This document shows, in pieces, positions 1 through 64,000 of a stretch of DNA of 64,000 nt. The notes under the pieces were generated by a model that ran no database searches, was not told where the DNA came from, and saw only the letters and a program-made list of their open reading frames with translations. Within the stretch, counting starts at the first letter, position 1. The number at the start of each line of letters is the position of its first letter. Source of the DNA: Spirobacillus cienkowskii (GTDB lineage: Bacteria > Bdellovibrionota_B > Oligoflexia > Silvanigrellales > Silvanigrellaceae). The stretch is taken from the NCBI RefSeq assembly GCF_037081835.1, contig NZ_CP146516.1, forward strand, positions 1,759,501 to 1,823,500, in the 5' to 3' direction. Position numbers and translations under genes: made by a program.

Positions 1-63
1 AAGATACGTACTTGTTCTATCTTTAAAAGAATAAACAAAATATTTATTATTGCTTAGGCTCAT

Positions 64-894
64 TTAATTTAACACCAAATATTTACAAATATGACTTAAA
101 TTTTTATTTTTTAAAAATCCTGTAATATGGTCTTCTAAAACCAAAGAATATTTACTGATATTTTTTAACTCAAAATTTTGATGATTATTAAAAATTAATA
201 TCTTTTTTTCTGCAGATAATTTATATATAAAATATTCTTTCTCTCCAATTTTGCATAACTCATTCGGACGAACAATAAATGAATTATTATTTTTATCAAT
301 AAATACAATGCTATTATAATATACAGCGATATATATATTTTTTGCAGTATTTTCTTCACTATATTTTACAAGTAATACTTGATAATCATTAATGCCATTA
401 ATGATTGCTAGTTTTCCATTAATAAAACCTTGAGAATTATGCAAAGTTACAGACGCAAATTTATCAATAAAACCAATCCATTCTCTAACTAAAAAACCAT
501 TATATTTAGAACTATAATTATTTTTAAAATAACTTCCTCCAATTAAAGAATAAAACGTAAATAAAAAAATAAAAATTAATAAAGTATTAAATATTAATTT
601 AAAAATCTTATTATTAATTATTTTTTTTATAGTATAAATAATAATTTTTATTTTATTTAATAATATAATTATTGTTTTATAAAGATTTAATTCAAATTTA
701 TTTTTTATATTATACCTAAAATCTTTAATTTTTTTGTCATCTTTAAATACAAATGGAACTTCTAAAAAAAAGATATCTTTGCTAAATTGAGGATTATCAA
801 TAGCAAAGTAAACACCACGCAACAGGCTGCATTCGTTTTTATTACAATAACTAAATTGAATAATGGATTTTTTATAATCTAAGACTATTAACAC
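64..894 (-). CDS. Membrane protein of unknown function, downstream of the secretin
   Basis: I do not recognise a family. The 276-residue product has a cytoplasmic-looking N-terminal part, one strong hydrophobic segment near residues 100-120 and a hydrophilic C-terminal part of about 150 residues rich in beta-like stretches, so a bitopic inner-membrane protein is likely. The start is a GTG at 894 with AAGG six bases upstream; that AAGG overlaps the stop region of the secretin gene, so the two are probably translationally coupled. By position it may be an accessory of the Tad pilus; that role is inferred only from the neighbour. Confidence 0.6.
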   Translation of the reverse strand: MLIVLDYKKSIIQFSYCNKNECSLLRGVYFAIDNPQFSKDIFFLEVPFVFKDDKKIKDFRYNIKNKFELNLYKTIIILLNKIKIIIYTIKKIINNKIFKLIFNTLLIFIFLFTFYSLIGGSYFKNNYSSKYNGFLVREWIGFIDKFASVTLHNSQGFINGKLAIINGINDYQVLLVKYSEENTAKNIYIAVYYNSIVFIDKNNNSFIVRPNELCKIGEKEYFIYKLSAEKKILIFNNHQNFELKNISKYSLVLEDHITGFLKNKNLSHICKYLVLN

Positions 895-902
895 ACAACA
901 CC

Positions 903-2822
903 TTAATCTAATAAACTACCAGTTAACAAATTTTGGTAATGAAAAGCTTTCTTTTCAATAAACTTTTTAATATCTATATCGTCATTTTGTTGATCGGAAC
1001 GTATTGCAGATACTGCAATCCACAATTCAGAATCATCATCTTTAAAGCGTCTACTTTTAAAAATTTCTCCAATAATAGGGATATTGCTTAAAATTGGAAA
1101 CCTATCAACATTTTTAGAATTTTTAGATTGCACCAAACCACTAAGAAGTGCATAATTATTATCTTTTAAAATAATATTTGTATTAATTTTTCGCGAAACA
1201 AATCCGGGAACATTTTGAAAAGATAAGTATTCTGAAACATCACTAACCTCTAATTCTAATTTAAGCCAAATCGATCCATCATTTTGTAATACCGGTGTTA
1301 CATTAAATAAAATACCAAAAGGCTTATATGTAACTGTCGTATTTTGATTTGTATTTGTTGTCGTAGAAGCCGCTGCGACAATTGGCACCTCGCCTCCTGC
1401 TAAAAATGTTGCTTTTTCTCCAGATCGGGTAATCACAACGGGCTGAGCGATATTTCTAGAAAAACTTCTTTGCTGTATTGCTTTTAACAACATCTCCATT
1501 GGCGCGATCTGAAACGTAGAGTGCACCGATGATGCAAGTGTTGAAGGCGAAAAATTTAAAGTCCCTTTAACTGGGTTACGCATTCCTGGCTGCTGCAACC
1601 CTGCTTCAATGCGGTTGAGTTTACCCACCTCTAAAAAATGCAAATTTATTTGCACACTCTCGCTCGCACCAGTTGTATCTTGTATTGCATTCACAACATT
1701 CGGTAACAATGCGCTGACATATTGCCACGATCGATTTTTACTAGTCATTGAATTAGAAATACCTGTAAAACAATACAATCCTCCTCGATTTATTATCTTA
1801 ATATGTTTATCTCCAAGTAACTTTATATCATTTTCAATTGATTTTAGTATAAGTGGTTCAATGTCTTGAGAAATTGTATACAACGGAAAAAACAATTGCG
1901 GCCTTGGAGCAACAATGTTTACAAGTTTACGAAAATCAGAAAATAATTTAATACGACCTAAAATAATTATTTTACCGCCTTTAATTTGCGGAACAATTCC
2001 TGAAATTTTTTTAAGCGATGTATAAAAATGGTGTAAAGAATTTGCTGAAGGCTGTAGCGCGATATCAAAATTATCCAAATCATAATCATAAATTTCAAAT
2101 TCTTTTGCGATAACAATATGCCATACACTTTGCACACCATCTGGATATAAAATTTGTACGTCTACTTTTCCTTCACGTTGAGGAATAAATTTTACAGAAT
2201 TTGTTAAGCCAATTCTTTGTACTTGCAAATATTCGGGATCAGAAATTATGATTGATTGAGGAGCAGAGCCTAAATCAACAATTTTTTCTTTTCCTGTTAT
2301 CAGCTTTAAATTTTCACTAGCAAAACTACTATTTGCAATTAAAACAAGCAAAATCATCGATAATAATGAAATTAAAAATCTCATTTTAAAAACAATACTT
2401 AATAATTTGCTTTTAATAATACTAAATGAAGCATTCTTTTTTAATTGTACATTTAAAAAAAATTCATTCTTACAATGTGATTCGTGAATTTCTGCAACAT
2501 AACAAGAGCCTCTTGGTGCAATAAATATACTATTAGGTAAAATTAAACATGGTTTGCTCATCAACTTTTTTTTCTTATCAAAACTCACCACACAAATAGA
2601 AAAATTCATTCCAAATGTGTGAAAAATTTTTTTATTCTTGTATAAAATACCAGAATTGTAAGATAAATTTGTATGATTGAGCAAACCAACTTGAGCTGCA
2701 GCCATTCCACGAATCACCACCAAGTCAATTGCAGATTCATTTTCAAGTTGACTTATTTTTTTATATAAAAAATTAAAAAAACCTATTTTTGCTTTACTTT
2801 TATTAATATAAAGAACAGCCAT
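903..2822 (-). CDS. cpaC: Tad/Flp pilus secretin (CpaC/RcpA type) with a DUF192-like N-terminal extension
   Basis: This is the outer-membrane channel of a Tad-type pilus. The last 250 residues show the secretin domain, including the NVPGF motif and the late P-I-L-S-N-I-P-I-I-G-E-I-F motif. Before it lies an N0-like domain (about residues 170-235), preceded by a signal-peptide-like segment beginning MRFLISLL at residue 147. The reading frame continues upstream of that segment, and residues 30-120 resemble DUF192 (an IRGM near the start, TFGMNFS, then CYVAE). ATG 2822 has a GAGG ribosome site; the internal Met at 2384 has none, which supports the fusion. It diverges from the flp operon. Secretin identity is secure; the DUF192 match is moderate. 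Confidence 0.9.
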   Translation of the reverse strand: MAVLYINKSKAKIGFFNFLYKKISQLENESAIDLVVIRGMAAAQVGLLNHTNLSYNSGILYKNKKIFHTFGMNFSICVVSFDKKKKLMSKPCLILPNSIFIAPRGSCYVAEIHESHCKNEFFLNVQLKKNASFSIIKSKLLSIVFKMRFLISLLSMILLVLIANSSFASENLKLITGKEKIVDLGSAPQSIIISDPEYLQVQRIGLTNSVKFIPQREGKVDVQILYPDGVQSVWHIVIAKEFEIYDYDLDNFDIALQPSANSLHHFYTSLKKISGIVPQIKGGKIIILGRIKLFSDFRKLVNIVAPRPQLFFPLYTISQDIEPLILKSIENDIKLLGDKHIKIINRGGLYCFTGISNSMTSKNRSWQYVSALLPNVVNAIQDTTGASESVQINLHFLEVGKLNRIEAGLQQPGMRNPVKGTLNFSPSTLASSVHSTFQIAPMEMLLKAIQQRSFSRNIAQPVVITRSGEKATFLAGGEVPIVAAASTTTNTNQNTTVTYKPFGILFNVTPVLQNDGSIWLKLELEVSDVSEYLSFQNVPGFVSRKINTNIILKDNNYALLSGLVQSKNSKNVDRFPILSNIPIIGEIFKSRRFKDDDSELWIAVSAIRSDQQNDDIDIKKFIEKKAFHYQNLLTGSLLD

Positions 2823-2834
2823 TAATAACCTCAA

Positions 2835-3082
2835 TAATTAAAAAACAACTTACTTATAAGTTAAAAATGCAAATTTAATAAATTTAAAACAGACTTCAAA
2901 CAAATTTATAATAAAATAGAATTATTGAAAATTTTTATTTATTTAACGAATAAAAGGACAAATTAGAAAAAAAGATAATAAAATTAGTACTATAATATTA
3001 AAAAAATGTCTGATTACAATATGCTTCCTGTTTTGTAGACAAGTTCTTTCTATGGAATATTGCTTCACAGGAGAAGTCACTT
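2835..3082. promoter_or_regulatory. Divergent intergenic region between secretin and flp operons
   Basis: These 248 bases separate two divergent pilus transcription units and must hold both promoters. On the plus strand a perfect TATAAT occurs at 2991-2996, about 90 bases before flp, but no good -35 hexamer precedes it. The flp start is set by an AGGAG ribosome site at about 3070. No conserved RNA was recognised. Confidence 0.4.
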
Positions 3083-3379
3083 ATGTATAAAAAAATTAAT
3101 AAAAACAAAGAACTTGGTCAAGGTCTTACCGAATACGCAATTATTTTGAGTTTAATTGCCATTGCAGCCATTGCGTCAACAGCTTTTTTTGGCGCAGCAA
3201 TTAAATCTAAAATTGCATCTTTAGCTGGAGCTATTGCTGGTCAAGATGTAAGTAAAATTATGGATTCTGAAAAAAAAGCAGTATCAGCTGCACAAAAAGC
3301 ACAAAAAAATGCTTCTAAAGTTTCTGGAAATATGTCCATAGAAAATAACTCTGATATATTTGATGAAGAAAATCTTTAA
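3083..3379 (+). CDS. flp: Flp-type type IVb pilin precursor
   Basis: This is the major pilin subunit of the Tad pilus. Residues 12-18 read GQGLTEY, the type IVb prepilin site: cleavage after Gly leaves Gln at +1 and the diagnostic Glu-Tyr at +5/+6. A hydrophobic helix of about 20 residues follows. At 98 residues it is longer than most Flp pilins (usually 50-75) because of a hydrophilic Ala/Lys-rich tail of about 45 residues that ends acidic. An AGGAG ribosome site precedes the ATG. It heads the cpaB-cpaF-tadB-tadC run. No prepilin peptidase gene (tadV) is in the window. Confidence 0.9.
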   Translation: MYKKINKNKELGQGLTEYAIILSLIAIAAIASTAFFGAAIKSKIASLAGAIAGQDVSKIMDSEKKAVSAAQKAQKNASKVSGNMSIENNSDIFDEENL

Positions 3380-3393
3380 AAAAAATTTAAAAA

Positions 3394-4212
3394 ATGAATA
3401 ATAATAAAATCAAATGGAATGATATTCCAACAAATTCTTCGCTTCATAAAAATATAAAATTGGTAAATAAAAAAACTCAAATTTTATTTGCTATAATTTT
3501 TGCAATATTTCAGTATTTTTTATTTTCTGCTATATATACAATTAGCAATAACCATAATAGTTTAAATAAAACATATGTAATGGCGGCACAAAAGGATTTA
3601 GAACCAGGTTTTATTATTACTGAAAATGACGTTAAAGTGATACAAGTTGATTTAGGTGAAACTCACAATTATTTTATTAATCACGAAGAAAATAGTTTAA
3701 TTTTAGGAAAAAAATTACTTACTAAAATTTACAAAAACTCTTTAATTCCAAAAAATTCGGTAGTTAGCATAAACCATAAAAACTCTTTACTTGAAAAAAT
3801 TCCTCTTGGAAAAAGACTTTTTACTTTAAACCTTGAATTAGAAAATTATTTAAATATTTTAAAAATAGGTGATAAAATTGATTTAATTGCATATTTAGAA
3901 ATTCCTGGTTTTGGCAAGGCCACAGAAACAATTTTAAGCGGTATAGAAATTATTGCAATCACAAACCAATTTCATGCTAAAGAAAGAAAAACTACAAGTA
4001 ATTCAATTAGTTTTTATTTGTTTCCTGAAGAAGTTAAAGTTTTATCTTTTATGAAGCAATATGCAAAGTTTTCTATTTCATTAAGAAATCCTAATGACAT
4101 CTCTTCGCATTCTGGAGAGGCAATGACATTAAATAAGTTTATTCAAAATGAAAAAATTCAGAAAATTATTAAAAATGATGGTTTTCAAATTATTCAGGGT
4201 AAAAAGCAATAA
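3394..4212 (+). CDS. cpaB: Flp pilus assembly protein CpaB/RcpC
   Basis: This periplasmic Tad assembly protein has an N-terminal hydrophobic anchor near residues 30-50, then a SAF domain. The SAF domain starts with the typical AAQKDLEPGFIITENDV and ends around LIPKNSVV (residues 60-125). The rest matches the RcpC/CpaB core (PLGKRLFTLNLE). Its length of 272 residues fits the family. The gene sits 14 bases after flp, and its stop is one base before the cpaF start, so it belongs to one operon. Confidence 0.88.
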   Translation: MNNNKIKWNDIPTNSSLHKNIKLVNKKTQILFAIIFAIFQYFLFSAIYTISNNHNSLNKTYVMAAQKDLEPGFIITENDVKVIQVDLGETHNYFINHEENSLILGKKLLTKIYKNSLIPKNSVVSINHKNSLLEKIPLGKRLFTLNLELENYLNILKIGDKIDLIAYLEIPGFGKATETILSGIEIIAITNQFHAKERKTTSNSISFYLFPEEVKVLSFMKQYAKFSISLRNPNDISSHSGEAMTLNKFIQNEKIQKIIKNDGFQIIQGKKQ

Positions 4213-4213
4213 A

Positions 4214-5665
4214 ATGAAATGGAAAATTATAGACACTATAAATGATCTTGAAGCAGATATAATGAGTAACATGAACTTTCTAATTGGAAGTTCAGAAAAC
4301 TGTGACATAAAAATTAATGAAGAAAAATTTAAAAGTATTTCTTATCAAGTATTTTTAGACAACAATTTTGTATTTTTAAAAAATAATTATAATAATATTG
4401 TTAAATTTAAAGAATGCAATATCAAAATAAATAATAAACAAATTTTTTTAAAAACAGAAAAATATAGTTTTGTTTTAATTCCTAGTGAACAAGAAATTTC
4501 AAAAATTTTTAGATCACAAGAATTTAAAATAACTTTATCCTATATGCAAAATTTATTATCTCATTGTAATTATAATCAATTTGAAAACAATGAAAATAAT
4601 ATAATCAATTTTATAAATTTATGTTGCGAACATTTAAATACTTTTTTTTGGAAAAAAGAAGACATCCATAAAGAAACAAGCAGAAAGTACTTTCAAAAAA
4701 TTATTTGGTGTCTTTGGGCTCAAGTGTTTGAACATGGTATTTTAACTTTTGTTTTACAAGATCCAACTATTTCAGAAATAATGGTTAATAGTGATTCAAA
4801 AATTTATTTAGAAAAATCAGGGGTTATTAGTTTATCTGAATTACAATACGAATCTTCATTAGAACTTCTTTCAACAATAGAGAGAATTTGTAATAAAATA
4901 GGAAGAAGAATCGATCAACACACTCCATTTTGTGATGCAAGGTTACCTGATGGCTCTCGCGTGCATGCCATTATTCCTCCTCTTGCCATAACTGGACCAT
5001 GCTTAACTATAAGAAAATTTCCTAAAAAAATGATAAATTTTTTAGATCTCGTACAACTCAATACGATACCAATAAATTGTAGTAAATATTTAGAAGATAT
5101 TGTTAGATCTAAAAAAAATATTTTAATTTCTGGGGGTACGGGCACTGGTAAAACAACTCTCCTCAATTGTCTCTCTGCATTTATTAATAATCAAGAAAGA
5201 ATTATTACAATTGAAGACTCTGCAGAGCTACAACTACAACAACCTCATGTTATTCGTTTAGAATGTAGAAATGCAAACATCGAAAATCAAGGTCAAATTA
5301 CAATTCGAGATTTGTTAAAAAATACATTACGCATGCGTCCCGACCGTATCATTATTGGCGAATGCAGAGGCTTGGAAGCACTCGATATGCTGCAAGCAAT
5401 GAACACAGGCCATGAAGGTAGCATGACGACAATTCATGCAAATTCTGCTTCTGATGCCTTACGACGCTTAGAAACTTTGGTGTTATTTGCTGCTGAAAAA
5501 TTACCCTCACACGCCATACGAGAGCAAATTGCATCAGCAATTCACGTTGTCATTCAACTATCCAGAAATTCTCATGGTAGCAGGTTTATTAAAGGAATTT
5601 ACGAAGTAAAAGAACACAATGAGAATACAAATAAAATAGTATTAACCAATATATACGAAGATTGA
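4214..5665 (+). CDS. cpaF: Tad pilus ATPase CpaF/TadA with an FHA-like N-terminal domain
   Basis: This secretion ATPase of the PilT/VirB11 superfamily powers pilus assembly at the inner membrane. The P-loop GGTGTGKT is at residues 307-314, followed by the Asp/His boxes and the RIIIGECRG and MTTIHANS motifs. Residues 20-90 look like an FHA domain ([14 protein letters not shown], then [10 protein letters not shown] and a closing FVLIP), which the core family lacks. An upstream in-frame start at 4148 would overlap cpaB by 65 bases; ATG 4214, one base after the cpaB stop with AGGG upstream, is preferred. The ATPase call is secure; the FHA call is probable. Confidence 0.93.
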
Positions 5666-5666
5666 A

Positions 5667-6338
5667 ATGACCTTAATTTTAATTTTAATTACAAATTTTT
5701 TATTTATTAAATATAATAAATTATTTTTAATAATCATAAATAAAAAAATTGTTTACTTTAATCAAATTTTTAAAGCATATTTTTTTACCAAAAAAAATCC
5801 AATGGAAGTTTACTTTATTATTGAAAGTTTTAAATCATATTTGACTTCGGGGTTACAACCTTCTCAGGCTCTTGAGTTGTTATTAAACAAGAAAATATCA
5901 ACTAAAAATTATTGTTATTTATATAAAATTAACCAACTATACAAAAGCGGAAAAAGTTTTAAAGAAGCTCTCGAAAAAACAACCAATGAAATTGACAACA
6001 ATTATGGCAACCAACATATTATAATATTTTTAACCTCAATTCTTATTGGTTTAAAAAGCTCAGGAAATTTAATATTTATTTTAGAAAAATCACAAATTAA
6101 AATTAAAGAAAAAATTTTAGTTACGCAAAAAATTAAAGCATATACATCACAAATTCGACTACAAGCAATTGTTATAAGTTTATCACCATTATTTTTAAGT
6201 TTATTTATATGGATAATTTCACCACTAAAAATCACATACTTTTTTACAGATAGTTTTGGAAATATTTTATTAATATTTATGATATTTCTTAATATTATAG
6301 GATTTTATTTTTTAAATTTAATTTCAAGGCAAAATTAA
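5667..6338 (+). CDS. tadB: Tad pilus inner-membrane platform protein TadB
   Basis: This is a GspF-superfamily platform protein. It has an N-terminal hydrophobic segment, then a helical T2SSF-like domain (about residues 45-150, with YLTSGLQPSQALELLL and YKSGKSFKEALE), then two C-terminal membrane helices. At 223 residues it is shorter than usual TadB (about 300), mainly from a reduced N-terminal membrane part. The ATG is one base after the cpaF stop. The assignment as TadB rather than TadC comes from gene order. Confidence 0.8.
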   Translation: MTLILILITNFLFIKYNKLFLIIINKKIVYFNQIFKAYFFTKKNPMEVYFIIESFKSYLTSGLQPSQALELLLNKKISTKNYCYLYKINQLYKSGKSFKEALEKTTNEIDNNYGNQHIIIFLTSILIGLKSSGNLIFILEKSQIKIKEKILVTQKIKAYTSQIRLQAIVISLSPLFLSLFIWIISPLKITYFFTDSFGNILLIFMIFLNIIGFYFLNLISRQN

Positions 6339-6339
6339 T

Positions 6340-6897
6340 ATGATTTTTATTATTTTAAATTTTTTATTTAATTTACTATTTCTTTATTTTTATCCAATGA
6401 AATTAAATTTTAAGTATAAAAAAGTATCTGTTAAAAAAAACAGCGTTCGAGATTTGTATGCCTGTGCCGATTTTCTTGATAACATGCTTTTATACTTAGA
6501 AGCAGGGTTTGACGCCTTTCATGCTTTTGAACATGCAGCAACGTTTACCAATTGCCCAAGTATCAAAAAATTTGCATTTGACACGTTACAAATTTACAAC
6601 ACAGGCTGCTCTTTCAACAATGCTTTAAATTTCTGTATTAATAATAATAAAAACTTTTATTTTAACGAAATCATTGAGCACATCCAATTAAGTTTAAAAC
6701 TTGGGACCTCTCTTAAACTTACACTAACAGAACTCAGTCATTTTATGAAATTTCGCTGTAATCTCAAAACAGAAGAAATTATCGCTCAATTTCCTGTAAA
6801 AATGATTTTTCCTCTGGTGTTCTTTATTTTTCCAGTTATATTTATAATTCTTGGCAGTAGCTCAATTCAGGACTTACTTCGTTCATTACGTTTTTAA
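6340..6897 (+). CDS. tadC: Tad pilus inner-membrane platform protein TadC
   Basis: This second GspF-superfamily platform protein follows tadB with a one-base gap. It has an N-terminal membrane helix (residues 1-20), a T2SSF-like helical region with LLYLEAGFDAFHAFEHA and LSLKLGTSLKLTLTEL, and a C-terminal membrane segment around FPLVFFIFPVIFIILG ending in a short LRSL tail, as TadC proteins usually do. At 185 residues it is compact. It is the last pilus gene before a MarR regulator 21 bases downstream. Confidence 0.8.
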   Translation: MIFIILNFLFNLLFLYFYPMKLNFKYKKVSVKKNSVRDLYACADFLDNMLLYLEAGFDAFHAFEHAATFTNCPSIKKFAFDTLQIYNTGCSFNNALNFCINNNKNFYFNEIIEHIQLSLKLGTSLKLTLTELSHFMKFRCNLKTEEIIAQFPVKMIFPLVFFIFPVIFIILGSSSIQDLLRSLRF

Positions 6898-6918
6898 ATT
6901 GTTAACCAGGAGATAATC

Positions 6919-7413
6919 ATGGATGACCTTGAAATACCAACTTCTGAGGATGTTGCAAAAATTCCAAAGTTTAAAACTGATAATTTAAATATTGATGCAA
7001 TTCTTGAATTTTATTTTATTGACACAACGACTTTATGGAGAAATAAACTTGATGAAATGGCAAAAGAGTATGATCTGAGTCGGCTAGAAAGACGTATTTT
7101 AGCTTACATTGGAAGAAATCCAGGAATTCGCCAAGCAGATTTGGCATTAATTATGGATGTAGAGCCACAAAGTCTGACCCGTTCATTAGAAAATATGGAT
7201 CAAAAAAAGTGGCTGCAAAAACAAGATGACAATAAAGACAAAAGAGCAAAATGCTTGCATCTCACAGAACTTGGCAATAGCAAACTGACAGATGCATTTA
7301 AAATTAGCGAACATATTAGACCAAAAGTTCTCAACGGCATCTCAGAAGAAAATAAAATTTTGCTTACCCAAGTTTTAAAACAATTACGCAAAAATCTAGA
7401 AATTAACTATTAA
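6919..7413 (+). CDS. MarR-family transcriptional regulator
   Basis: This 164-residue winged-helix regulator matches MarR. The recognition helix region is around RNPGIRQADLALIMDVEPQS, followed by TRSLENMDQKKWLQKQ and the wing with DNKDKRAKCLHLTELG. The helices flanking it would form the dimer interface. A strong AGGAG ribosome site precedes the ATG, and the gene is only 21 bases after tadC, so it may be co-transcribed with the pilus operon. Its 3' end overlaps the convergent ROK kinase gene by four bases. Ligand and targets are unknown. Confidence 0.9.
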   Translation: MDDLEIPTSEDVAKIPKFKTDNLNIDAILEFYFIDTTTLWRNKLDEMAKEYDLSRLERRILAYIGRNPGIRQADLALIMDVEPQSLTRSLENMDQKKWLQKQDDNKDKRAKCLHLTELGNSKLTDAFKISEHIRPKVLNGISEENKILLTQVLKQLRKNLEINY

Positions 7414-8441
7414 AAATGTAAATTATTTTGATCAAGAACAACAAGTGCAGCACCTATCGCGCCTGCGGAATCTCCAATTTTATGTTTATAAATTGGAATG
7501 GGTTGTTCTGGCAAATAGGTATTTTCTCCAACCTTCTTTTCGAGCCCATCATAAATAATATCTTGGAGACTCAAACCGCCTCCAAACACAAAATAATGGG
7601 GATCAAGACAACACGTTAACGAACCCAAAAATAATGCGAGGTCTGATTTGTATCGTTTGACAACTGCTAAAGCAATCGGATCTTGAGCTTTATACAATTC
7701 AAATATTTGTGCAGCACTGGGTCGTTTTTCTATTTGTGAATAAATACGATTATTTAAAGCAGACTCTAATGCTGGACCACATAAATACTGTTCTGCACAC
7801 CCTGCCCGTCCGCAGTAGCAAGGGTAGCCTCCTGGGTACAACGTCATATGGCCAACTTCTCCAGCACCCCCTCTACGACCTGTCACCACTTTACCGTTAA
7901 CAATAATGCCACCACCAAAACCAGAGCCTAATATTAAGCCAATTGCAACTTGCTTGTTAACAGGAATCCCTGTTTTCTTAAAATACTCTAATCCCGCACC
8001 ACAAAGCGACTCGGCTAAAGCAAAACAATTTGCATCATTTTCTGAAATAATTGGACAAGAAAGACCTAGTTTTTTTGATAAATCGTTGTGTAAATTATGG
8101 CCAACTAAAACCATGGTATTACTAGAAGTCACCAACTCCGTTTTTGGATCTACAGGACCTGGAACACTTAAACCTATTCCTGAAAGTTTTTCTAATGCCA
8201 CGTTTTTTTCAGCACAGATTTCATTTGTTAAAATCGCCATTTTATCAATTAATTGCTCATAACCATGATGACGTTCTGTAGCGACTCGCTTTTTATATAA
8301 CACAAAACCTGGAACAATGTCTCCAGTTGACTTTTGAAATTCAAAAGATGAAATTACTGATATATTTGATTTTAAATTACCAATATAAATTAGCATTGCT
8401 TCTACTTTTGTTCCACCAATGTCAAATCCAATAAGATACAT
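7410..8441 (-). CDS. ROK-family sugar kinase
   Basis: This is a cytoplasmic sugar kinase of the ROK family. It begins with the phosphate-1 motif (FDIGGTKVEA), carries ENDANCFALAE for the catalytic region, and has the ROK zinc site CYCGRAGCAE after a GHMTLYPGG segment. N-acetylglucosamine and fructose are typical substrates, but none can be assigned here. ATG 8441 is chosen because GGAG lies eight bases upstream; a 5' extension to 8504 reads into non-homologous sequence. It stands alone between the MarR gene and the FUSC operon. Confidence 0.9.
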   Translation of the reverse strand: MYLIGFDIGGTKVEAMLIYIGNLKSNISVISSFEFQKSTGDIVPGFVLYKKRVATERHHGYEQLIDKMAILTNEICAEKNVALEKLSGIGLSVPGPVDPKTELVTSSNTMVLVGHNLHNDLSKKLGLSCPIISENDANCFALAESLCGAGLEYFKKTGIPVNKQVAIGLILGSGFGGGIIVNGKVVTGRRGGAGEVGHMTLYPGGYPCYCGRAGCAEQYLCGPALESALNNRIYSQIEKRPSAAQIFELYKAQDPIALAVVKRYKSDLALFLGSLTCCLDPHYFVFGGGLSLQDIIYDGLEKKVGENTYLPEQPIPIYKHKIGDSAGAIGAALVVLDQNNLHF

Positions 8442-8599
8442 AATCTTGTCTCCAACAGAATCTATAAAAAATAGAACTTGCAGCTTGCCATAATTGCCAA
8501 ACAATTATCAACTCAATTGTCCCCTCCTTGTCTTTTAATATCTTAAAAGTGGGTTTCACACGAGTTAGTAACTTTTAATCATTTATAACAAAAAACATT

Positions 8600-9727
8600 T
8601 TAGCGCATATAAAATTCAATAATATTATCTATTTCGACATTCATTGATTTGACTTCTTCAAATAATCTTTCTAATAAAGAACGGTGTTTAGAGATATTTT
8701 GTATTGTAACCTGACTATCAGTATCCACTTGATGCGAATGAATAAAGTTTATTGCTTCTTTTTCAAGCTTTTCTATAAGGGCATATTCTTGACTTCCTTG
8801 TGACAATTGCAAAGCTTTCTCTTTTGTTAATGGGAGACGTGCAACACAAACTCTAAAATAATTTTGAATTGAGACAAGTTGCTCAACAAGATAAAGAGTA
8901 TGAGCAGAGTTATAATTTTTTTCAAATGTATGGATTCTTAATAAGTTATAAATTGTCAGCAAAGAAAAATGGATTCTTTCTTGTGATAAAATAAATGCCT
9001 CATATTCTTTTAAAGGATAATTTCGATTACCTAATTCATAGTAAATTTCAATTATTTTATTACGAGCATTTTGATTGTTTGTTGCAGACAAAACCTTTTG
9101 GTTATAAACTTCATCATCTTTTATTTTATCTTCAACCCAATCTATAATATTTTGAAACAAATTTTCTGTTTCAGAAACGACATCAACCAGATTTTTTCTA
9201 AAAGTATTGCTTGCAAAGTCGGGCCAAAGCAAAAGAGAACCTAACGTTCCAAATAAGGCTCCTACAGCAACATCTTCTACTCGTAATAAAGCAAAATGCA
9301 CTCCATCCGAAAAAATTAAAGAATATAAAGAAATTAAACCGAAAGTAAAAAAGAATACTGTATAAGTGTAAGAATACACGGTATGTACAGAGTTATAAAT
9401 AGCAAAAATACAAGAAATCAAAACCAACGAAACAACAATCAAAATATTCCCTTGAAATAAAATAGTCACAACAAAGGCGGCAGCACATCCAAAAATAGTA
9501 CCAAATAATCTTTCTTTAACTCTAATAATAGTAGCTCCAAAGTTTGCTTGTAAACAAACTATTGCAGTAATTATAATCCATCCAGGAAACTCTGTTTTTA
9601 ACCATTTTTCATTTACAAACAAACAAACGACACAAACAATACTTGTACGCCACGCCTGCTTGATTTCAAAAATTTCAAAGTTAATCAAATTTAAAATAAA
9701 ATTTTTAAATTGATTTATATATTCCAT
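8600..9727 (-). CDS. FUSC-family inner-membrane transporter-like protein
   Basis: This protein of the FUSC/aromatic-acid-exporter superfamily has about six closely spaced membrane helices in the first 170 residues. The conserved pattern WIIITAIVCLQANFGATI, VKERLFGTIFGC and GALFGTLGSLLLWP is clear, followed by a cytoplasmic helical domain of about 200 residues. The family is thought to export small organic acids; the substrate is unknown. It is three bases downstream of a second, divergent FUSC-like gene, so the two may work together. Confidence 0.8.
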   Translation of the reverse strand: MEYINQFKNFILNLINFEIFEIKQAWRTSIVCVVCLFVNEKWLKTEFPGWIIITAIVCLQANFGATIIRVKERLFGTIFGCAAAFVVTILFQGNILIVVSLVLISCIFAIYNSVHTVYSYTYTVFFFTFGLISLYSLIFSDGVHFALLRVEDVAVGALFGTLGSLLLWPDFASNTFRKNLVDVVSETENLFQNIIDWVEDKIKDDEVYNQKVLSATNNQNARNKIIEIYYELGNRNYPLKEYEAFILSQERIHFSLLTIYNLLRIHTFEKNYNSAHTLYLVEQLVSIQNYFRVCVARLPLTKEKALQLSQGSQEYALIEKLEKEAINFIHSHQVDTDSQVTIQNISKHRSLLERLFEEVKSMNVEIDNIIEFYMR

Positions 9728-9730
9728 AAT

Positions 9731-10825
9731 CTACTCTTTTTGACATAAAAACTTAAACTCAGAGTTTAACAAACTAATATTGTCTTTTAGTTGATATACG
9801 CTCGAATAAATTTCTTCAAATGTTTTATCAAAAGCATATTTTTCTCCAAATTTTTCAATTTTTTTAAACTCGACTAGTGCATCCAGATAAATTTTTTCAT
9901 ATAAAAATGACAAATCTTGAACTGTAAATTGCTTTCTAGTTGTTAAAAATTTAATGAGATCATTATTAGTTTTGTGCATTAAATTAAAAATACTTCTAAC
10001 AACAAACTCATACTCTAAAGGTACATTTAAAGTTCTAATTTTTAAAGAAATAGCTACTGTTGCCTCGATAAATCGCTCTGTTAACACAGCAGCTATATAG
10101 ATTGAAAACAAATAATTTTTATGATATATTTTTTGTTTTTTTCTATAAAAATTAATTTCGTTAATCATTAGCCTTAGGCTTTGAATTCTGGAAAAAATTC
10201 TTTCTCTTCTTTTTGTTAATTGCTTAGTTGATTTATCATATTTATGGAAAGTGTATTTTTCTACAGCATCAATATAAAATGTTAATTCTCTTAAAATTGA
10301 TTTAATTTCAAATAAACATTCTTTTTGCAGACGTGGTCTAAGAATTACAGTACATATTAATAAACAAATAGCAAAGGCTGCTATATTTAAAAAAACAAAT
10401 TTTAACGCTTCATTAAAGTTTTTTAAAGAAAAAACTGTATACATTGGAATAATATAAATCCAAATTGAAAATAATGAATCAATTTTATAATATGAAAAAA
10501 TATAAATTAAAAATGTAATTATAAAAATAAAAATACATATTAAAATAAAGTTTTTAGAATAAGGATAAGAAATTAAAATGGCAACTGTTGAAATAAAAAA
10601 AGCTAAAAATAAATTAAATTCAAACCGCCAATATTGTGAACGAACTGCAGACTGCGATAAACTGAGAACAGCAACTCCCATAAAAATTAAGTCATAATCC
10701 CGATAAAAATAAAAAATAAAAAAAACAATTAACAGCGCAAAACAGCTTCTGACACCTTGCATAAATGAGCGGTAGTCACGCTCCCAAACATACAAAAACA
10801 TTTGTAACATAGAATTTTTATTCAT
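9731..10825 (-). CDS. FUSC-like membrane protein
   Basis: It has the same architecture as the gene following it: about six membrane helices in the first 170 residues (including FALLIVFFIFYFYRDY and a long Ile/Phe-rich central block), then a cytoplasmic helical half. The sequences are far apart, so this is not a recent duplicate. ATG 10825 is used; an adjoining TTG lies one codon earlier. It overlaps the pyrE stop by eight bases, placing it at the tail of the pyrimidine run. A role in nucleobase or organic-acid efflux would fit but is conjecture. Confidence 0.7.
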   Translation of the reverse strand: MNKNSMLQMFLYVWERDYRSFMQGVRSCFALLIVFFIFYFYRDYDLIFMGVAVLSLSQSAVRSQYWRFEFNLFLAFFISTVAILISYPYSKNFILICIFIFIITFLIYIFSYYKIDSLFSIWIYIIPMYTVFSLKNFNEALKFVFLNIAAFAICLLICTVILRPRLQKECLFEIKSILRELTFYIDAVEKYTFHKYDKSTKQLTKRRERIFSRIQSLRLMINEINFYRKKQKIYHKNYLFSIYIAAVLTERFIEATVAISLKIRTLNVPLEYEFVVRSIFNLMHKTNNDLIKFLTTRKQFTVQDLSFLYEKIYLDALVEFKKIEKFGEKYAFDKTFEEIYSSVYQLKDNISLLNSEFKFLCQKE

Positions 10826-11462
10826 CAAGTTGCGTTAACCATTCCATTATTATCTTCATTTCTCGGCTTGTGACATAATCTTTTGCATATGCAATATCTA
10901 AAATATCCGTCGTGTTAAAAAGACTTTTGAAAACAAGTTGTTTTGAAGAAAAATTATTGCGCGACGATTTTAAATTATGAGTTGTAATGCTTGTGGCAAT
11001 AATTTTTTTTGTTGCATATCCTGTTAATGACTCTGCTGCTTTGCATAAACTCGCACCCGTTGTGACCATATCATCAACCAACACAATTAGCGCTTGAGTT
11101 GGCAAAGCTCCTTCAATCTGTTGATTGAGTCCATGCTGTTTTGCACTGCCTCTCACATACACAAATCCTGCATTACAGTATTGCGCCAATGCATAAGCGG
11201 GGGCGATGCCTGCTGTTGCTGTTCCTGCAAAAGTCAGGTGATGCATTGAGTTCATATCCAAAAATTCGTCTTTAAGAACCTCAACCCACTTTGCAATAAC
11301 TCTATTTCTTAGGCCAACATGAGAAAAAATTTTTCGGTGGTCAAGATAAACTGGAGCTTCTTTCCCACTTGATAAGGTAAACATTGGATTGGTCGAAATT
11401 TGAATGACTTTCGCTTCAAAAAAACCACGGACAATATCATGGGTCACAGAATCAAGAATCAT
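10818..11462 (-). CDS. pyrE: Orotate phosphoribosyltransferase PyrE
   Basis: PyrE makes orotidine 5'-monophosphate from orotate and PRPP in pyrimidine synthesis. The PRPP-binding motif VLVDDMVTTGASL is intact, as are the upstream FTLSSGKEAPVYLDHRKI and the central GTATAGIAPAYALA stretch. From ATG 11462 the protein is 214 residues, the usual size; GGAG lies ten bases upstream. It overlaps pyrD by 11 bases and the next FUSC gene by eight, indicating one transcript. Confidence 0.93.
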   Translation of the reverse strand: MILDSVTHDIVRGFFEAKVIQISTNPMFTLSSGKEAPVYLDHRKIFSHVGLRNRVIAKWVEVLKDEFLDMNSMHHLTFAGTATAGIAPAYALAQYCNAGFVYVRGSAKQHGLNQQIEGALPTQALIVLVDDMVTTGASLCKAAESLTGYATKKIIATSITTHNLKSSRNNFSSKQLVFKSLFNTTDILDIAYAKDYVTSREMKIIMEWLTQLDE

Positions 11463-12612
11463 GAGCAGCAATCTCCACAATTTTTTGGTAAGGAACTTTA
11501 AGAGAATCAGCAACTTCTGAGGCTAAGCCTAAATTCCACATCATTCCTGTTGCAACCTGAACAACATCAGCTCCTGCTGCAATATAAGAATGAAATTCAC
11601 GTGCTGAGGAAACGCCTCCAACTCCAATAATTCCAAGTTGTTCATTAAGAATTCCAAGTTTTGTTCTCGTTTCTGCTAGCAATGATACCATAGTTAATCC
11701 TTGCTCTAATATCAGCGAACCACACACACCGCCAGAAAGCACACCGCTTCCTAATGCAACATTTCCACTTGGCGTTTTAATATCTGCAGCCACTGTATTA
11801 ATTGCACTAATTGCATGAAGCATCCCCGCAGTTTCAGAAATAAGTCGCTTAACATCTTCTGCGCTGAGAACACCAATTTTAATAATCAGTTTTATATTTG
11901 CTTGAGACTCTAAAATAACTTTATTGACTAATTTTATAATTTTAATTGTTTGTAAAACATCCTGAAAAAGAGGGGTCGCATTTTCGTTTGGACAACTCAA
12001 ATTTATTTCTAATAACTGAAAACCGCTTAACCAAACAGAATGAGTTGCCATTTTAGTGATTTGGAATATATCTTCTAAAAAATCATCATTGCTATTTTGT
12101 GAATGCCAATTCTGTTTGTGACTGCCTTGAAAACTTAATACCACATGCTTCCCACTGCATTTTGCAAACGGAGCCAATTCTTGAAAATCTTTTTGCCAAA
12201 CCTCTGGTTTTTGACTCGGCACACCAAATGAATTTGAAATAGACAAAGGAGAATTAAAATACTCTCTATTTTTAAAATTTTTCCCTATTACATTAGGGTT
12301 ATCATTTACAAAAAGAGATTTTTTATCTGATTGAATATGCAAAATATTTGGCAAATTATGCGCGGGCCAATATTGCGATCTCACTGTTTTATAAACTGGT
12401 AAACAAAAACCTGCTTCTAATGCAACTTTTACATATTCTGTATTTAATAAAGGGCCAGCAGGAACCCCAAATGGAATATGCAATGGAATACCTAAAAAAG
12501 AATATTTTGGTTTTGTTAAATAATTTATCTTTGAAAAACAGCGCTCACTTAAAAACTCGGCTTTAGGACCTTGTTTATAATTATCTTCATAACTTGAAAA
12601 TACATCATACAT
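11452..12612 (-). CDS. pyrD: Dihydroorotate dehydrogenase-like flavoprotein PyrD
   Basis: This TIM-barrel FMN enzyme oxidises dihydroorotate to orotate. FGVPAGPLLN at the start, SISNSFGVPS and INLSCPNENATP are dihydroorotate dehydrogenase landmarks. The Cys in LSCPNE is the position of the catalytic base in class 1 enzymes, where class 2 uses Ser. The FMN phosphate site is IIGVGGVSSAREFHSYIAAG. At 386 residues it is longer than the usual class 1A enzyme (about 310) through insertions in the first half. It overlaps genes on both sides, next to pyrE. Confidence 0.88.
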   Translation of the reverse strand: MYDVFSSYEDNYKQGPKAEFLSERCFSKINYLTKPKYSFLGIPLHIPFGVPAGPLLNTEYVKVALEAGFCLPVYKTVRSQYWPAHNLPNILHIQSDKKSLFVNDNPNVIGKNFKNREYFNSPLSISNSFGVPSQKPEVWQKDFQELAPFAKCSGKHVVLSFQGSHKQNWHSQNSNDDFLEDIFQITKMATHSVWLSGFQLLEINLSCPNENATPLFQDVLQTIKIIKLVNKVILESQANIKLIIKIGVLSAEDVKRLISETAGMLHAISAINTVAADIKTPSGNVALGSGVLSGGVCGSLILEQGLTMVSLLAETRTKLGILNEQLGIIGVGGVSSAREFHSYIAAGADVVQVATGMMWNLGLASEVADSLKVPYQKIVEIAAHDS

Positions 12613-13594
12613 ATTCAGTGATTCCTAATACTTTTTTGCCATTTGCAGTTGCAATTTTAACCAATTCATCAATTTCATAAAAATGATTTGCTTCTAATAA
12701 AACTCGTAATTCTGTAGCCATGTGTCCATCAGAAAATGGTTTATAAATATCAAAAATGTTGTCACTTCCTAATGCAACAGTTAAGCCAGCAGGTACCATT
12801 TCATCAATGGGAGTAACAGAATTGTGTGTTGGGGTTAAACTTTCATTGCGTTTGCTATCTAACCAAGCTGTTGGGCACGCAACAAAACTCAAACCCGCGT
12901 CGTAACACAATTTGTATAATTCTTGCCTATATTTTACTGGATGAGCTGCAATAGAAATTCCATGAATTGCCGTTACTTTACCTTCAAGACCATGGGCAAT
13001 TGTTCTCCTAGCTAACAATTCAGTTTCTTTTTCTTCTGCTGTATTCAGTTGATCAACATGTACATGAACTCTTTTTCCAGTTTGTTTTGCAGCCATTAAT
13101 AATATGTCAATATGCTCTTGTTCAAAACCTCTATCGATAGCCGGCAGCCCGCCAATAATATCGACATACTCAAGAGAAAACTCAAACCACTTGCGCGCAT
13201 TTTTTTGAATTACCCCTTTTAATGTTTGACAAGCTATTAAAAAATTTAATTTTAACTCTTCTTGCGCAAATACTTTTGCTTTTTTTGCTGCAAAAAGAGC
13301 TTTTTCTTGAACCACATCATCGCAATCAATAAATGATAAGCAGTGATTTATATTTTGTTGTTTTTGTAATTTTAAAACTTTTGTTATATTTTTATAAAAA
13401 GTTTCTTCTTTTGTTTCTTTTTTATATTTATCTAATAATTTCCATTTTTCTTGAAGATTTTTGTGAACATTACCTGATTCTTTGATGAAATCATCGATGA
13501 TAACAGAAAAAGCTCGATCTAAATGCGCATGCGCATTTACAAAACCACCTTCACGTTTAATTTTTTCGTATAAATGTTGTAATGGATCCCACAT
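12605..13594 (-). CDS. Cytosine-deaminase-like amidohydrolase
   Basis: This metal-dependent hydrolase resembles the CodA/AtzC group. It shows the metal motif NAHAHLD, then HVHVDQ, AIHGIS and GSDNIFD, matching CodA landmarks in order. Where E. coli cytosine deaminase has His-Cys-Asp-Glu, with Glu as proton shuttle, this protein has His-Val-Asp-Gln. It is 329 residues against about 425 because the flanking beta-sandwich parts are missing. The GGAGG site before ATG 13594 is strong. It leads the pyrD-pyrE overlap chain, pointing to a pyrimidine-related substrate; the reaction is uncertain. Confidence 0.8.
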   Translation of the reverse strand: MWDPLQHLYEKIKREGGFVNAHAHLDRAFSVIIDDFIKESGNVHKNLQEKWKLLDKYKKETKEETFYKNITKVLKLQKQQNINHCLSFIDCDDVVQEKALFAAKKAKVFAQEELKLNFLIACQTLKGVIQKNARKWFEFSLEYVDIIGGLPAIDRGFEQEHIDILLMAAKQTGKRVHVHVDQLNTAEEKETELLARRTIAHGLEGKVTAIHGISIAAHPVKYRQELYKLCYDAGLSFVACPTAWLDSKRNESLTPTHNSVTPIDEMVPAGLTVALGSDNIFDIYKPFSDGHMATELRVLLEANHFYEIDELVKIATANGKKVLGITEYV

Positions 13595-13686
13595 TTAAGT
13601 TGCCTCCAATTTTTTAATACTTCAATTTTTAAGATACTTTCCATCATTTTTTTTGTAAAAATTGGAAAAAGATTAGATTAATAAAT

Positions 13687-14997
13687 TTAATGCAAAATTA
13701 AATCGGATTTGCTTATATTTTCTTTATTTTTTTCGCTATTTAAAGATACAAAATTATACTGTTCTTTTTCTTGAGACATTCGCATTTGCATTGTATAAAT
13801 TTCTATAAATCCTGCTGACGCATTTTGATTAAATGCGTCATTTTTCATAAATGTTGCTAATTTTTCATCAAAAATTCCTTTTTGGGTTTCTATTGCCAAA
13901 ACGTCTAATTTACCTTTAAATAATTTTATTGTAACAACACCCGTTACTTTTTCATTAATTTTTTCAATAAATGCATTTAAATTTTTCATCAATGGCTCAT
14001 GCCATAATGCACCATAACAAAGATAGCCCCATTTTTGATCGACAAGATGCTTAAATTCATTTTCTAATTTTGTACAAACAAATTTTTCGAGTGCTTCGTG
14101 TGCACAAATAATTGTATGTGCCGCAGGTGACTCATAAATGCCACGTACTTTCAATCCAACAATGCGATCTTCAAGATGATGCGAAACCCCCACCCCATGC
14201 AATGCTGCAATGTGATTTAAGTTTTGAATTAAAGATGGCAAATCCATTTCTTTACCATTTAATTTTACTGGAAGTCCTGCTAAAAAACATAACTTTACAA
14301 AACAAGCTTGATTGGGTGTCTCTTCCACTGTGTTACAAACTTGCAAAATATTTTTTAAGTTTGGCACCAAAGAGGGGTTTTCAATTTCACCCCCTTCTGC
14401 CGACACACCCCACATGTTATCGTCATAACTGTAAGGCGAATCGTGTGTTTGTTTAACAGGAATATGATGAAGCGATGCATACTCCAACTCTTCATCACGC
14501 CCCATTCCCCACTCCCTTACAGGAGCAATGATTTTCATGTCCGGCGCAAGAGTTAACACCGTTCCTTCAATGCGCACTTGATCGTTTCCTTTTCCAGTAC
14601 AACCATGTGCGATACAATCACAGTTTTCTTGTCGTGCAATATCAACCGCAATTTTTGCTAACAGAGGACGTCCAAGGGGAGTTGCCAAATGATAATCTCC
14701 TTGATAGCGGGCATTCGCTTTGATTCCTTTTGCAATGTATTCGTAAGCAAATTCTTTTTTTGCATCGACAACAAATGCTTTTTTAGCTCCAAGACATAGC
14801 GCTTTCTGTCTTATTTCTTCTAAATTGTCTGACTGTTGTCCAATATCAATTGTTAATGCAATCACCTCAGCATGATATTGTTCTTGAATCCATTTGAGCA
14901 TAACCGAAGTGTCTAGTCCTCCAGAATATAATAAGACAACCTTACGAATTTCTCCGACTCTGCCTTCATACGAAGCAACTTTTAGATACTTCTGCAT
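13687..14997 (-). CDS. argG: Argininosuccinate synthase
   Basis: ArgG joins citrulline and aspartate using ATP, the penultimate step of arginine synthesis. The ATP-pyrophosphatase P-loop YSGGLDTS is at residues 24-31. TPLGRPLLAK, HGCTGKGNDQVR and SPYSYDDNMWG are all family hallmarks. ATG 14997 has GGAG six bases upstream, giving 436 residues, similar to the longer E. coli-type ArgG. A terminator-like hairpin and a short ORF lie just upstream, which may regulate it. argH is not in the window. Confidence 0.95.
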   Translation of the reverse strand: MQKYLKVASYEGRVGEIRKVVLLYSGGLDTSVMLKWIQEQYHAEVIALTIDIGQQSDNLEEIRQKALCLGAKKAFVVDAKKEFAYEYIAKGIKANARYQGDYHLATPLGRPLLAKIAVDIARQENCDCIAHGCTGKGNDQVRIEGTVLTLAPDMKIIAPVREWGMGRDEELEYASLHHIPVKQTHDSPYSYDDNMWGVSAEGGEIENPSLVPNLKNILQVCNTVEETPNQACFVKLCFLAGLPVKLNGKEMDLPSLIQNLNHIAALHGVGVSHHLEDRIVGLKVRGIYESPAAHTIICAHEALEKFVCTKLENEFKHLVDQKWGYLCYGALWHEPLMKNLNAFIEKINEKVTGVVTIKLFKGKLDVLAIETQKGIFDEKLATFMKNDAFNQNASAGFIEIYTMQMRMSQEKEQYNFVSLNSEKNKENISKSDLILH

Positions 14998-15027
14998 ATT
15001 TAACTCCAACAAAATTAATAAAGAGAT

Positions 15028-15052
15028 AAAAAAAAGCCCCGCAATGCGGAGC
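15028..15052 (-). terminator. Rho-independent terminator or attenuator upstream of argG
   Basis: On the minus strand the sequence GCTCCGC-ATT-GCGGGGC forms a seven-pair stem with one mismatch and is followed by eight T residues. It ends about 30 bases before the argG start. It could end the transcript of the upstream secreted-protein gene, or act as an attenuator of argG, because a promoter-like pair and a short ORF lie between it and that gene. Confidence 0.7.
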
Positions 15053-15058
15053 TAAAAA

Positions 15059-15139
15059 TTAAAAAATAACAAGATCGACACAACAAACTATCTCATATTC
15101 GTCAAAGCACTTAAGATATTTCATATTACTAAAAAACAT
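15059..15139 (-). CDS. Possible 26-residue leader peptide upstream of argG
   Basis: A short ORF starts at ATG 15139 with AAAGG six bases upstream and stops seven bases before the terminator hairpin. The predicted peptide begins MFFSNMKYLK and ends CCVDLVIF. It contains no arginine codon, which argues against classical arginine attenuation in this frame. A separate minimal ATG-AGA-TAG frame (15088-15096) lies inside it. Spacing and the ribosome site are the only support. Confidence 0.28.
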   Translation of the reverse strand: MFFSNMKYLKCFDEYEIVCCVDLVIF

Positions 15140-15181
15140 GACGAACCTTTAAGAAACAAGGGATTAAAAATTATCCAAAGG

Positions 15182-15210
15182 GATGTATTACATTTGTAGA
15201 GGAATGTCAA
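15182..15210 (-). promoter_or_regulatory. Candidate promoter for the argG leader
   Basis: On the minus strand a perfect TTGACA (15205-15210) is followed after 17 bases by TACATC (15182-15187), a weak -10 matching three of six consensus positions. It lies just past the stop of the preceding gene and would start a leader transcript carrying the short ORF and the hairpin before argG. Confidence 0.4.
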
Positions 15211-15213
15211 TTG

Positions 15214-16497
15214 TTAATTTTCTTCTGATAACGTTACAATTGCCAAACTTGAACCAAAAAATTCTCCATCATTCAATTCAAACGAAGCTGATTTAAGATA
15301 TTCTTGATTTTTTCCACCAACGAGCTCTAAACATTCTGAACCATCAAGCTTGCACCGAAATACAGCGCCAACACGATTATCATTATTATCTTTTCTTCCC
15401 TTTGCACCTATAAATATATATTCACTTGTTAAAGCAATACTTGATCCAAAAAAATCATCTTGCGCTAATCCAAGTTCTCTAGCCGATGATTTATTTTGTC
15501 CACCTAAAAATTCGCTACAGTTGTTTCCATCACTATTACACTTAAAAACAGCGCCTATGTCATATTGTTCGGGATCTGAAGGAGGGTAACCGTTTCGTCC
15601 CATTGCACCAACAAACAAATTGTCTGCATTCGAGGCGAGATCAGAACCAAAAGTATCATTGGTACTTAATTTTAAATTGCTAACATTTAATAATGAACAT
15701 TGACTGCCATCTAAATTACATTTAAACACAGCGCCACTTCCACCATTTTTATTTTTTGCACCAACAAATAATTTATTTTTATTGATATTTACACTATAAC
15801 CAAAATGATCATAGGCTGAAAATAATTTATTTTTATCTGTCGCTTTATTTTTACCACCTATAAACTCAATACAACCACGACCATCGGCATTACAACGCAC
15901 CAATACACCCGTCTCATCTTTTGAATTGCTATCTCTCCCATAGGCTCCTGCATAAAGTTTATCGTTGTAAAAAGATAAACTCACACCAAAGTAATCTCCC
16001 GAAAACTGACGCATTCCTCTTCCTTCTGCATCCTGTGCATTAGGAAAACCAACATGACCGCCAATAAATTCTCTGCAATTGTCTCCATTTAATTTGCATT
16101 CAAAAATTGTACCCACATCATCTTTAAAATTTGCGCTCGAAATACTGCCTGCATCTGTTGCTTTTTTATTATTTCTACTAATTGAGCCTATATATATTAA
16201 GTTATCATAGATAAAAAGACTCGATCCAAAACTATCCCCAATATATAAATTAGGTGTGGTATAAGTAGGATTTGAAGAGTCTTTAAATTTTTTATTGCCA
16301 CCCAAAAACTCAATGCAGTTTTTTCCCTCTAAGGTACAGCGAAAAACGGCGCCCTTACCGGATCGATCACTTGCTCCGATTAGCAAATAACTATTTAATT
16401 TATCTGATTTTTCTGCAGATATAGCAAAAAATTGCAAAAAAGATAAAAAGATCAATACAGAAAAATTTTTAATTGAAAAAAAGATAAAATTTTTCAT
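15214..16497 (-). CDS. Secreted FG-GAP-like repeat protein with paired cysteines
   Basis: After a signal peptide (residues 1-28, ending FAISA) the protein is built of about six repeats of roughly 60 residues. Each has the pattern GAVF-x-C-x-L-D-G-x-x-C-x-E-F-x-G-G, then D-x-F-G-S-S-L and I-G-A-x-x-R. The DxFGSSL/GA pattern resembles FG-GAP integrin-type beta-propeller blades; the two regularly placed cysteines per repeat suggest a disulfide in each blade. GGAG lies seven bases before the ATG. Location is periplasmic or extracellular; the ligand is unknown. Confidence 0.75.
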   Translation of the reverse strand: MKNFIFFSIKNFSVLIFLSFLQFFAISAEKSDKLNSYLLIGASDRSGKGAVFRCTLEGKNCIEFLGGNKKFKDSSNPTYTTPNLYIGDSFGSSLFIYDNLIYIGSISRNNKKATDAGSISSANFKDDVGTIFECKLNGDNCREFIGGHVGFPNAQDAEGRGMRQFSGDYFGVSLSFYNDKLYAGAYGRDSNSKDETGVLVRCNADGRGCIEFIGGKNKATDKNKLFSAYDHFGYSVNINKNKLFVGAKNKNGGSGAVFKCNLDGSQCSLLNVSNLKLSTNDTFGSDLASNADNLFVGAMGRNGYPPSDPEQYDIGAVFKCNSDGNNCSEFLGGQNKSSARELGLAQDDFFGSSIALTSEYIFIGAKGRKDNNDNRVGAVFRCKLDGSECLELVGGKNQEYLKSASFELNDGEFFGSSLAIVTLSEEN

Positions 16498-16732
16498 TGT
16501 CTTACTCCAAAAATTTTAACTCACACTATTATACAATTTATAATAACATAAAAAGAAACTTTATATTAAATAAATTTGTGCCTATATTTTAAATTTGCAG
16601 ATGCCAAAATTAAAACAGGTAAATTTTATACTCAGAGTTTGCTAAAAATAATGATAACTTTGTATTTGATAAACCTTTTAGTAAAAATTAACTATTTATT
16701 AAAAGATTATAAAATTCAAAGGTTGACTACCA

Positions 16733-17920
16733 ATGAGAACACTGCTTGCTATAAATTTATTGCTTTCGATTGTTTTTATAGCCTGTAAAAGCACTGAAAG
16801 CACGAGCGATAAAACAAAAAATATAAAAAAAGAAAAATCTGCAAAGGGAAATCCTGATATTAATGCAGTCCACACTATCCCCTATATTATAAATGAAGAT
16901 TATATTACTGATGAAGACTATCCGCATCGCATTGAAAACGAGGGAATTAGCTCAATTGTATTTCATTACACAGCACAATCATTTAAAAAATCACTTCGCT
17001 CGTTAACAACAGGAGGCAATAGCTCGCATTGGCTGATTCCTGCAAGCGGAGATACAATTTACCGCATTGTCAACGAAAACCGCCGCGCCCAACATGCTGG
17101 ATCAAGCCTATGGAAAAATAGAAAAAATATGAATGTAATTTCTGTTGGTATCGAAATTGTTAACTTAGGTTTTAAATGCAAAAATAATAGAAAATCATGC
17201 TCAAAAAAAACAATTGAGTGGCTTGAATTTCCTGAAAAGCAACAAAAGCTTATTGTTTCTTTAGCAAAAGATATTCAACAACGATATAATATTGATCCGC
17301 TATGCGTTATTGGACATGCTGATATTGCTGTTGATAGAAAAGTAGATCCAGGACCACTATTTCCCTGGAAAATGCTTGCTGAAAATGGAATAGGAGCATG
17401 GGCAACTGACGAAGAAATTAAAAAAGAAATAAAAAATATTCAAGATAATATTGGTAATAATATTTCCAGGCTTCTTGTGCAACTCAAACTTTATGAATAC
17501 GGTTATGATATTAGAAAAGATAATGTCTCTAATAAATCAATAGAAAATAAACTTAAAAAAATCAATTATAGTTTAAAACACACAGCTCTTGATGACTATA
17601 CAACATTAAACCAAATTAATGAGTACGGTTTTAAAAAACCCAACAATAATATTTTTGATGACAAAAAAACCAACTTTGCCATTGAAGCATTTATTATGCA
17701 TTATCTTCCTTCTCTCTACTTAGAACATGAAAAAGAAAGTGTCGATGAAATTGTTGACAATCGTTCAAAGCACGATACAGAACACACTCCTGATAGCAAA
17801 TCCGATATGGCAGCAGGCAATCAAGGAGAAACGGATGCGGATAATCTAAAAGTCTTAGCAACTATACAAGCGTTAATGGAAAAATATCCAGCAAAAGTCC
17901 GAATGGGATGTAGTTACTAA
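16733..17920 (+). CDS. N-acetylmuramoyl-L-alanine amidase lipoprotein (AmiD-like)
   Basis: This zinc amidase cleaves peptide stems from muramic acid in peptidoglycan. A lipoprotein signal precedes the lipobox FIAC (Cys near residue 18). The amidase_2 domain covers residues 60-210, with zinc/catalytic motifs IVFHYTA, SHWLI, IVNENRRAQHAG and VIGHADIAVDRKVDPGPLFPW. A peptidoglycan-binding-like helical stretch follows, then an acidic C-terminal tail that departs from AmiD. AAAGG precedes the ATG. Outer-membrane anchoring is inferred from the lipobox. Confidence 0.88.
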   Translation: MRTLLAINLLLSIVFIACKSTESTSDKTKNIKKEKSAKGNPDINAVHTIPYIINEDYITDEDYPHRIENEGISSIVFHYTAQSFKKSLRSLTTGGNSSHWLIPASGDTIYRIVNENRRAQHAGSSLWKNRKNMNVISVGIEIVNLGFKCKNNRKSCSKKTIEWLEFPEKQQKLIVSLAKDIQQRYNIDPLCVIGHADIAVDRKVDPGPLFPWKMLAENGIGAWATDEEIKKEIKNIQDNIGNNISRLLVQLKLYEYGYDIRKDNVSNKSIENKLKKINYSLKHTALDDYTTLNQINEYGFKKPNNNIFDDKKTNFAIEAFIMHYLPSLYLEHEKESVDEIVDNRSKHDTEHTPDSKSDMAAGNQGETDADNLKVLATIQALMEKYPAKVRMGCSY

Positions 17921-17927
17921 AAAAAGA

Positions 17928-20126
17928 TTATTCAATTCCAAAAATCATCTCTTCGTATTTAGACAATGGCCACATATCTTTAGGAATAAAGCATTCAATA
18001 TTATCCACAGCACACCGCAATTCTTCGAGTTTTGGTAACAGACCAGAGGCTATTGATGCACTAAGTTTACATAAATTCTTATGTTCAAACGATTCGCCAA
18101 ATGTTATTTTTTCTAATTGCGTTTTTAAATTATCCAATGCAACTGTCATTCTTGACATACAAGCAGCAAAGTTTTCTGAAATTTTTTTTGCTGGAGACAT
18201 AATATTTAGTTCCATAGCAAGCTTAGTATGCTCCATGAGCTGTTTTAAATATCGAATTGCGGATGGTAAAATCATTGTTTGCACCATTTCAATTGCGCAA
18301 TTGACTTCAATTAAGCATTGTTTGATATAACGTTCATGTTGAACAGTAAGACGACTTATCATATCGTCAGCACTAAAAATTTTTGCTTGCTCCAAAAATT
18401 TTGTTTTATCTTGATTAGCCAAAACAGCAAGAGCTTCTGGAGTATTTGTAAAATTGGACAATCCTCGATTTTGCGCTTCTAGCACCCATTCTTGGGAATA
18501 ACCATTTCCTTCAAATCTAATTTTTTTTGTTTGAATAATAATTTCTCGTAAAATAAGCAACAAATCATGATCCATAATTTTTTCATGATTTAATTTTTTT
18601 TCTATTTTTTTATTTAGTTTACTTAAGCCATCATAAACTGCAGCATTTAGTATTGCTGAAGGATAATTGATCGATGCGCTTGAACCTACAGCACGAAACT
18701 CAAATTTATTTCCGGTAAACGCAAAGGGAGAGGTTCTATTTCTATCTGTATTGTCTTTTGCAACATCTTGAATATGAGTGACTCCCAAATCAATCATGAC
18801 TTTTTCTGGATTGACTTTGTTCAAATCTCCAGACTCAATGGCATTTAAAATTTTATCTAATGAATTTCCTAGAAATATAGAAATAATTGCTGGAGGTGCT
18901 TCATTAGCGCCAAGCCTGTGGTCATTTCCTGCAGAAGCAATTGAGGCTCTTAACACATCGCTGTTGTCATGAATTCCTAACAGAATTGCGCAAAGAAAAG
19001 TTAAAAATACAAGATTTTCATGGGGAGTAGCCCCCGGCTCAAGAAGATTGCGCCCAGATGAATCGGAAATAGACCAATTTAAGTGCTTACCACTGCCATT
19101 TAACCCTGCAAAAGGTTTTTCATGCAACAAAGACACAAAACCATGGCGCAATGAAATTGTTTTTATGCATTTCATCACAAGATGATTATGATCCGCAGCT
19201 AAATTTGAAGACTCATAAATAGGTGCAATTTCATATTGGCCTGGTGCCACTTCATTATGTCGCGTTTTAACAGGAACTCCTAGCTTATACAGCTCAACCT
19301 CAAGTTCACTAAAAAAAGCGTGAACACGACTTGGAATATGACCAAAATAATGATCGTCGAGCTCTTGTCCTTTTGGAGGCTTACGTCCAAAAATCGCCCG
19401 ACCAGCCAATCGCAAATCCATTCTGTTGTTTAAGTGCTTTTTATCAACCAAAAAAAATTCTTGCTCAGGACCTATAGACGTCACAGCATAATCAATATGA
19501 GTTTCACCTAAATAATGAAGAGTTTTAACTGCTTCTCGAGAGATTGCCGCATTAGAACGAAACAATGGCGTTTTAAAATCCAAAGCTTCTCCATGGTAAC
19601 TAATAAAAACTGAAGGAATATAAAGAGTCTTTCCATTTTCTGTTTCAATAATAAACATGGGACTCGACGGATCCCAACTTGTATAGCCTCTTGCCTCAAA
19701 CGTTGAGCGAATACCCCCAGAAGGAAAGCTTGATGCATCAGGCTCACTTTGCAGTAATTCTGGACCTGTAAATCGCTCAATAGGATTTCCTTGTTTATCA
19801 AGCCATAAAAAAGCGTCGTGCTTTTCTGCCGTTTCTCCTGTTTGTGGCTGAAACCAGTGACAATAATGTGTTGCACCCTTTTCTATCGCCCACTCTTTAA
19901 CCGCAGTCGCAACCCGTTCTGCTAATGCAATATCTATTTTTCCACCAACTTTGATAAGCTTTGCAATTATTTCTAAATCTCGACTTGATAATCTTTTTGC
20001 CATTGCACGCAAATCAAAAACATTCGTACCAAAATAATCAACAATACGAGATTGTTTTCCTTCAAAGGTAAGTGGACGAAAAATTTTACGTATTGCTGCT
20101 GCAGAAAATGAAGAATGCTCTGACAT
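17928..20126 (-). CDS. glnN: Glutamine synthetase type III
   Basis: This is a large GSIII-type enzyme (732 residues) making glutamine from glutamate, ammonia and ATP. Visible signatures are YITSWDPSSPMF-like substrate sequence near residue 165, NEVAPGQYEIAPI, the ATP-site NGSGKHLNWS, and NRTSPFAFTGNKFEFRAVGS. ATG 20126 is preferred because GGAG lies nine bases upstream; two earlier in-frame ATGs would place that GGAG inside the coding sequence. It is convergent with the amidase gene, with seven bases between the stops. No GlnB or type I enzyme is nearby. Confidence 0.95.
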   Translation of the reverse strand: MSEHSSFSAAAIRKIFRPLTFEGKQSRIVDYFGTNVFDLRAMAKRLSSRDLEIIAKLIKVGGKIDIALAERVATAVKEWAIEKGATHYCHWFQPQTGETAEKHDAFLWLDKQGNPIERFTGPELLQSEPDASSFPSGGIRSTFEARGYTSWDPSSPMFIIETENGKTLYIPSVFISYHGEALDFKTPLFRSNAAISREAVKTLHYLGETHIDYAVTSIGPEQEFFLVDKKHLNNRMDLRLAGRAIFGRKPPKGQELDDHYFGHIPSRVHAFFSELEVELYKLGVPVKTRHNEVAPGQYEIAPIYESSNLAADHNHLVMKCIKTISLRHGFVSLLHEKPFAGLNGSGKHLNWSISDSSGRNLLEPGATPHENLVFLTFLCAILLGIHDNSDVLRASIASAGNDHRLGANEAPPAIISIFLGNSLDKILNAIESGDLNKVNPEKVMIDLGVTHIQDVAKDNTDRNRTSPFAFTGNKFEFRAVGSSASINYPSAILNAAVYDGLSKLNKKIEKKLNHEKIMDHDLLLILREIIIQTKKIRFEGNGYSQEWVLEAQNRGLSNFTNTPEALAVLANQDKTKFLEQAKIFSADDMISRLTVQHERYIKQCLIEVNCAIEMVQTMILPSAIRYLKQLMEHTKLAMELNIMSPAKKISENFAACMSRMTVALDNLKTQLEKITFGESFEHKNLCKLSASIASGLLPKLEELRCAVDNIECFIPKDMWPLSKYEEMIFGIE

Positions 20127-20183
20127 GAGATTTAACTCCATAATGATCAAAAAATTTTAGAACAAAAAATTTAAAAATCTTAT

Positions 20184-20942
20184 CTAGATTTTTGTAGAAT
20201 ATCTCAACCAGAAAAATATAGGAACGCGAGAAGGAAAAATAATTATAAATATAAAAGATAAAATGCCGCCAAGTAACATTGCTTCAGAAAGTGCTGCAAA
20301 TATTTTTGTTTTTTCACTAATTTTTGCTAAGCGATCTTTATGGTTTTGAATAGTGACTCCAAATATCCATCGACCTAATGTTGCACCTTCAAAACCTAAA
20401 ATTGTATATTGAAAGACAAAGACCAATAGAGCCATTAAAAACCAAACTTGTAAAGAAAACAAGAATGTGTATGCAATATTTGTATCAAAATTTAAAAAAG
20501 TAAGATATTTTAAAAAAAATGGAGAAATTTCAAAAAAACCTTTTGGTAAAAAAAAGTAATTAAAACAGATTGAAATCACTAAAAAGCACAAGCCAAAAAA
20601 CGCATCAACAGTCCAAGCCAAAAACGCAAAAAAAGGATGAACATAATATCTTGAATTAGGTATATTATTTTGTATTTGCTGGATATTGTTTGTTTTATAT
20701 TTATTTGTATCATGATTAGTTGAAGTTTCTACAACTGTAGTAGAAAAAGATGTTTTTTCAGTAAGTGGATGTAATAAACTATTATCAGGATATTCTTTTA
20801 GAGTGACTGTTTCAGATTCGCTTAACACATTTTCAGGATCCACTGCTTTTTTTAGTGATCTTTTTAAAATTTCATCTGCACCAAATCCAAAACCAAAATG
20901 AAGTGGTTTTATATCTATTTTGAGCATCGATGAGTTTTCCAT
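20184..20942 (-). CDS. RDD-family membrane protein
   Basis: A hydrophilic N-terminal half of about 100 residues, rich in Ser, Thr and Asn, precedes an RDD domain. That domain has four hydrophobic segments, with LAWTVDAFFGLCFLV for the first RDD helix and GATLGRWIFGVTIQNH for the conserved cytoplasmic loop. RDD proteins are small transporters or membrane accessory proteins; no substrate can be assigned. It starts six bases after the stop of the DHH phosphoesterase gene, so the two form an operon. Confidence 0.75.
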   Translation of the reverse strand: MENSSMLKIDIKPLHFGFGFGADEILKRSLKKAVDPENVLSESETVTLKEYPDNSLLHPLTEKTSFSTTVVETSTNHDTNKYKTNNIQQIQNNIPNSRYYVHPFFAFLAWTVDAFFGLCFLVISICFNYFFLPKGFFEISPFFLKYLTFLNFDTNIAYTFLFSLQVWFLMALLVFVFQYTILGFEGATLGRWIFGVTIQNHKDRLAKISEKTKIFAALSEAMLLGGILSFIFIIIFPSRVPIFFWLRYSTKI

Positions 20943-20948
20943 AATAAC

Positions 20949-22373
20949 TTATGACACCTCTGCAAGAAAAAGTTTTAAAACATTTGACTGAATTTTACCC
21001 TCAGTGAGAGAGCCAAATTTTTTTTCCCATGCTTCAATCGGAAAAATGGCTTTGGCCATTGTGCGGTGTCCTCCGCCATTGCCAATTCCATTAATAATTC
21101 TTCTAACAACATCCCCTGCATTTTTGACATACCCTACGTTTCTCACGCTCATCACCAATGAATTTTCAAAAATACCTGCACAAACAACCCATTCGACACC
21201 TTCAAATTGTAACATAAAATCAGCTAATTGCGGAATGAGATCTTCACGAACAACATTACCTAAATAACTTACCAAAAGCTTATCTTGTAATGCCATATTT
21301 AATAAAGCATGCGCTAATATAGGGGCAAATGGTAAAGGGATTTCTGGCTTTTCCATTCTTCTTAGAAGATTGTAATTAATATCAGGGTACAAAGATACAA
21401 AGGCATATAAGTCAGCGTCAATCACTTCTCGGTTTAAATGCAAGGTATCTGCTTTAATTCCATATATCAATGCCGTTGCGAGACGTTGTCCAATTGTGAC
21501 CGCAGCAGCTCTAAGATATTCGGTTAGTATTGTCGAGGTTGCTCCATATTTAGAACGGATATCACAATAAGGTACCGTATAATTTCCAACCATGGGATGG
21601 TGATCAATAATCACATCAACCCTTGGCAGTTGAACTGTAAAATGGCCAGGTTGTGTATCAAGGAGGGCTACTTTATCAAAATTCTCCAGATCTTGTGGCT
21701 TTATGGTAACAACCTCTAAATCCAAAAGGTTCATCATCGCAATATTTTCGGGTCTTGTGACCTTGCCGAAACTAACAATTGGGGTGGACACCTTATTTCG
21801 ACCAAGCAGGGTTCTTAGAGCCAGGGCAGAGGCCAAGCCATCAGGATCGGGATCGGGTTGTAATAAAAGAGCAATTTTATCTCCCTCTTTTAAGATATCC
21901 CGAATTTCTTTGACACGATGAGTGCTTTCTATATGTCTCAGTTCTGCACTAATTGGACGACTTAACAGTTCTGTCCACGATAAAACTAGCTCGCGATCAT
22001 TATCAACCAGCTTTCGCGGCTTTTCTGTAGGGTGCGCCATTTGAAACGATAAAATTCTTGATTCTGGCAATTCTTCTAAAATAATCTCCCTAACTTTTGA
22101 ATATTTTTCGTTTTCTTTAAGAGACAAGACAACACAAATAGGATCATATTGACCCCATTGCGAAAAAAAAGACGGCTTGGTAATATCTCCTTTTACCAAA
22201 ATGTCCTGCTTCCCAACAGGACTCTCACATGCCTCAATCAACGACGATTGCAACTGATTTTGCTTATTTGGCAGCCAAACCTTAATGTCCATACTTTTTT
22301 GAATATGAACAAGCGTTGAAGTGAGTTCCGGATCATCACAAATCACCAAAAAAAGGCCACGTTTAGAATCCAT
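20949..22373 (-). CDS. DHH-family phosphoesterase (NrnA/RecJ-like) with TrkA-N-like N-terminus
   Basis: This cytoplasmic phosphoesterase carries the DHH domain in residues 160-330: LLLQPDPDPDGLASALAL (metal site), LLDTQPGHF and VIIDHHPM. A DHHA1 domain follows, ending GNGGGHRTMAKAIFP. The first 125 residues begin with a Rossmann-like strand and resemble a TrkA-N fold, as in some deltaproteobacterial homologues. Likely substrates are nanoRNA or cyclic dinucleotide breakdown products. AAGG precedes the ATG by nine bases. Confidence 0.85.
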   Translation of the reverse strand: MDSKRGLFLVICDDPELTSTLVHIQKSMDIKVWLPNKQNQLQSSLIEACESPVGKQDILVKGDITKPSFFSQWGQYDPICVVLSLKENEKYSKVREIILEELPESRILSFQMAHPTEKPRKLVDNDRELVLSWTELLSRPISAELRHIESTHRVKEIRDILKEGDKIALLLQPDPDPDGLASALALRTLLGRNKVSTPIVSFGKVTRPENIAMMNLLDLEVVTIKPQDLENFDKVALLDTQPGHFTVQLPRVDVIIDHHPMVGNYTVPYCDIRSKYGATSTILTEYLRAAAVTIGQRLATALIYGIKADTLHLNREVIDADLYAFVSLYPDINYNLLRRMEKPEIPLPFAPILAHALLNMALQDKLLVSYLGNVVREDLIPQLADFMLQFEGVEWVVCAGIFENSLVMSVRNVGYVKNAGDVVRRIINGIGNGGGHRTMAKAIFPIEAWEKKFGSLTEGKIQSNVLKLFLAEVS

Positions 22374-22443
22374 GAGTTACACCTTAAAGCCTATTTCTTA
22401 AAAAAATAACGAAACATAAAAAATACCCTTGCAAGACAGACTA

Positions 22444-22452
22444 TGCTACAAT
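22444..22452 (+). promoter_or_regulatory. Extended -10 promoter element upstream of speD
   Basis: TG-C-TACAAT is an extended -10 box matching five of six consensus positions, with the TG one base upstream. No clear -35 is present, as is usual for extended -10 promoters. Transcription would start near 22459, about 11 bases before the upstream ORF. Confidence 0.5.
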
Positions 22453-22469
22453 ACTTTACCGAAATAGTG

Positions 22470-22586
22470 ATGAAGAGGCAAAATCATCGTGTCTTTCTAT
22501 TCACAACTCGATTCATTTCAAGCGCTTGCGTAAAAGATCCTGCTTGTTTGCAAATTCAAGCAGCTCTCATTGAGGATATAAAATGA
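22470..22586 (+). CDS. 38-residue upstream ORF coupled to speD
   Basis: An ATG at 22470 opens a 38-codon frame beginning MKRQNHRVFL and ending ALIEDIK. Its TGA overlaps the speD ATG in the arrangement ATGA, so ribosomes ending here could restart on speD. There is no clear ribosome site before its ATG, and by the predicted promoter the leader would be only about 11 bases. It may be a regulatory leader peptide; polyamine pathway genes elsewhere use such leaders. Not recognised from any family. Confidence 0.4.
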   Translation: MKRQNHRVFLFTTRFISSACVKDPACLQIQAALIEDIK

Positions 22587-23371
22587 CAGAAATACTTGGT
22601 TTTAACAACCTTACCAAAGCTTTAAGCTTCAATCTTTATGACTTTGCTGTAGCTCTAAACGATGAGGAAAGAGCATCATACATCAGGTATATCGACGAAA
22701 AGTATTCTGCCCGACAAATTGAATCCCAACTTATCCGTATTGCAGAAATCATTGATGCAGAAGTGCTAAACGTTAACTCAAAAGATTTCGATCCTTACGG
22801 AGCAAGCGTTGTACTTCTTATGAGTGATCTCAAAGGCGATCAAGCAACTCAAGCGGCAACTCAATTTTCTTCTTCAAAAGCATCCAACTTAATGGCACAA
22901 TCTACAGTCTCTATTCATTTAGACAAAAGCCATATTTGTGCCCACACTTACCCTGACAGCCTTGATCCATCCGGAATTTGTAGCTTTCGGGTTGATATTG
23001 ATATTGCAACGTGCGGGAGCATTTCTCCACTATACGCGCTTGATTTTATGTTCAAAGCATTTGAAACAGATGTGGTTTGTGTGGACTATGTTGTTCGGGG
23101 CTTTGCACGCAATAAACGCAACGAAAAAGTGTTTATGGATCACGAAATGACAAGTATTACAAAATACGTATCTCCTATGATATTGAGAGACTATGATACT
23201 TTTGATAAAAACTCTCCTGAGCATCATACATTTCAAACGATATTCTGCAGACGTGAGCTTGATGAAAGCAGTTATTTTAGAAATCCTCGCACAGTGCCAC
23301 CTGATGTTGCAGCAGAAAAGATGATTTTAATTCGCAAAGAAATGGATTCTGTCGCGCGATTGATTAAGTAA
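22583..23371 (+). CDS. speD: S-adenosylmethionine decarboxylase proenzyme (E. coli type)
   Basis: SpeD makes decarboxylated SAM, the aminopropyl donor for spermidine. The protein is collinear with the 264-residue E. coli type: GFNNLTKALSFNLYD at the start, then HLDKSHICAHTYPDS, where self-cleavage before Ser116 creates the pyruvoyl group, then FRVDIDIATCGSISPL with the catalytic Cys. It is 262 residues long. Its start codon overlaps the stop of a 38-codon upstream ORF. No speE is adjacent. Confidence 0.95.
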   Translation: MTEILGFNNLTKALSFNLYDFAVALNDEERASYIRYIDEKYSARQIESQLIRIAEIIDAEVLNVNSKDFDPYGASVVLLMSDLKGDQATQAATQFSSSKASNLMAQSTVSIHLDKSHICAHTYPDSLDPSGICSFRVDIDIATCGSISPLYALDFMFKAFETDVVCVDYVVRGFARNKRNEKVFMDHEMTSITKYVSPMILRDYDTFDKNSPEHHTFQTIFCRRELDESSYFRNPRTVPPDVAAEKMILIRKEMDSVARLIK

Positions 23372-23414
23372 GCTTTTGTCTTAAAATCAAACCCTCCGCT
23401 CAGAAATTTGATCA

Positions 23415-23454
23415 TAGCCCCCACGAAGCCTTCAATATCTTCTTTTGGGGGCTA
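23415..23454 (+). terminator. GC-rich hairpin after speD
   Basis: TAGCCCCC at 23415-23422 pairs with GGGGGCTA at 23447-23454, with an inner GAAG/CTTC helix. It stands out in AT-rich DNA and probably ends the speD transcript, although no T-run follows. It could alternatively be a structured leader of the kinase gene 100 bases downstream. Confidence 0.5.
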
Positions 23455-23554
23455 AATTGTTCGCCTCCATGACTAAATAATTATAGAATATCGTTCGATT
23501 AACGAATTCACTCTTTCCCTTCGTGTTTTCTTTAACCAAATAAAGGGATTATTC

Positions 23555-24868
23555 TTGAAAAAACACAATACACCGAAAAATAGAACTTTATCGCTGATTA
23601 GAACCTTAGGCAGCACTGCCTTAAAAGCGGGTAATGAAGTTTTAAAAAGAAAAATAAGTCAATCAATCGAGGACAGCACCTTTATCAGTGATGCTGCAGT
23701 CCGTTTAGCAAAAGGTTTGGATGATTTAAAAGGAGCGGCAATGAAAGCAGGTCAACTATTAAGTATGGTTGACGAAAGCATTTTGCCACCTGGCTGGAAA
23801 GATGCATTAGCCAAATTGCAATCTCACGCAACCGCTAAGGATTGGAGTTTTATAGAGCCTATTCTTTTACAAGAATTTGGATCGTTAGAAGATTTTGAAT
23901 TTATCGAACACCAAGCCATTCATGCAGCAAGCATCGGACAAGTTCATAAAGGTCGCTTAAAAGATGGGACTTCTGTGGCAGTAAAAGTGCAATACCCCAA
24001 TTTAGAAGCGAGCGTTAAATCTGATCTAAAGAGCATGAAAAAAGTCATTAAAATTGCAAATTTGATCCCAAATCTTGCTAACTATGATGCTGTTTTTGAT
24101 GCTGTCGAGCATCTTTTTATGCAAGAGTTAGATTTTATTAGAGAGAAAAATTATTATAATTTATACCACGAACGTTTTAAGAGCCATCCAAATATCATTG
24201 TTCCAAAGACCATCGATCAATATTGTACAAAACATGTTTTGGTCACTGAGTGGGTTGAAGCAGAAAGTTTACAAGACTGGCTTACCAAAAACTCGCAAGA
24301 AATGCATAGCAGTCCTGATATAATGCAGCAAAGAGATAAGTTAGGTCAAATTTTACTCGATCTCGTTTTTACAGAAATTTTTGAATTGCATCATATTCAA
24401 TCAGATCCTAATCCAGCAAATTTTCTTGTTACATCAAATGCTGATTTGGTGCTCCTTGATTTTGGTGCGACACAAAAATTAAGTGATGACACAATTGAAA
24501 ATTACACAAAACTCACCCAAGCCGCATTTGAAAAAAAACACTTTGAATTAACCCGATTTGCAAAAAAAATGGGGTTTTTAACTCGAGAAGATCCTCCAGA
24601 AACGCAAGATAGTTTTATTAAAATTATGGAAATCGTGATGGAACCTTTTCAAGCAGAAAGTTATTCTTGGAAAAATTGTCACCAGCTTAAAAGAATAAAC
24701 TCAGAGTCATTAAGCTATATGAAACTGACAAAATTTAGAGCACCAACATCCGAAATTATTTTTATTAATAGAAGACTTGGCGGAAACTTAATAATTATGG
24801 AAAAATTAGGGGCTACAGTTTGTACAAAAAATGTGATGTGTCGCATTCTTCAAAAAAATAAGGAATAG
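23555..24868 (+). CDS. ABC1/AarF/UbiB-family atypical kinase
   Basis: This UbiB-superfamily protein carries the KxGQ motif (MKAGQLLSMVDE, near residue 68), the Ala-rich loop AASIGQVHKG, the lysine in VAVKVQYP, an ELDFIREKNYY segment, SDPNPANFL for the catalytic loop, and LLDFGATQKL for metal binding. The family supports quinone synthesis or lipid homeostasis, acting as ATPase more than protein kinase. The start is a TTG at 23555 preceded by AAAGGG. There is no C-terminal membrane anchor as in E. coli UbiB. It is followed two bases later by a QueD-like gene. Confidence 0.9.
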   Translation: MKKHNTPKNRTLSLIRTLGSTALKAGNEVLKRKISQSIEDSTFISDAAVRLAKGLDDLKGAAMKAGQLLSMVDESILPPGWKDALAKLQSHATAKDWSFIEPILLQEFGSLEDFEFIEHQAIHAASIGQVHKGRLKDGTSVAVKVQYPNLEASVKSDLKSMKKVIKIANLIPNLANYDAVFDAVEHLFMQELDFIREKNYYNLYHERFKSHPNIIVPKTIDQYCTKHVLVTEWVEAESLQDWLTKNSQEMHSSPDIMQQRDKLGQILLDLVFTEIFELHHIQSDPNPANFLVTSNADLVLLDFGATQKLSDDTIENYTKLTQAAFEKKHFELTRFAKKMGFLTREDPPETQDSFIKIMEIVMEPFQAESYSWKNCHQLKRINSESLSYMKLTKFRAPTSEIIFINRRLGGNLIIMEKLGATVCTKNVMCRILQKNKE

Positions 24869-24870
24869 CT

Positions 24871-25293
24871 ATGTTAATTTTAAAACGTTATTTTAGCTTT
24901 TGCACGAGTCATCGACTATACAACCCTAAATTTAGTGATGAGAAAAACTTTTTAATATATGGCAAATGCGCAGGGATACATGGACATGGCCACAATTACA
25001 AATTAGAAGTTGCCATCACCGGCAAAGTAGATCCAGAAACCTCAATGGTTTTTAATTTGGATCTTTTAAAAGAACTGGTTGATAAAAATATTATTGAAGA
25101 CGTTGATCATAAACATTTAAACTTTGATGTTCCATGGTTAGAAGGAAAAATTCCTACTGCAGAAGTCTTTATCGATTCAATTTGGGAAAGATTAAATATT
25201 GCCATAAAAAATTGCAATACAAATGATATTAAACTCTATGCAATTACCCTTTGGGAAACAGAATTCGATGCGGTAACAAAAACAAGAGATTAA
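24871..25293 (+). CDS. queD: 6-pyruvoyl-tetrahydropterin synthase / QueD-family protein
   Basis: This 140-residue T-fold enzyme acts on dihydroneopterin triphosphate. Zinc ligands are His14 (TSHRL) and the His pair in GHGHNY (39 and 41). A Cys at 33 (KCAGIHGHGH) sits at the expected catalytic position. DVDHKHLNFDVPW and WETEFDAV close the active site. It could make 6-carboxytetrahydropterin for queuosine or serve in a PTPS-type reaction; the KCAGIHGHGHNY region is closer to the PTPS style. AAGGA precedes the ATG. Confidence 0.85.
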   Translation: MLILKRYFSFCTSHRLYNPKFSDEKNFLIYGKCAGIHGHGHNYKLEVAITGKVDPETSMVFNLDLLKELVDKNIIEDVDHKHLNFDVPWLEGKIPTAEVFIDSIWERLNIAIKNCNTNDIKLYAITLWETEFDAVTKTRD

Positions 25294-25444
25294 TTAGGTA
25301 ATATTTTTAATCTCACAAAAATCATGAATCGATTTAAACAGGAAAATTTAATTTTAAAGTTCATTTTTTTTAAATAAATTAAATTTTTATTATTTTTTAA
25401 AATTAAACCTAAACTTAAATTTAGATTTGGCCTGAGCGATAAAT

Positions 25445-26083
25445 TTAATTTTTCTGCGTCTTTATTTTTATCCAGTTTATAACAAGTGGAATTAAAGAAA
25501 CAATAATAACGCCCCCAATTAACAGATGCATATAATCATTAATTTTTTCACCAAATGCACGACCAAGGTAATATCCCGCTAAAACCATACTAAATACCCA
25601 GAAAAAAGCACCTACGATATTAAATACTGCAAATCTTCGATAATTCATTTGCGCTGCTCCAGCTACTGTTGGAGCAAAAGTTCTAATTATTGGTACAAAT
25701 CTTGCAATAATAATGGTTTTACCACCATGCTTTTCGTAAAATTCCTTTGCTGCCAAAATGTGTTTTTTTCTAAAAAACAAGGAGTCATCCTTTTTATAAA
25801 GCAATGGCCCTAATTTATATCCGATATAAAACCCAAGAGCATCACCAATTATTGCAGCCGCAGTAAGAGTTGAAAGTAAAATATAGACATTCATATCACC
25901 TTTAGCAGCAAAAAGACCTGCCGCTATTAATAAAGAATCTCCTGGTAAAAAAAATCCAAATAACAAGCCTGTTTCTGCAAAAACTATTAAAATCAAACCA
26001 ATATAACCAACTAATTGAATTAAAATAACAGGATTTTTTAATATTGCCAGTACTGACTCAACTAGCGTAAAAAATGCGTCCAT
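25445..26083 (-). CDS. DedA-family membrane protein
   Basis: This integral membrane protein of the DedA/SNARE-associated family is linked to lipid flipping and membrane homeostasis. Family motifs are FAETGLLFGFFLPGDSLL, GDALGFYIGYKLGP, FYEKHGGKTIIIARFVPIIRTFAP and VAGAAQMNYRRF. It has about five hydrophobic segments. ATG 26083 has GGAG seven bases upstream; the frame stays open to 26152, but that extension lacks support. The stop faces the QueD gene across 150 bases of AT-rich spacer in which I see nothing else. Confidence 0.92.
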   Translation of the reverse strand: MDAFFTLVESVLAILKNPVILIQLVGYIGLILIVFAETGLLFGFFLPGDSLLIAAGLFAAKGDMNVYILLSTLTAAAIIGDALGFYIGYKLGPLLYKKDDSLFFRKKHILAAKEFYEKHGGKTIIIARFVPIIRTFAPTVAGAAQMNYRRFAVFNIVGAFFWVFSMVLAGYYLGRAFGEKINDYMHLLIGGVIIVSLIPLVINWIKIKTQKN

Positions 26084-26222
26084 CGACAAACTCCCACACA
26101 ACAGAAAAAAAAATTCTAGCTGTAAGACATGTAATTTACAACTTTTTATCATTGAGGACGCATAGCTTAAGTTTTGAGAGCAAAATATTCACATTTTTTT
26201 GTTATTTAATTAGGAGAGATTT

Positions 26223-27320
26223 TCACTTTAAGTTCCAGGCATTCGTTGTCTCAACAAAAAACACTTGAACAATAGAACCTGATGAAATTGTTATTTCTTT
26301 GCCATTTCGAGTCAAATTATCATTAATTCTTCCAGCAACAGCATTGATTGAACCAGAAAGAGCTTGTCTCACTTGATTGGCAATAGACTGATCAACCGTA
26401 ATGCCTGTTTGTGTAGTGGATGTTGTGAGCGAACTCAACACGTAGGTCGTTAAAAATGTACTCGCAGTTGAAACAATCAGTTGCCAATTTGACGGATCAT
26501 AAATTTTTCCAGATAAACCGTTATCTCCCAAAATATCTTTAACAATAGCAGTGCAAGGCAAATGAGGGGAGTCATCTCTGGTGTTGACACATTTATCAAT
26601 CAGTATTTCTACACGCCTCTGCGATTTATTAAGCTGGGCTTTGCCAACAAAAGTTATATGATTTGGAAATTTTTGTTCTGTTGATCCAAAAGCAATCAAA
26701 CTCGTATCAATTGATTCACTAGAAGAAACTGTTAATTTGTCGGGAAGAATTGCGTACACACGAGTTCCAGCTTTAAACATTTGTGTTCTGCCCGCAACCT
26801 GCTCCACTCCAGAAATTGTTTGCAATTTTTGTGAACTCATTGCTGTAAGTCTGGAAAATTTTGAACTCTGTTTAGGAGAATCAACCATTTGCGCTTGATG
26901 TTGCGCATGGAAATCAAAATTTTTTTCTTTGATTTTATGAATAACTGCGTCACTAATTTTTGAAATCAACTCACCAAAACTTTCTGCATCGCGTTCACGA
27001 TATTCATCAAAAACTTTCAAATTATAATTATCATTGTTGTTATCGGTATATAAGGATGTCGACTGTTGTTCATCTTTACTTTGATTTATTAAAGAATCAT
27101 TTTCTGAAATGTCAGAAATCTTTGCTTTTCCAAGTTCAACATTTTCTAATGACTGCGCTCGTAATCGATCTGATAAGGAAGCTTTTTTAGCCTCCTTATC
27201 CAATTCTGTTTCTTGTAAATCAGGATTAATTATTATTGATTTTACAATTAAAGAACACAATATAATAAATACAGACAACAGTAAAAAAAGTATTAATTTT
27301 TTTTTATTCTTTTGTTGCAT
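26223..27320 (-). CDS. traB: Type IV secretion protein TraB/VirB10-like
   Basis: This protein bridges the inner and outer membranes in type IV secretion. It has one N-terminal membrane helix (residues 9-28), a linker predicted to be disordered, and a C-terminal TrbI/VirB10 domain. That domain begins FKAGTRVYAILPDKL and includes the RRVEILIDKCV region, a Thr/Ser-rich hydrophobic stretch that may cross the outer membrane (LTTYVLSSLTTSTT), and the terminal EITISSGSIVQVFFVE. It overlaps traK by 17 bases and is the last gene of the cluster here. Confidence 0.85.
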   Translation of the reverse strand: MQQKNKKKLILFLLLSVFIILCSLIVKSIIINPDLQETELDKEAKKASLSDRLRAQSLENVELGKAKISDISENDSLINQSKDEQQSTSLYTDNNNDNYNLKVFDEYRERDAESFGELISKISDAVIHKIKEKNFDFHAQHQAQMVDSPKQSSKFSRLTAMSSQKLQTISGVEQVAGRTQMFKAGTRVYAILPDKLTVSSSESIDTSLIAFGSTEQKFPNHITFVGKAQLNKSQRRVEILIDKCVNTRDDSPHLPCTAIVKDILGDNGLSGKIYDPSNWQLIVSTASTFLTTYVLSSLTTSTTQTGITVDQSIANQVRQALSGSINAVAGRINDNLTRNGKEITISSGSIVQVFFVETTNAWNLK

Positions 27321-27963
27321 ATAAGTTCTCCTTTTTTATTGGAGAAAATCCATTTTTATTAAGTATAGCTGATAATTCTTGTATTTTTTTTATTTCTAAA
27401 TCTTTATAATTATTTCGTTTAATTTCATTTTTTATTATTCTATTTTTTGATATCTGAATAGATTGAAAATCATGCATATCAAAAGATAAATTTTCTATAA
27501 ATTGCTTTTGTTTATTATCTAACAATTTTACAACGCTGTATGCATTATTATCAGTAAAGTAAATTCCAATTGGATAAATATTAGCATCAACAAGTTGACA
27601 ATTAATTACAGTCTGCTCTGGAATATTGCTATCAATTGTAATTAAATTTACAGCATCAACTTTTAAAATTACTGTAGAAAATCCAGGATTGTCTGTTGCA
27701 TTTTTCATAGGATTTCCTTTTTCAATTATGATTGCATTGTTATCGCTCACACAAGAAGTCACTTGATGCGGAAATATTAAAACCGTAGGTCTTGAGGGTG
27801 TTACACGTACAACTGGAGGATTAATTTTATTTAATTTCATTGTAACAACAGGAAATTTGCTATCAAATTTTCCTTGCGGAACAAGAATTCCGTCAATTTG
27901 ATCAGAAAACGCTAAATTAGAAGTAAGTAAAATTGTTGCTAGGTAAAATTTAAATTTTTGCAT
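27304..27963 (-). CDS. traK: Type IV secretion protein TraK/VirB9-like
   Basis: A signal peptide (residues 1-19, ending NLAFS) is followed by a periplasmic domain rich in beta-strands, starting KFPVVTMKLNKINPPVVRV and including RPTVLIFPHQVTSC. This matches the TraK (F-type) version of VirB9, the outer-membrane core component. No VirB7 lipoprotein was found. ATG 27963 overlaps the previous gene by 14 bases. The family call rests on order traE-traK-traB, as in the F plasmid, together with the fold pattern. Confidence 0.72.
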   Translation of the reverse strand: MQKFKFYLATILLTSNLAFSDQIDGILVPQGKFDSKFPVVTMKLNKINPPVVRVTPSRPTVLIFPHQVTSCVSDNNAIIIEKGNPMKNATDNPGFSTVILKVDAVNLITIDSNIPEQTVINCQLVDANIYPIGIYFTDNNAYSVVKLLDNKQKQFIENLSFDMHDFQSIQISKNRIIKNEIKRNNYKDLEIKKIQELSAILNKNGFSPIKKENLYATKE

Positions 27964-28594
27964 TTTTTCTTTCCATAATTTTTGTAATTTCAATTAAAAC
28001 ATCGCTATACTTTTTTCTATCTTCACTTGCATATTTAAAATAAATATCTAAACTCAATTTTTGTGATGTTTTTATCTCATTTCTCAGCGTACTTTGAATA
28101 CCATCTAAAACAACAACAAATTCATTATTTTCTAAATCATAATCAGCTTCCAATTTTACGATTTCAAATGAAGCTTGTGATGAAATTGATTCAGATAGAA
28201 TTTTTGCTGTATTTATGCTTAAAAAATATTGTGCCTCAGAATTTTTATTTTGATTAAAATATTTTGAAAATGATGCCATTCTTGCAGAAGCTTGATCTTT
28301 ATTATGGGGCCATGTATAAAATGCTGCAATCATTTTTTTTGATAATTCTTTTGCAAGTAAAAGTATTTCGTCCCCATCTGTTTTTGTGTTACATATTAAT
28401 TTATTAATAACACCATTGGAATTTAAAGTTAAAACTGGCATAATTTGAGCGGTTGGAGGTGAATCAGGCGTTAATATTTTTATAAAAATAAATGGAGAAA
28501 TTATAATATATGGCACACCCACAATCCAAAAATATTTTTGAATCAAAACAGCATATTCTCCAATATTCAATAAAAAATTTTCTTTATTTTTCAT
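27950..28594 (-). CDS. traE: Type IV secretion protein TraE/VirB8-like
   Basis: This inner-membrane protein has one N-terminal helix near residues 22-40, then a periplasmic domain of about 165 residues in which KKMIAAFYTWPHN and the late LEADYDLENNEFVVVLDG / YFKYASEDR segments fit the TraE/VirB8 nuclear-transport-factor-like fold. TraE in F is about 190 residues; this is 214. It precedes traK and traB in the F-like order. The assignment is by context plus topology. Confidence 0.68.
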   Translation of the reverse strand: MKNKENFLLNIGEYAVLIQKYFWIVGVPYIIISPFIFIKILTPDSPPTAQIMPVLTLNSNGVINKLICNTKTDGDEILLLAKELSKKMIAAFYTWPHNKDQASARMASFSKYFNQNKNSEAQYFLSINTAKILSESISSQASFEIVKLEADYDLENNEFVVVLDGIQSTLRNEIKTSQKLSLDIYFKYASEDRKKYSDVLIEITKIMERKNAKI

Positions 28595-28596
28595 TA

Positions 28597-29793
28597 TTAT
28601 CTCCTAAATTTTCCAAGCATTGCTTTTGTATGTTGAAAAAATGGCTTCATCTGACTTGTTATAATTATGCCAAATATTCGATCTAAAACTTTTGTAGAAA
28701 CAAAAATTATCAAAATAATAACGCAAATAATTGATGTACAAAATTTTAAAATTAATAAAAAATTATCACCTGAAATCGATATACCCAATTCCATTAATTC
28801 TAATGAATTTTGAAATATAGTACCTATATCTTTTGCATTCGATGAAATATCTTTAACAATTTGATCATTAACTCCTTTAATCGCTGAAGGATTGTTAACA
28901 TTTTCAAAAGATGAAAGTACCAAATTTAAAATAATGACTTGTAATTTTGCTAATAACGTTAAACTCGCAAAAGCTCCTGCTAGCTTTAAAGGTCTTGTTG
29001 GATCAATTCCTGAAAAAAAAGAAATAGCAATTGTAAATACTGGTAACATTAATATTCCAATATGTTGCAAAAAGAACAATAACAAATTAACAACATCCAT
29101 AATAAATAAAAATGCTAAAGTAATTCCTCCCAGAAATAATGAAATTGTATTGGTAAATGAACCTAACATATTAAATGAATTTATGTTTTCCTTAAAATAA
29201 CCATTTAATCCAAAAATAGGACTCAATCCATCTGAATATTTTTGATAAATATCTATAGCAACAAATGAATTAATAATTGAATCTAAAAATGAAGTCATGC
29301 CGTTATAAAATAAGTCAAAGTGCGAAAAACAAAAATATGCAATAACACCATAAAAAAATGCCTCAAAAACTTCTGGTACTCCACGCCACGCATTCATACT
29401 TAATTTAATATGCAATGCCATTCCAGCATAAATAATTGCAATTGCTGATGTGATAGATGCTGCAGCAGCTATTGGTAACGCAGCAATTATACTTTTTGCT
29501 ATTAAAATCACTCGATCAAAATGAAAAATCCAACCGCCGATACGAGTTATGTTTGGAAGTGTTGCTTCAATTTTAACTTCATTTAAAGAAATTGTCACTG
29601 AACTGCCAATCAAAGACTTTAAAATAAAGTAACCTACAGCAAATGTAAAACAATATTTAACTGCTTGAATATATTTATCTTTACTATACATTCCAATTAG
29701 AATATTATATGTTAAAAAACACACCATTCCTAAGGCTATAAAAGCAGATCCCGTTTGAAAAAATGGTAATAAACTTTCTCCAATTTTCGACAT
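28597..29793 (-). CDS. Polytopic type IV secretion protein, VirB6/TrbL-like
   Basis: The 398-residue product has about seven hydrophobic segments, including FALGMVCFL-type helices at the N-terminus, a long Ala-rich pair around residues 100-125, and a final segment before KVLDRIFGIIIT. A central hydrophilic portion separates the two membrane blocks. This topology and its place between the VirB4 ATPase and traE suggest the VirB6/TraG-N channel component. The sequence itself was not recognised, so this is an inference. Confidence 0.6.
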   Translation of the reverse strand: MSKIGESLLPFFQTGSAFIALGMVCFLTYNILIGMYSKDKYIQAVKYCFTFAVGYFILKSLIGSSVTISLNEVKIEATLPNITRIGGWIFHFDRVILIAKSIIAALPIAAAASITSAIAIIYAGMALHIKLSMNAWRGVPEVFEAFFYGVIAYFCFSHFDLFYNGMTSFLDSIINSFVAIDIYQKYSDGLSPIFGLNGYFKENINSFNMLGSFTNTISLFLGGITLAFLFIMDVVNLLLFFLQHIGILMLPVFTIAISFFSGIDPTRPLKLAGAFASLTLLAKLQVIILNLVLSSFENVNNPSAIKGVNDQIVKDISSNAKDIGTIFQNSLELMELGISISGDNFLLILKFCTSIICVIILIIFVSTKVLDRIFGIIITSQMKPFFQHTKAMLGKFRR

Positions 29794-29832
29794 AGAAAAC
29801 CTTACTTTTGATTTGATTTATATTTAAGTTTA

Positions 29833-30711
29833 CTATTTAAAATTTTCTGGATATTTTTGTCCAGAAACTGCAGCATCAAGTACTTTTTTAAAGTCTTCGA
29901 GTTTAGGTAACTTCATGTTTTCTGGTATATGAAAAGCTGAAGGATTTTTTGATAAAACAAGCATATTGATTGAGTTTAATATTTCTGTTGTTGCTGCATA
30001 TTGCGATATTTGTATCTGAACAGATAATTGTTTGCTCAGAGCAAAAATAGCATCAGATTCATTAATATCCTCAGGTATTTTTCCACTTTTTTTATCTTCA
30101 GTCACTTTTGTTTGAATATCATTAAATATTTCTTTGAAAACAAATGCCTTTATTTCATGGTAAGTCCCTTTTAAATGCTGGTTTGCCCCTGCAACAAATA
30201 GTTTTTCTTGTGGACTCAGTTGTTTATTTGTTCGCACTAATTTTTTCCAAACTTCATAAATATTGTTGTAATTATGATAAGTCGGTGTGATACTGTTAAT
30301 TTTGCTAGTTAAAGCTTTAGAATATTTTTTAGGTCGCATTTTTGCCAAATCAGAATTTTCTGTTACGAAATTTGAAACATAATCAGTAAGTTGTGTCATT
30401 TCTTTGAAAAAATTCTTGCGAGCATTCTCCCAAACGTTTGTATTATGAGCAATAACCCTAAGGTGATCATCAATAGCATCAATGAGAGAATATGTTTCTG
30501 GATCTTTTGATTTGAGAATATTTTCGTTAGATACTTTAGGCGATAATGTTGCATGTGCAGCTTTTGATTTCAAAATTGTTGCTACCGCTACGCTAGATAT
30601 TCCGCCAAGAAATAATGAAAAAATATTACGCCTCCCAATTATTTTGTCTTTGTCAGAACTTGGGAGATCTTTATCTTGAATCTGATTTTTTGTATCTTTT
30701 TCTGATATCAT
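29833..30711 (-). CDS. Exported helical protein of the type IV secretion cluster (VirB5/TrbJ position)
   Basis: I do not recognise a family. A 25-residue hydrophilic start leads to GRRNIFSLFLGG, a twin-arginine-like motif, then a hydrophobic stretch ending KAAHA, so export by Tat is possible. The mature part is helical and charged, about 235 residues, which is the character of VirB5/TrbJ minor pilins. It overlaps the VirB4 gene as ATGA, implying coupling. Role is inferred from position. Confidence 0.6.
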   Translation of the reverse strand: MISEKDTKNQIQDKDLPSSDKDKIIGRRNIFSLFLGGISSVAVATILKSKAAHATLSPKVSNENILKSKDPETYSLIDAIDDHLRVIAHNTNVWENARKNFFKEMTQLTDYVSNFVTENSDLAKMRPKKYSKALTSKINSITPTYHNYNNIYEVWKKLVRTNKQLSPQEKLFVAGANQHLKGTYHEIKAFVFKEIFNDIQTKVTEDKKSGKIPEDINESDAIFALSKQLSVQIQISQYAATTEILNSINMLVLSKNPSAFHIPENMKLPKLEDFKKVLDAAVSGQKYPENFK

Positions 30712-33479
30712 TTTTTTTCTCGGATTGTGATTGATTGATTGATTAAATTGATTGCATCAACTCGAAATGCTGTTTTTAAAATGTCATTCTCAAACGCTTC
30801 GTGGCATTGATTTTCTGGAATGGCATCGTTCCAGCGCGCTAATTTTTTGCACACATCAAAAAATGGAAGACCAGAATATTTTAATGCCTTTTTTCGAATC
30901 GATCGCCCACCGTCATGTGTGGTTGATGCCCATAAAAAATATTTTTCGTAATCTGCATACAAAGCCTGCATGGTTAAATGCTGATCACAGTAACCAATAA
31001 TTCTATCTGTTTTATTGTCTGTTGACTTAATAGAATCTTTAATTGATTTTTCAATTTCAAGCATTTGTTCAATACGACCATTTTTTTGTGCAATTCCATT
31101 ATGAGCAAGAGGCTCATGTGCTAAAATAGAAAGAACTTGAAGATTTTGTGGCAGAGTAAAAAAGAAGCAACGTTGCATTGATTCGAGCAAACTGTATTCA
31201 CTTGCAATCAAACCTTTTTCTAACGCAAGCTTTGGAATAATTAAATCGCATGCATCTTGTGTTAACAGCCATAAAGATGATCCAAATTTTCTATTTTGAC
31301 TTGCTCGTTCTCTAAGCCAAGAGTGCGGTATGTATTCTCTCCACCACTGCAACTCATCTATACAATAAAAAAAATTGGATGCTTCATTATTACCACCTGT
31401 GGATTTGTGCTTTTCTTCTAATAAATTTCCAAATTCCAACACAAGTGAGACATATGCGGCTATTAAAGCCCTATCATTTTTTGTCTGTGTATTTTTACAA
31501 GCATAAAAAAATTTAATATTTTTTAAGTGATGTTCAGAAAATTTAGGATTATCGGGATCAAATACACCTCCATTTAGTCCTCCTTTACAAAAATTATTCA
31601 AACGAGCTTTGTATTCATCCCAATTTGCTTTTTTTACTTTTTTATTTGCAACTTTTTCAAAAAAATCTGGCAATGAATTTTCAAGAAGTTCTTTAAATTC
31701 TGATAATCTGTTTAAATTTTTTTCGTAAAATTTAACAAGAACATTTGCAATCAATTCTCCGTCTGAAGACGTTTGCGAGGTGTGGTCATCTGGATCAAAA
31801 CCCATAATTTCACAAATAAATTTTTTAGCATACTTGACTCTATCTGCAAAAGGTTTAAATAAATTAAGAGGATAAATTTCTAATGGTAAATACTGACAAT
31901 TTAAATTATCATAATTCAGTTTTAGTGTAAAATCGGCGAGGCCGTCTTCTAAAAAAGAAAATGAATCACCAAGATCTAAAATAAAACCAGATGCCCTATA
32001 GCCTTTTTTGCTCATCTCAATGTGATGGGTAAATAATCTTCCAACAATTAAACTTTTTCCACTCCCTGGCAAACCAATCACAACGGTAGACATTGGCTTG
32101 TAATATAAAAACGGCCAAATTGTATTTTCTAATGTACGAAAATAAAATGCACGATCATCGAGAAAATTATAATTAAAAACAGGCTTTGGAATGTAACAAA
32201 ATGCTTCTGTTGTTGAGTAAATTGTATTGGAACGAAATGGATTAAACAAACGATTCCCTGGCAATACAGAAAACAATGACTCTTTTAAATATGCATTCTC
32301 ACGACAAAAAATTGGTCTCTGTGAAGACAGAGGATACTCTTCGGCTTTCAGTTCTAACTCAGAAAGAGCTTGATCTACATCGTCTTTTTTTCCAAATGCA
32401 ACAATGTTCACAGTCATACTTAAATTGATATCAATGCCGTCATCTTTATCTATTTTTTGCTGCTCATATGCTTCAATTTTTTTAATATTTGAACGCTTTG
32501 TATCATCTAAATTTTCTTTTTGAATTTCACCTAAAATTTCTTTTGCCTGAGAGATTGCATTATTTTTCCCTGTAAATGAAGCACAAACTATACTATTTAG
32601 ATTATCTATTGATCTATAAAAATGGTGAAAATCACTCAATACAATTGATGGTATTTGCGCAAGACTCGCTGTACCATGCACATAATCACTATTATATGCA
32701 CGCACTTCTTTATCATTAAAAAAAATTGTCACAGGATAAATTGGTAATTCTTTATTTAGTATTGGGCTTTTTGGAGAAAAAATGTATTGACAATAATTAC
32801 TCATTTCAAGTCTATTTAATCTTTTTCCTACTGTTTCAAGTCTTTTCACACAAAATTCTTTGAATTTTTGATTACTTCCAAAGTAATTTGAAATAAATAT
32901 GTAATATTCTTGTTTTTTCACTTTTTTTTCTTGTAAGACTTCTCTCCCAAAAAAAATATTTTTATCATGAATATCTTTATTCACTCTCACAAATTGGATT
33001 TTATCCAAACTTGGCAAAGCTTTTAAAATTATTTCAACAGCACTTTTAAACTTATTATAAAAGTCAATATTTTCACTTGCAATAATTTTAAATCCAGTAA
33101 TTTCATTTCCAAAGCAATCATACAAAACATGTTCATCATTTTTACAAATGCTATTGGTATCAGTATATTTTGCTTGAGATTCTTTTTCTAAACGTAATTT
33201 TGAATTATTAAAATATTTTTTAATTTTAGAAAAAAACATTTCAAATCTCTGGTTTGTATATTTTCCATTATACGCATATTCTGTGAGCATGAAAAAAAGT
33301 ATTGATAAAGATACCGGAAAAAAAATGGAGAAAAATGCTGCAATATTTGATAAGATATTACCCAAAAATATTCCAACTAAAAAACCAAATATTCCATTTA
33401 TAAAAGACTTTCTTTTAAATAAAAAAAATGTTTTAGGCTTATTTCTTTCTAAACTAGAATATAATTTAATTTTTTCCAT
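30708..33479 (-). CDS. traC: VirB4/TraC secretion ATPase with a VirB3-like N-terminal part
   Basis: This is the main ATPase of the type IV secretion channel. The P-loop GLPGSGKS is at residues 469-476, and the Walker B region YCIDELQWW has Asp708-Glu709; LLTQDACD and a late RKKAL segment follow. The first 85 residues have two membrane helices flanked by basic residues (after KSFINGIFG), like VirB3/TraL. Fused VirB3-VirB4 proteins are known in other systems, and no separate virB3 is seen here. The length, 923 residues, fits such a fusion. Confidence 0.88.
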   Translation of the reverse strand: MEKIKLYSSLERNKPKTFFLFKRKSFINGIFGFLVGIFLGNILSNIAAFFSIFFPVSLSILFFMLTEYAYNGKYTNQRFEMFFSKIKKYFNNSKLRLEKESQAKYTDTNSICKNDEHVLYDCFGNEITGFKIIASENIDFYNKFKSAVEIILKALPSLDKIQFVRVNKDIHDKNIFFGREVLQEKKVKKQEYYIFISNYFGSNQKFKEFCVKRLETVGKRLNRLEMSNYCQYIFSPKSPILNKELPIYPVTIFFNDKEVRAYNSDYVHGTASLAQIPSIVLSDFHHFYRSIDNLNSIVCASFTGKNNAISQAKEILGEIQKENLDDTKRSNIKKIEAYEQQKIDKDDGIDINLSMTVNIVAFGKKDDVDQALSELELKAEEYPLSSQRPIFCRENAYLKESLFSVLPGNRLFNPFRSNTIYSTTEAFCYIPKPVFNYNFLDDRAFYFRTLENTIWPFLYYKPMSTVVIGLPGSGKSLIVGRLFTHHIEMSKKGYRASGFILDLGDSFSFLEDGLADFTLKLNYDNLNCQYLPLEIYPLNLFKPFADRVKYAKKFICEIMGFDPDDHTSQTSSDGELIANVLVKFYEKNLNRLSEFKELLENSLPDFFEKVANKKVKKANWDEYKARLNNFCKGGLNGGVFDPDNPKFSEHHLKNIKFFYACKNTQTKNDRALIAAYVSLVLEFGNLLEEKHKSTGGNNEASNFFYCIDELQWWREYIPHSWLRERASQNRKFGSSLWLLTQDACDLIIPKLALEKGLIASEYSLLESMQRCFFFTLPQNLQVLSILAHEPLAHNGIAQKNGRIEQMLEIEKSIKDSIKSTDNKTDRIIGYCDQHLTMQALYADYEKYFLWASTTHDGGRSIRKKALKYSGLPFFDVCKKLARWNDAIPENQCHEAFENDILKTAFRVDAINLINQSITIREKK

Positions 33480-33497
33480 TAATTATCCTTTTTAAAA

Positions 33498-33884
33498 TTA
33501 TGGGTTTGTTTTTGGACTAATCCATTTGATCGGATCAAGAACTGCTTCAAATGTATTTTTTATAGGGTCTGCAAAATAACTCCCTACAAAATAAACAACA
33601 ATTATAAGCATAATTGATCCCCAAACCCAGCGTGTTTGTTGTCTAATTTTTGGAAACCAAATCCAAGCTCCAGCTGTGGCAAGCAAAAAAACAAGTCCTA
33701 ACAAAAAGAAAGTAGGAGACATGTCACGGATTTTATCAGTTAAATCTTTTATTGCAGTATTCCATTTATCACTTTTAATGGTGACATCAGCAGCAGCAAA
33801 GACAACAGCACTACTAAAATGAAGACATATTGCGATCATATATAAGAAAAAACGTGAAACTTTTACTTTTAATTTCAGTAGCAT
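33498..33884 (-). CDS. VirB2/TraA-like pilin or TrbC-type membrane protein
   Basis: The 128-residue product has a cleavable-looking signal (residues 1-31, ending VVFAA), then two hydrophobic helices (FFLLGLVFLLATAGAWIW and GSIMLIIVVYFVGSYF) separated by a short basic loop. This is the topology of VirB2-type pilins. It sits just upstream of the VirB3-VirB4 fusion, the usual virB2-3-4 order. No sequence motif confirms it. Confidence 0.62.
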   Translation of the reverse strand: MLLKLKVKVSRFFLYMIAICLHFSSAVVFAAADVTIKSDKWNTAIKDLTDKIRDMSPTFFLLGLVFLLATAGAWIWFPKIRQQTRWVWGSIMLIIVVYFVGSYFADPIKNTFEAVLDPIKWISPKTNP

Positions 33885-33910
33885 AAAAATTATCTCCTTA
33901 ATTGAGTTAT

Positions 33911-34639
33911 TTAATTTTTTTCTTTTGCTGTTATTGTATAACGAAGCTGATTTTCTAGTTGACTTGATAAACCCGGCATAATATTTTCAAAATATCCATA
34001 CTTTTTATCTTCTTCAAAACAGCCATCTTTTGAGTAATAAAACTGCCATGATTTTAATGCAAAATGTGGAGACACAGGAATCCATGAATCCTCTAATGCA
34101 ATTTTATCATTATTTGAATGCACAAATCCATTTTTATCCATCCACAAAGGATATATAGCATCGCATTTTTTTAATCCAAATATCAGATTGTCAACTCCTC
34201 CAATTTTTTCGGGATCAATTTTTGCAATTTGCATGTTTTCTAGAATTAAACTGATCGTGTTATTATTTGTTAAAAATTTTTGATTTTGTAATGTTCCGTT
34301 ATTTATTTGTGCTTGCAATTGCAGTTGCAGTTGATTGTTTATATGCTGTAATTGTTCATTACGTTGTATTAAATCTTTTGTTTGATCATCATAAAAAAAG
34401 TACGAAAAAACAGTCGCAGACAAACACCCCGTTACAGCACCCATCCAAGTTACACTTTGTTTTGTTTTTGGATCATATCCACCATATTCTCCAATTAATA
34501 ATCCAGATCCCAAACCAACAGCACAACCTGTAGCTGTTGTGTTTAAAAATTTTCCTGCGTATGAAATTTCTGCAACTGAATTTTTTGAAACACTTAGTGA
34601 AAAAATTAAAAGAGTATTAAGTATTATCTTATTTTTCAT
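33911..34639 (-). CDS. Exported protein with Gly-zipper and Gln-rich coiled coil, head of the secretion cluster
   Basis: Not recognised. A signal peptide (about 24 residues) is followed by a glycine-rich hydrophobic block (GCAVGLGSGLLIGEYGG and WMGAVTGCLSATVF), then a Gln/Leu coiled coil (residues 90-125) and a C-terminal globular part with two Cys. The Gly-zipper plus coiled coil resembles small outer-membrane or pilus accessory proteins. ATG 34639 has a TGGA-type ribosome site. It is the first gene of the cluster, 26 bases upstream of the pilin gene. Confidence 0.58.
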   Translation of the reverse strand: MKNKIILNTLLIFSLSVSKNSVAEISYAGKFLNTTATGCAVGLGSGLLIGEYGGYDPKTKQSVTWMGAVTGCLSATVFSYFFYDDQTKDLIQRNEQLQHINNQLQLQLQAQINNGTLQNQKFLTNNNTISLILENMQIAKIDPEKIGGVDNLIFGLKKCDAIYPLWMDKNGFVHSNNDKIALEDSWIPVSPHFALKSWQFYYSKDGCFEEDKKYGYFENIMPGLSSQLENQLRYTITAKEKN

Positions 34640-34708
34640 ACTATTTTCCAATATAATAAGAATAAAAATATTTTTAAATAAAAAAATAGCTTCAATTTTA
34701 AATTTTAG

Positions 34709-34820
34709 CTATTTATGTGCTTCGTTAATATTTTCTAACAATTCATGATCACCACCTTTTCCTTGAAATCCAAAAATAAAACTTAGTAAGTCGCATTTTA
34801 TTAAAATAAATTTTTATTTA
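34709..34820 (-). pseudogene. Possible 3' remnant of a small gene
   Basis: A minus-strand frame ending at TAG 34709-34711 reads CDLLSFIFGFQGKGGDHELL then ENINEAHK and has protein-like composition, but it contains no ATG, and an in-frame stop precedes it. It may be the 3' end of a decayed gene or chance. Confidence 0.22.
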
Positions 34821-35193
34821 TTCTGTATTTTAATGAAAATAATTATTAGTATTTCAATGTATTAATTATTCTATGTATAGCAATTTAATATTTTTTATTG
34901 ATTCTATATTTTTTTTGTAATATTGAAAAAATAATTTTTCATAATTCAATATTTCATAATTTTCTTATCTCCAGTATAAATTTTGTAATTTATATATCTT
35001 TTATTTCAAATTATTAATGATTATTTTATTGTTATTCTCTCAAGAAAAAAAATATCCGCATTTTTTACTTATTTTTTTTAAAGTATTTTTTATAATCCTT
35101 ATTTTTTATATAAAACTTCTTTTTTATAATACTATTTGATGCACGTTTACTGAATGATTATTTTTATAACTATTAACACACGGCTATTCTCTT

Positions 35194-35328
35194 TTAGAAC
35201 GCAACATTTGGCCTTCGTTCCCTACTTGAAACCTGACTTTTTGCAGTCACCTTAATCTCTGCCCTAAAAAGCGAAGTTTCTGCCTTGGCAGATATTGATG
35301 AAATATACAATTTTTTTAAAACAGTCAA
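35194..35328 (-). pseudogene. Coding-like 44-codon island, possible gene remnant or repeat
   Basis: From a TTG at 35328 the minus strand stays open to TAA at 35194-35196. The segment contains ISAKAETSLFRAEIKVTAKS then QVSSRERRPNVAF, with balanced codons quite unlike the AT-rich flanks. There is no ribosome site. It looks like a relic of transferred or repeated DNA, or the DNA of a structured RNA, given its short inverted repeats. Confidence 0.28.
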
Positions 35329-35539
35329 ATTTATATTAAAAATATTTTAGAGTTTATTTTTTAAAAATAATTTTGTAAATATATTAAATTATTTATCGAT
35401 ATATTTAAAATAGATTTATGATTATTTAAAATTTTAATGATATATTGTATTATTTATAATTTTTAATAAATTTTTTAAAGTTATCAATATATTTTTAGTT
35501 AGAATTTTGTAATTTGTAATTTTTTTAAGAACTAGATTC

Positions 35540-37375
35540 TTATAAAATTGGTTTTAAATATTTATATTCTGCATTAAAGTCCCAAGAAACTCCCAAACTG
35601 ACCTCAAACCAATTATCTTTAAATCGCTTCAAACTAAAATCAAACACCAACTCTTTTGGTAACATTTTATCTGGTCGAATATTTGTTTTAAAATTCCAAA
35701 ACACACTGCCTTGGACAAAATCAAATAAAGAAAAACCAGCAATAACATTATATAATCCAAAATTCGAGACTTCATCTTCCCACATGCTATTTAACGTTAC
35801 ACTACCATGCGTTGCATTGACATTTGGAATACAATTGCAACCATATTCAATAGTACCATTTGTCCATTCTACACCTGCACCAATTGATAAAGAATTTCTC
35901 GGTGATGCTCTATAAATTGTATCAAATAATATTGCTCCTAAATAATAAGAACTGCCATTAATCACGTAGCTATCAAAGTATGAATATTGAAAATATGGAA
36001 TAACTTTAAATTTAATTTGTGTATCAATATCAACATAAGAAGATATACTAACTTTGTTTAACAGTGTTGTTGAAAATCCAGATTTTTCAGAATAACTGGT
36101 TCCAAACGTTAAACCCGTACCAACCAACATTGTCTCAACAATCCAGGTTTCTGGTTTATTAATCACAGCATTTTTTTTATTCCACGCCGAACTCAAAACC
36201 GTTTGGTTCTCCTCAATCTTTTCTTCTTGTTTTGGAACAGCTGCTTGTGAAGTTTTTTGCTTTTCTATTAAAATTTTAGGATCAGAATTAGCAACTTTTC
36301 CTTCGTGTTCAAACACCAAAGGAGGTATAACTGATCGCAAAGTTTCTTTTGTAGAATCTTGCTTTGTAAGTGGGGTTCCAAATCCTTCTTCAGCAACCCC
36401 CAAAATGGGTGCGATTTCTGGGTTATAGGCTTCTCGCCATCCTTCACGATAAACAGTGTTTGAAGGACGCCAGGCAAGCATTTTGACATCATTTGTTCCA
36501 ACAATCTTCATCGCTTGTTCATGCGACATCCTATCGGATGCGACAATTTGACACAATGAACTCCCCTGTCTGGATTCTAAAACTTTAAGCTGATGAATAG
36601 GAATTCTTTGCGCCCGTAAAAACTCTCCTGATTGAGGATGAAAACTTGATAAAGTAACATAACCTGCGAATAAAGTATTGCCGCGAATAATACCTCTTTC
36701 TAAACCAAAGTCTAATGTTAATAAATTTTCTCGAATATAAGTAATTTTTCCATCATGTCCAATCGTATTTATAATTCTTACCAACGCCTGAGCAAATGCA
36801 TTTTGGATTTTTTGTGAATTGGCTTGTGCATCTAACAAAACATCTTCTCGTGCCCATACAGTTCCTTTAACTCCAACCCCTTTAAGTACAAGACGCACTA
36901 AGGTTTGATCGGGAGCAAAATATAATGAGGCATTAAGCCAAGCATCAATATTGTAATCACCTTCTAGTCGACGTTTTAAATTCTCAATTTTTTGAGAATT
37001 CATTTTAGAATTTTCGCTAGAGTTTAGAGGCAACAATTTAGTAAACTCAGTGAGTGAGATATCCCAAAATCTTCCAGAGTTTTTAACTTCCTCCGAAATC
37101 ATTTCAGCCATCATATTTTGAATATCGCGTTCATTAAATGGAAATGCAGGAACACCATACAAAAGCCTATCTTGCTTTCGCATAAAAACTCTAAATTTAT
37201 CTAAATTTGTATCTAAAAGATCGATGCCAATTCTTCTTACTGGAGGTAATAGAAACGTATCATTTTGGGTTGGAGGAGAAATTGCTCCAGGATTTTCTAA
37301 AGAAAAAGAACTCCCAAATATAAAAAACATTATGTTTAGTAAAATAATGCTTTTTAAAATTCTTTTTTTTTCCAC
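35540..37375 (-). CDS. Exported protein with periplasmic domain and C-terminal beta-barrel-like region
   Basis: Not recognised. A signal peptide (residues 1-25) leads to a mixed alpha/beta domain (residues 40-330) starting PVRRIGIDLLDTNLDKFRVF, whose pattern of export plus strand-helix repeats recalls CsgG-like or TolB-like periplasmic proteins. A Pro/Glu/Lys linker follows (about 340-400), then about 200 residues of alternating aromatic strands ending FEVSLGVSWDFNAEYKYLKP, typical of an outer-membrane barrel. The start is GTG 37375 with GGAG six bases upstream. Confidence 0.62.
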   Translation of the reverse strand: MEKKRILKSIILLNIMFFIFGSSFSLENPGAISPPTQNDTFLLPPVRRIGIDLLDTNLDKFRVFMRKQDRLLYGVPAFPFNERDIQNMMAEMISEEVKNSGRFWDISLTEFTKLLPLNSSENSKMNSQKIENLKRRLEGDYNIDAWLNASLYFAPDQTLVRLVLKGVGVKGTVWAREDVLLDAQANSQKIQNAFAQALVRIINTIGHDGKITYIRENLLTLDFGLERGIIRGNTLFAGYVTLSSFHPQSGEFLRAQRIPIHQLKVLESRQGSSLCQIVASDRMSHEQAMKIVGTNDVKMLAWRPSNTVYREGWREAYNPEIAPILGVAEEGFGTPLTKQDSTKETLRSVIPPLVFEHEGKVANSDPKILIEKQKTSQAAVPKQEEKIEENQTVLSSAWNKKNAVINKPETWIVETMLVGTGLTFGTSYSEKSGFSTTLLNKVSISSYVDIDTQIKFKVIPYFQYSYFDSYVINGSSYYLGAILFDTIYRASPRNSLSIGAGVEWTNGTIEYGCNCIPNVNATHGSVTLNSMWEDEVSNFGLYNVIAGFSLFDFVQGSVFWNFKTNIRPDKMLPKELVFDFSLKRFKDNWFEVSLGVSWDFNAEYKYLKPIL

Positions 37376-37514
37376 CCCTTACTCCCTATTTTATTCCATT
37401 ATATGTTAATTTTTATTTTTTATAGAAGATTCAGCAATTTGACACTTGACTGCAAATTTTGGACAAATAATAGGAAGAAGTGATTTTATCATTTTTAAAA
37501 TGAGAGGAGTGAGT

Positions 37515-38153
37515 TTGTTATTAAAATCCGTCCAACTTATTATTAATATTATAAAATTTTCTTTTACTTTGATTTCTATTGCAATTTTTCTATTATTCAC
37601 AGTATTTTTAATTACAAACGTGATTATGTACTTAAACTCCCGCACAGATCCTTTTCAGCAGCCCCCCAAAGACTACGCAATTGTGCTTGGCGCCAGTGTG
37701 CACGGCGATGCTCTATCTGGCGTATTGAAAGCCAGAATGGAAACAGCAATTGAACTTTATAATAGAAAATTAGTCCAACACATTTTAATGAGTGGTGATG
37801 GCACAGACAGCTACTATAGCGAAACAGCTGCAATGAAAAAATTTGCCTTAAAAAATGAAGTACCCGAAGATATCTTGCTAACAGATGAAAAAGGATACAA
37901 CACTTATGCAACAATTTTAAGAGCCAAAGAAGTTTTTAATGCTAAAAGCGCGTATATTATTTCGCAAGATTTTCATTTGACACGTGCAGTATGGATTGCC
38001 CGAAAAGTAGGAATTGACGCTGATGGTGTAAACGCTGGAAATAGTAAAGATAAGTGGTATTATTCAGTTCGAGAATTTTTTGCTCGCACAAAAGACTTTT
38101 TTCAAGTTATTTTTAAGGTTAGACCCTACGACGAAAAAAACTTTGTATTTTAA
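37515..38153 (+). CDS. SanA/YdcF-family membrane protein (DUF218)
   Basis: An N-terminal membrane helix is followed by the DUF218 fold: YAIVLGASVHGDALSGVLKA, HILMSGDGTDSYYSETAAM and YIISQDFHLTRAVWIARKVG are the three family motifs. SanA homologues act at the inner membrane and affect envelope integrity. TTG 37515 is favoured because AGGAG lies five bases upstream; ATG 37500 is an alternative. It diverges from the exported-protein gene on its left. Confidence 0.85.
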   Translation: MLLKSVQLIINIIKFSFTLISIAIFLLFTVFLITNVIMYLNSRTDPFQQPPKDYAIVLGASVHGDALSGVLKARMETAIELYNRKLVQHILMSGDGTDSYYSETAAMKKFALKNEVPEDILLTDEKGYNTYATILRAKEVFNAKSAYIISQDFHLTRAVWIARKVGIDADGVNAGNSKDKWYYSVREFFARTKDFFQVIFKVRPYDEKNFVF

Positions 38154-38163
38154 CTAATAATTT

Positions 38164-38949
38164 TTAAGGAGCTATTTCGCATTTTAATTTTGGATCTATA
38201 ATTTTAAAATTTTTTGGATTTTGAATATCAGGCAATTCCATTTTTACAAAAAACTGCATATCACGTTCTTCAAACTTATAAAAGCTAGAATCAACAGATC
38301 GATCATGAAATAAACTTTGACATTCTTTAAAATCTAATTCAGTTTCGCTATTTATATTATTTAATTTAAGTAACTTTTTTTTGCATTCATGAAAGCTATT
38401 CTTATTAAATAATGAGCAATTAATTTCATTATTTAATTTTGCCCAATACCTTAAAGAAACAATACGATTTGATTTTTTTAAAAATAGAAACTCTTTATCA
38501 ATATGGCGAATATGTTCAAATATCAATCGCACATCTTTACTAAGAATTTTATAAATTTGAAACTTATATGCCGCTCCATGACTATCCGCACCTTTAATAA
38601 TCAAAAAATCATTAATTTTTCCATCATAATACCCTTCTGATTGAAATACATGCTTTATCAATCCAGAGTTTGTTTTACACAATTGACTGATATTATTTAA
38701 TTTTGAATATTCTTTTATAAAAATTTTCGCTTCACCTTTTAAGCCAACATCGTTCTGTTCTATTAACACATTTTTAGCATATACATAGCAATTATTAAAT
38801 ATTTCTCCATTAGAATACTTACTTTTGCCAACAACAAATTTATTTTTAAAATTAGGTTTATCAAATCCATGCATATTTTGTGCAGAAAATATGGGTTGTA
38901 AAAAAAAGAAGAACAAAAAATTTAAAAATAAAATTTTAAGAATACTCAC
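38164..38949 (-). CDS. Secreted protein of unknown function
   Basis: Not recognised. It has a 22-residue signal peptide ending PIFSA, then a hydrophilic mature protein of about 240 residues with six cysteines. The start is GTG 38949 with AAGGA eight bases upstream. It lies directly downstream of the frameshifted Cys-repeat gene, also a secreted protein, so the pair may form a secreted-protein operon. Confidence 0.55.
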   Translation of the reverse strand: MSILKILFLNFLFFFFLQPIFSAQNMHGFDKPNFKNKFVVGKSKYSNGEIFNNCYVYAKNVLIEQNDVGLKGEAKIFIKEYSKLNNISQLCKTNSGLIKHVFQSEGYYDGKINDFLIIKGADSHGAAYKFQIYKILSKDVRLIFEHIRHIDKEFLFLKKSNRIVSLRYWAKLNNEINCSLFNKNSFHECKKKLLKLNNINSETELDFKECQSLFHDRSVDSSFYKFEERDMQFFVKMELPDIQNPKNFKIIDPKLKCEIAP

Positions 38950-38963
38950 AAAAAAATTCCTTT

Positions 38964-39387
38964 TTATTTTAAATACTTTGCATTAACATCTTCTTCATCA
39001 CAAAAAACATCTCCAAATTTCATTCTGCAATTTAGTCCACATTTTGCTTTATCAGCAAATCTGACACAATTAAAATATGATTTGGAGGCACAGGCTGAAA
39101 TTAAAAAATTTTCTTCACAAATTATGGCCACAAATGACTCCATGTATATTTTGAATACATTTTGCATCAGGGTCTTGTTTACAATCAGCTCCAAACGTAT
39201 TTTTTACACAACCAAAGCCACATATCTTCTTATCCTCAAAAGTGATACATTCTCGCTTTAATTTAGTAGAATCTTTTGAAATTATATCTCCACAAAAAAT
39301 GCCTTCTTTATTTTTAACACAAATTTCTTTTGAAAAAGCAAAGTTAAAAATACCAATAAAAAAAGATAGATAAAAAAAGATCCTCAT
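38964..39387 (-). pseudogene. Frameshifted secreted Cys-rich repeat protein
   Basis: Two overlapping frames are halves of one gene. The first (ATG 39387, GGAG upstream) has a signal peptide and one repeat: C-x5-G-x-x-C, then CGFGCVKNTFGADCKQ. It stops at TGA about 39115. The second frame continues with CEENFLISACASKS and KCGLNCRMKFGDVFCDEED, clearly a second copy of the same repeat. Dropping one T from the TTT near 39118-39121 joins the two frames in the right register. A mutation or an assembly error is possible. Confidence 0.7.
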
Positions 39388-39455
39388 ATTTTCTCCAAAA
39401 TTTTAAATAAATCAAAAATTAAACTATATTCTTTTATCATATAGTTTAAAAAAAT

Positions 39456-40068
39456 TTAGTTATTTATCTTAATTTGCTGCTCATGACAAGTATGAAAATT
39501 TGCCAAATAACTTTCGCGGTATTGTAAACACTGTTTTTTGAAATTTAACGCTAATAGATTTTCTGGATTTATTGCTAATGCAAGGTCAATTTGCTTTAAA
39601 GATTCGTCATATTTTTGTACATCGATATAAAGCCGTGCAAGTTCTATAAAATACTCAATATCTTGATGTTGAGTGATTGCCTTTTTTAACTCTTCCTCGG
39701 CTGCGTCAATCTGTCTTACCGATAGATAAAACAGCGCCATGTCAAAATGCTTTTTCGCCAGCAACGCTCCTTCTTTTTGACAAGCCTCAGCGAACCGTCC
39801 AGATGCCTCTTCATAAAATCCTAAATCGCTTAAGATAATTGCTGCATTAAACTGTGCTTCGATAAAATTTGCATCAGCATTCACAGCTCGATCAAAAAAC
39901 CGGATGGGCCTCGGGCAAATCACCTTTCATAAGATATAATATCCCAATTTCATTTAACCATTCTGCCTTATCACCATTTTGCTGCAAATAGGATAACCCA
40001 ATAGTTTCTGCTTGATGAAAATTTCCAGAAAACAAAGCAGCCTTAAAATCATTCAACGAGTTCTGCAC
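39456..40068 (-). pseudogene. Frameshifted TPR-repeat protein
   Basis: A tetratricopeptide-repeat protein split by a one-base shift. The first frame starts at GTG 40068 (AGGAG upstream) and covers NDFKAALFSGNFHQAETIGL and GILYLMKGDLPEA before a premature stop near 39892. The second covers FFDRAVNADANFIEAQFNAA, DLGFYEEASGRF and three more helix pairs. Removing one T from the six-T run at 39894-39899 restores one frame of about 203 codons. Function is presumably protein-protein interaction; the gene may be inactive. Confidence 0.72.
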
Positions 40069-40230
40069 ACACCTTCTCCTATGTATCTTTATTACACAAA
40101 TCATACCTGAAAATCTTGAAGAATAAAATTGAATATGTGAGAGTTGCGCGAACAGAATTCTGTTCATTTTTAAAAAGCAAAGACCACCTCTTATAAGTGG
40201 GATGCAATTTCATAGATTTGGGAGAAAAGA

Positions 40231-41490
40231 ATGAAACTACAACATGGGTCTGCAACACTCGTCCTTGGTGTCCAATATGGAGACGAAGGAAAAGGAAAAC
40301 TTGTAGATGTTCTTGCTGAACAAGCAGATCTCGTTTGCCGTGTTCAAGGAGGCAACAACGCTGGTCATACGATTTGGGTCAATGGAGAAAAAATTGTAAC
40401 TCAACTTCTTCCCTCTGGTATTCTAAGAGAAAATTGCGAAATCGGTATTGGTGCAGGTGTCGTTGTTGATCCTTTTGTTCTGAGAGATGAATTACAAAAA
40501 GTAAAAGCACAAGGTTACGACATCTCACCAGAAAGACTGCATGTTGACTACAGAGCAAGCGTCATTCTTCCTTACCATAAAAATCTTGATTTCAAAAGAG
40601 AAGTAGAGCGTTCTAAAAACGCTACCAAAATAGGAACAACAGGAAGAGGAATTGGTCCTACCTACGCAAGCCGCGCCTACAGAGAAGGACCTCGTATCGC
40701 AGAAATTGCAAATCCTGATAACTTTAGAGCTTGGCTCAAAACGCAACCTCATCTTGCAGAGGGACTTGATGGCAAACTTTTAGACGAATTTTTAGAAACC
40801 GCCGAACAGCTTAGACCTTACATGAAAGACTTGGCGATGATTGCCAACAATCGTATGGCTCAAGGTGGTCGCTTATTGCTTGAAGGCGCTCAGGGAGCAA
40901 TGCTCGATGTCAGTTTTGGAACATATCCTTTTGTGACTTCAAGCAATCTTGTTTCTGGATCCTGCGCAGGAGGACTTGGCATTCCTCCATGGAAAATCAC
41001 CTCCATTCTTGGCGTGATAAAAGCGTATTCAACCCGGGTTGGAAACGGCCCTTACCCTGCAGAACTATTTGGATCTTTTGCTGATGAATTGCGCAACCGA
41101 GGACACGAGTTTGGTACAAATACTGGACGTCCACGCTCTGTCGGTTGGCTTGATCTCGTGGCGCTTCGCTACCTCACTAAGGTAAATGGTTTAACAGGAC
41201 TCGCGGTCATGAAAGCGGACGTGTTATCGGGGCTTGAACACATTGGAATTATCACCGCGTATCGCGACAAACGCACACACAAAGAAATGGTGGGTTATCC
41301 TATGACGCAAACCGCATGGGACAATGTCGAACCAGTAGTCGAATTTGCGCAAGGATGGGACAGCGTTGCTGATGGCAAAAAAGTCAATAAAGATTATCTC
41401 AAGTTTGTTCAAAAAATTGAAAACTTCATTGACACAAAATGCGCTTATCTTTCTACCGGACCAGAACGGAGTGAAGGAATCTGGCTATAA
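40231..41490 (+). CDS. purA: Adenylosuccinate synthetase
   Basis: PurA commits IMP to AMP synthesis using GTP and aspartate. The P-loop-like GDEGKGK is at residues 17-23, NNAGHT and GIGPTYASR follow, and the LLEGAQGAMLDVSFGTYPFVTSS segment is exact for the family. NTGRPRSVGWLDLV near residue 300 and STGPERSEG at the end complete it. The length, 419 residues, is normal. GGAG precedes the ATG by eight bases. It stands alone, divergent from the TPR pseudogene. Confidence 0.97.
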   Translation: MKLQHGSATLVLGVQYGDEGKGKLVDVLAEQADLVCRVQGGNNAGHTIWVNGEKIVTQLLPSGILRENCEIGIGAGVVVDPFVLRDELQKVKAQGYDISPERLHVDYRASVILPYHKNLDFKREVERSKNATKIGTTGRGIGPTYASRAYREGPRIAEIANPDNFRAWLKTQPHLAEGLDGKLLDEFLETAEQLRPYMKDLAMIANNRMAQGGRLLLEGAQGAMLDVSFGTYPFVTSSNLVSGSCAGGLGIPPWKITSILGVIKAYSTRVGNGPYPAELFGSFADELRNRGHEFGTNTGRPRSVGWLDLVALRYLTKVNGLTGLAVMKADVLSGLEHIGIITAYRDKRTHKEMVGYPMTQTAWDNVEPVVEFAQGWDSVADGKKVNKDYLKFVQKIENFIDTKCAYLSTGPERSEGIWL

Positions 41491-41585
41491 AACTATTGTT
41501 TTGATTGCTTGATATCTTATTACATTTATTGTAAAATTTACAATTAAATGCATTTGCTATCTTTACTTTCTGGAGAAATTTAAGA

Positions 41586-42854
41586 ATGCCCTTTCAAGGA
41601 AATGCCCTTGTTATACAATCAGGCGGTCCTACAGCCGTTATCAATCAGTCTCTTGCCGGAATTATGAATGCAAGCCGTGATTATCCCAATGTCATTCTTA
41701 AAGTATTGGGCGCTTATCATGGTTTACACGGTGTTCTTTATGAAAATCTGATTGACCTCTCACACGAAGAGAGCAACACGTGGAAGCTGATTGCAAATTC
41801 TCCAGGAGCTGCACTTGGCTCTGCACGAATCAAACCGAGAAATAGCGATCTCGATCGCATTTTTGAAGTTTTTAGCGCCCATAATATTAAATTTGTTTTT
41901 TATAATGGTGGCAATGATTCAGCCGAAGCTGCACAACTCATCCGCGAAGAAGCAAACAGACGGCAATATGCAATCCGCATATTGCATCTCCCCAAAACCA
42001 TCGATAACGATCTCATGGTCACAGATCATTGCCCAGGCTACGGCAGTGTTGCAAAAGTTGTTTCACACATTATCGCAGGCGATGATCTCGATAATCGCAG
42101 TTTTTTTAATAGTGTAAAAATTAATGTTGTCATGGGGCGTCATGCGGGCTGGATTGCCGCTGCCACAGCCATAGCCAAAAAAGGTCACATTGACATCGAA
42201 GATCACGACGAAGTGGGTCCTCACCTGATTTATCTTCCTGAAGTTGAATTTAATGAAAAAAAATTCTTAAATGATGTGCAAAAAACGTATAATCGCATTG
42301 GTCGTGCGACAATTGTTGTTGCCGAAGGCATTGCCGATCAGCTTGGGGAAGAAAAATTTGCGGGCGAAGTGGATGAATTTGGCAACGCATTGCTATCGAG
42401 CTCTGGCAAGCTTGGTGATTATCTCGCACATTTAATTAAAAAGAATCTTGTGTACAATTCTTCTTTTGGCAAGCTGAGATGTCGAGCCGATACATTAGGA
42501 TATTTACAACGTTCTATTGCAGGAATGGCCTCTCAAACCGATCAAGATTCGGCATTTTTAGTAGGTTCAATGGGTGTTCATTATATGATGCAGGGCGAAA
42601 CCGATAAAATGGTCACTCTTGTTCGCATGCCAGGACAAACCTACAAATGTGAAACATCTTTGTGTGACTTAAAACTCGTTGCACAAAAGACAAAACTCAT
42701 GCCCCGTTCAATGATTAACAAAGATGAAAATGGAGTAACAGAAGAATTTTTTAACTATGCACTACCATTAGCGGGTTCAGTTCCAGAAATTCATGCATTA
42801 AAACCACAATATATCAAAAAAATACTTTTAGATTATGTCCGCCCAAGCAAGTAA
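41586..42854 (+). CDS. pfp: 6-phosphofructokinase, probably pyrophosphate-linked
   Basis: This phosphofructokinase adds the C1 phosphate to fructose 6-phosphate. The phosphoryl-donor loop QSGGPTAVIN is at the start; LPKTIDNDL and GRHAGWIAAATA are diagnostic. The substrate-class motif reads FYNGGNDSAEAA: ATP enzymes have GGDG and classical pyrophosphate enzymes GGDD, so Asn replaces the first Asp while the second Asp, typical of pyrophosphate users, is kept. At 422 residues it is longer than the ATP-type enzyme (320). Donor preference is inferred. Confidence 0.9.
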   Translation: MPFQGNALVIQSGGPTAVINQSLAGIMNASRDYPNVILKVLGAYHGLHGVLYENLIDLSHEESNTWKLIANSPGAALGSARIKPRNSDLDRIFEVFSAHNIKFVFYNGGNDSAEAAQLIREEANRRQYAIRILHLPKTIDNDLMVTDHCPGYGSVAKVVSHIIAGDDLDNRSFFNSVKINVVMGRHAGWIAAATAIAKKGHIDIEDHDEVGPHLIYLPEVEFNEKKFLNDVQKTYNRIGRATIVVAEGIADQLGEEKFAGEVDEFGNALLSSSGKLGDYLAHLIKKNLVYNSSFGKLRCRADTLGYLQRSIAGMASQTDQDSAFLVGSMGVHYMMQGETDKMVTLVRMPGQTYKCETSLCDLKLVAQKTKLMPRSMINKDENGVTEEFFNYALPLAGSVPEIHALKPQYIKKILLDYVRPSK

Positions 42855-42950
42855 CAAAAAATAATTAAAAATATTTCTCTAAAGCCGTTTCTAGTTTTAA
42901 TATATTTTTTATGTTAACTTATTATTGTTCTTGCAAAGAAAGGAAGAAAA

Positions 42951-43418
42951 ATGAAAGTTAATATTGGAATATCACAAGAAAATAGTACAAAAATTGTTGA
43001 AATTTTATCTCATTATCTAGCAGATTCTTATTATCTTTATCTTAAAACTCATAATTTTCACTGGAACGTAACAGGAATGTATTTTCAACCTTTGCACAAA
43101 TTATTTGATGAACAATACAATGAATTGTTTCTAAGTCTTGACAACATTGCAGAACGCATTCGTTCTCTAGGCGAATATGTGCCAGGGACTACAATGCAAT
43201 TAAAAGAACTCACCTGTTTGAAAGAAGTCAAAGAAATTCCGTCTGCACCCGAAATGCTGAAAATGCTTGTGCAAGATCACGAAAAAGTGATTTGCAACTT
43301 GAGAAAGTGGTTAGATGCAATTGGTAACACAGGAGATTGTGGGACAGAAGATTTTTTAACTGCAAGACTTGAAGACCACGAAAAAACCGCATGGATGTTA
43401 AGAAGTCATTTGGAGTAA
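42951..43418 (+). CDS. dps: Dps-family ferritin-like protein
   Basis: This 155-residue mini-ferritin binds and oxidises iron at dimer interfaces and protects DNA or cells from peroxide. Ferroxidase ligands are visible: His37 (HNFHWNV), His49 and Asp53 (PLHKLFDEQY), Asp64 and Glu68 (LDNIAERI). The helices have normal length, and the N-terminal extension is short and weakly basic, so DNA binding is uncertain. AAAGGAAG precedes the ATG. Confidence 0.93.
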   Translation: MKVNIGISQENSTKIVEILSHYLADSYYLYLKTHNFHWNVTGMYFQPLHKLFDEQYNELFLSLDNIAERIRSLGEYVPGTTMQLKELTCLKEVKEIPSAPEMLKMLVQDHEKVICNLRKWLDAIGNTGDCGTEDFLTARLEDHEKTAWMLRSHLE

Positions 43419-43742
43419 CAAATCAGCGAGAATCAAAATTGCACTCAAGGTAAAACTTACGATTACTAACTTATTTTACACCTTCCATTAAATTTTCTCT
43501 TAATTTGATACGAAAAAAATAAAAGTAACCTCGCTTTAATAGCTTACCTGAAATTTTTTATTATTTAGAAAAAACATATATACTCAGAATAATTAAAATA
43601 TTTATTAATATTTTTTTGGTTATGGATTTTTTATTAACTTTACAAATTTTTTTTATTATATTTAAAAAAAATTATGCAATAAATTAAAATTTAAAGATTA
43701 TTTATTGCTTATTTTAAAATTTCTTATAGAAGGATATTATTT
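43419..43742. other. Intergenic region without a recognised gene
   Basis: These 324 bases between dps and a small secreted-protein gene are AT-rich, especially 43560-43720. I found no convincing ORF, hairpin or RNA. The end carries the AGAAGGA ribosome site of the next gene. Confidence 0.5.
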
Positions 43743-43934
43743 ATGAGTTTCAAAAAATTATTTTTTGTTTTTTTATTAAGTATTTATCCATTATCATCAG
43801 ATGCTTTAAATTATAATTATTTCGATATTGATGACGAAACAAGCAATATTTTTTACAGCAAAGGAGTTAATGGAGAAAACGGTAAAGATGGGGAAGATGG
43901 CGGAAACGGTGGAAACGGTGGAAATGGCGGATAA
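43743..43934 (+). CDS. Small secreted Gly/Asn-repeat protein
   Basis: A 63-residue product with a clear signal peptide (about 21 residues, ending SDA), an acidic aromatic middle (NYNYFDIDDE) and a collagen-like end with G-x-N-G-K-D-G-E-D-G-G followed by GNGGNGGNGG. Gly-rich ends of this type are seen in secreted fibrous or surface proteins. AGAAGGA precedes the ATG. The stop immediately follows the repeat, so it may be a full small protein or a truncated longer one. Confidence 0.55.
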   Translation: MSFKKLFFVFLLSIYPLSSDALNYNYFDIDDETSNIFYSKGVNGENGKDGEDGGNGGNGGNGG

Positions 43935-44046
43935 CAATTTAATTTGTACTTGACACAGTTTTTAGAACACTAACCAATTTCTTTACAAATATTGTTAACA
44001 ATCATGGCGCAGAAGTAAGGCGACTTTCCTGTTTTTTAAAATTTAG

Positions 44047-44072
44047 TTATCAAACGTGCCGACGCTTGATAA
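44047..44072 (-). terminator. Hairpin just after hisS
   Basis: TTATCAA at 44047-44053 pairs with TTGATAA at 44066-44072, with an inner three-pair extension. It begins one base after the hisS stop. The following minus-strand sequence is only moderately T-rich, so the terminator call is tentative. Confidence 0.4.
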
Positions 44073-44073
44073 T

Positions 44074-45414
44074 TTAAATGAAAGACATTAATTTTTCTTT
44101 AAAATTACTATAACCCTCTGCGTTATTTGTAAATGTTTCTTGCTGCCCTGAATGCAGCCATTTAACAGAAAATACATTTTTCTCCATTTCTTCTTGCCCA
44201 ACAAATGCAACGGCTTTCGCACCTAATTTTTCGGCATTTTGAATTTGCTTGCCAAATTTGCTCTCAGTAATAGGAGTTTCTACATTTAAGTTGCGTGCGC
44301 GCAATTGTTTTGCAAGCTGTAACGCCATTAAGCGATCTGTTTGTGAAAAACGCAACACACACACATGAGTTTCTTTAAATAAACGAGGAAGCAATCCATG
44401 AACTTCCATAAAATTTGTTAACGATACGTCTCCAACGCCATAACCAACACCAGGAAGTTCATCGCCACCAAATGCACCCACCAAATTATCATAACGTCCA
44501 CCACCAAACAGGGCGCGATGATTGTCGGGGTGAGTGTCAAACACCTCAAAAACCATGCCAGTATAGTAATCAAACCCTCGCATGATATCTGGAGCAAACT
44601 TTATACACTCACTCGATGTCAGTGTTGTTAAAATATCGAGCCTCTGTTTTAAGTCCTGTGCGCTTTGTGCGTAAGGCCCTAACAAATCAATGACCTCATC
44701 AATAGACGCTTGTAAAAAAGTGTTAATAGATTTTATTTGTTTATCATTTAAGTTTAAATTTTGACATTGTTGATTAAAATCTGATTCTGATAATTTATCT
44801 TTTTTATCAAACAAACGTAATATTGGTGAAATATTGTCTTGAGATATTTTAATAATATTAGCTAAAAATTGATTAATAATACCCCTATGATTTATTTTAA
44901 CTTGAAAATCAGAATATTGCCCACCTAACGATCGCAATATATCAATGGCAGTCATAATGATTTCAACATCTTCATCAAGAGCATTGCCACCAAACAAATC
45001 AACATTGAGTTGATCAAACTCACGGAGTCGCCCACGCTGTGGTCTTTCAAAACGCATACACGTTGGAATGCTATACCAACGAATTGGTTTTAAAAGTTCT
45101 TTTTGTTTGGATGCAATCATTCTTGCTAAGGTGGGCGTCATTTCAGGACGGATCGCTAATTTCCTCTCTCCTTTATCTTGAAATGAATACAGTTGATCTT
45201 TCACAATTTCTTCACTAGACTTTGCTGCATACAATTCTAAATGTTCAACAAATGGCCCACTATATTCCTCGTAACCATAGGACTTTAATAATTGATGTAT
45301 TTTAGAATTGACAAAATTCTTGATACGCTGTGCTTCAGGATAAAAATCCCTTGTACCTCTATATCCTTGTGTGCTTAAAATTGTTTTTTTGTTTTTGAGG
45401 AGATTTTGTGCCAT
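44074..45414 (-). CDS. hisS: Histidyl-tRNA synthetase
   Basis: This class II aminoacyl-tRNA synthetase charges tRNA-His. GYRGTRDFYPE at the start, motif 2 (CMRFERPQRGRLREFDQLNVD), the histidine motif (MRGFDYYTGMVFEV) and motif 3 (LFGGGRYDNLVGAFGG) are all present. The C-terminal anticodon-binding domain (VCVLRFSQTDRL onward) is intact. The length, 446 residues, is normal. It diverges from uppS across 236 bases. Confidence 0.96.
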   Translation of the reverse strand: MAQNLLKNKKTILSTQGYRGTRDFYPEAQRIKNFVNSKIHQLLKSYGYEEYSGPFVEHLELYAAKSSEEIVKDQLYSFQDKGERKLAIRPEMTPTLARMIASKQKELLKPIRWYSIPTCMRFERPQRGRLREFDQLNVDLFGGNALDEDVEIIMTAIDILRSLGGQYSDFQVKINHRGIINQFLANIIKISQDNISPILRLFDKKDKLSESDFNQQCQNLNLNDKQIKSINTFLQASIDEVIDLLGPYAQSAQDLKQRLDILTTLTSSECIKFAPDIMRGFDYYTGMVFEVFDTHPDNHRALFGGGRYDNLVGAFGGDELPGVGYGVGDVSLTNFMEVHGLLPRLFKETHVCVLRFSQTDRLMALQLAKQLRARNLNVETPITESKFGKQIQNAEKLGAKAVAFVGQEEMEKNVFSVKWLHSGQQETFTNNAEGYSNFKEKLMSFI

Positions 45415-45650
45415 AAGAAGTCAATTCCTAAATAAACTAAGGGAATTTTCAAGCTGTTTCTTGAAATACAAGAGGTTAATGTTTTGGGTTTATGATGTCA
45501 ATTGCAAATCTTAGAACACGAAAGCTTGATCTAAAGAGATTACTTGTGCCAAATTGCATTCATGTTGCTGGGAGAATATCAATCAGTAAAAGGCTTTTAA
45601 TTTTTTCGACTTATTTATGACGCGTTCATTATTAATACAGGTTTATTTCA

Positions 45651-46433
45651 ATGAATAATTTTTGTGAAAAATGGGGCATTAACCCAACCTTACTACCAAA
45701 TCATGTTGGCATTATTATGGACGGCAATGGCAGATGGGCAACAAAACGCCATTTACCGCGCATGGCGGGTCATCGTAAAGGCGTCGAGAAGGTGAAAGAA
45801 ATTACCGAACTATGCGTCCAATTTAATATTAAAGCCCTAACTCTTTTTGCATTTTCTGAAGAAAATTGGCGTAGACCCGAAGATGAAGTCAGCAATATAA
45901 TGGGATTGCTAAGATGGTATATTCGCAAAGAGCAAAAAATTATTATTGAAAACAACATTCAATTTAGAGTGATTGGCGATCGCAAAAAGCTCTCCACAGA
46001 CATCATAGAGCTCATTACAAACTTAGAAGCCAAAACAATTCATAATACCGGAATGCATCTTTGTATTGCGCTGAGTTATGGCGCACGTGGCGAAATTCTG
46101 AGAGCAGTAAAAAAAGTTGTCGAGAAAGTAAATGATGGGTTAATTTATACTGACGATATTGATGAACAAATCTTTGAGGCGCACCTCGACACAGCAGGCA
46201 TTCCAACCCTCGACATGTTTATTCGAACAAGTGGAGAGTACCGGGTTAGTAATTTTCTTTTATGGCAACTCGCTTATGCTGAAATGTTTTTTAGTGAAGT
46301 GTTATGGCCAGATTTTGATTCAGAAAAATTTGTAAACCTTCTACGACAATTCGCCTTACGCGAACGCCGTTTTGGCATGACTTCAGATCAAATTCTCACA
46401 AGCAGCGCCTACTTTAAAACAGTTTCAAAATAA
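45651..46433 (+). CDS. uppS: Undecaprenyl diphosphate synthase family isoprenyl transferase
   Basis: UppS makes the C55 lipid carrier for peptidoglycan. The catalytic Asp24 lies in GIIMDGNGRWA; LTLFAFSEENWRRP, the Arg-rich IRTSGEYRVSNFLLWQ and the late DFDSEKF region are all family motifs. At 260 residues it is normal. In place of the usual RTSGE-x-R-(I/L)-S-N-F this shows exactly that pattern, so it is likely active. It precedes rseP by 18 bases, the common uppS-(cdsA)-rseP neighbourhood, here without cdsA or dxr between. Confidence 0.96.
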   Translation: MNNFCEKWGINPTLLPNHVGIIMDGNGRWATKRHLPRMAGHRKGVEKVKEITELCVQFNIKALTLFAFSEENWRRPEDEVSNIMGLLRWYIRKEQKIIIENNIQFRVIGDRKKLSTDIIELITNLEAKTIHNTGMHLCIALSYGARGEILRAVKKVVEKVNDGLIYTDDIDEQIFEAHLDTAGIPTLDMFIRTSGEYRVSNFLLWQLAYAEMFFSEVLWPDFDSEKFVNLLRQFALRERRFGMTSDQILTSSAYFKTVSK

Positions 46434-46451
46434 CGAGGTCATTTATTAACA

Positions 46452-48242
46452 ATGGACATTCTTCAAGCAGTTTTTTCAAATACAATTGTTGCATTTATTA
46501 TTTTAATTGGTGTTGTTGTATTTGTTCATGAGCTTGGACATTTTTTAGCAGGAAAAATCTTTGGTTTAGAAATTGAAGAATTTAGTATTGGCTTTGGTCC
46601 AAAGGCATTTTCAATTCGCAAAAACAATACAGACTACCGCATCAATTGGTTGCCGTTAGGGGGCTATGTTCGTTTTTATGGCTCCGATCTAGAAACCAAC
46701 GTGCCAATTGAAAAAAAAGAAAAATCAATTCTTCATGCAAAACTTTACAAAAGAGCCATTGTTGCTTTTGCAGGACCACTGGCAAACTTTATTTTAAGTT
46801 TATGTATCATGGTTGGCATGGCGTTCTACGGCATACCAGAAAATCCCGCTGTCGTTTCTGTGTTGCCAAACTCTATTGCAGAGCAATCGGGTCTAAAAAC
46901 TGGCGATAAAGTTATTAAAATTAATGAAAAAAACATTAAAAACTGGAAAGATTTTTCTAATATTGTCAGCAATTCTCCAGAAAAATCGTTAAACTTCACT
47001 ATTGTCAGAGATGATCAAGAAAAATCTTTAGTTTTAACACCACAAAAACAAGAAATAGAAACTCCTCTTGGCAATAAACAAACGTCGGGACGCATTGGCG
47101 TAACAGCAACCTTTACATCTTCGCATTTATTTATTGATAAAAAAAATTTTTTAAGTGAAGTGGGACTAAAAACTGGGGATAAAATAGTTTCGGTTAATAA
47201 TATAAAAATTGATTTTCTTTTTCAATTTATCAATGCAATGGAAACAATAACCAAAACCCATTCGCAAAATGAACTTGCTAAAAAAATATATGCAAGAACA
47301 ACTTCTATTACTCCAGTTAACATTGAATATTTAACAACAAATAACGTAACTAAAAAAATCCAAATTAACTTTGACACACCTAATTTTTACAACTGGGCGC
47401 AAAAAATTGTGCAGCAAAAACTAGAAAAATCATTAAGCTGGCAAGACACATTGCTCTCTGCAGATCAAACAATTGGCAATTATGACACTTTGCAACACAA
47501 TGACAAACGCGAACCCGCATTTCATGCTTGGCAAAAATGTGGACTTTTATCAGGAGATACCATTGTCGCTATTGAAGGTGTAGGTAAAATTACATCGCCA
47601 TTTCAAATATACAACTGGCTTGATGATGCTCCTAAAGCATTTTCAGCAAATAACAAAAATGCAATATTACACTCAAAAATTAACGTCATCTCAGAACAAG
47701 GATTTTTAAAACCAATCAATTGCGAAATTCCGCTACGAATAGGTTTTGATCATTTAAACAGAGAGCATGTTTTTTTAGATTTTCCTCTGCAATTTAAATC
47801 ATATATGGCAGTCATGCCTGTTCATTTATCTAAAGCAAATTCTATTCGAGATGCTTTGCAAATAGGTTTTAACGCCGTACAACAGCAAATTTTGTTAACC
47901 TACAATGCAATTAAAATGCTTTTTACGGGTTCAATTCCATTATCAAACTTAGGTGGCCCTATTGCGATTGCTTCAGTTGCTGGGGATGCAGCAAAAGGCG
48001 GACTTGTTGTTTTTCTTTTGACAATGGCATTTATTAGCACAAATATTGGCCTCATGAACTTGCTACCTTTGCCGGCGCTCGATGGAGGCATGTTATTACT
48101 TCATGGAGTGGAAGCCGCGTATGGCAAACCCTTACCAAAATCTGTGCAAATTGCGATTCAACGAATAGGTGTGATTTTCATAATTTTTTTATTTATTATT
48201 GTTTTTTATAATGACCTTTTACGATTGATTCGTTTTTATTAA
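46452..48242 (+). CDS. rseP: Site-2 intramembrane protease RseP with three PDZ-like domains
   Basis: This zinc metalloprotease cleaves membrane-bound anti-sigma factors. HELGH is at residues 26-30 and the second motif NLLPLPALDGG is near the C-terminus, each within membrane helices. Between them three PDZ-like modules each show GL-x-S/T-GD: GLKTGD at 147-152, GLKTGD at 238-243 and GLLSGD at 364-369. E. coli RseP has two PDZ domains and about 450 residues; this one has 596. It lies between uppS and tsaB. Confidence 0.93.
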   Translation: MDILQAVFSNTIVAFIILIGVVVFVHELGHFLAGKIFGLEIEEFSIGFGPKAFSIRKNNTDYRINWLPLGGYVRFYGSDLETNVPIEKKEKSILHAKLYKRAIVAFAGPLANFILSLCIMVGMAFYGIPENPAVVSVLPNSIAEQSGLKTGDKVIKINEKNIKNWKDFSNIVSNSPEKSLNFTIVRDDQEKSLVLTPQKQEIETPLGNKQTSGRIGVTATFTSSHLFIDKKNFLSEVGLKTGDKIVSVNNIKIDFLFQFINAMETITKTHSQNELAKKIYARTTSITPVNIEYLTTNNVTKKIQINFDTPNFYNWAQKIVQQKLEKSLSWQDTLLSADQTIGNYDTLQHNDKREPAFHAWQKCGLLSGDTIVAIEGVGKITSPFQIYNWLDDAPKAFSANNKNAILHSKINVISEQGFLKPINCEIPLRIGFDHLNREHVFLDFPLQFKSYMAVMPVHLSKANSIRDALQIGFNAVQQQILLTYNAIKMLFTGSIPLSNLGGPIAIASVAGDAAKGGLVVFLLTMAFISTNIGLMNLLPLPALDGGMLLLHGVEAAYGKPLPKSVQIAIQRIGVIFIIFLFIIVFYNDLLRLIRFY

Positions 48243-48253
48243 GGAAATACTTC

Positions 48254-48922
48254 GTGCTTCTTCAATGTCAACAACCTCTGTTACTTTTGCTTACCCACCG
48301 CAGAGGTGCTGCCATGTTTCTCTGTTCAGACACTAAAAATCTGTCTAATTTTTTAATTTCAGAAAAAAATATTTTCTCTATTTTGTTAAGCAATTTACAA
48401 AATAAAATTCAAACAGAAAATGTTGAGTATCTAAAATTTGATGGACTTATTTTTACGCGAGCAATAGGAAAAACAGCAGAAAACTTATATTTATTGTATA
48501 CAAAAACGCTAGAATTAGCAAATTTAACTCCTCATCAAATTAAAACAATTGTTATAGGAATTGGTCCAGGCTCGTTTACAGGACTCAGACTAGGTTGTGC
48601 TTTTATTAACGGAATGAAAATTGCAAATAACACAACACATCTTTTACCTGTTGCAACTTTATTAACCCCAGAGCTATTATCAATCTGTGAAAGTCAAAAT
48701 TGCAAAAACATATGCATTGAGCAACTCGATGAATTTTCTGAAGATGACGAGTCTTCTGGGAATGTCACTTTTTTTGATTTGCTGATTTGCTTACAGAAAG
48801 CTCACAGTGAAAAACGCAATTTTGTAGAATCTCTCATTCCTGAATACGGAAAAGAGCCGGGTCCTGTCGTAAAATTAAAAGAGGAAATGGGATTGTCAAC
48901 CACACCTCCGACTAAAGCCTGA
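48254..48922 (+). CDS. tsaB: TsaB-family tRNA threonylcarbamoyladenosine protein
   Basis: TsaB partners TsaD in making t6A at position 37 of tRNAs. The family signature GIGPGSFTGLRLG is complete, and the late PEYGKEPGP is in the place of the usual P-x-Y-L-R motif. The N-terminus is divergent, lacking the usual ALDTS, and residues 170-190 are acidic. The start is GTG 48254 with AAGGA eight bases upstream. The 3' end runs into the omega RNA region of the IscB element, so the last few residues (TTPPTKA) may be altered by the insertion. Confidence 0.82.
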   Translation: MLLQCQQPLLLLLTHRRGAAMFLCSDTKNLSNFLISEKNIFSILLSNLQNKIQTENVEYLKFDGLIFTRAIGKTAENLYLLYTKTLELANLTPHQIKTIVIGIGPGSFTGLRLGCAFINGMKIANNTTHLLPVATLLTPELLSICESQNCKNICIEQLDEFSEDDESSGNVTFFDLLICLQKAHSEKRNFVESLIPEYGKEPGPVVKLKEEMGLSTTPPTKA

Positions 48923-49165
48923 GGCTTGAGGAGAGAAATCTCTAAAAGCGGTTGACCAGACCCCTCCAAGAAATTGGAGGAGACGTTCTTGTGGAATGGC
49001 TAACATAAGTTAGCAGAAATAGGCACTTTGGGATGCGTGCCAGTCCCAAACTCTGCGGTGAGTGTTCATGCAAGCGTGAGGTGTAACGCTGAAGGATGCT
49101 CACAAAAACCCACGAGTAACAAGGTCGAGGCAAACTTTAATCAGGCTCGTAAGAGCAAATAGGAG
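48914..49165 (+). ncRNA. Omega RNA (HEARO) guiding IscB
   Basis: Structured RNA directly upstream of iscB. The stems seen are AAGCC-TGA-GGCTT near the 5' end, GAGA-GAAA-TCTC, CCTCCAA/TTGGAGG (48963-48980), GCTAAC/GTTAGC (48999-49014) and GCTC-GTAA-GAGC near the 3' end. An H-type pseudoknot is formed by GGCAC (49022) with GTGCC (49037) and TTTGGGA (49027) with TCCCAAA (49044). The order and pseudoknot fit the HEARO family. The guide should be the bases just 5' of the scaffold, inside the end of tsaB. It ends at the AGGAG ribosome site of iscB. Confidence 0.82.
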
Positions 49166-49170
49166 ATCAA

Positions 49171-50457
49171 ATGCCACTGGTACTTTCCAGCACAAAAAAG
49201 CCACTGATGCCATGCACTCCTAAGCGTGCTCGCTTGCTTTTGGAACATAAAAAAGCTGCAGTTTTTAGAATATATCCTTTCACGATTATTTTAAAAGATC
49301 GCGCAGACGGAGAAACTCAACCATTAGAATTTAAGGCTGATCCAGGTAGTAAAACAACTGGAATTACTCTTGTTTTAAATGGCAAATCAGAGAAAAAAGT
49401 AGTGACTGCAATTAACCTTCAGCATCGTGGTCAAACGATCAAATCTAACCTCGAAAAAAGGCGCGGCGTTCGTCGAGGACGTAGAAATAGACATACAAGA
49501 TATCGTGCACCAAGATTTGATAATAGATCTCGTTTCAAGGGTTGGCTTCCTCCTTCACTTATGTCAAGGGTTTATAACGTACAAACATGGATCAATCGTC
49601 TGTCAAAATTTTCTCCAATTTCTTTGTGCGCTGTAGAAACAGTTCGTTTTGATATGCAAAAAATGGAGAGTCCTGAAATTTCAGGTGCAGAATATCAACA
49701 AGGAGAACTTCTAGGCTACGAAGTGCGTGAGTATTTGCTTGAAAAATGGAATAGAAAATGCACTTATTGTGAAAAAGAAAATATTCCGTTGCAGATAGAA
49801 CACATCACCCCACGCTCCAAAGGTGGCTCAAACAGGGTTTCTAATTTGTGTTTAGCATGCGAAAAATGCAATCAAAAAAAAGCAAACAAAGATATTAAAG
49901 ATTTTTTAAAAACAAAGCCTGAACTTTTAAAGAAAATTAAGACTCATTTGCAAAAACCTCTTAAAGATGCCGCTGTGGTCAATGCAACCCGATATGCAAT
50001 AGGGAATGTCGTTAAATCCATTGGACTTCCAACAACATTTTGGTCTGGTGGTCGCACAAAGTACAATCGCATTCAGCAAGGTTACAAAAAAGATCATTGG
50101 ATTGATGCTGCGTGTGTTGGAGAAAGTGGAGAAAATGTTGTGATTCCTAAAAAACTTAAGGCAAAACTCATTACAGCAACTGGGCATGGCGATAGACAAA
50201 TGTGCCTTGTAAACAAACATGGTTTTCCTCGATCAAAGCCCTCTGCATCTAAATATGTTTTTGGTTTTCAGACAGGAGATATTGTTACTGCAAAAGTCAC
50301 AGCAGGAAAAAAAGCTGGTTCCTACATTGGAAAAGTTGCTGTGCGTTCAAGTGGCTCGTTTAATATCACAACAAAAAAACAAACAATTCAAGGAATTTCA
50401 CATAAGTTTTGTAAAAAATTACATGTAAAAGATGGGTACAACTATGCTACAATTTAA
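49171..50457 (+). CDS. iscB: IscB RNA-guided nuclease (RuvC plus HNH)
   Basis: Ancestor-type relative of Cas9. Domains in order: the PLMP domain (KKPLMPCTPKRARLLL, residues 9-24), RuvC-I with Asp57 (DPGSKTTG), an Arg-rich bridge helix (97-112), RuvC-II with Glu156 (AVETVRFD), HNH (Cys197 and Cys200, His211 in IEHITPRSKGG, Cys230 and Cys233), RuvC-III with His309 and Asp312 (DHWIDAA), and a beta-rich C-terminal domain. All expected catalytic residues of both nucleases are present. It is 428 residues long, typical of the family. AGGAG precedes the ATG, and the omega RNA is immediately upstream. Confidence 0.95.
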   Translation: MPLVLSSTKKPLMPCTPKRARLLLEHKKAAVFRIYPFTIILKDRADGETQPLEFKADPGSKTTGITLVLNGKSEKKVVTAINLQHRGQTIKSNLEKRRGVRRGRRNRHTRYRAPRFDNRSRFKGWLPPSLMSRVYNVQTWINRLSKFSPISLCAVETVRFDMQKMESPEISGAEYQQGELLGYEVREYLLEKWNRKCTYCEKENIPLQIEHITPRSKGGSNRVSNLCLACEKCNQKKANKDIKDFLKTKPELLKKIKTHLQKPLKDAAVVNATRYAIGNVVKSIGLPTTFWSGGRTKYNRIQQGYKKDHWIDAACVGESGENVVIPKKLKAKLITATGHGDRQMCLVNKHGFPRSKPSASKYVFGFQTGDIVTAKVTAGKKAGSYIGKVAVRSSGSFNITTKKQTIQGISHKFCKKLHVKDGYNYATI

Positions 50458-50488
50458 AGTTACAAATTCATTCGCAATGCAACCAAGC

Positions 50489-50504
50489 GTCGCACGCAAG
50501 CGAC
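50489..50504 (+). repeat. Hairpin in the right flank of the IscB element
   Basis: GTCGC at 50489-50493 pairs with GCGAC at 50500-50504 around a six-base loop. It lies 30 bases after the iscB stop in a GC-richer patch and may be an end structure recognised by an IS605-type transposase. Confidence 0.35.
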
Positions 50505-50582
50505 TCCTTTGTCTGCTTGCAAATTCACAATTTACGCCTGCATTTCCTAACAGAAAATTGGCTCTTTTAGCTCATTTTCCTC

Positions 50583-50600
50583 CTCTTCCTAAAGGAAGAG
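50583..50600 (+). repeat. Perfect eight-pair hairpin before pssA
   Basis: CTCTTCCT and AGGAAGAG are separated by two bases. It could be the right-end hairpin of the IscB element or a transcription terminator, although no T-run follows and pssA begins 22 bases later. Confidence 0.45.
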
Positions 50601-50621
50601 CTCTCCAATTCGAGGTGTAGG

Positions 50622-51524
50622 ATGAAACCTGATATCCATAACGAAGTAATTCAAAATGAACCTATCCAAAATGTGAACTTTATTGAAAGACGAAAAAAAG
50701 TTAAGTCTAGTATTTATTTATTACCAAATCTTATTACAGCATCTTCGCTTTTTTTTGGACTTTTAGCAATTAAATACTCTATTGATGGCAGAATGAGTGG
50801 TGATATCAAAGAATTTGTGTTTGCAGCCTATGCGATTCTTGTTGCAGGGATCTGTGATGGACTCGATGGCAGCGTTGCGCGGCTTACTCATACGCAAAGC
50901 TCATTTGGCGTGCAACTCGATTCACTTTGTGATCTGGTGTCTTTTGGCATCGCTCCTGCAGTTGTGATTTACAATTATGCGTTAAACGATTTTTTTCGCT
51001 TGGGATTTTGCGTCGCTTTTATTTATGCCGCATGTGGAGCGTTACGACTCGCACGTTTTAATGTGCAAAGCGCAATGGGTAAGACAAACGGTAGCTTTAC
51101 AGGAATCCCAATTCCAATGGCCGCTGCGCCACTCGCAGTTTTTATTATGGCACAAAATGAACTCTTATCGTGGACATTAGAAACACACAGTTCTTGGGAA
51201 GTGTATTTGGCAAATACCCTAACACTCCCAGAAGTTCGTAATTATACATTGTTAGTCATTACCTTTTTACTTGCACTAGGAATGATCTCTACTTTTGAAT
51301 ATTTGAGTCATAAATCTATTCATTTACCCCGAAAAAGACCATTCCGTTTTTTAGCTACTGTTTTAATTATATGTGCCATATTTTTTATTTTGCAGTTTGT
51401 TGTTTCCTTGGCACTCCTTTTAGTCATATATTCCATTCATGGTCCTATTCTTTGGCTGTTTACTAAAAAAGACAAAGCAGCAGAAGAAGAAGAATTGTTT
51501 GAAGTCGGACAACATTCTGAATAA
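50622..51524 (+). CDS. pssA: CDP-diacylglycerol-serine O-phosphatidyltransferase
   Basis: This membrane enzyme makes phosphatidylserine, the precursor of phosphatidylethanolamine. The CDP-alcohol phosphotransferase signature DG-x2-DG-x-AR-x8-G-x3-D-x3-D is read in residues 77-104, starting ICDGLDGSVARL and ending QLDSLCD. LRLARFNVQ follows. About seven hydrophobic segments occur, and the C-terminus is acidic. GAGG precedes the ATG. A run with asd (23 bases downstream) is likely. Confidence 0.94.
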   Translation: MKPDIHNEVIQNEPIQNVNFIERRKKVKSSIYLLPNLITASSLFFGLLAIKYSIDGRMSGDIKEFVFAAYAILVAGICDGLDGSVARLTHTQSSFGVQLDSLCDLVSFGIAPAVVIYNYALNDFFRLGFCVAFIYAACGALRLARFNVQSAMGKTNGSFTGIPIPMAAAPLAVFIMAQNELLSWTLETHSSWEVYLANTLTLPEVRNYTLLVITFLLALGMISTFEYLSHKSIHLPRKRPFRFLATVLIICAIFFILQFVVSLALLLVIYSIHGPILWLFTKKDKAAEEEELFEVGQHSE

Positions 51525-51547
51525 TTTTTTTTGATTGAGGCTTATTT

Positions 51548-52630
51548 ATGCTCGAACTTACTATTGGGATTGTTGGTGCGACAGGTGTTGTTGGACAAAC
51601 TGCAATTGATATATTAACGGATTCATTTACAGGATTTCGTGTAAAAAATTTAAAATTGTTTGCATCTCGCGCATCTGTTGGAAAAATTATTAATTTTAAT
51701 AATAAAAAAATTCAAATTGAAGATGTTAATTTTGAATCATTAGCAACATGCCATGTGCTCCTTTTTGCGACTGATAGCAAAATTGCTTTAGAATTTATTC
51801 CTAAACTTGCAGAAAAAGGAATTCTTTGTATTGACAAGTCTTCAGCATTTCGCAACCACACGCAAGTTCCTTTAGTGGTTCCTGAAATTAATGGCGAGCT
51901 TCTCTCTAAAGAAAATATGCTCAATTTTCCTGTGATTGCAAGCCCAAATTGTTGTACAATTCCATTAGTGATGGTGTTAAAACCACTTTATCAAAAATTC
52001 AAACTTCAACGGGCAATTGTGTCAACCTATCAAAGTGTCTCGGGAGCAGGAAGACCTGCAATGGAAGTTCTCACCGAAGAGACAAAAAACTTTTTTTCAA
52101 GCCATGATCTTGCGTGCAGCAAATCAGAAATATTTCCAAAATCAATTGCATTTAATGTCATGCCCTTTGTGGCAGCAATTCTTGAAGATGGCTCTACAGA
52201 TGAAGAAGCAAAAATTGTGGCTGAAACAAGAAAAATACTCAATAACAACCTATTTCCAATTGCAGCAACAAGTGTGCGTGTGCCAACGTTTGTCGGGCAT
52301 GGAGAGGCGGTCACTCTAGAATTTGCAAACAAAGTTTCAATTCAAGAGATCAAAGCAGCTCTCTCCCAAATTTCGGGATTGTGCATTATTGACGCATTAT
52401 CCTCTAAAGATGAAGAGTTTGAAGAATTTGGAGAATTTGTCACCCCTCGCGAAGCACACGGAAAAGATCACGTGTTTGTAAGTCGTATACGTCAGGTCGA
52501 ATGTTTTGAAAATGGCGTCTCTCTTTGGATCGTGTGTGATAATCTGCGCAAAGGCGCCGCACTCAATGCAATTCAAATGATTGAAGAATGCGCACTCAAT
52601 GGAACATTGGCGTCACTCATCAACAAATAA
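51548..52630 (+). CDS. asd: Aspartate-semialdehyde dehydrogenase
   Basis: Asd makes aspartate semialdehyde for lysine, threonine, methionine and diaminopimelate. The NADP motif IGIVGATGVVGQTA is at residues 6-19; ASPNCCTIPLVM contains the catalytic Cys; QSVSGAGRPAMEVL and RVPTFVGHGEAV (substrate and catalytic His) follow. Its 360 residues are slightly more than the usual 340. The ATG is used; the spacing to pssA suggests one operon. Confidence 0.95.
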   Translation: MLELTIGIVGATGVVGQTAIDILTDSFTGFRVKNLKLFASRASVGKIINFNNKKIQIEDVNFESLATCHVLLFATDSKIALEFIPKLAEKGILCIDKSSAFRNHTQVPLVVPEINGELLSKENMLNFPVIASPNCCTIPLVMVLKPLYQKFKLQRAIVSTYQSVSGAGRPAMEVLTEETKNFFSSHDLACSKSEIFPKSIAFNVMPFVAAILEDGSTDEEAKIVAETRKILNNNLFPIAATSVRVPTFVGHGEAVTLEFANKVSIQEIKAALSQISGLCIIDALSSKDEEFEEFGEFVTPREAHGKDHVFVSRIRQVECFENGVSLWIVCDNLRKGAALNAIQMIEECALNGTLASLINK

Positions 52631-52645
52631 GATACGGATTTTTAA

Positions 52646-54850
52646 ATGAAATATTTTTTTTTCTTGATTTCTTGTTTAGCAGTTTTTTTATTTAACGTAA
52701 ATGCAATTGCGATCAGCATAACTTCTTGTAATACAACAAACGTTTCTGATGCCGTTTGTAGGCCAACTCGTATTCTTATTTATGAGCCCGGCAGTGCCAC
52801 ACCAGTTTTTAAGGTTCCATCAAATCAACTTTCTATCGATCAATTACAGATAACATACTCTGTGACTCTTGATACCTCTTCTGAAACCAGTTTTACTTAT
52901 GACGCGACAAAGTGGGGAATTATTGTTGGAACAAGCCAAAACGATCCCACATTTTCTAAGGGCAATACCCCATCCAACGATTCAGATTCAAAAGTGGACG
53001 TTGATGTCGATAATTCTGACATAAAATGCTTTAATAATTATTGCGCAGGAACAGTTGTTTTAACATTAAAATTTTCTAGAAACAACTATAAACTGACTTC
53101 AAGTTTTTTAAGTAGCAGTTCTCTTACATTAACCCCAGTGTATGTTGAAAATGCAAAAACAAACACCAAATACTCAAATACAAGTCTTTCTTTTAAATGG
53201 GATTTTGATACGGGAACGATGATTTCTGCGCCATCTATTTCTGTGCTTGCAAAAGACAGCGCCTTTGTTGTAAACATTTCACCACCCACAAATTTTACTG
53301 CTGTGACAAAAAATACAGACAGCATACAACTTACTAAAGTCAGTAACCTCAACTCGTTATCAGGATATGTTCTTGTGTATTGGCGTGATACAGATGCCAA
53401 TGGCAATCCCACAGGTTGTAGGTCAAATTCTGGCGGTTGGCAGTTTGCAATGAATCCCGAAATTTTTAATACAGTGCCCACAACACCCACAACATGCTTG
53501 TATTCTAACTACGCTCCAAGCCAAAAAACAGGAGGCACTTCAAGTGCCCTTGGGTGTGCGGATACAGCAATTAATACAAGTCTCCCTCTAGATTCTACGG
53601 CTTCTGCAATGACCTCAGCTCTTACAGCAGACAGAGCGGCCATCCCTTACACCCCCCTTTATAGCTCCCCCTCACAACTACCGAGTGATAGCAATGGATC
53701 TCCTTCTGGATGTTACAATGTAGTTTATATTCCAAGCTCAAGAAGTTCCTGGAGCAAAGCAAATATTAACAATGGCGAAATATATGGAATTACTGTTTGG
53801 GCATTAAATAATGCCAGCACACCTAAGTACAGTTTAGCACATTCAAATATTAGCTATATTACGGGAGTCTCATTACCGCTTGCAAGCGAAGAAAAAAATC
53901 CTACTTTACCCAAAACACAAACGGATTGTTTTTTTGTGACTGCCGCATCTGGCAATCCCAATAGTGATGCCGTTTTTTATTGGCGTATAATTAGAGACGA
54001 AATTTTAACACCACTAGGTATCACACCTTATTATTACAATTATGGTCCTAAAATGGCACAGTGGCTCAATAACCATCCAAAATTAAAACCATTTTTTAAC
54101 GTAACATTAAAATACTCTGGAAAATTAATTTATAATACTTCAAAATTATTTCATTACACTAAAAATAAAATGAAATTGTTACTTAAAAAATTCCAAAAAA
54201 TTTTAATATCAGAAGCTCATGCGCAAGAAAATAATTTTTATCAACAAAATTTTAATAAACAACCGCAATACGAATTTTTATTAACTGGCGGAGTGCTTTT
54301 TCCCAGCACAGATAAACAATTAATCGATAAATATTTTTCTAACTCACTCACAAAACATTTTGATATTGGAGGCCAATATCTATTTTGGCATGGAAATTTA
54401 GGTTTCTCTGTAGGTATTTTAGGATCATATATCTTTAATAGCACAGATAAAACAGCAAGCGTCCTAAATTCAGAACAAAAATACACTCAATTATTTTATT
54501 CGCTACAGGCTAAAGCAGTAACAGGTTTACGTTTTCGCAATCCATGTTGGTCTTATTTGCAGCCAGGAGTATTTTTTGCAGCCGGAATTTCACGTTTTCG
54601 CGAAGAAGCATCAACAAGCGAAGACACGAGCACAACGTTAGGAATCACAAATTTTAGTCCAATTTATGAATTTGGGGGATATTTAGATTTAAACCTTGTT
54701 CCGCTTTTTTCTATCTATCCTCAAGAGATTGGAGAGCTCATTCAAGATATTTCGTTTCGACTTTCAGCATCTTATTCAATCAACCCCTCTCCAGCCCTAT
54801 CCGTTGCAGGCACATCAATTCAAACAGGTTTTGTTTTTTTGTTAAATTAG
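52646..54850 (+). CDS. Exported protein with CFI-box region and C-terminal outer-membrane barrel
   Basis: Three parts are visible. First, a signal peptide and a Ser/Thr-rich beta domain of about 400 residues with several Cys. Second, a segment starting DCFFVTAASGNPNSDAVFYW and continuing with RDEIL, YYYNYGPKMAQWL, which matches the CFI-box (CFIATAAYGS-like) region found at the C-terminus of various exported proteins. Third, after a basic helical linker, about 190 residues of alternating aromatic strands ending QTGFVFLLN, typical of an outer-membrane barrel. It may be a surface-anchored protein; the role is unknown. Confidence 0.65.
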   Translation: MKYFFFLISCLAVFLFNVNAIAISITSCNTTNVSDAVCRPTRILIYEPGSATPVFKVPSNQLSIDQLQITYSVTLDTSSETSFTYDATKWGIIVGTSQNDPTFSKGNTPSNDSDSKVDVDVDNSDIKCFNNYCAGTVVLTLKFSRNNYKLTSSFLSSSSLTLTPVYVENAKTNTKYSNTSLSFKWDFDTGTMISAPSISVLAKDSAFVVNISPPTNFTAVTKNTDSIQLTKVSNLNSLSGYVLVYWRDTDANGNPTGCRSNSGGWQFAMNPEIFNTVPTTPTTCLYSNYAPSQKTGGTSSALGCADTAINTSLPLDSTASAMTSALTADRAAIPYTPLYSSPSQLPSDSNGSPSGCYNVVYIPSSRSSWSKANINNGEIYGITVWALNNASTPKYSLAHSNISYITGVSLPLASEEKNPTLPKTQTDCFFVTAASGNPNSDAVFYWRIIRDEILTPLGITPYYYNYGPKMAQWLNNHPKLKPFFNVTLKYSGKLIYNTSKLFHYTKNKMKLLLKKFQKILISEAHAQENNFYQQNFNKQPQYEFLLTGGVLFPSTDKQLIDKYFSNSLTKHFDIGGQYLFWHGNLGFSVGILGSYIFNSTDKTASVLNSEQKYTQLFYSLQAKAVTGLRFRNPCWSYLQPGVFFAAGISRFREEASTSEDTSTTLGITNFSPIYEFGGYLDLNLVPLFSIYPQEIGELIQDISFRLSASYSINPSPALSVAGTSIQTGFVFLLN

Positions 54851-55107
54851 CCTACGTTACGGCGAAACCAAATTCTATCTTTCTCAAAAACAAGACAGGG
54901 GTAGATGAGTTTGTTGAAATCACGCCAATGCTTATCGATTGAGTGATCAGTCGCTCTGGCAAATCGCATGTCTTTTAAAACCTCTTGAATTTTCCAAAAA
55001 ACGTCAACAGGAATAAAAACCTCAAGTTCTGGATTATTTTTGTCGGTTTGAATTGGATCTGGGCGCAATTCAGGGATATCTGCAATAGTTAAAAATCGTA
55101 CAATCAT
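54847..55107 (-). CDS. Small conserved-looking protein of unknown function
   Basis: An 86-residue soluble protein, not recognised, with mixed charge (begins MIVRFLTIADIPELRPDP and ends DRIWFRRNVG). AAGG lies eight bases before the ATG, and its codon use is like its neighbours. Its 3' end overlaps the convergent exported-protein gene by four bases. Confidence 0.55.
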   Translation of the reverse strand: MIVRFLTIADIPELRPDPIQTDKNNPELEVFIPVDVFWKIQEVLKDMRFARATDHSIDKHWRDFNKLIYPCLVFEKDRIWFRRNVG

Positions 55108-55200
55108 GATGCTTACCTTATAAAATTGAAATTTAAGTTACCTTTCGGATAAATTGCGATACAATTTAACTGATGCAAATCTTCTTTATGGAGAGTGAAT

Positions 55201-56139
55201 GTGAATTTACGTAATTTTGGAGAACGCGGCGGATTTAAAGTTCTTGCCGTTGCGCGATTAAGTTCTTGCAGTTATTCGCTTGTTTTATATGTTTTAAACT
55301 GCCTTGTTGCAGGGATTGATGAAATTGTCTCCAGTACAGGAGAACTCTCTGTACTGCTTGGGGTTTCAGAAAAACAAGTCAAATTTGCTATTGATGAATT
55401 ATCAGAAAACAATATTCTTAGCATTACTAAAAAACACGGTAAAACACTTGTTTTAAAAATGAATCTTGATCCAGAAAAATGGAAAAATTTACGCAGCTCA
55501 CCAGAACGTAACAAAAGAGTTTTAGGGGATGCAAAAAATTTACATTCAATTATTCCTCAAAAAAATTTAAACGAAAAACCCAAACCCATTAAAGTAACTT
55601 TATCTAGCCACGAAGCATTGCTTTTTCCTAATAAGAAAAAAACTAAACACGAAGGTATTCACGATGAAAAATTAAATAAAATTATTAAAATATTTACGCA
55701 GAATCAAAAAAATAATATTGACTTAGAAAAAGAAACAGATTTTGCAAAATTATTGTTAGAAAATCATCCGATAGATCAAATTATTTCATTAATTAACTTT
55801 TTTTCAAAAGAAATTCCATCTCTATCAATGCTTGCTGGGGCATGGTTTCATTATTTAAACAAATATCGCGAAGAAACAGCAGAGGTCGATGATTTAAATG
55901 CATTTAGACGAAAACACGAAGACTACGACAAAAAAATTAGAAATTTAGCATATTTTGAATTAAAAAAAATTCAAAAAGAAAAAAAGTCGATTTCTGCAGA
56001 TGAAGAATTATTACTACATATTCTCATGAGGCATGAACAACCAAGAAAACAACTTTATTGGGCCTTAAAAGCAAAAGAAAAATACCCAGGACTCATCGTT
56101 TTTCTTGATCATGCAAAAAATTCTGTTGAACTCAATTAA
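55201..56139 (+). CDS. Winged-helix DNA-binding protein, DnaD-like organisation
   Basis: The N-terminal 90 residues look like a winged helix (GELSVLLGVSEKQVKFAIDEL then ENNILSITKKHGKTLVLKM). A basic linker follows, then helical stretches around residues 150-230 (FAKLLLENHPIDQIISLINFF and LAGAWFHYLNKY) that recall DnaD-type replication proteins, and a charged C-terminal coiled region. GTG 55201 has GGAG seven bases upstream; a GTG at 55195 is too close to it. Function as a replication accessory or regulator is inferred. Confidence 0.55.
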   Translation: MNLRNFGERGGFKVLAVARLSSCSYSLVLYVLNCLVAGIDEIVSSTGELSVLLGVSEKQVKFAIDELSENNILSITKKHGKTLVLKMNLDPEKWKNLRSSPERNKRVLGDAKNLHSIIPQKNLNEKPKPIKVTLSSHEALLFPNKKKTKHEGIHDEKLNKIIKIFTQNQKNNIDLEKETDFAKLLLENHPIDQIISLINFFSKEIPSLSMLAGAWFHYLNKYREETAEVDDLNAFRRKHEDYDKKIRNLAYFELKKIQKEKKSISADEELLLHILMRHEQPRKQLYWALKAKEKYPGLIVFLDHAKNSVELN

Positions 56140-56226
56140 AAATATTAATTTTAAAAAAATTTGACTTCTTTTTTTTATAGTTTAATTGTATTATTCTAGG
56201 TGTGATTAAATCACTAGGAGGTAACA

Positions 56227-56856
56227 ATGATAAAACAAAGTTTTTATAGTCTATTTTTACTAAGTTCTTTTATTATGTTTCCAGCATTTTCATTTAATAC
56301 CGAAATTAATGACAGTAAAATGATTGCATTGGCACAAAGTGCGCAAAGTTACAAGGTCGATCCACTTCACTCTAAAGTAACTTTTGAAGTCGCACATCTT
56401 GTAATCAGTACTGTTAATGGTGAGTTTAAAAAATTTGAAGGAAATTTTAAATTTAATCCTGACGATTTTTCACAATCTCAATTGGACGCTTCTGTTGAAA
56501 CAAACTCTATAGACACCGCCGTTCAAAAACGCGACAATCATTTAAAAAGCCCTGACTTTTTTGATACAAAAAAATTTCCTAAAATGACTTTTAAATCAAA
56601 ATCTGCAAAAAAAACGAGTAGTGATTCTTTTGATTTAATGGGTGATCTCACAATCCGGGGTGTTACCAAGCCAATCACTTTTAAAGTAAAATATAAAGGT
56701 CAAATTAAATCTAAAGATAAAACAATACAGGCTTTTAAAGCCGTGGCAGAAATCAATAGAAAAGATTTTGGTATGAGTTTTCAGAATATCGTTGAAGCAG
56801 GTCCAGTTGTTGGCGATGTTGTTACCATTACACTCGTTTGCGAAGGCATAGGTTAA
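56227..56856 (+). CDS. YceI-family periplasmic protein
   Basis: A signal peptide is followed by the YceI lipocalin-like domain: YKVDPLHSKVTFEVAHL, SVETNSIDTAVQKRDNHLKS, FFDTKKFPKMTFKSK, DLTIRGVTKPITFKV and a late FGMSFQNIVEAG. The family binds polyisoprenoids or similar amphiphiles in the periplasm. AGGAGG precedes the ATG. It is 54 bases upstream of bufA2, so it may share the transcript of the bufferin operon. Confidence 0.92.
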   Translation: MIKQSFYSLFLLSSFIMFPAFSFNTEINDSKMIALAQSAQSYKVDPLHSKVTFEVAHLVISTVNGEFKKFEGNFKFNPDDFSQSQLDASVETNSIDTAVQKRDNHLKSPDFFDTKKFPKMTFKSKSAKKTSSDSFDLMGDLTIRGVTKPITFKVKYKGQIKSKDKTIQAFKAVAEINRKDFGMSFQNIVEAGPVVGDVVTITLVCEGIG

Positions 56857-56909
56857 AAACTCTTTAAAATGAACGTTAGTTATTTTTTTAATACAAGGAG
56901 AAAAGAATT

Positions 56910-57266
56910 ATGGAAAACAAAAATAAAGTTAAACACGCAGCTGTTGTAGGATTAACTGCAGGCCTTTTATCTGTAGCACCATCAGCGTTTTCTAGCGAGG
57001 TTCATTGCTGGGGGGTTAATAGCTGTGGAGCAAAGTCTTCGGCTAAAGACAAAGCACAATGCACTGTCAACGAAGCGCAAGTGGCTGCAGCAAAAAAAGA
57101 ATTTGGCGATAAATTTAGCAAAGCCAGCACCCATAAATGCGGCGCACAAGCTGAATGCGGCGGAAAGGGTGGTTTTTTAAATTGGACAAAAGTCAAATCA
57201 AAGGACGAATGTAAAAAACTTGGTGGCTTTTTGATGGATAAAAAAGGAAAGATTGAAAAATTATAA
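56910..57266 (+). CDS. bufA2: Bufferin precursor, BufA2 type
   Basis: Exported precursor of a ribosomally made, modified metal-binding peptide. The signal peptide (residues 1-28) is followed by CWGVNSCG, then CGAQAECGGKGG and a C-terminal SKDECKKLGGF, the BufA2 pattern of paired CxGxNxC motifs. Cysteines lie at 33, 39, 51, 77, 83 and 101. Between Cys51 and Cys77 are exactly 25 residues containing AAAKKEFGDKFSKAST, not typical of BufA2. AAGGAG precedes the ATG. It is the first of four genes of the operon. Confidence 0.82.
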   Translation: MENKNKVKHAAVVGLTAGLLSVAPSAFSSEVHCWGVNSCGAKSSAKDKAQCTVNEAQVAAAKKEFGDKFSKASTHKCGAQAECGGKGGFLNWTKVKSKDECKKLGGFLMDKKGKIEKL

Positions 57267-57278
57267 CAGGAGTAAAAA

Positions 57279-57632
57279 ATGAATAAAAAGCCGCTTATTT
57301 TAGCTGCTGCAGTGAGCGGTTTATCTGTAGCAGCAAATGGAAGCGATACACCACAAACAGTAACTCAAGAAGTTGAAAAATGTTTTGGGATTCAAAAAAA
57401 AGGTGAAAATGGATGTGGTATTGAAAACGATGACATTGCAGCAGCCAATGCGGCGTTTAAAAATAAATATAAAAAAAGTACCACTTTTGAATGTGCCGGA
57501 AATGTTTTAGGCTCTGGGAAAAATGGTTACCTGGCTTGGGTTTATGTCGCTCGCGGGTCATGCCACAAAATTGAAGGTGGTTTTCTGATTATTCAAGATA
57601 AATCTGGCAAAAAAACTGTCGATAAAGGCTAA
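57279..57632 (+). CDS. bufA1: Bufferin precursor, BufA1 (DUF2282) type
   Basis: A second exported precursor, 12 bases after the first. After the signal peptide (about residues 1-22) it has EKCFGIQKKGENGC, then ECAGN and RGSCHKIEGGFL, the DUF2282 pattern, with cysteines at 35, 46, 72 and 95. Canonical DUF2282 peptides have only a few residues between the second and third Cys; here there are 25, including AAANAAFKNKYKKSTT, which parallels the spacer of the preceding gene. AGGAG precedes the ATG. Confidence 0.82.
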   Translation: MNKKPLILAAAVSGLSVAANGSDTPQTVTQEVEKCFGIQKKGENGCGIENDDIAAANAAFKNKYKKSTTFECAGNVLGSGKNGYLAWVYVARGSCHKIEGGFLIIQDKSGKKTVDKG

Positions 57633-57637
57633 AGTTT

Positions 57638-58498
57638 GTGACGCAATTATCCCCCTCTCCTCTGTTAAGTTGTAATAATTTAAATCAACAAATTAATTTA
57701 CCACACGGAATTTTTGGCGCTGGACTGAGAGCTTGCCATTACGAACATTGGCATGCCACAGAAACTCTTCCTGTTTTAGAAATCATTGCAGACAACTATA
57801 TGTTTTTAAAAGGTGAACCTGCTTTATACCATTTAGCGCGCATCAAAGAACGTACCACAATTGTTGTGCATGGCGTGGGCTTAAACATAGCAAGCGCCTA
57901 TGATTTAGATAGAGATTATTGTTATGCACTAAAAGACTTTTGTAACTTTATTAATCCTCCAGTTATTTCTGATCATCTTTGTTTTTCTGCTTCTCCATCC
58001 CATAATAGTTTTGACTTACTGCCAATTCCTTTTACTAACGAAACATTAAATTTGGTAAGCAAAAAAATAAATATTGTGCAAGATATTTTAAAAAGACAGT
58101 TAACATTAGAAAATATTTCTTCTTATGTATCTTATCAAGAAAATTCTTATACAGAAATCGAATTTTTAAACGAACTTTGCAAAAGAACAGGATGCGGAAT
58201 ATTACTTGATATTAATAATATTTTTGTTTCAGCATTTAACCACGGTTATGATCCATGGCATGAAATAAAAAAAGTTAACCCTCATTATGTTAACCAATAT
58301 CATATTGCAGGACATTCTCAAATTGAAGATTATTTATTTGATACACATGATAAATTTGCTTGCAAAGAGGTTTGGGATCTTATGCATTGGGCTCTCATAA
58401 ATATTGGTAAAAAACCAGTTATTATAGAAAGAGATGATGCTGATGTTAAATTTGAAGACCTTATTTTTGAGATCAATTATGGAAATAATTTCAGATGA
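57638..58498 (+). CDS. bufB: MNIO/DUF692 modifying enzyme of the bufferin system
   Basis: This multinuclear iron-dependent oxidative enzyme (MbnB/TglH relatives) modifies cysteines of bufferin precursors. Likely metal ligands: His78 (VVHGVGLN), His113 (SDHLCF), Glu158 (LENISSYV), Asp191 (LLDINN), His222 and His226 (YHIAGHSQ), Glu264 (IIERDDA). The protein is 286 residues, as expected. The start is GTG 57638, five bases after bufA1, with AAAGG nine bases upstream. It overlaps bufC by four bases. Confidence 0.92.
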   Translation: MTQLSPSPLLSCNNLNQQINLPHGIFGAGLRACHYEHWHATETLPVLEIIADNYMFLKGEPALYHLARIKERTTIVVHGVGLNIASAYDLDRDYCYALKDFCNFINPPVISDHLCFSASPSHNSFDLLPIPFTNETLNLVSKKINIVQDILKRQLTLENISSYVSYQENSYTEIEFLNELCKRTGCGILLDINNIFVSAFNHGYDPWHEIKKVNPHYVNQYHIAGHSQIEDYLFDTHDKFACKEVWDLMHWALINIGKKPVIIERDDADVKFEDLIFEINYGNNFR

Positions 58499-59337
58499 AT
58501 GATTTAAATTTAAAAAATAATCAAAATTTCTTTTTAGAATTGGTGTATTCAAATCCTAATATTTCTCTAGAACAGTTTTTAGTTCGTCAAGAAATTCATG
58601 CATTCAATGCCAAAACAGTTCATCGAATTCAAGCATATAGAAATTCTTTTTATGCAAGAATTTCAAATGTATTTTCAGAAACTATCTTTGATCTGGCGTC
58701 GTGTTTATTTGGTTCTGATTTTATTAAAGGATTTTTGATTGATTATTTTTATGAAAATCCGTCACCTTTAGAGATGACTGAATCTGTAAAAAAATTTCCT
58801 TCCTTTTTAGAAAAACAAGAAAATATCAGCTACTGCCCTTTTGTTCCAGATTTTATTAAACTTTGTTTAGAAATTAACAATGTATTAGGCGCAAAAAATC
58901 CAGACAGTGATATAGAATTTCATCACTCACAAATAAATGCAGAAAATATATACTTACAACCTGAAATTCAGTTTTTAAAATCCAAGTGGCCTATTTATCA
59001 AATGTATTGTTGTGCAAAAGAAATACAAGAGTTTTTAGACGAAAAAAAATTCAACTCTTTAGAAAATACCATTGAAGAATATCGACTTGATAAACTCAAT
59101 TCAATTTCTGACCGTCCTGAAAATATATTCATCTATAAAAGTTCGCCATTTAACTTAGAATGCATATTAGTACCAAAAGAGTTTGCACCAATTGGCGAGC
59201 AACTTACTTTAGGAAAAAATTTATTAGATGCAATAGAGCACACAGATATTGAAGAAACCAATTTTAACTATGAAAAATTTTCAAAATGGATCTCTTTGCT
59301 TTCAGAAAAAAAAGCATTTATAAAAAAACAATTATAA
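58495..59337 (+). CDS. bufC: DUF2063 partner protein of the bufferin system
   Basis: BufC-type recognition partner that presents precursors to the MNIO enzyme. The N-terminal DUF2063 domain has VHRIQAYRNSFYARISNVFS, TIFDLASCLFGSDFIKGF and a KKFPSFLEKQ helix. The C-terminal half is more divergent and carries LGKNLLDAIEHT near the end, as in family members. Its ATG overlaps the bufB stop (ATGA), so it is coupled. It is convergent with nadM. Confidence 0.85.
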   Translation: MNDLNLKNNQNFFLELVYSNPNISLEQFLVRQEIHAFNAKTVHRIQAYRNSFYARISNVFSETIFDLASCLFGSDFIKGFLIDYFYENPSPLEMTESVKKFPSFLEKQENISYCPFVPDFIKLCLEINNVLGAKNPDSDIEFHHSQINAENIYLQPEIQFLKSKWPIYQMYCCAKEIQEFLDEKKFNSLENTIEEYRLDKLNSISDRPENIFIYKSSPFNLECILVPKEFAPIGEQLTLGKNLLDAIEHTDIEETNFNYEKFSKWISLLSEKKAFIKKQL

Positions 59338-60354
59338 ACCTAAAAAATATTGAATAATCTGAAAATGATCTGCATAAAATTTATCTTCAATTAAGAATAA
59401 ATCATCTAATAAAACCCATTCAACAGAAGACATTTTTTTATTAGAAGATACTTTAGGCAACACATCAAAATCTAATTTATAAAAAATTACAACAGCTTGT
59501 TGAGACTTTACAGGAAATCTTTCTGCATATTGAAAAGTGTGAGATTTTTTAATGTATTTTTTTAAATTAACGGATAAAATATCAAATTTTGTATTTTGTG
59601 CTAAGTTTTTTAAACTACAATTTTCAGCATTATCATGCTTATCAAGTTCGCATTCTGGTAATGAATAGAGATTTTTACTTAAAATGTCTTGATTTTTAAC
59701 TAATAAAATATATCGAGAAGTTAGTAACAATGAATTGCACACAATATCAGGAGTGAAGGTTTTTTTAGGAAAGCGAATTGCAGACTCAACATATTTGTAT
59801 TTTTTTTGTAGTTCTTTAAAATCTGAAGTTTTTCGATATTTTTTTAATGCATTTGCAACCTTAAAAAAGATATTTGAATAATCGACACGATCGACTGAAG
59901 TTAAAAAAAATGAATTTCTAAAATCTGTAGAATTAATGCCTTTATAGTTTCCTGTTTCTAAAAAAACCCAATTAGGAAAAGAACGCAAGTAATAAGAAGA
60001 AGCGTCTTTTTCATGACCCACCAACGCTATCGAAGAATCTCCGGCAATTTTTGACACTTCTCCAATTACATTCGAAACCCACAGGTCTTCTGAATAAAGT
60101 CTATCTCTTACAGTCACAAAACGAACTCTCTTTTTTTGTGCGGGAGTTAAACAAGAAAGAATCATGTCAATACGTTGCTCTGAACTCCAAGGTCCACGCA
60201 CAGAAGGTGCCAAACGATGCCCACCGATCACAATAATAAGTTTGGCTGCATGCTCTAATGCAAAACAGACTGAATGCAAATGTCCTTTATGAAATGGTTG
60301 AAAACGACCAATAAACACTGCGGTTGAAAAAGTATAACTTTTTTTCTTACCCAT
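59332..60354 (-). CDS. nadM: NadM-type nicotinamide-nucleotide adenylyltransferase with a degenerate Nudix domain
   Basis: The N-terminal domain (residues 10-170) is a nucleotidyltransferase making NAD from NMN: FIGRFQPFHKGHLHSV holds the GRFxPxHxGH site and the late GINSTDFR gives the ISS-x-R-like motif. The C-terminal domain corresponds to a Nudix module in NadM-Nudix fusions, but where the Nudix box should be the sequence reads SLPECELDKHDNAENCSL, lacking the G-x5-E and REVxEE glutamates. The Nudix part is probably inactive. AAGGAAG precedes the ATG. Confidence 0.85.
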   Translation of the reverse strand: MGKKKSYTFSTAVFIGRFQPFHKGHLHSVCFALEHAAKLIIVIGGHRLAPSVRGPWSSEQRIDMILSCLTPAQKKRVRFVTVRDRLYSEDLWVSNVIGEVSKIAGDSSIALVGHEKDASSYYLRSFPNWVFLETGNYKGINSTDFRNSFFLTSVDRVDYSNIFFKVANALKKYRKTSDFKELQKKYKYVESAIRFPKKTFTPDIVCNSLLLTSRYILLVKNQDILSKNLYSLPECELDKHDNAENCSLKNLAQNTKFDILSVNLKKYIKKSHTFQYAERFPVKSQQAVVIFYKLDFDVLPKVSSNKKMSSVEWVLLDDLFLIEDKFYADHFQIIQYFLGL

Positions 60355-60507
60355 TTAGTTCTTCCTTATTAGGAACAAACGTAGTCATTTAGAGTACAAA
60401 TTCTTTGTTACTAACGCTTGACACTTATATATAACAGTAATACAGTTAAGCAATCATTCGTTTTGTCAACGAATGCTATATTTCTAATCACTAGAAGGAA
60501 CTCTGTT

Positions 60508-61272
60508 ATGAATTCTGCTTCAACAAAGAAATGGGCACTCATTGCAGCCTTGGTATGTTCTCCAATGCTTACTCTTTCTGCAAGCGCAACCCCTAGTTCT
60601 CCAGCATCTACCAGCAAGAAGGGTTCAATGAACTTTAAAAGCGACGAAGACAAAGTAAGTTACATAATTGGCCACGATATTTCTTCAAGTATTAAAAATA
60701 ACGAATTCAAAGTAAACAAAACGATACTTTTGAAAGCGCTCGAAGAAGGATTAAATGGCAAAGAATCAGAAATCAGTCAACAAGACGCACAAGCTTTTAT
60801 GCAAAAGTACATTTCTGATCAGCAAAAAGTTCGCGGTGACAAAAATTTAAAAGATGGCGAAGCTTATTTAAGCAAAAACAAGTCTGAAAAAGGTGTTGTT
60901 ACTTTAGCAAGCGGTCTACAATATAAAGTCTTGACAGAAGGCAAAGGTGTTAAACCAAAAGCAACAGATACAGTCACTGTCAATTACGAAGGAACTTTAA
61001 TTAACGGTAAAGTTTTTGATAGCTCCTACCAACGCGGACAACCAATCTCTTTTCCAGTAAATGGCGTGATTAAAGGTTGGACTGAAGCATTGCAATTAAT
61101 GCCAGAAGGATCCACTTGGATGCTTTATATCCCAGCAGGCCTTGCATATGGCGCGCAATCACCTTCTCCAGCAATTGGCCCTAATTCTACTTTAGTGTTT
61201 AAAGTGAATTTGGTTTCTATTGCAAAACCTGCTCCAGCAAAAACTGCTGAAAAAGAAACTGAAAAAAAATAA
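60508..61272 (+). CDS. FKBP-type peptidyl-prolyl isomerase, periplasmic (FkpA-like)
   Basis: A folding catalyst: a signal peptide (residues 1-27, ending LSASA) precedes a FKBP N-terminal dimerisation domain (residues 45-130, with DKVSYIIGHDISSS), followed by the FKBP domain with VTVNYEGTLINGKVFDSSYQ, GVIKGWTEALQLMPEGS and IPAGLAYGA. A Lys/Glu/Ala-rich tail ends the protein. AAGGAA precedes ATG 60508; a longer 5' reading from 60418 has no ribosome site. A strong bidirectional terminator follows. Confidence 0.93.
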   Translation: MNSASTKKWALIAALVCSPMLTLSASATPSSPASTSKKGSMNFKSDEDKVSYIIGHDISSSIKNNEFKVNKTILLKALEEGLNGKESEISQQDAQAFMQKYISDQQKVRGDKNLKDGEAYLSKNKSEKGVVTLASGLQYKVLTEGKGVKPKATDTVTVNYEGTLINGKVFDSSYQRGQPISFPVNGVIKGWTEALQLMPEGSTWMLYIPAGLAYGAQSPSPAIGPNSTLVFKVNLVSIAKPAPAKTAEKETEKK

Positions 61273-61295
61273 GTTTTCTTTTTGATTAGCAAATT

Positions 61296-61342
61296 AAAAA
61301 AAGCGAAATGGGACAGCACAAAACTGTCCCATTTCGCTTTTT
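61296..61342. terminator. Strong bidirectional Rho-independent terminator
   Basis: GCGAAATGGGACAG (61303-61316) and CTGTCCCATTTCGC (61324-61337) form a perfect 14-pair stem with a seven-base loop. A-runs and T-runs on the flanks extend it and supply a T-tail on both strands. It serves the FKBP gene (plus) and tpiA (minus), which converge here. Confidence 0.95.
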
Positions 61343-61366
61343 ACTTGCAAAAGCAATTTTTTAAAA

Positions 61367-62167
61367 TCACTGGCAGCTTTTCACACACAGTTCAAAAAAT
61401 TCTTGTGAATTTAAGCTTGCTCCACCAACCAACGCACCATCGATATCTTTACAGTTTATAAATTCTTGAACATTGCTCAATTTGACACTACCACCATAAA
61501 GAATTCTAATTTTCTCAGCTGTACTGCTATTAAAAATTTTAGCCATCACATTTCGAATGATTGCATGAGCCTCTTGCGCCTCAATCGAGGTCGCGGCCTT
61601 TCCTGTTCCTATAGCCCAAACAGGCTCATAGGCAATTGAAAACAATGGTTGCAAATTGTGACTGCGACCAAGTAACTCAGATGCATCTGCAATTGACGCA
61701 GCCGCAAAAGCCTCTGTTAATTGCTTTTCAAGAATATTTTGCAGTTGCCCACTTTCTCTTTCTTGTAGCGTTTCACCAATACACAGCACCGCTTTTAAAC
61801 CCGAGCGAAGCAAAGCTCCAACACGCAAACCTGCCGTATGATTGGTTTCTCCAAACATTTGTCTGCGCTCACTGTGGCCAATTAAACTCCCTGCAACACC
61901 AACGCTATTAAGCATTTCCGCGGACACTTCTCCAGTAAATGCACCATCTTTTGCCCAATGCGCGTTTTGTGCGAATAACGTCACAGAATTTTGCGTTTTT
62001 GATGCTAAATCTGCTAAAAAAAGATGCGGAGCTGCAATTCCCACTTCAAGCTTTAACTTCTGAGAAGACAATAAATTTGCTAACTGCAAAAAATCAGTGC
62101 TTGCTGATGATGGCGTTTTAAACATTTTCCAATTGCCAATAATTATTTTTTCTCTTACCAAAGACAT
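61367..62167 (-). CDS. tpiA: Triosephosphate isomerase
   Basis: This glycolytic TIM-barrel enzyme interconverts dihydroxyacetone phosphate and glyceraldehyde 3-phosphate. NWKMFK holds the catalytic Lys, SLIGHSERRQMFGE the electrophile His and following Glu, AYEPVWAIGTGKAAT the catalytic Glu and mobile loop, and ILYGGSVK the phosphate site. The length, 266 residues, is normal. An AGAGG ribosome site precedes the ATG. It follows pgk by 56 bases on the same strand. Confidence 0.97.
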   Translation of the reverse strand: MSLVREKIIIGNWKMFKTPSSASTDFLQLANLLSSQKLKLEVGIAAPHLFLADLASKTQNSVTLFAQNAHWAKDGAFTGEVSAEMLNSVGVAGSLIGHSERRQMFGETNHTAGLRVGALLRSGLKAVLCIGETLQERESGQLQNILEKQLTEAFAAASIADASELLGRSHNLQPLFSIAYEPVWAIGTGKAATSIEAQEAHAIIRNVMAKIFNSSTAEKIRILYGGSVKLSNVQEFINCKDIDGALVGGASLNSQEFFELCVKSCQ

Positions 62168-62223
62168 GCAGACCTCTAAAATTTAAAATAAATATTTTTA
62201 AAATTTACAAACCAACCAAGCAG

Positions 62224-63432
62224 TTACTTAACTCTTAAGACACGAATTCCAGGTAACTCTTTACCTTCTAATAATTCCATACTGGCACCACCACCCGTCG
62301 AAACATGTGTGACTTTGTCTGCTAATTTGAATTTGGTAATTGCCGCAGCAGAATCTCCGCCACCAACAATTGTGGTACCAACACATTCGCTGAGCGCTTT
62401 TGCCACTTCTTTTGTGCCATTTGCAAATGCATCCATTTCAAACACACCCATTGGACCATTCCACACAACGACTTTGCTATTTTTTATCACTTCGGCAAAA
62501 TTTTGTGCACTGCGTGAACCAATATCTAACCCCATTAATCCATCAGGAATATCAGCAGTATTAATGACAACTGGTTTGGAATTTTCTGAAAACTCTGTGG
62601 CACAAATATGATCTTCTGGCAAATAAATTTTTACATTTCTTTGTTCAGCCGCTTTAAAAATTTCTGCCACTAATGGCAATTTGTCCAATTCAACCCGAGA
62701 ATTTCCAACATTTCTCCCTTTAAATTTTAAAAAAGTGTAAGCCATAGCTCCACCAATAATCATATTATTTGCAATCGTGGTAAATTTTCTTAAAATTTCA
62801 ATCTTATCTGAAACTTTAGCGCCACCAAAAATTGCGGTCACAGGCGGTTTCGGAGCACGAAAAGCATCTTCAAGAAACTGAATTTCTTTTGTCACTAAAA
62901 ATCCCGCGGCCCTGCGGTCTGCAGGAAAACATTCTGGAACAGCAAACATCGAAGCATCTGCCCTATGACTTGTGCCAAATGCATCATTGACATAAAAGTT
63001 TGCAAACTCTGCTAATTTATTCGCAAACGAAAGATTTCCTGCTTGTTCTTCTTTATAAAAACGCAAATTTTCAAGAAGAATCATTTGACTAGGTTTCATG
63101 TCATAAACAATTTTTTTAAAACCATCTTCCAAATAGTCTTGGCAAAAAATTACTTCAATATTTAATAGTTCTGCCATTCGCGCCCCAATAGGAGCGAGAG
63201 AAAATTCTTGTTCAAAGCCTGCACCTTTGGGGCGACCCAAATGTGAACATGCTATAATTTTAATATTTTTTTCTAGTAACCATTTTATCGTTGGTATGGC
63301 TGCCAAGATTCGCGTTTCGTCAGTAATTTTTCCGTTTTTTAATGGTACATTGAAATCAAGACGCAAAAAAACAACTGGCTGACTCTCTGTTGCAAACTTT
63401 AAATCTTCTAAAACACGAATGCGATTTTGCAT
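62224..63432 (-). CDS. pgk: Phosphoglycerate kinase
   Basis: This glycolytic kinase makes ATP from 1,3-bisphosphoglycerate. The RLDFNVPLKNGKITDETR signature is near the start, followed by ACSHLGRPKG, ENLRFYKEE, FGGAKVSDKI and the C-terminal GGGDSAAAI and STGGGASMELLEGKELPG. The length, 402 residues, is normal. A GAGG site lies ten bases before the ATG. pgk and tpiA form a short operon. Confidence 0.97.
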   Translation of the reverse strand: MQNRIRVLEDLKFATESQPVVFLRLDFNVPLKNGKITDETRILAAIPTIKWLLEKNIKIIACSHLGRPKGAGFEQEFSLAPIGARMAELLNIEVIFCQDYLEDGFKKIVYDMKPSQMILLENLRFYKEEQAGNLSFANKLAEFANFYVNDAFGTSHRADASMFAVPECFPADRRAAGFLVTKEIQFLEDAFRAPKPPVTAIFGGAKVSDKIEILRKFTTIANNMIIGGAMAYTFLKFKGRNVGNSRVELDKLPLVAEIFKAAEQRNVKIYLPEDHICATEFSENSKPVVINTADIPDGLMGLDIGSRSAQNFAEVIKNSKVVVWNGPMGVFEMDAFANGTKEVAKALSECVGTTIVGGGDSAAAITKFKLADKVTHVSTGGGASMELLEGKELPGIRVLRVK

Positions 63433-63607
63433 ATGTGAACATCCTCTTCAGTAAAACTCAAGCTCATAAAACCACAGAAAGTAAAGAACTGTTCATGCAA
63501 TTTGTCAAACAGTTGTGAATTAAGCTGCACTATGCGAAAACACTCGAGTACACCATGAATGTTAAAGCGAAACTGCTGAAAACAGCATGCTTTGGGAGGC
63601 TTTTAAA

Positions 63608-64000
63608 TTGAAACAAGAACTCTTTCAAAAAGATCCAAATGTTTATTCTTTAATTTTAAGCGGTGGCTCAGGAACACGGCTCTGGCCTTTATCGCGCAAA
63701 ACATTTCCAAAACAATTTTTAGCACTTGGCAATAACCAAAAAAGTCTTCTGCAATTAACGGTCGATCGCATTAAAAATATTACAATTCAAGAAAATCGTT
63801 GGCTTATCACTACTCAAGTGCAAGAAAAACTGTGTCATAAACAAGTTCAAAATCAAGTATCTCGTTTTATTATTGAGCCAGAGCCTCGCAATACGGCACC
63901 TGCAATTGCCTTAGGCGCCTGGGAATTACTAAAAGAAAATCCCAATTCTATTATGGTGATTATTTCCTCCGACCACTCCATTCAAAATGTTCGATCTTTT
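63608..64000 (+). CDS. manC: Mannose-1-phosphate guanylyltransferase (partial, cut by window end)
   Basis: The first 131 codons of a nucleotidyltransferase making GDP-mannose for polysaccharide. LILSGGSGTRLWPLSRKTFP is the NTP-binding signature, FPKQFLAL follows, then FIIEPEPRNTAPAIALGA and a VIISSDHSI stretch; these are the ManC/CpsB motifs rather than those of glucose-1-phosphate enzymes. The start is TTG 63608 with GGGAGG eight bases upstream. The rest of the gene is beyond 64000, so a fused isomerase domain cannot be judged. Confidence 0.92.
   Translation, partial: MKQELFQKDPNVYSLILSGGSGTRLWPLSRKTFPKQFLALGNNQKSLLQLTVDRIKNITIQENRWLITTQVQEKLCHKQVQNQVSRFIIEPEPRNTAPAIALGAWELLKENPNSIMVIISSDHSIQNVRSF

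Follow-up and report, generated by a model that had tools for sequence, protein, structure and literature searches.

Bufferin precursors have so far been handled as two separate families, Buf1 and Buf2, whose models are related only structurally. A locus of Spirobacillus cienkowskii, in which two small, predicted exported, Cys-rich precursors (P1 and P2) precede a single MNIO (DUF692) enzyme, raises the question of whether one enzyme pair serves a member of each family there, or whether the two precursors are kin. We examined this locus in a window of 64,000 nucleotides (the whole stretch of DNA that was analysed; GC 32.6%), which belongs to a genome of one contig and 2,806,830 bases. The original prediction was a complete four-gene bufferin-type operon with two different precursor classes, in a possibly host-associated lineage. 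The guess about the lineage was a good one, S. cienkowskii being a parasite of Daphnia (water fleas); within the Silvanigrellaceae, it shares one GTDB genus with Fluviispira multicolorata. The features of the locus are as follows:

56227..56856, + strand: YceI-family periplasmic lipocalin (PF04264, E=5.3e-49), with the ribosome-binding site AGGAGG before its ATG; first gene of the probable operon.
56910..57266, + strand: P1, insert-type bufferin precursor, predicted exported; 118 aa, an open reading frame with a ribosome-binding site and a weak BufA2 match.
57060..57140, + strand: C3-C4 segment of P1 (Cys51 to Cys77) with the helical insert inside; 25-residue spacing, AlphaFold helix 55-69 at pLDDT ~84.
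57279..57632, + strand: P2, insert-type precursor, predicted exported; 117 aa, PF10048 (DUF2282) at 35.8 bits.
57414..57494, + strand: C3-C4 segment of P2 (Cys46 to Cys72) with the same insert as P1; AlphaFold helix 50-59 at pLDDT ~95.
57638..58498, + strand: MNIO (DUF692), BufB-like putative bufferin maturase; 286 aa, GTG start, PF05114 E=1e-82.
58495..59337, + strand: DUF2063-like MNIO partner (PME), BufC-like; 280 aa, sub-threshold DUF2063 match, conserved in the genus.

The open reading frame calls place the last four genes where they had been predicted, with spacers of 12 and 5 bases and then a 4-base overlap. The count of four was one short, as the YceI gene directly upstream had been missed; it lies 53 bases from P1 on the same strand, and no terminator-like site was found between the two. 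Promoter-like sites occur no more often here than in shuffled sequence, and no conserved motif is evident upstream of YceI across the genus. Two precursors with signal-peptide-like starts (judged by eye) stand ahead of the MNIO gene, the DUF2063/PME-type 1 partner follows directly after it, and the operon contains no DoxX gene. At the level of sequence, the assignment of P1, P2, MNIO and partner to a bufferin-type operon, comprising an MNIO, a DUF2063-like partner and predicted exported Cys-rich precursors, is well supported.

The MNIO had been expected to carry the metal ligands of its family, and it does. In addition to the PF05114 match, all nine iron ligands published for TglH (PMC10880893) fall on identical residues (H78, H113, E158, D191, N194, H222, D235, H237 and E264), and the nine are kept in 87 of 88 aligned MNIO sequences. 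BufB is the best NCBIfam model, at 277 bits against a cut-off of 310, which is not an equivalog call. The catalytic-base Asp266 is conserved, and Asp267 occupies the specificity site. This site holds Asp in 34 of the 59 Cys-Lys (Buf2) enzymes in this set and is variable in the DUF2282 enzymes. Because it holds Asp, as in most Cys-Lys (Buf2) enzymes, the MNIO of the window is Buf2-like at this position, despite which P1 itself has few Cys-Lys motifs. The identification of the partner as a DUF2063 protein stood for its family, since six out of six members tested matched the model at E<0.1 (best 1.3e-5), but the window protein itself remains below the threshold, with 18.1 bits against a Pfam cut-off of 27.2. 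Solved structures searched with the partner protein or its profile yielded no real match.

The YceI-P1-P2-MNIO-partner block is conserved by synteny in five further species of the genus, in which gene order is kept from 50.6 kb to 59.3 kb. In the pair G002/G003, dN/dS is lowest for P2 (0.05), followed by the MNIO (0.07), P1 (0.08) and the partner (0.11); in the pair G004/G005, it is 0.09 for P2 and 0.33 for P1. The synteny in five other species and the low dN/dS, a sign of purifying selection, indicate that the block is real and not a chance arrangement. On the opposite strand, a gene at 59332-60354 (-) overlaps the end of the partner gene; by eye, it is apparently a nicotinamide-nucleotide adenylyltransferase/Nudix fusion, kept at this place in three species, whereas the loci of G004 and G005 showed no such gene.

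We consider it likely that these genes form a five-gene bufferin operon in which P1 and P2 are paralogous helix-insert peptides, modified by the MNIO and its partner and chelating copper. In characterised systems, the partner, with a peptide-recognition domain, helps to bind the signal-peptide end of the precursor; the iron enzyme makes 5-thiooxazoles out of inner Cys, each with a mass change of about -4 Da and with absorbance near 305 nm; the two outer Cys are joined by a disulphide in Buf1; and the peptide chelates copper. The published work on 5-thiooxazoles and copper concerns Buf1, oxazolin and fontiphorin (PMC12452194, PMC13097082, PMC13419390). Extrapolating from these relatives, the partner would recognise the signal-peptide end of both precursors, and the MNIO, using a mixed-valent iron centre and O2, would turn inner Cys into 5-thiooxazoles before Sec export. 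Four inner Cys are predicted to be modified in P1 and two in P2, while the first and last Cys would form a disulphide. The exported P1 and P2 would then chelate periplasmic copper, and the YceI lipocalin would probably shield lipids or quinones of the envelope against the oxidative effects of the same stress. By analogy, both P1 and P2 should receive Cys-derived thiooxazoles and buffer copper.

The YceI gene also bears on what the product handles. Lipocalins of this family guard Burkholderia against lipid peroxidation, and the ligands of YceI proteins include isoprenoids such as ubiquinone-8 (PMC9113575). The open reading frames nearby include no recognised copper regulator or copper gene, and the two observations together could point to another metal, or to redox or lipid stress, in place of copper. 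We regard such a function as unlikely, given that the closest characterised relatives bind copper and that copper-type P-ATPases are encoded elsewhere in the genome, which makes copper handling relevant. A role for YceI beside a copper buffer similar to that of the Burkholderia lipocalins is a guess by analogy. Like the BcnA/YceI systems of Burkholderia, the locus encodes a predicted exported YceI-family lipocalin, which is tied here to a bufferin operon and not to cytochrome b561.

YceI is found directly upstream of the precursors in all five other members of the genus with complete loci and in the second S. cienkowskii genome. The same position is occupied in G049 and G054, and in G021 YceI lies beside a stand-alone precursor. 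Of 80 named bufferin loci, 15 have YceI directly upstream: 11 of the 12 from Omnitrophota, that of Fluviispira, two from Deltaproteobacteria MAGs and one from a Bdellovibrio MAG. Since many of them are related by descent, binomial statistics on this count overstate its independence. YceI goes unmentioned in the main text of the 2025 survey, and the papers searched contained no case of it alongside DUF692 or DUF2282. The recurrence of YceI in bufferin operons is apparently new, and it suggests a so far unstudied involvement of bufferins with lipids or quinones.

The two S. cienkowskii genomes differ in both precursors. In P2, the second genome has a run of nine adenines (A9) where the window has eight (A8, ~57393-57401), resulting in a frameshift, so that P2 may be dispensable or one of the assemblies wrong. 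The A8 version gives the conserved protein, as judged by homology, and the difference may reflect an assembly error in either genome, slippage or a true strain difference. The frameshift, along with the observation that not every tandem precursor need be modified (PMC12452194), would fit a locus in which only P1 is a modified bufferin and P2 an unmodified or decaying helper. This, too, seems improbable to us, as P2 is intact in all five other species and evolves at a dN/dS of 0.05-0.09 in two species pairs. In P1, 33 of 354 bases differ between the two genomes, and ~30 of these differences crowd into 108 bases around Cys3-Cys5; the region concerned is 57062-57194 of the window (codons ~51-95), compared with L055:1653-1785 of the other genome. 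The flanking MNIO has a dS of 0.018 between the two genomes. The P1 block looks as if a segment of a diverged allele had been imported. Conversion of P1 by P2 of the same genome, considered as the source of the strain difference, found no DNA-level support when the sequences were compared by eye.

Profile scores would assign the two precursors to different classes. P2 had been described as DUF2282-like, and the model matches it in two stretches, with a score of 35.8 bits (cut-off 22.4); with four Cys (spacing 10-25-22) and a DUF2282 match over the gathering score, it qualifies as Buf1 by profile and Cys count. P1 had been described as BufA2-like, which proved weaker than stated: the NCBIfam model is matched, at 18.2 bits against a cut-off of 60 and over residues 23-47 only. 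Though it has six Cys in its mature part, P1 (spacing 5-11-25-5-17) falls outside Buf2 as defined by the spacing 5-5-6-5-12 and a BufA2 score over the cut-off, and it matches no family in Pfam. A Foldseek search with the P2 model gave no match in the PDB (best E 0.94), and a PHROGs search gave none either.

What the original prediction overlooked is that P1 and P2 are homologous to each other. BLASTP aligns them over their full length (34% identity, E=1e-11), and both carry, in the same register, an insert of ~19 residues between the third and fourth Cys, modelled by AlphaFold as a helix in each case. None of the canonical Buf1 or Buf2 collected here has this insert. The C3-C4 spacing is 25 in P1 and P2 versus 6-8 in canonical bufferins, whose full patterns in this collection are mostly 5-5-6-5-12/13 (Buf2) and 10-8-20 (Buf1). 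The single precursors of related genera mostly show 5-5-25-5-16/17, and the P2 pattern equals this six-Cys insert-type pattern minus Cys2, Cys5 and one residue. In the sister species G004 and G005, the P2 orthologues have five Cys, with Cys2 kept and only Cys5 gone. The G005 orthologue matches BufA2 (1e-5) better than DUF2282 (0.0016), unlike the window P2, for which only DUF2282 was matched; class labels derived from profiles can flip between orthologues of such short Cys peptides.

A tree of full-length precursors, which contains long branches, joined the P2 group (94/91) to the six-Cys single precursors of G010 and G021 (94/94), with five-Cys and four-Cys P2 as sister groups. On the 52 columns common with canonical bufferins, support was low, the insert-type rows falling on one side at 66/92 only. 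A grouping of P2 with Buf1 was not rejected on these columns (AU p=0.31). In the full-length tree, a strict P1+P2 sister pair was mildly disfavoured (p=0.027), so that the P1/P2 duplication may predate the genus. From these alignments and trees, P1 and P2 are best read as paralogues of one lineage-specific helix-insert subfamily, not as two unrelated classes. The four-Cys 'Buf1' look of P2 is best read as derived, the simplest history being the loss of Cys5 and then, in most species, of Cys2; P2 would resemble Buf1/DUF2282 because two Cys were lost.

Tandem bufferin precursors beside one MNIO have already been reported (PMC12452194). As a statement about evolution, the claim of two different precursor classes with one enzyme pair is not supported. 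Independent inheritance of a Buf2 and a Buf1 precursor, later served by the same enzymes, would account for P2 exceeding the DUF2282 cut-off while P1 matches BufA2 only, for the Buf1-like C-terminal half of P2 (WVYVxxGxC) and for the P2+Buf1 grouping not rejected on 52 columns. We nevertheless judge it quite unlikely, since P1 and P2 have a common insert and align end to end, and the four-Cys pattern of P2 is nested inside six-Cys relatives (the 94/94 grouping with G010 and G021), with the five-Cys orthologues of G004 and G005 in between, that of G005 scoring better as BufA2; the KGxC motif is, moreover, present in six-Cys single precursors too. A chimeric P2, its N-terminal half and insert being local and its C-terminal half recombined from a true Buf1, is very unlikely: the C-terminal half is DUF2282-like, and the local block of ~30 differences in 108 bases between the strains' P1 suggests that segmental exchange may occur here, but a similar C-terminal motif already exists in the single six-Cys relatives G007, G049 and G021, so no outside donor is needed for P2.

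The paralogues of the helix-insert subfamily show likenesses to several known systems. As in Buf2 of Caulobacter (BufA2, BufB2/BufC2), P1 has six Cys, a CxGxNxC start and an apparent signal peptide, and the MNIO, with Asp at its specificity site, is accompanied by a DUF2063-type partner. Unlike in Buf2, the precursors have a 19-residue helix between Cys3 and Cys4 and ~4 extra residues before Cys6, the Cys-Lys motifs are mostly replaced by Cys-Gly/Ala/Ser, and YceI stands in place of DoxX. P2 shares with Buf1 (DUF2282, BufB1/BufC1) four Cys at Buf1-like positions, with 10 residues between the first two, and a WxYVxxGxC end; it differs in carrying the insert of P1, in having five-Cys orthologues and in its kinship to six-Cys precursors, and the operon lacks sigma/anti-sigma genes. 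The oxazolin and fontiphorin systems (HvfABC, FonABC; captophorins) also combine an MNIO, a DUF2063 partner and a signal-peptide precursor, and their 5-thiooxazole chemistry is expected here by analogy, whereas P1 and P2 are small folded domains, and EGKCG repeats are absent from both.

The helix-insert bufferin subfamily appears to be new, as does the 6/5/4-Cys series linking the Buf2 and Buf1 patterns. It is conceivable, though we hold this only tentatively and with considerable doubt, that the subfamily sits between Buf2 and Buf1 as a living series from six to four Cys, and that the operon couples a copper peptide of high capacity (four inner Cys) and one of low capacity (two inner Cys) with a YceI protein countering copper damage to envelope lipids or quinones. 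The six-, five- and four-Cys relatives of one gene offer a natural series for asking whether one MNIO tolerates both patterns, and could reveal the sites of modification and the contribution of each modified Cys to copper binding.

Full-length insert-type precursors were detected in 15 species of the phylum to which S. cienkowskii belongs (16 out of 58 genomes, including the second S. cienkowskii genome). They were present in 14 out of 14 genomes with a member of the MNIO orthologue group (over 225 bits) versus 1 out of 42 others (Fisher p=2.6e-12, kinship not corrected for). Precursor and MNIO are unlinked yet both present in G009, G011, G012 and G044, and G021 has a precursor and no MNIO match. 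With the search of this phylum as a positive control, no full-length insert-type precursor was retrieved at 1e-12 from the phylum of G058 (369 genomes) or from samples of the phyla of G061 (398 genomes) and G060 (285 genomes), nor did the named loci from outside the group have one ahead of their MNIO genes. A third, stand-alone precursor copy occurs in G002, G003 and G006.

Several other loci deserve mention. The stand-alone insert-type precursors of G002, G003, G006 and G044 (L158, L159, L160 and L162) lie next to a large, sensor-like membrane protein (in L158 and L162, of 850-860 aa), a possible regulatory link. In G021, whose genome is 91% complete, a six-Cys insert-type precursor adjoins YceI (L163:5500-6600); with no MNIO match, unmodified use, a lost enzyme or an assembly gap are the options. 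In an alphaproteobacterial MAG (L144), a single MNIO is preceded by a tandem pair of almost identical Buf2 precursors. Finally, in relatives of the class, the MNIO loci L022, L026 and L027 have an upstream gene whose product of ~240 aa combines two Cys clusters of the type CGGxxSCKGM with a cytochrome-c-like CxxCH; we read these proteins as bufferin-like cytochrome fusions.
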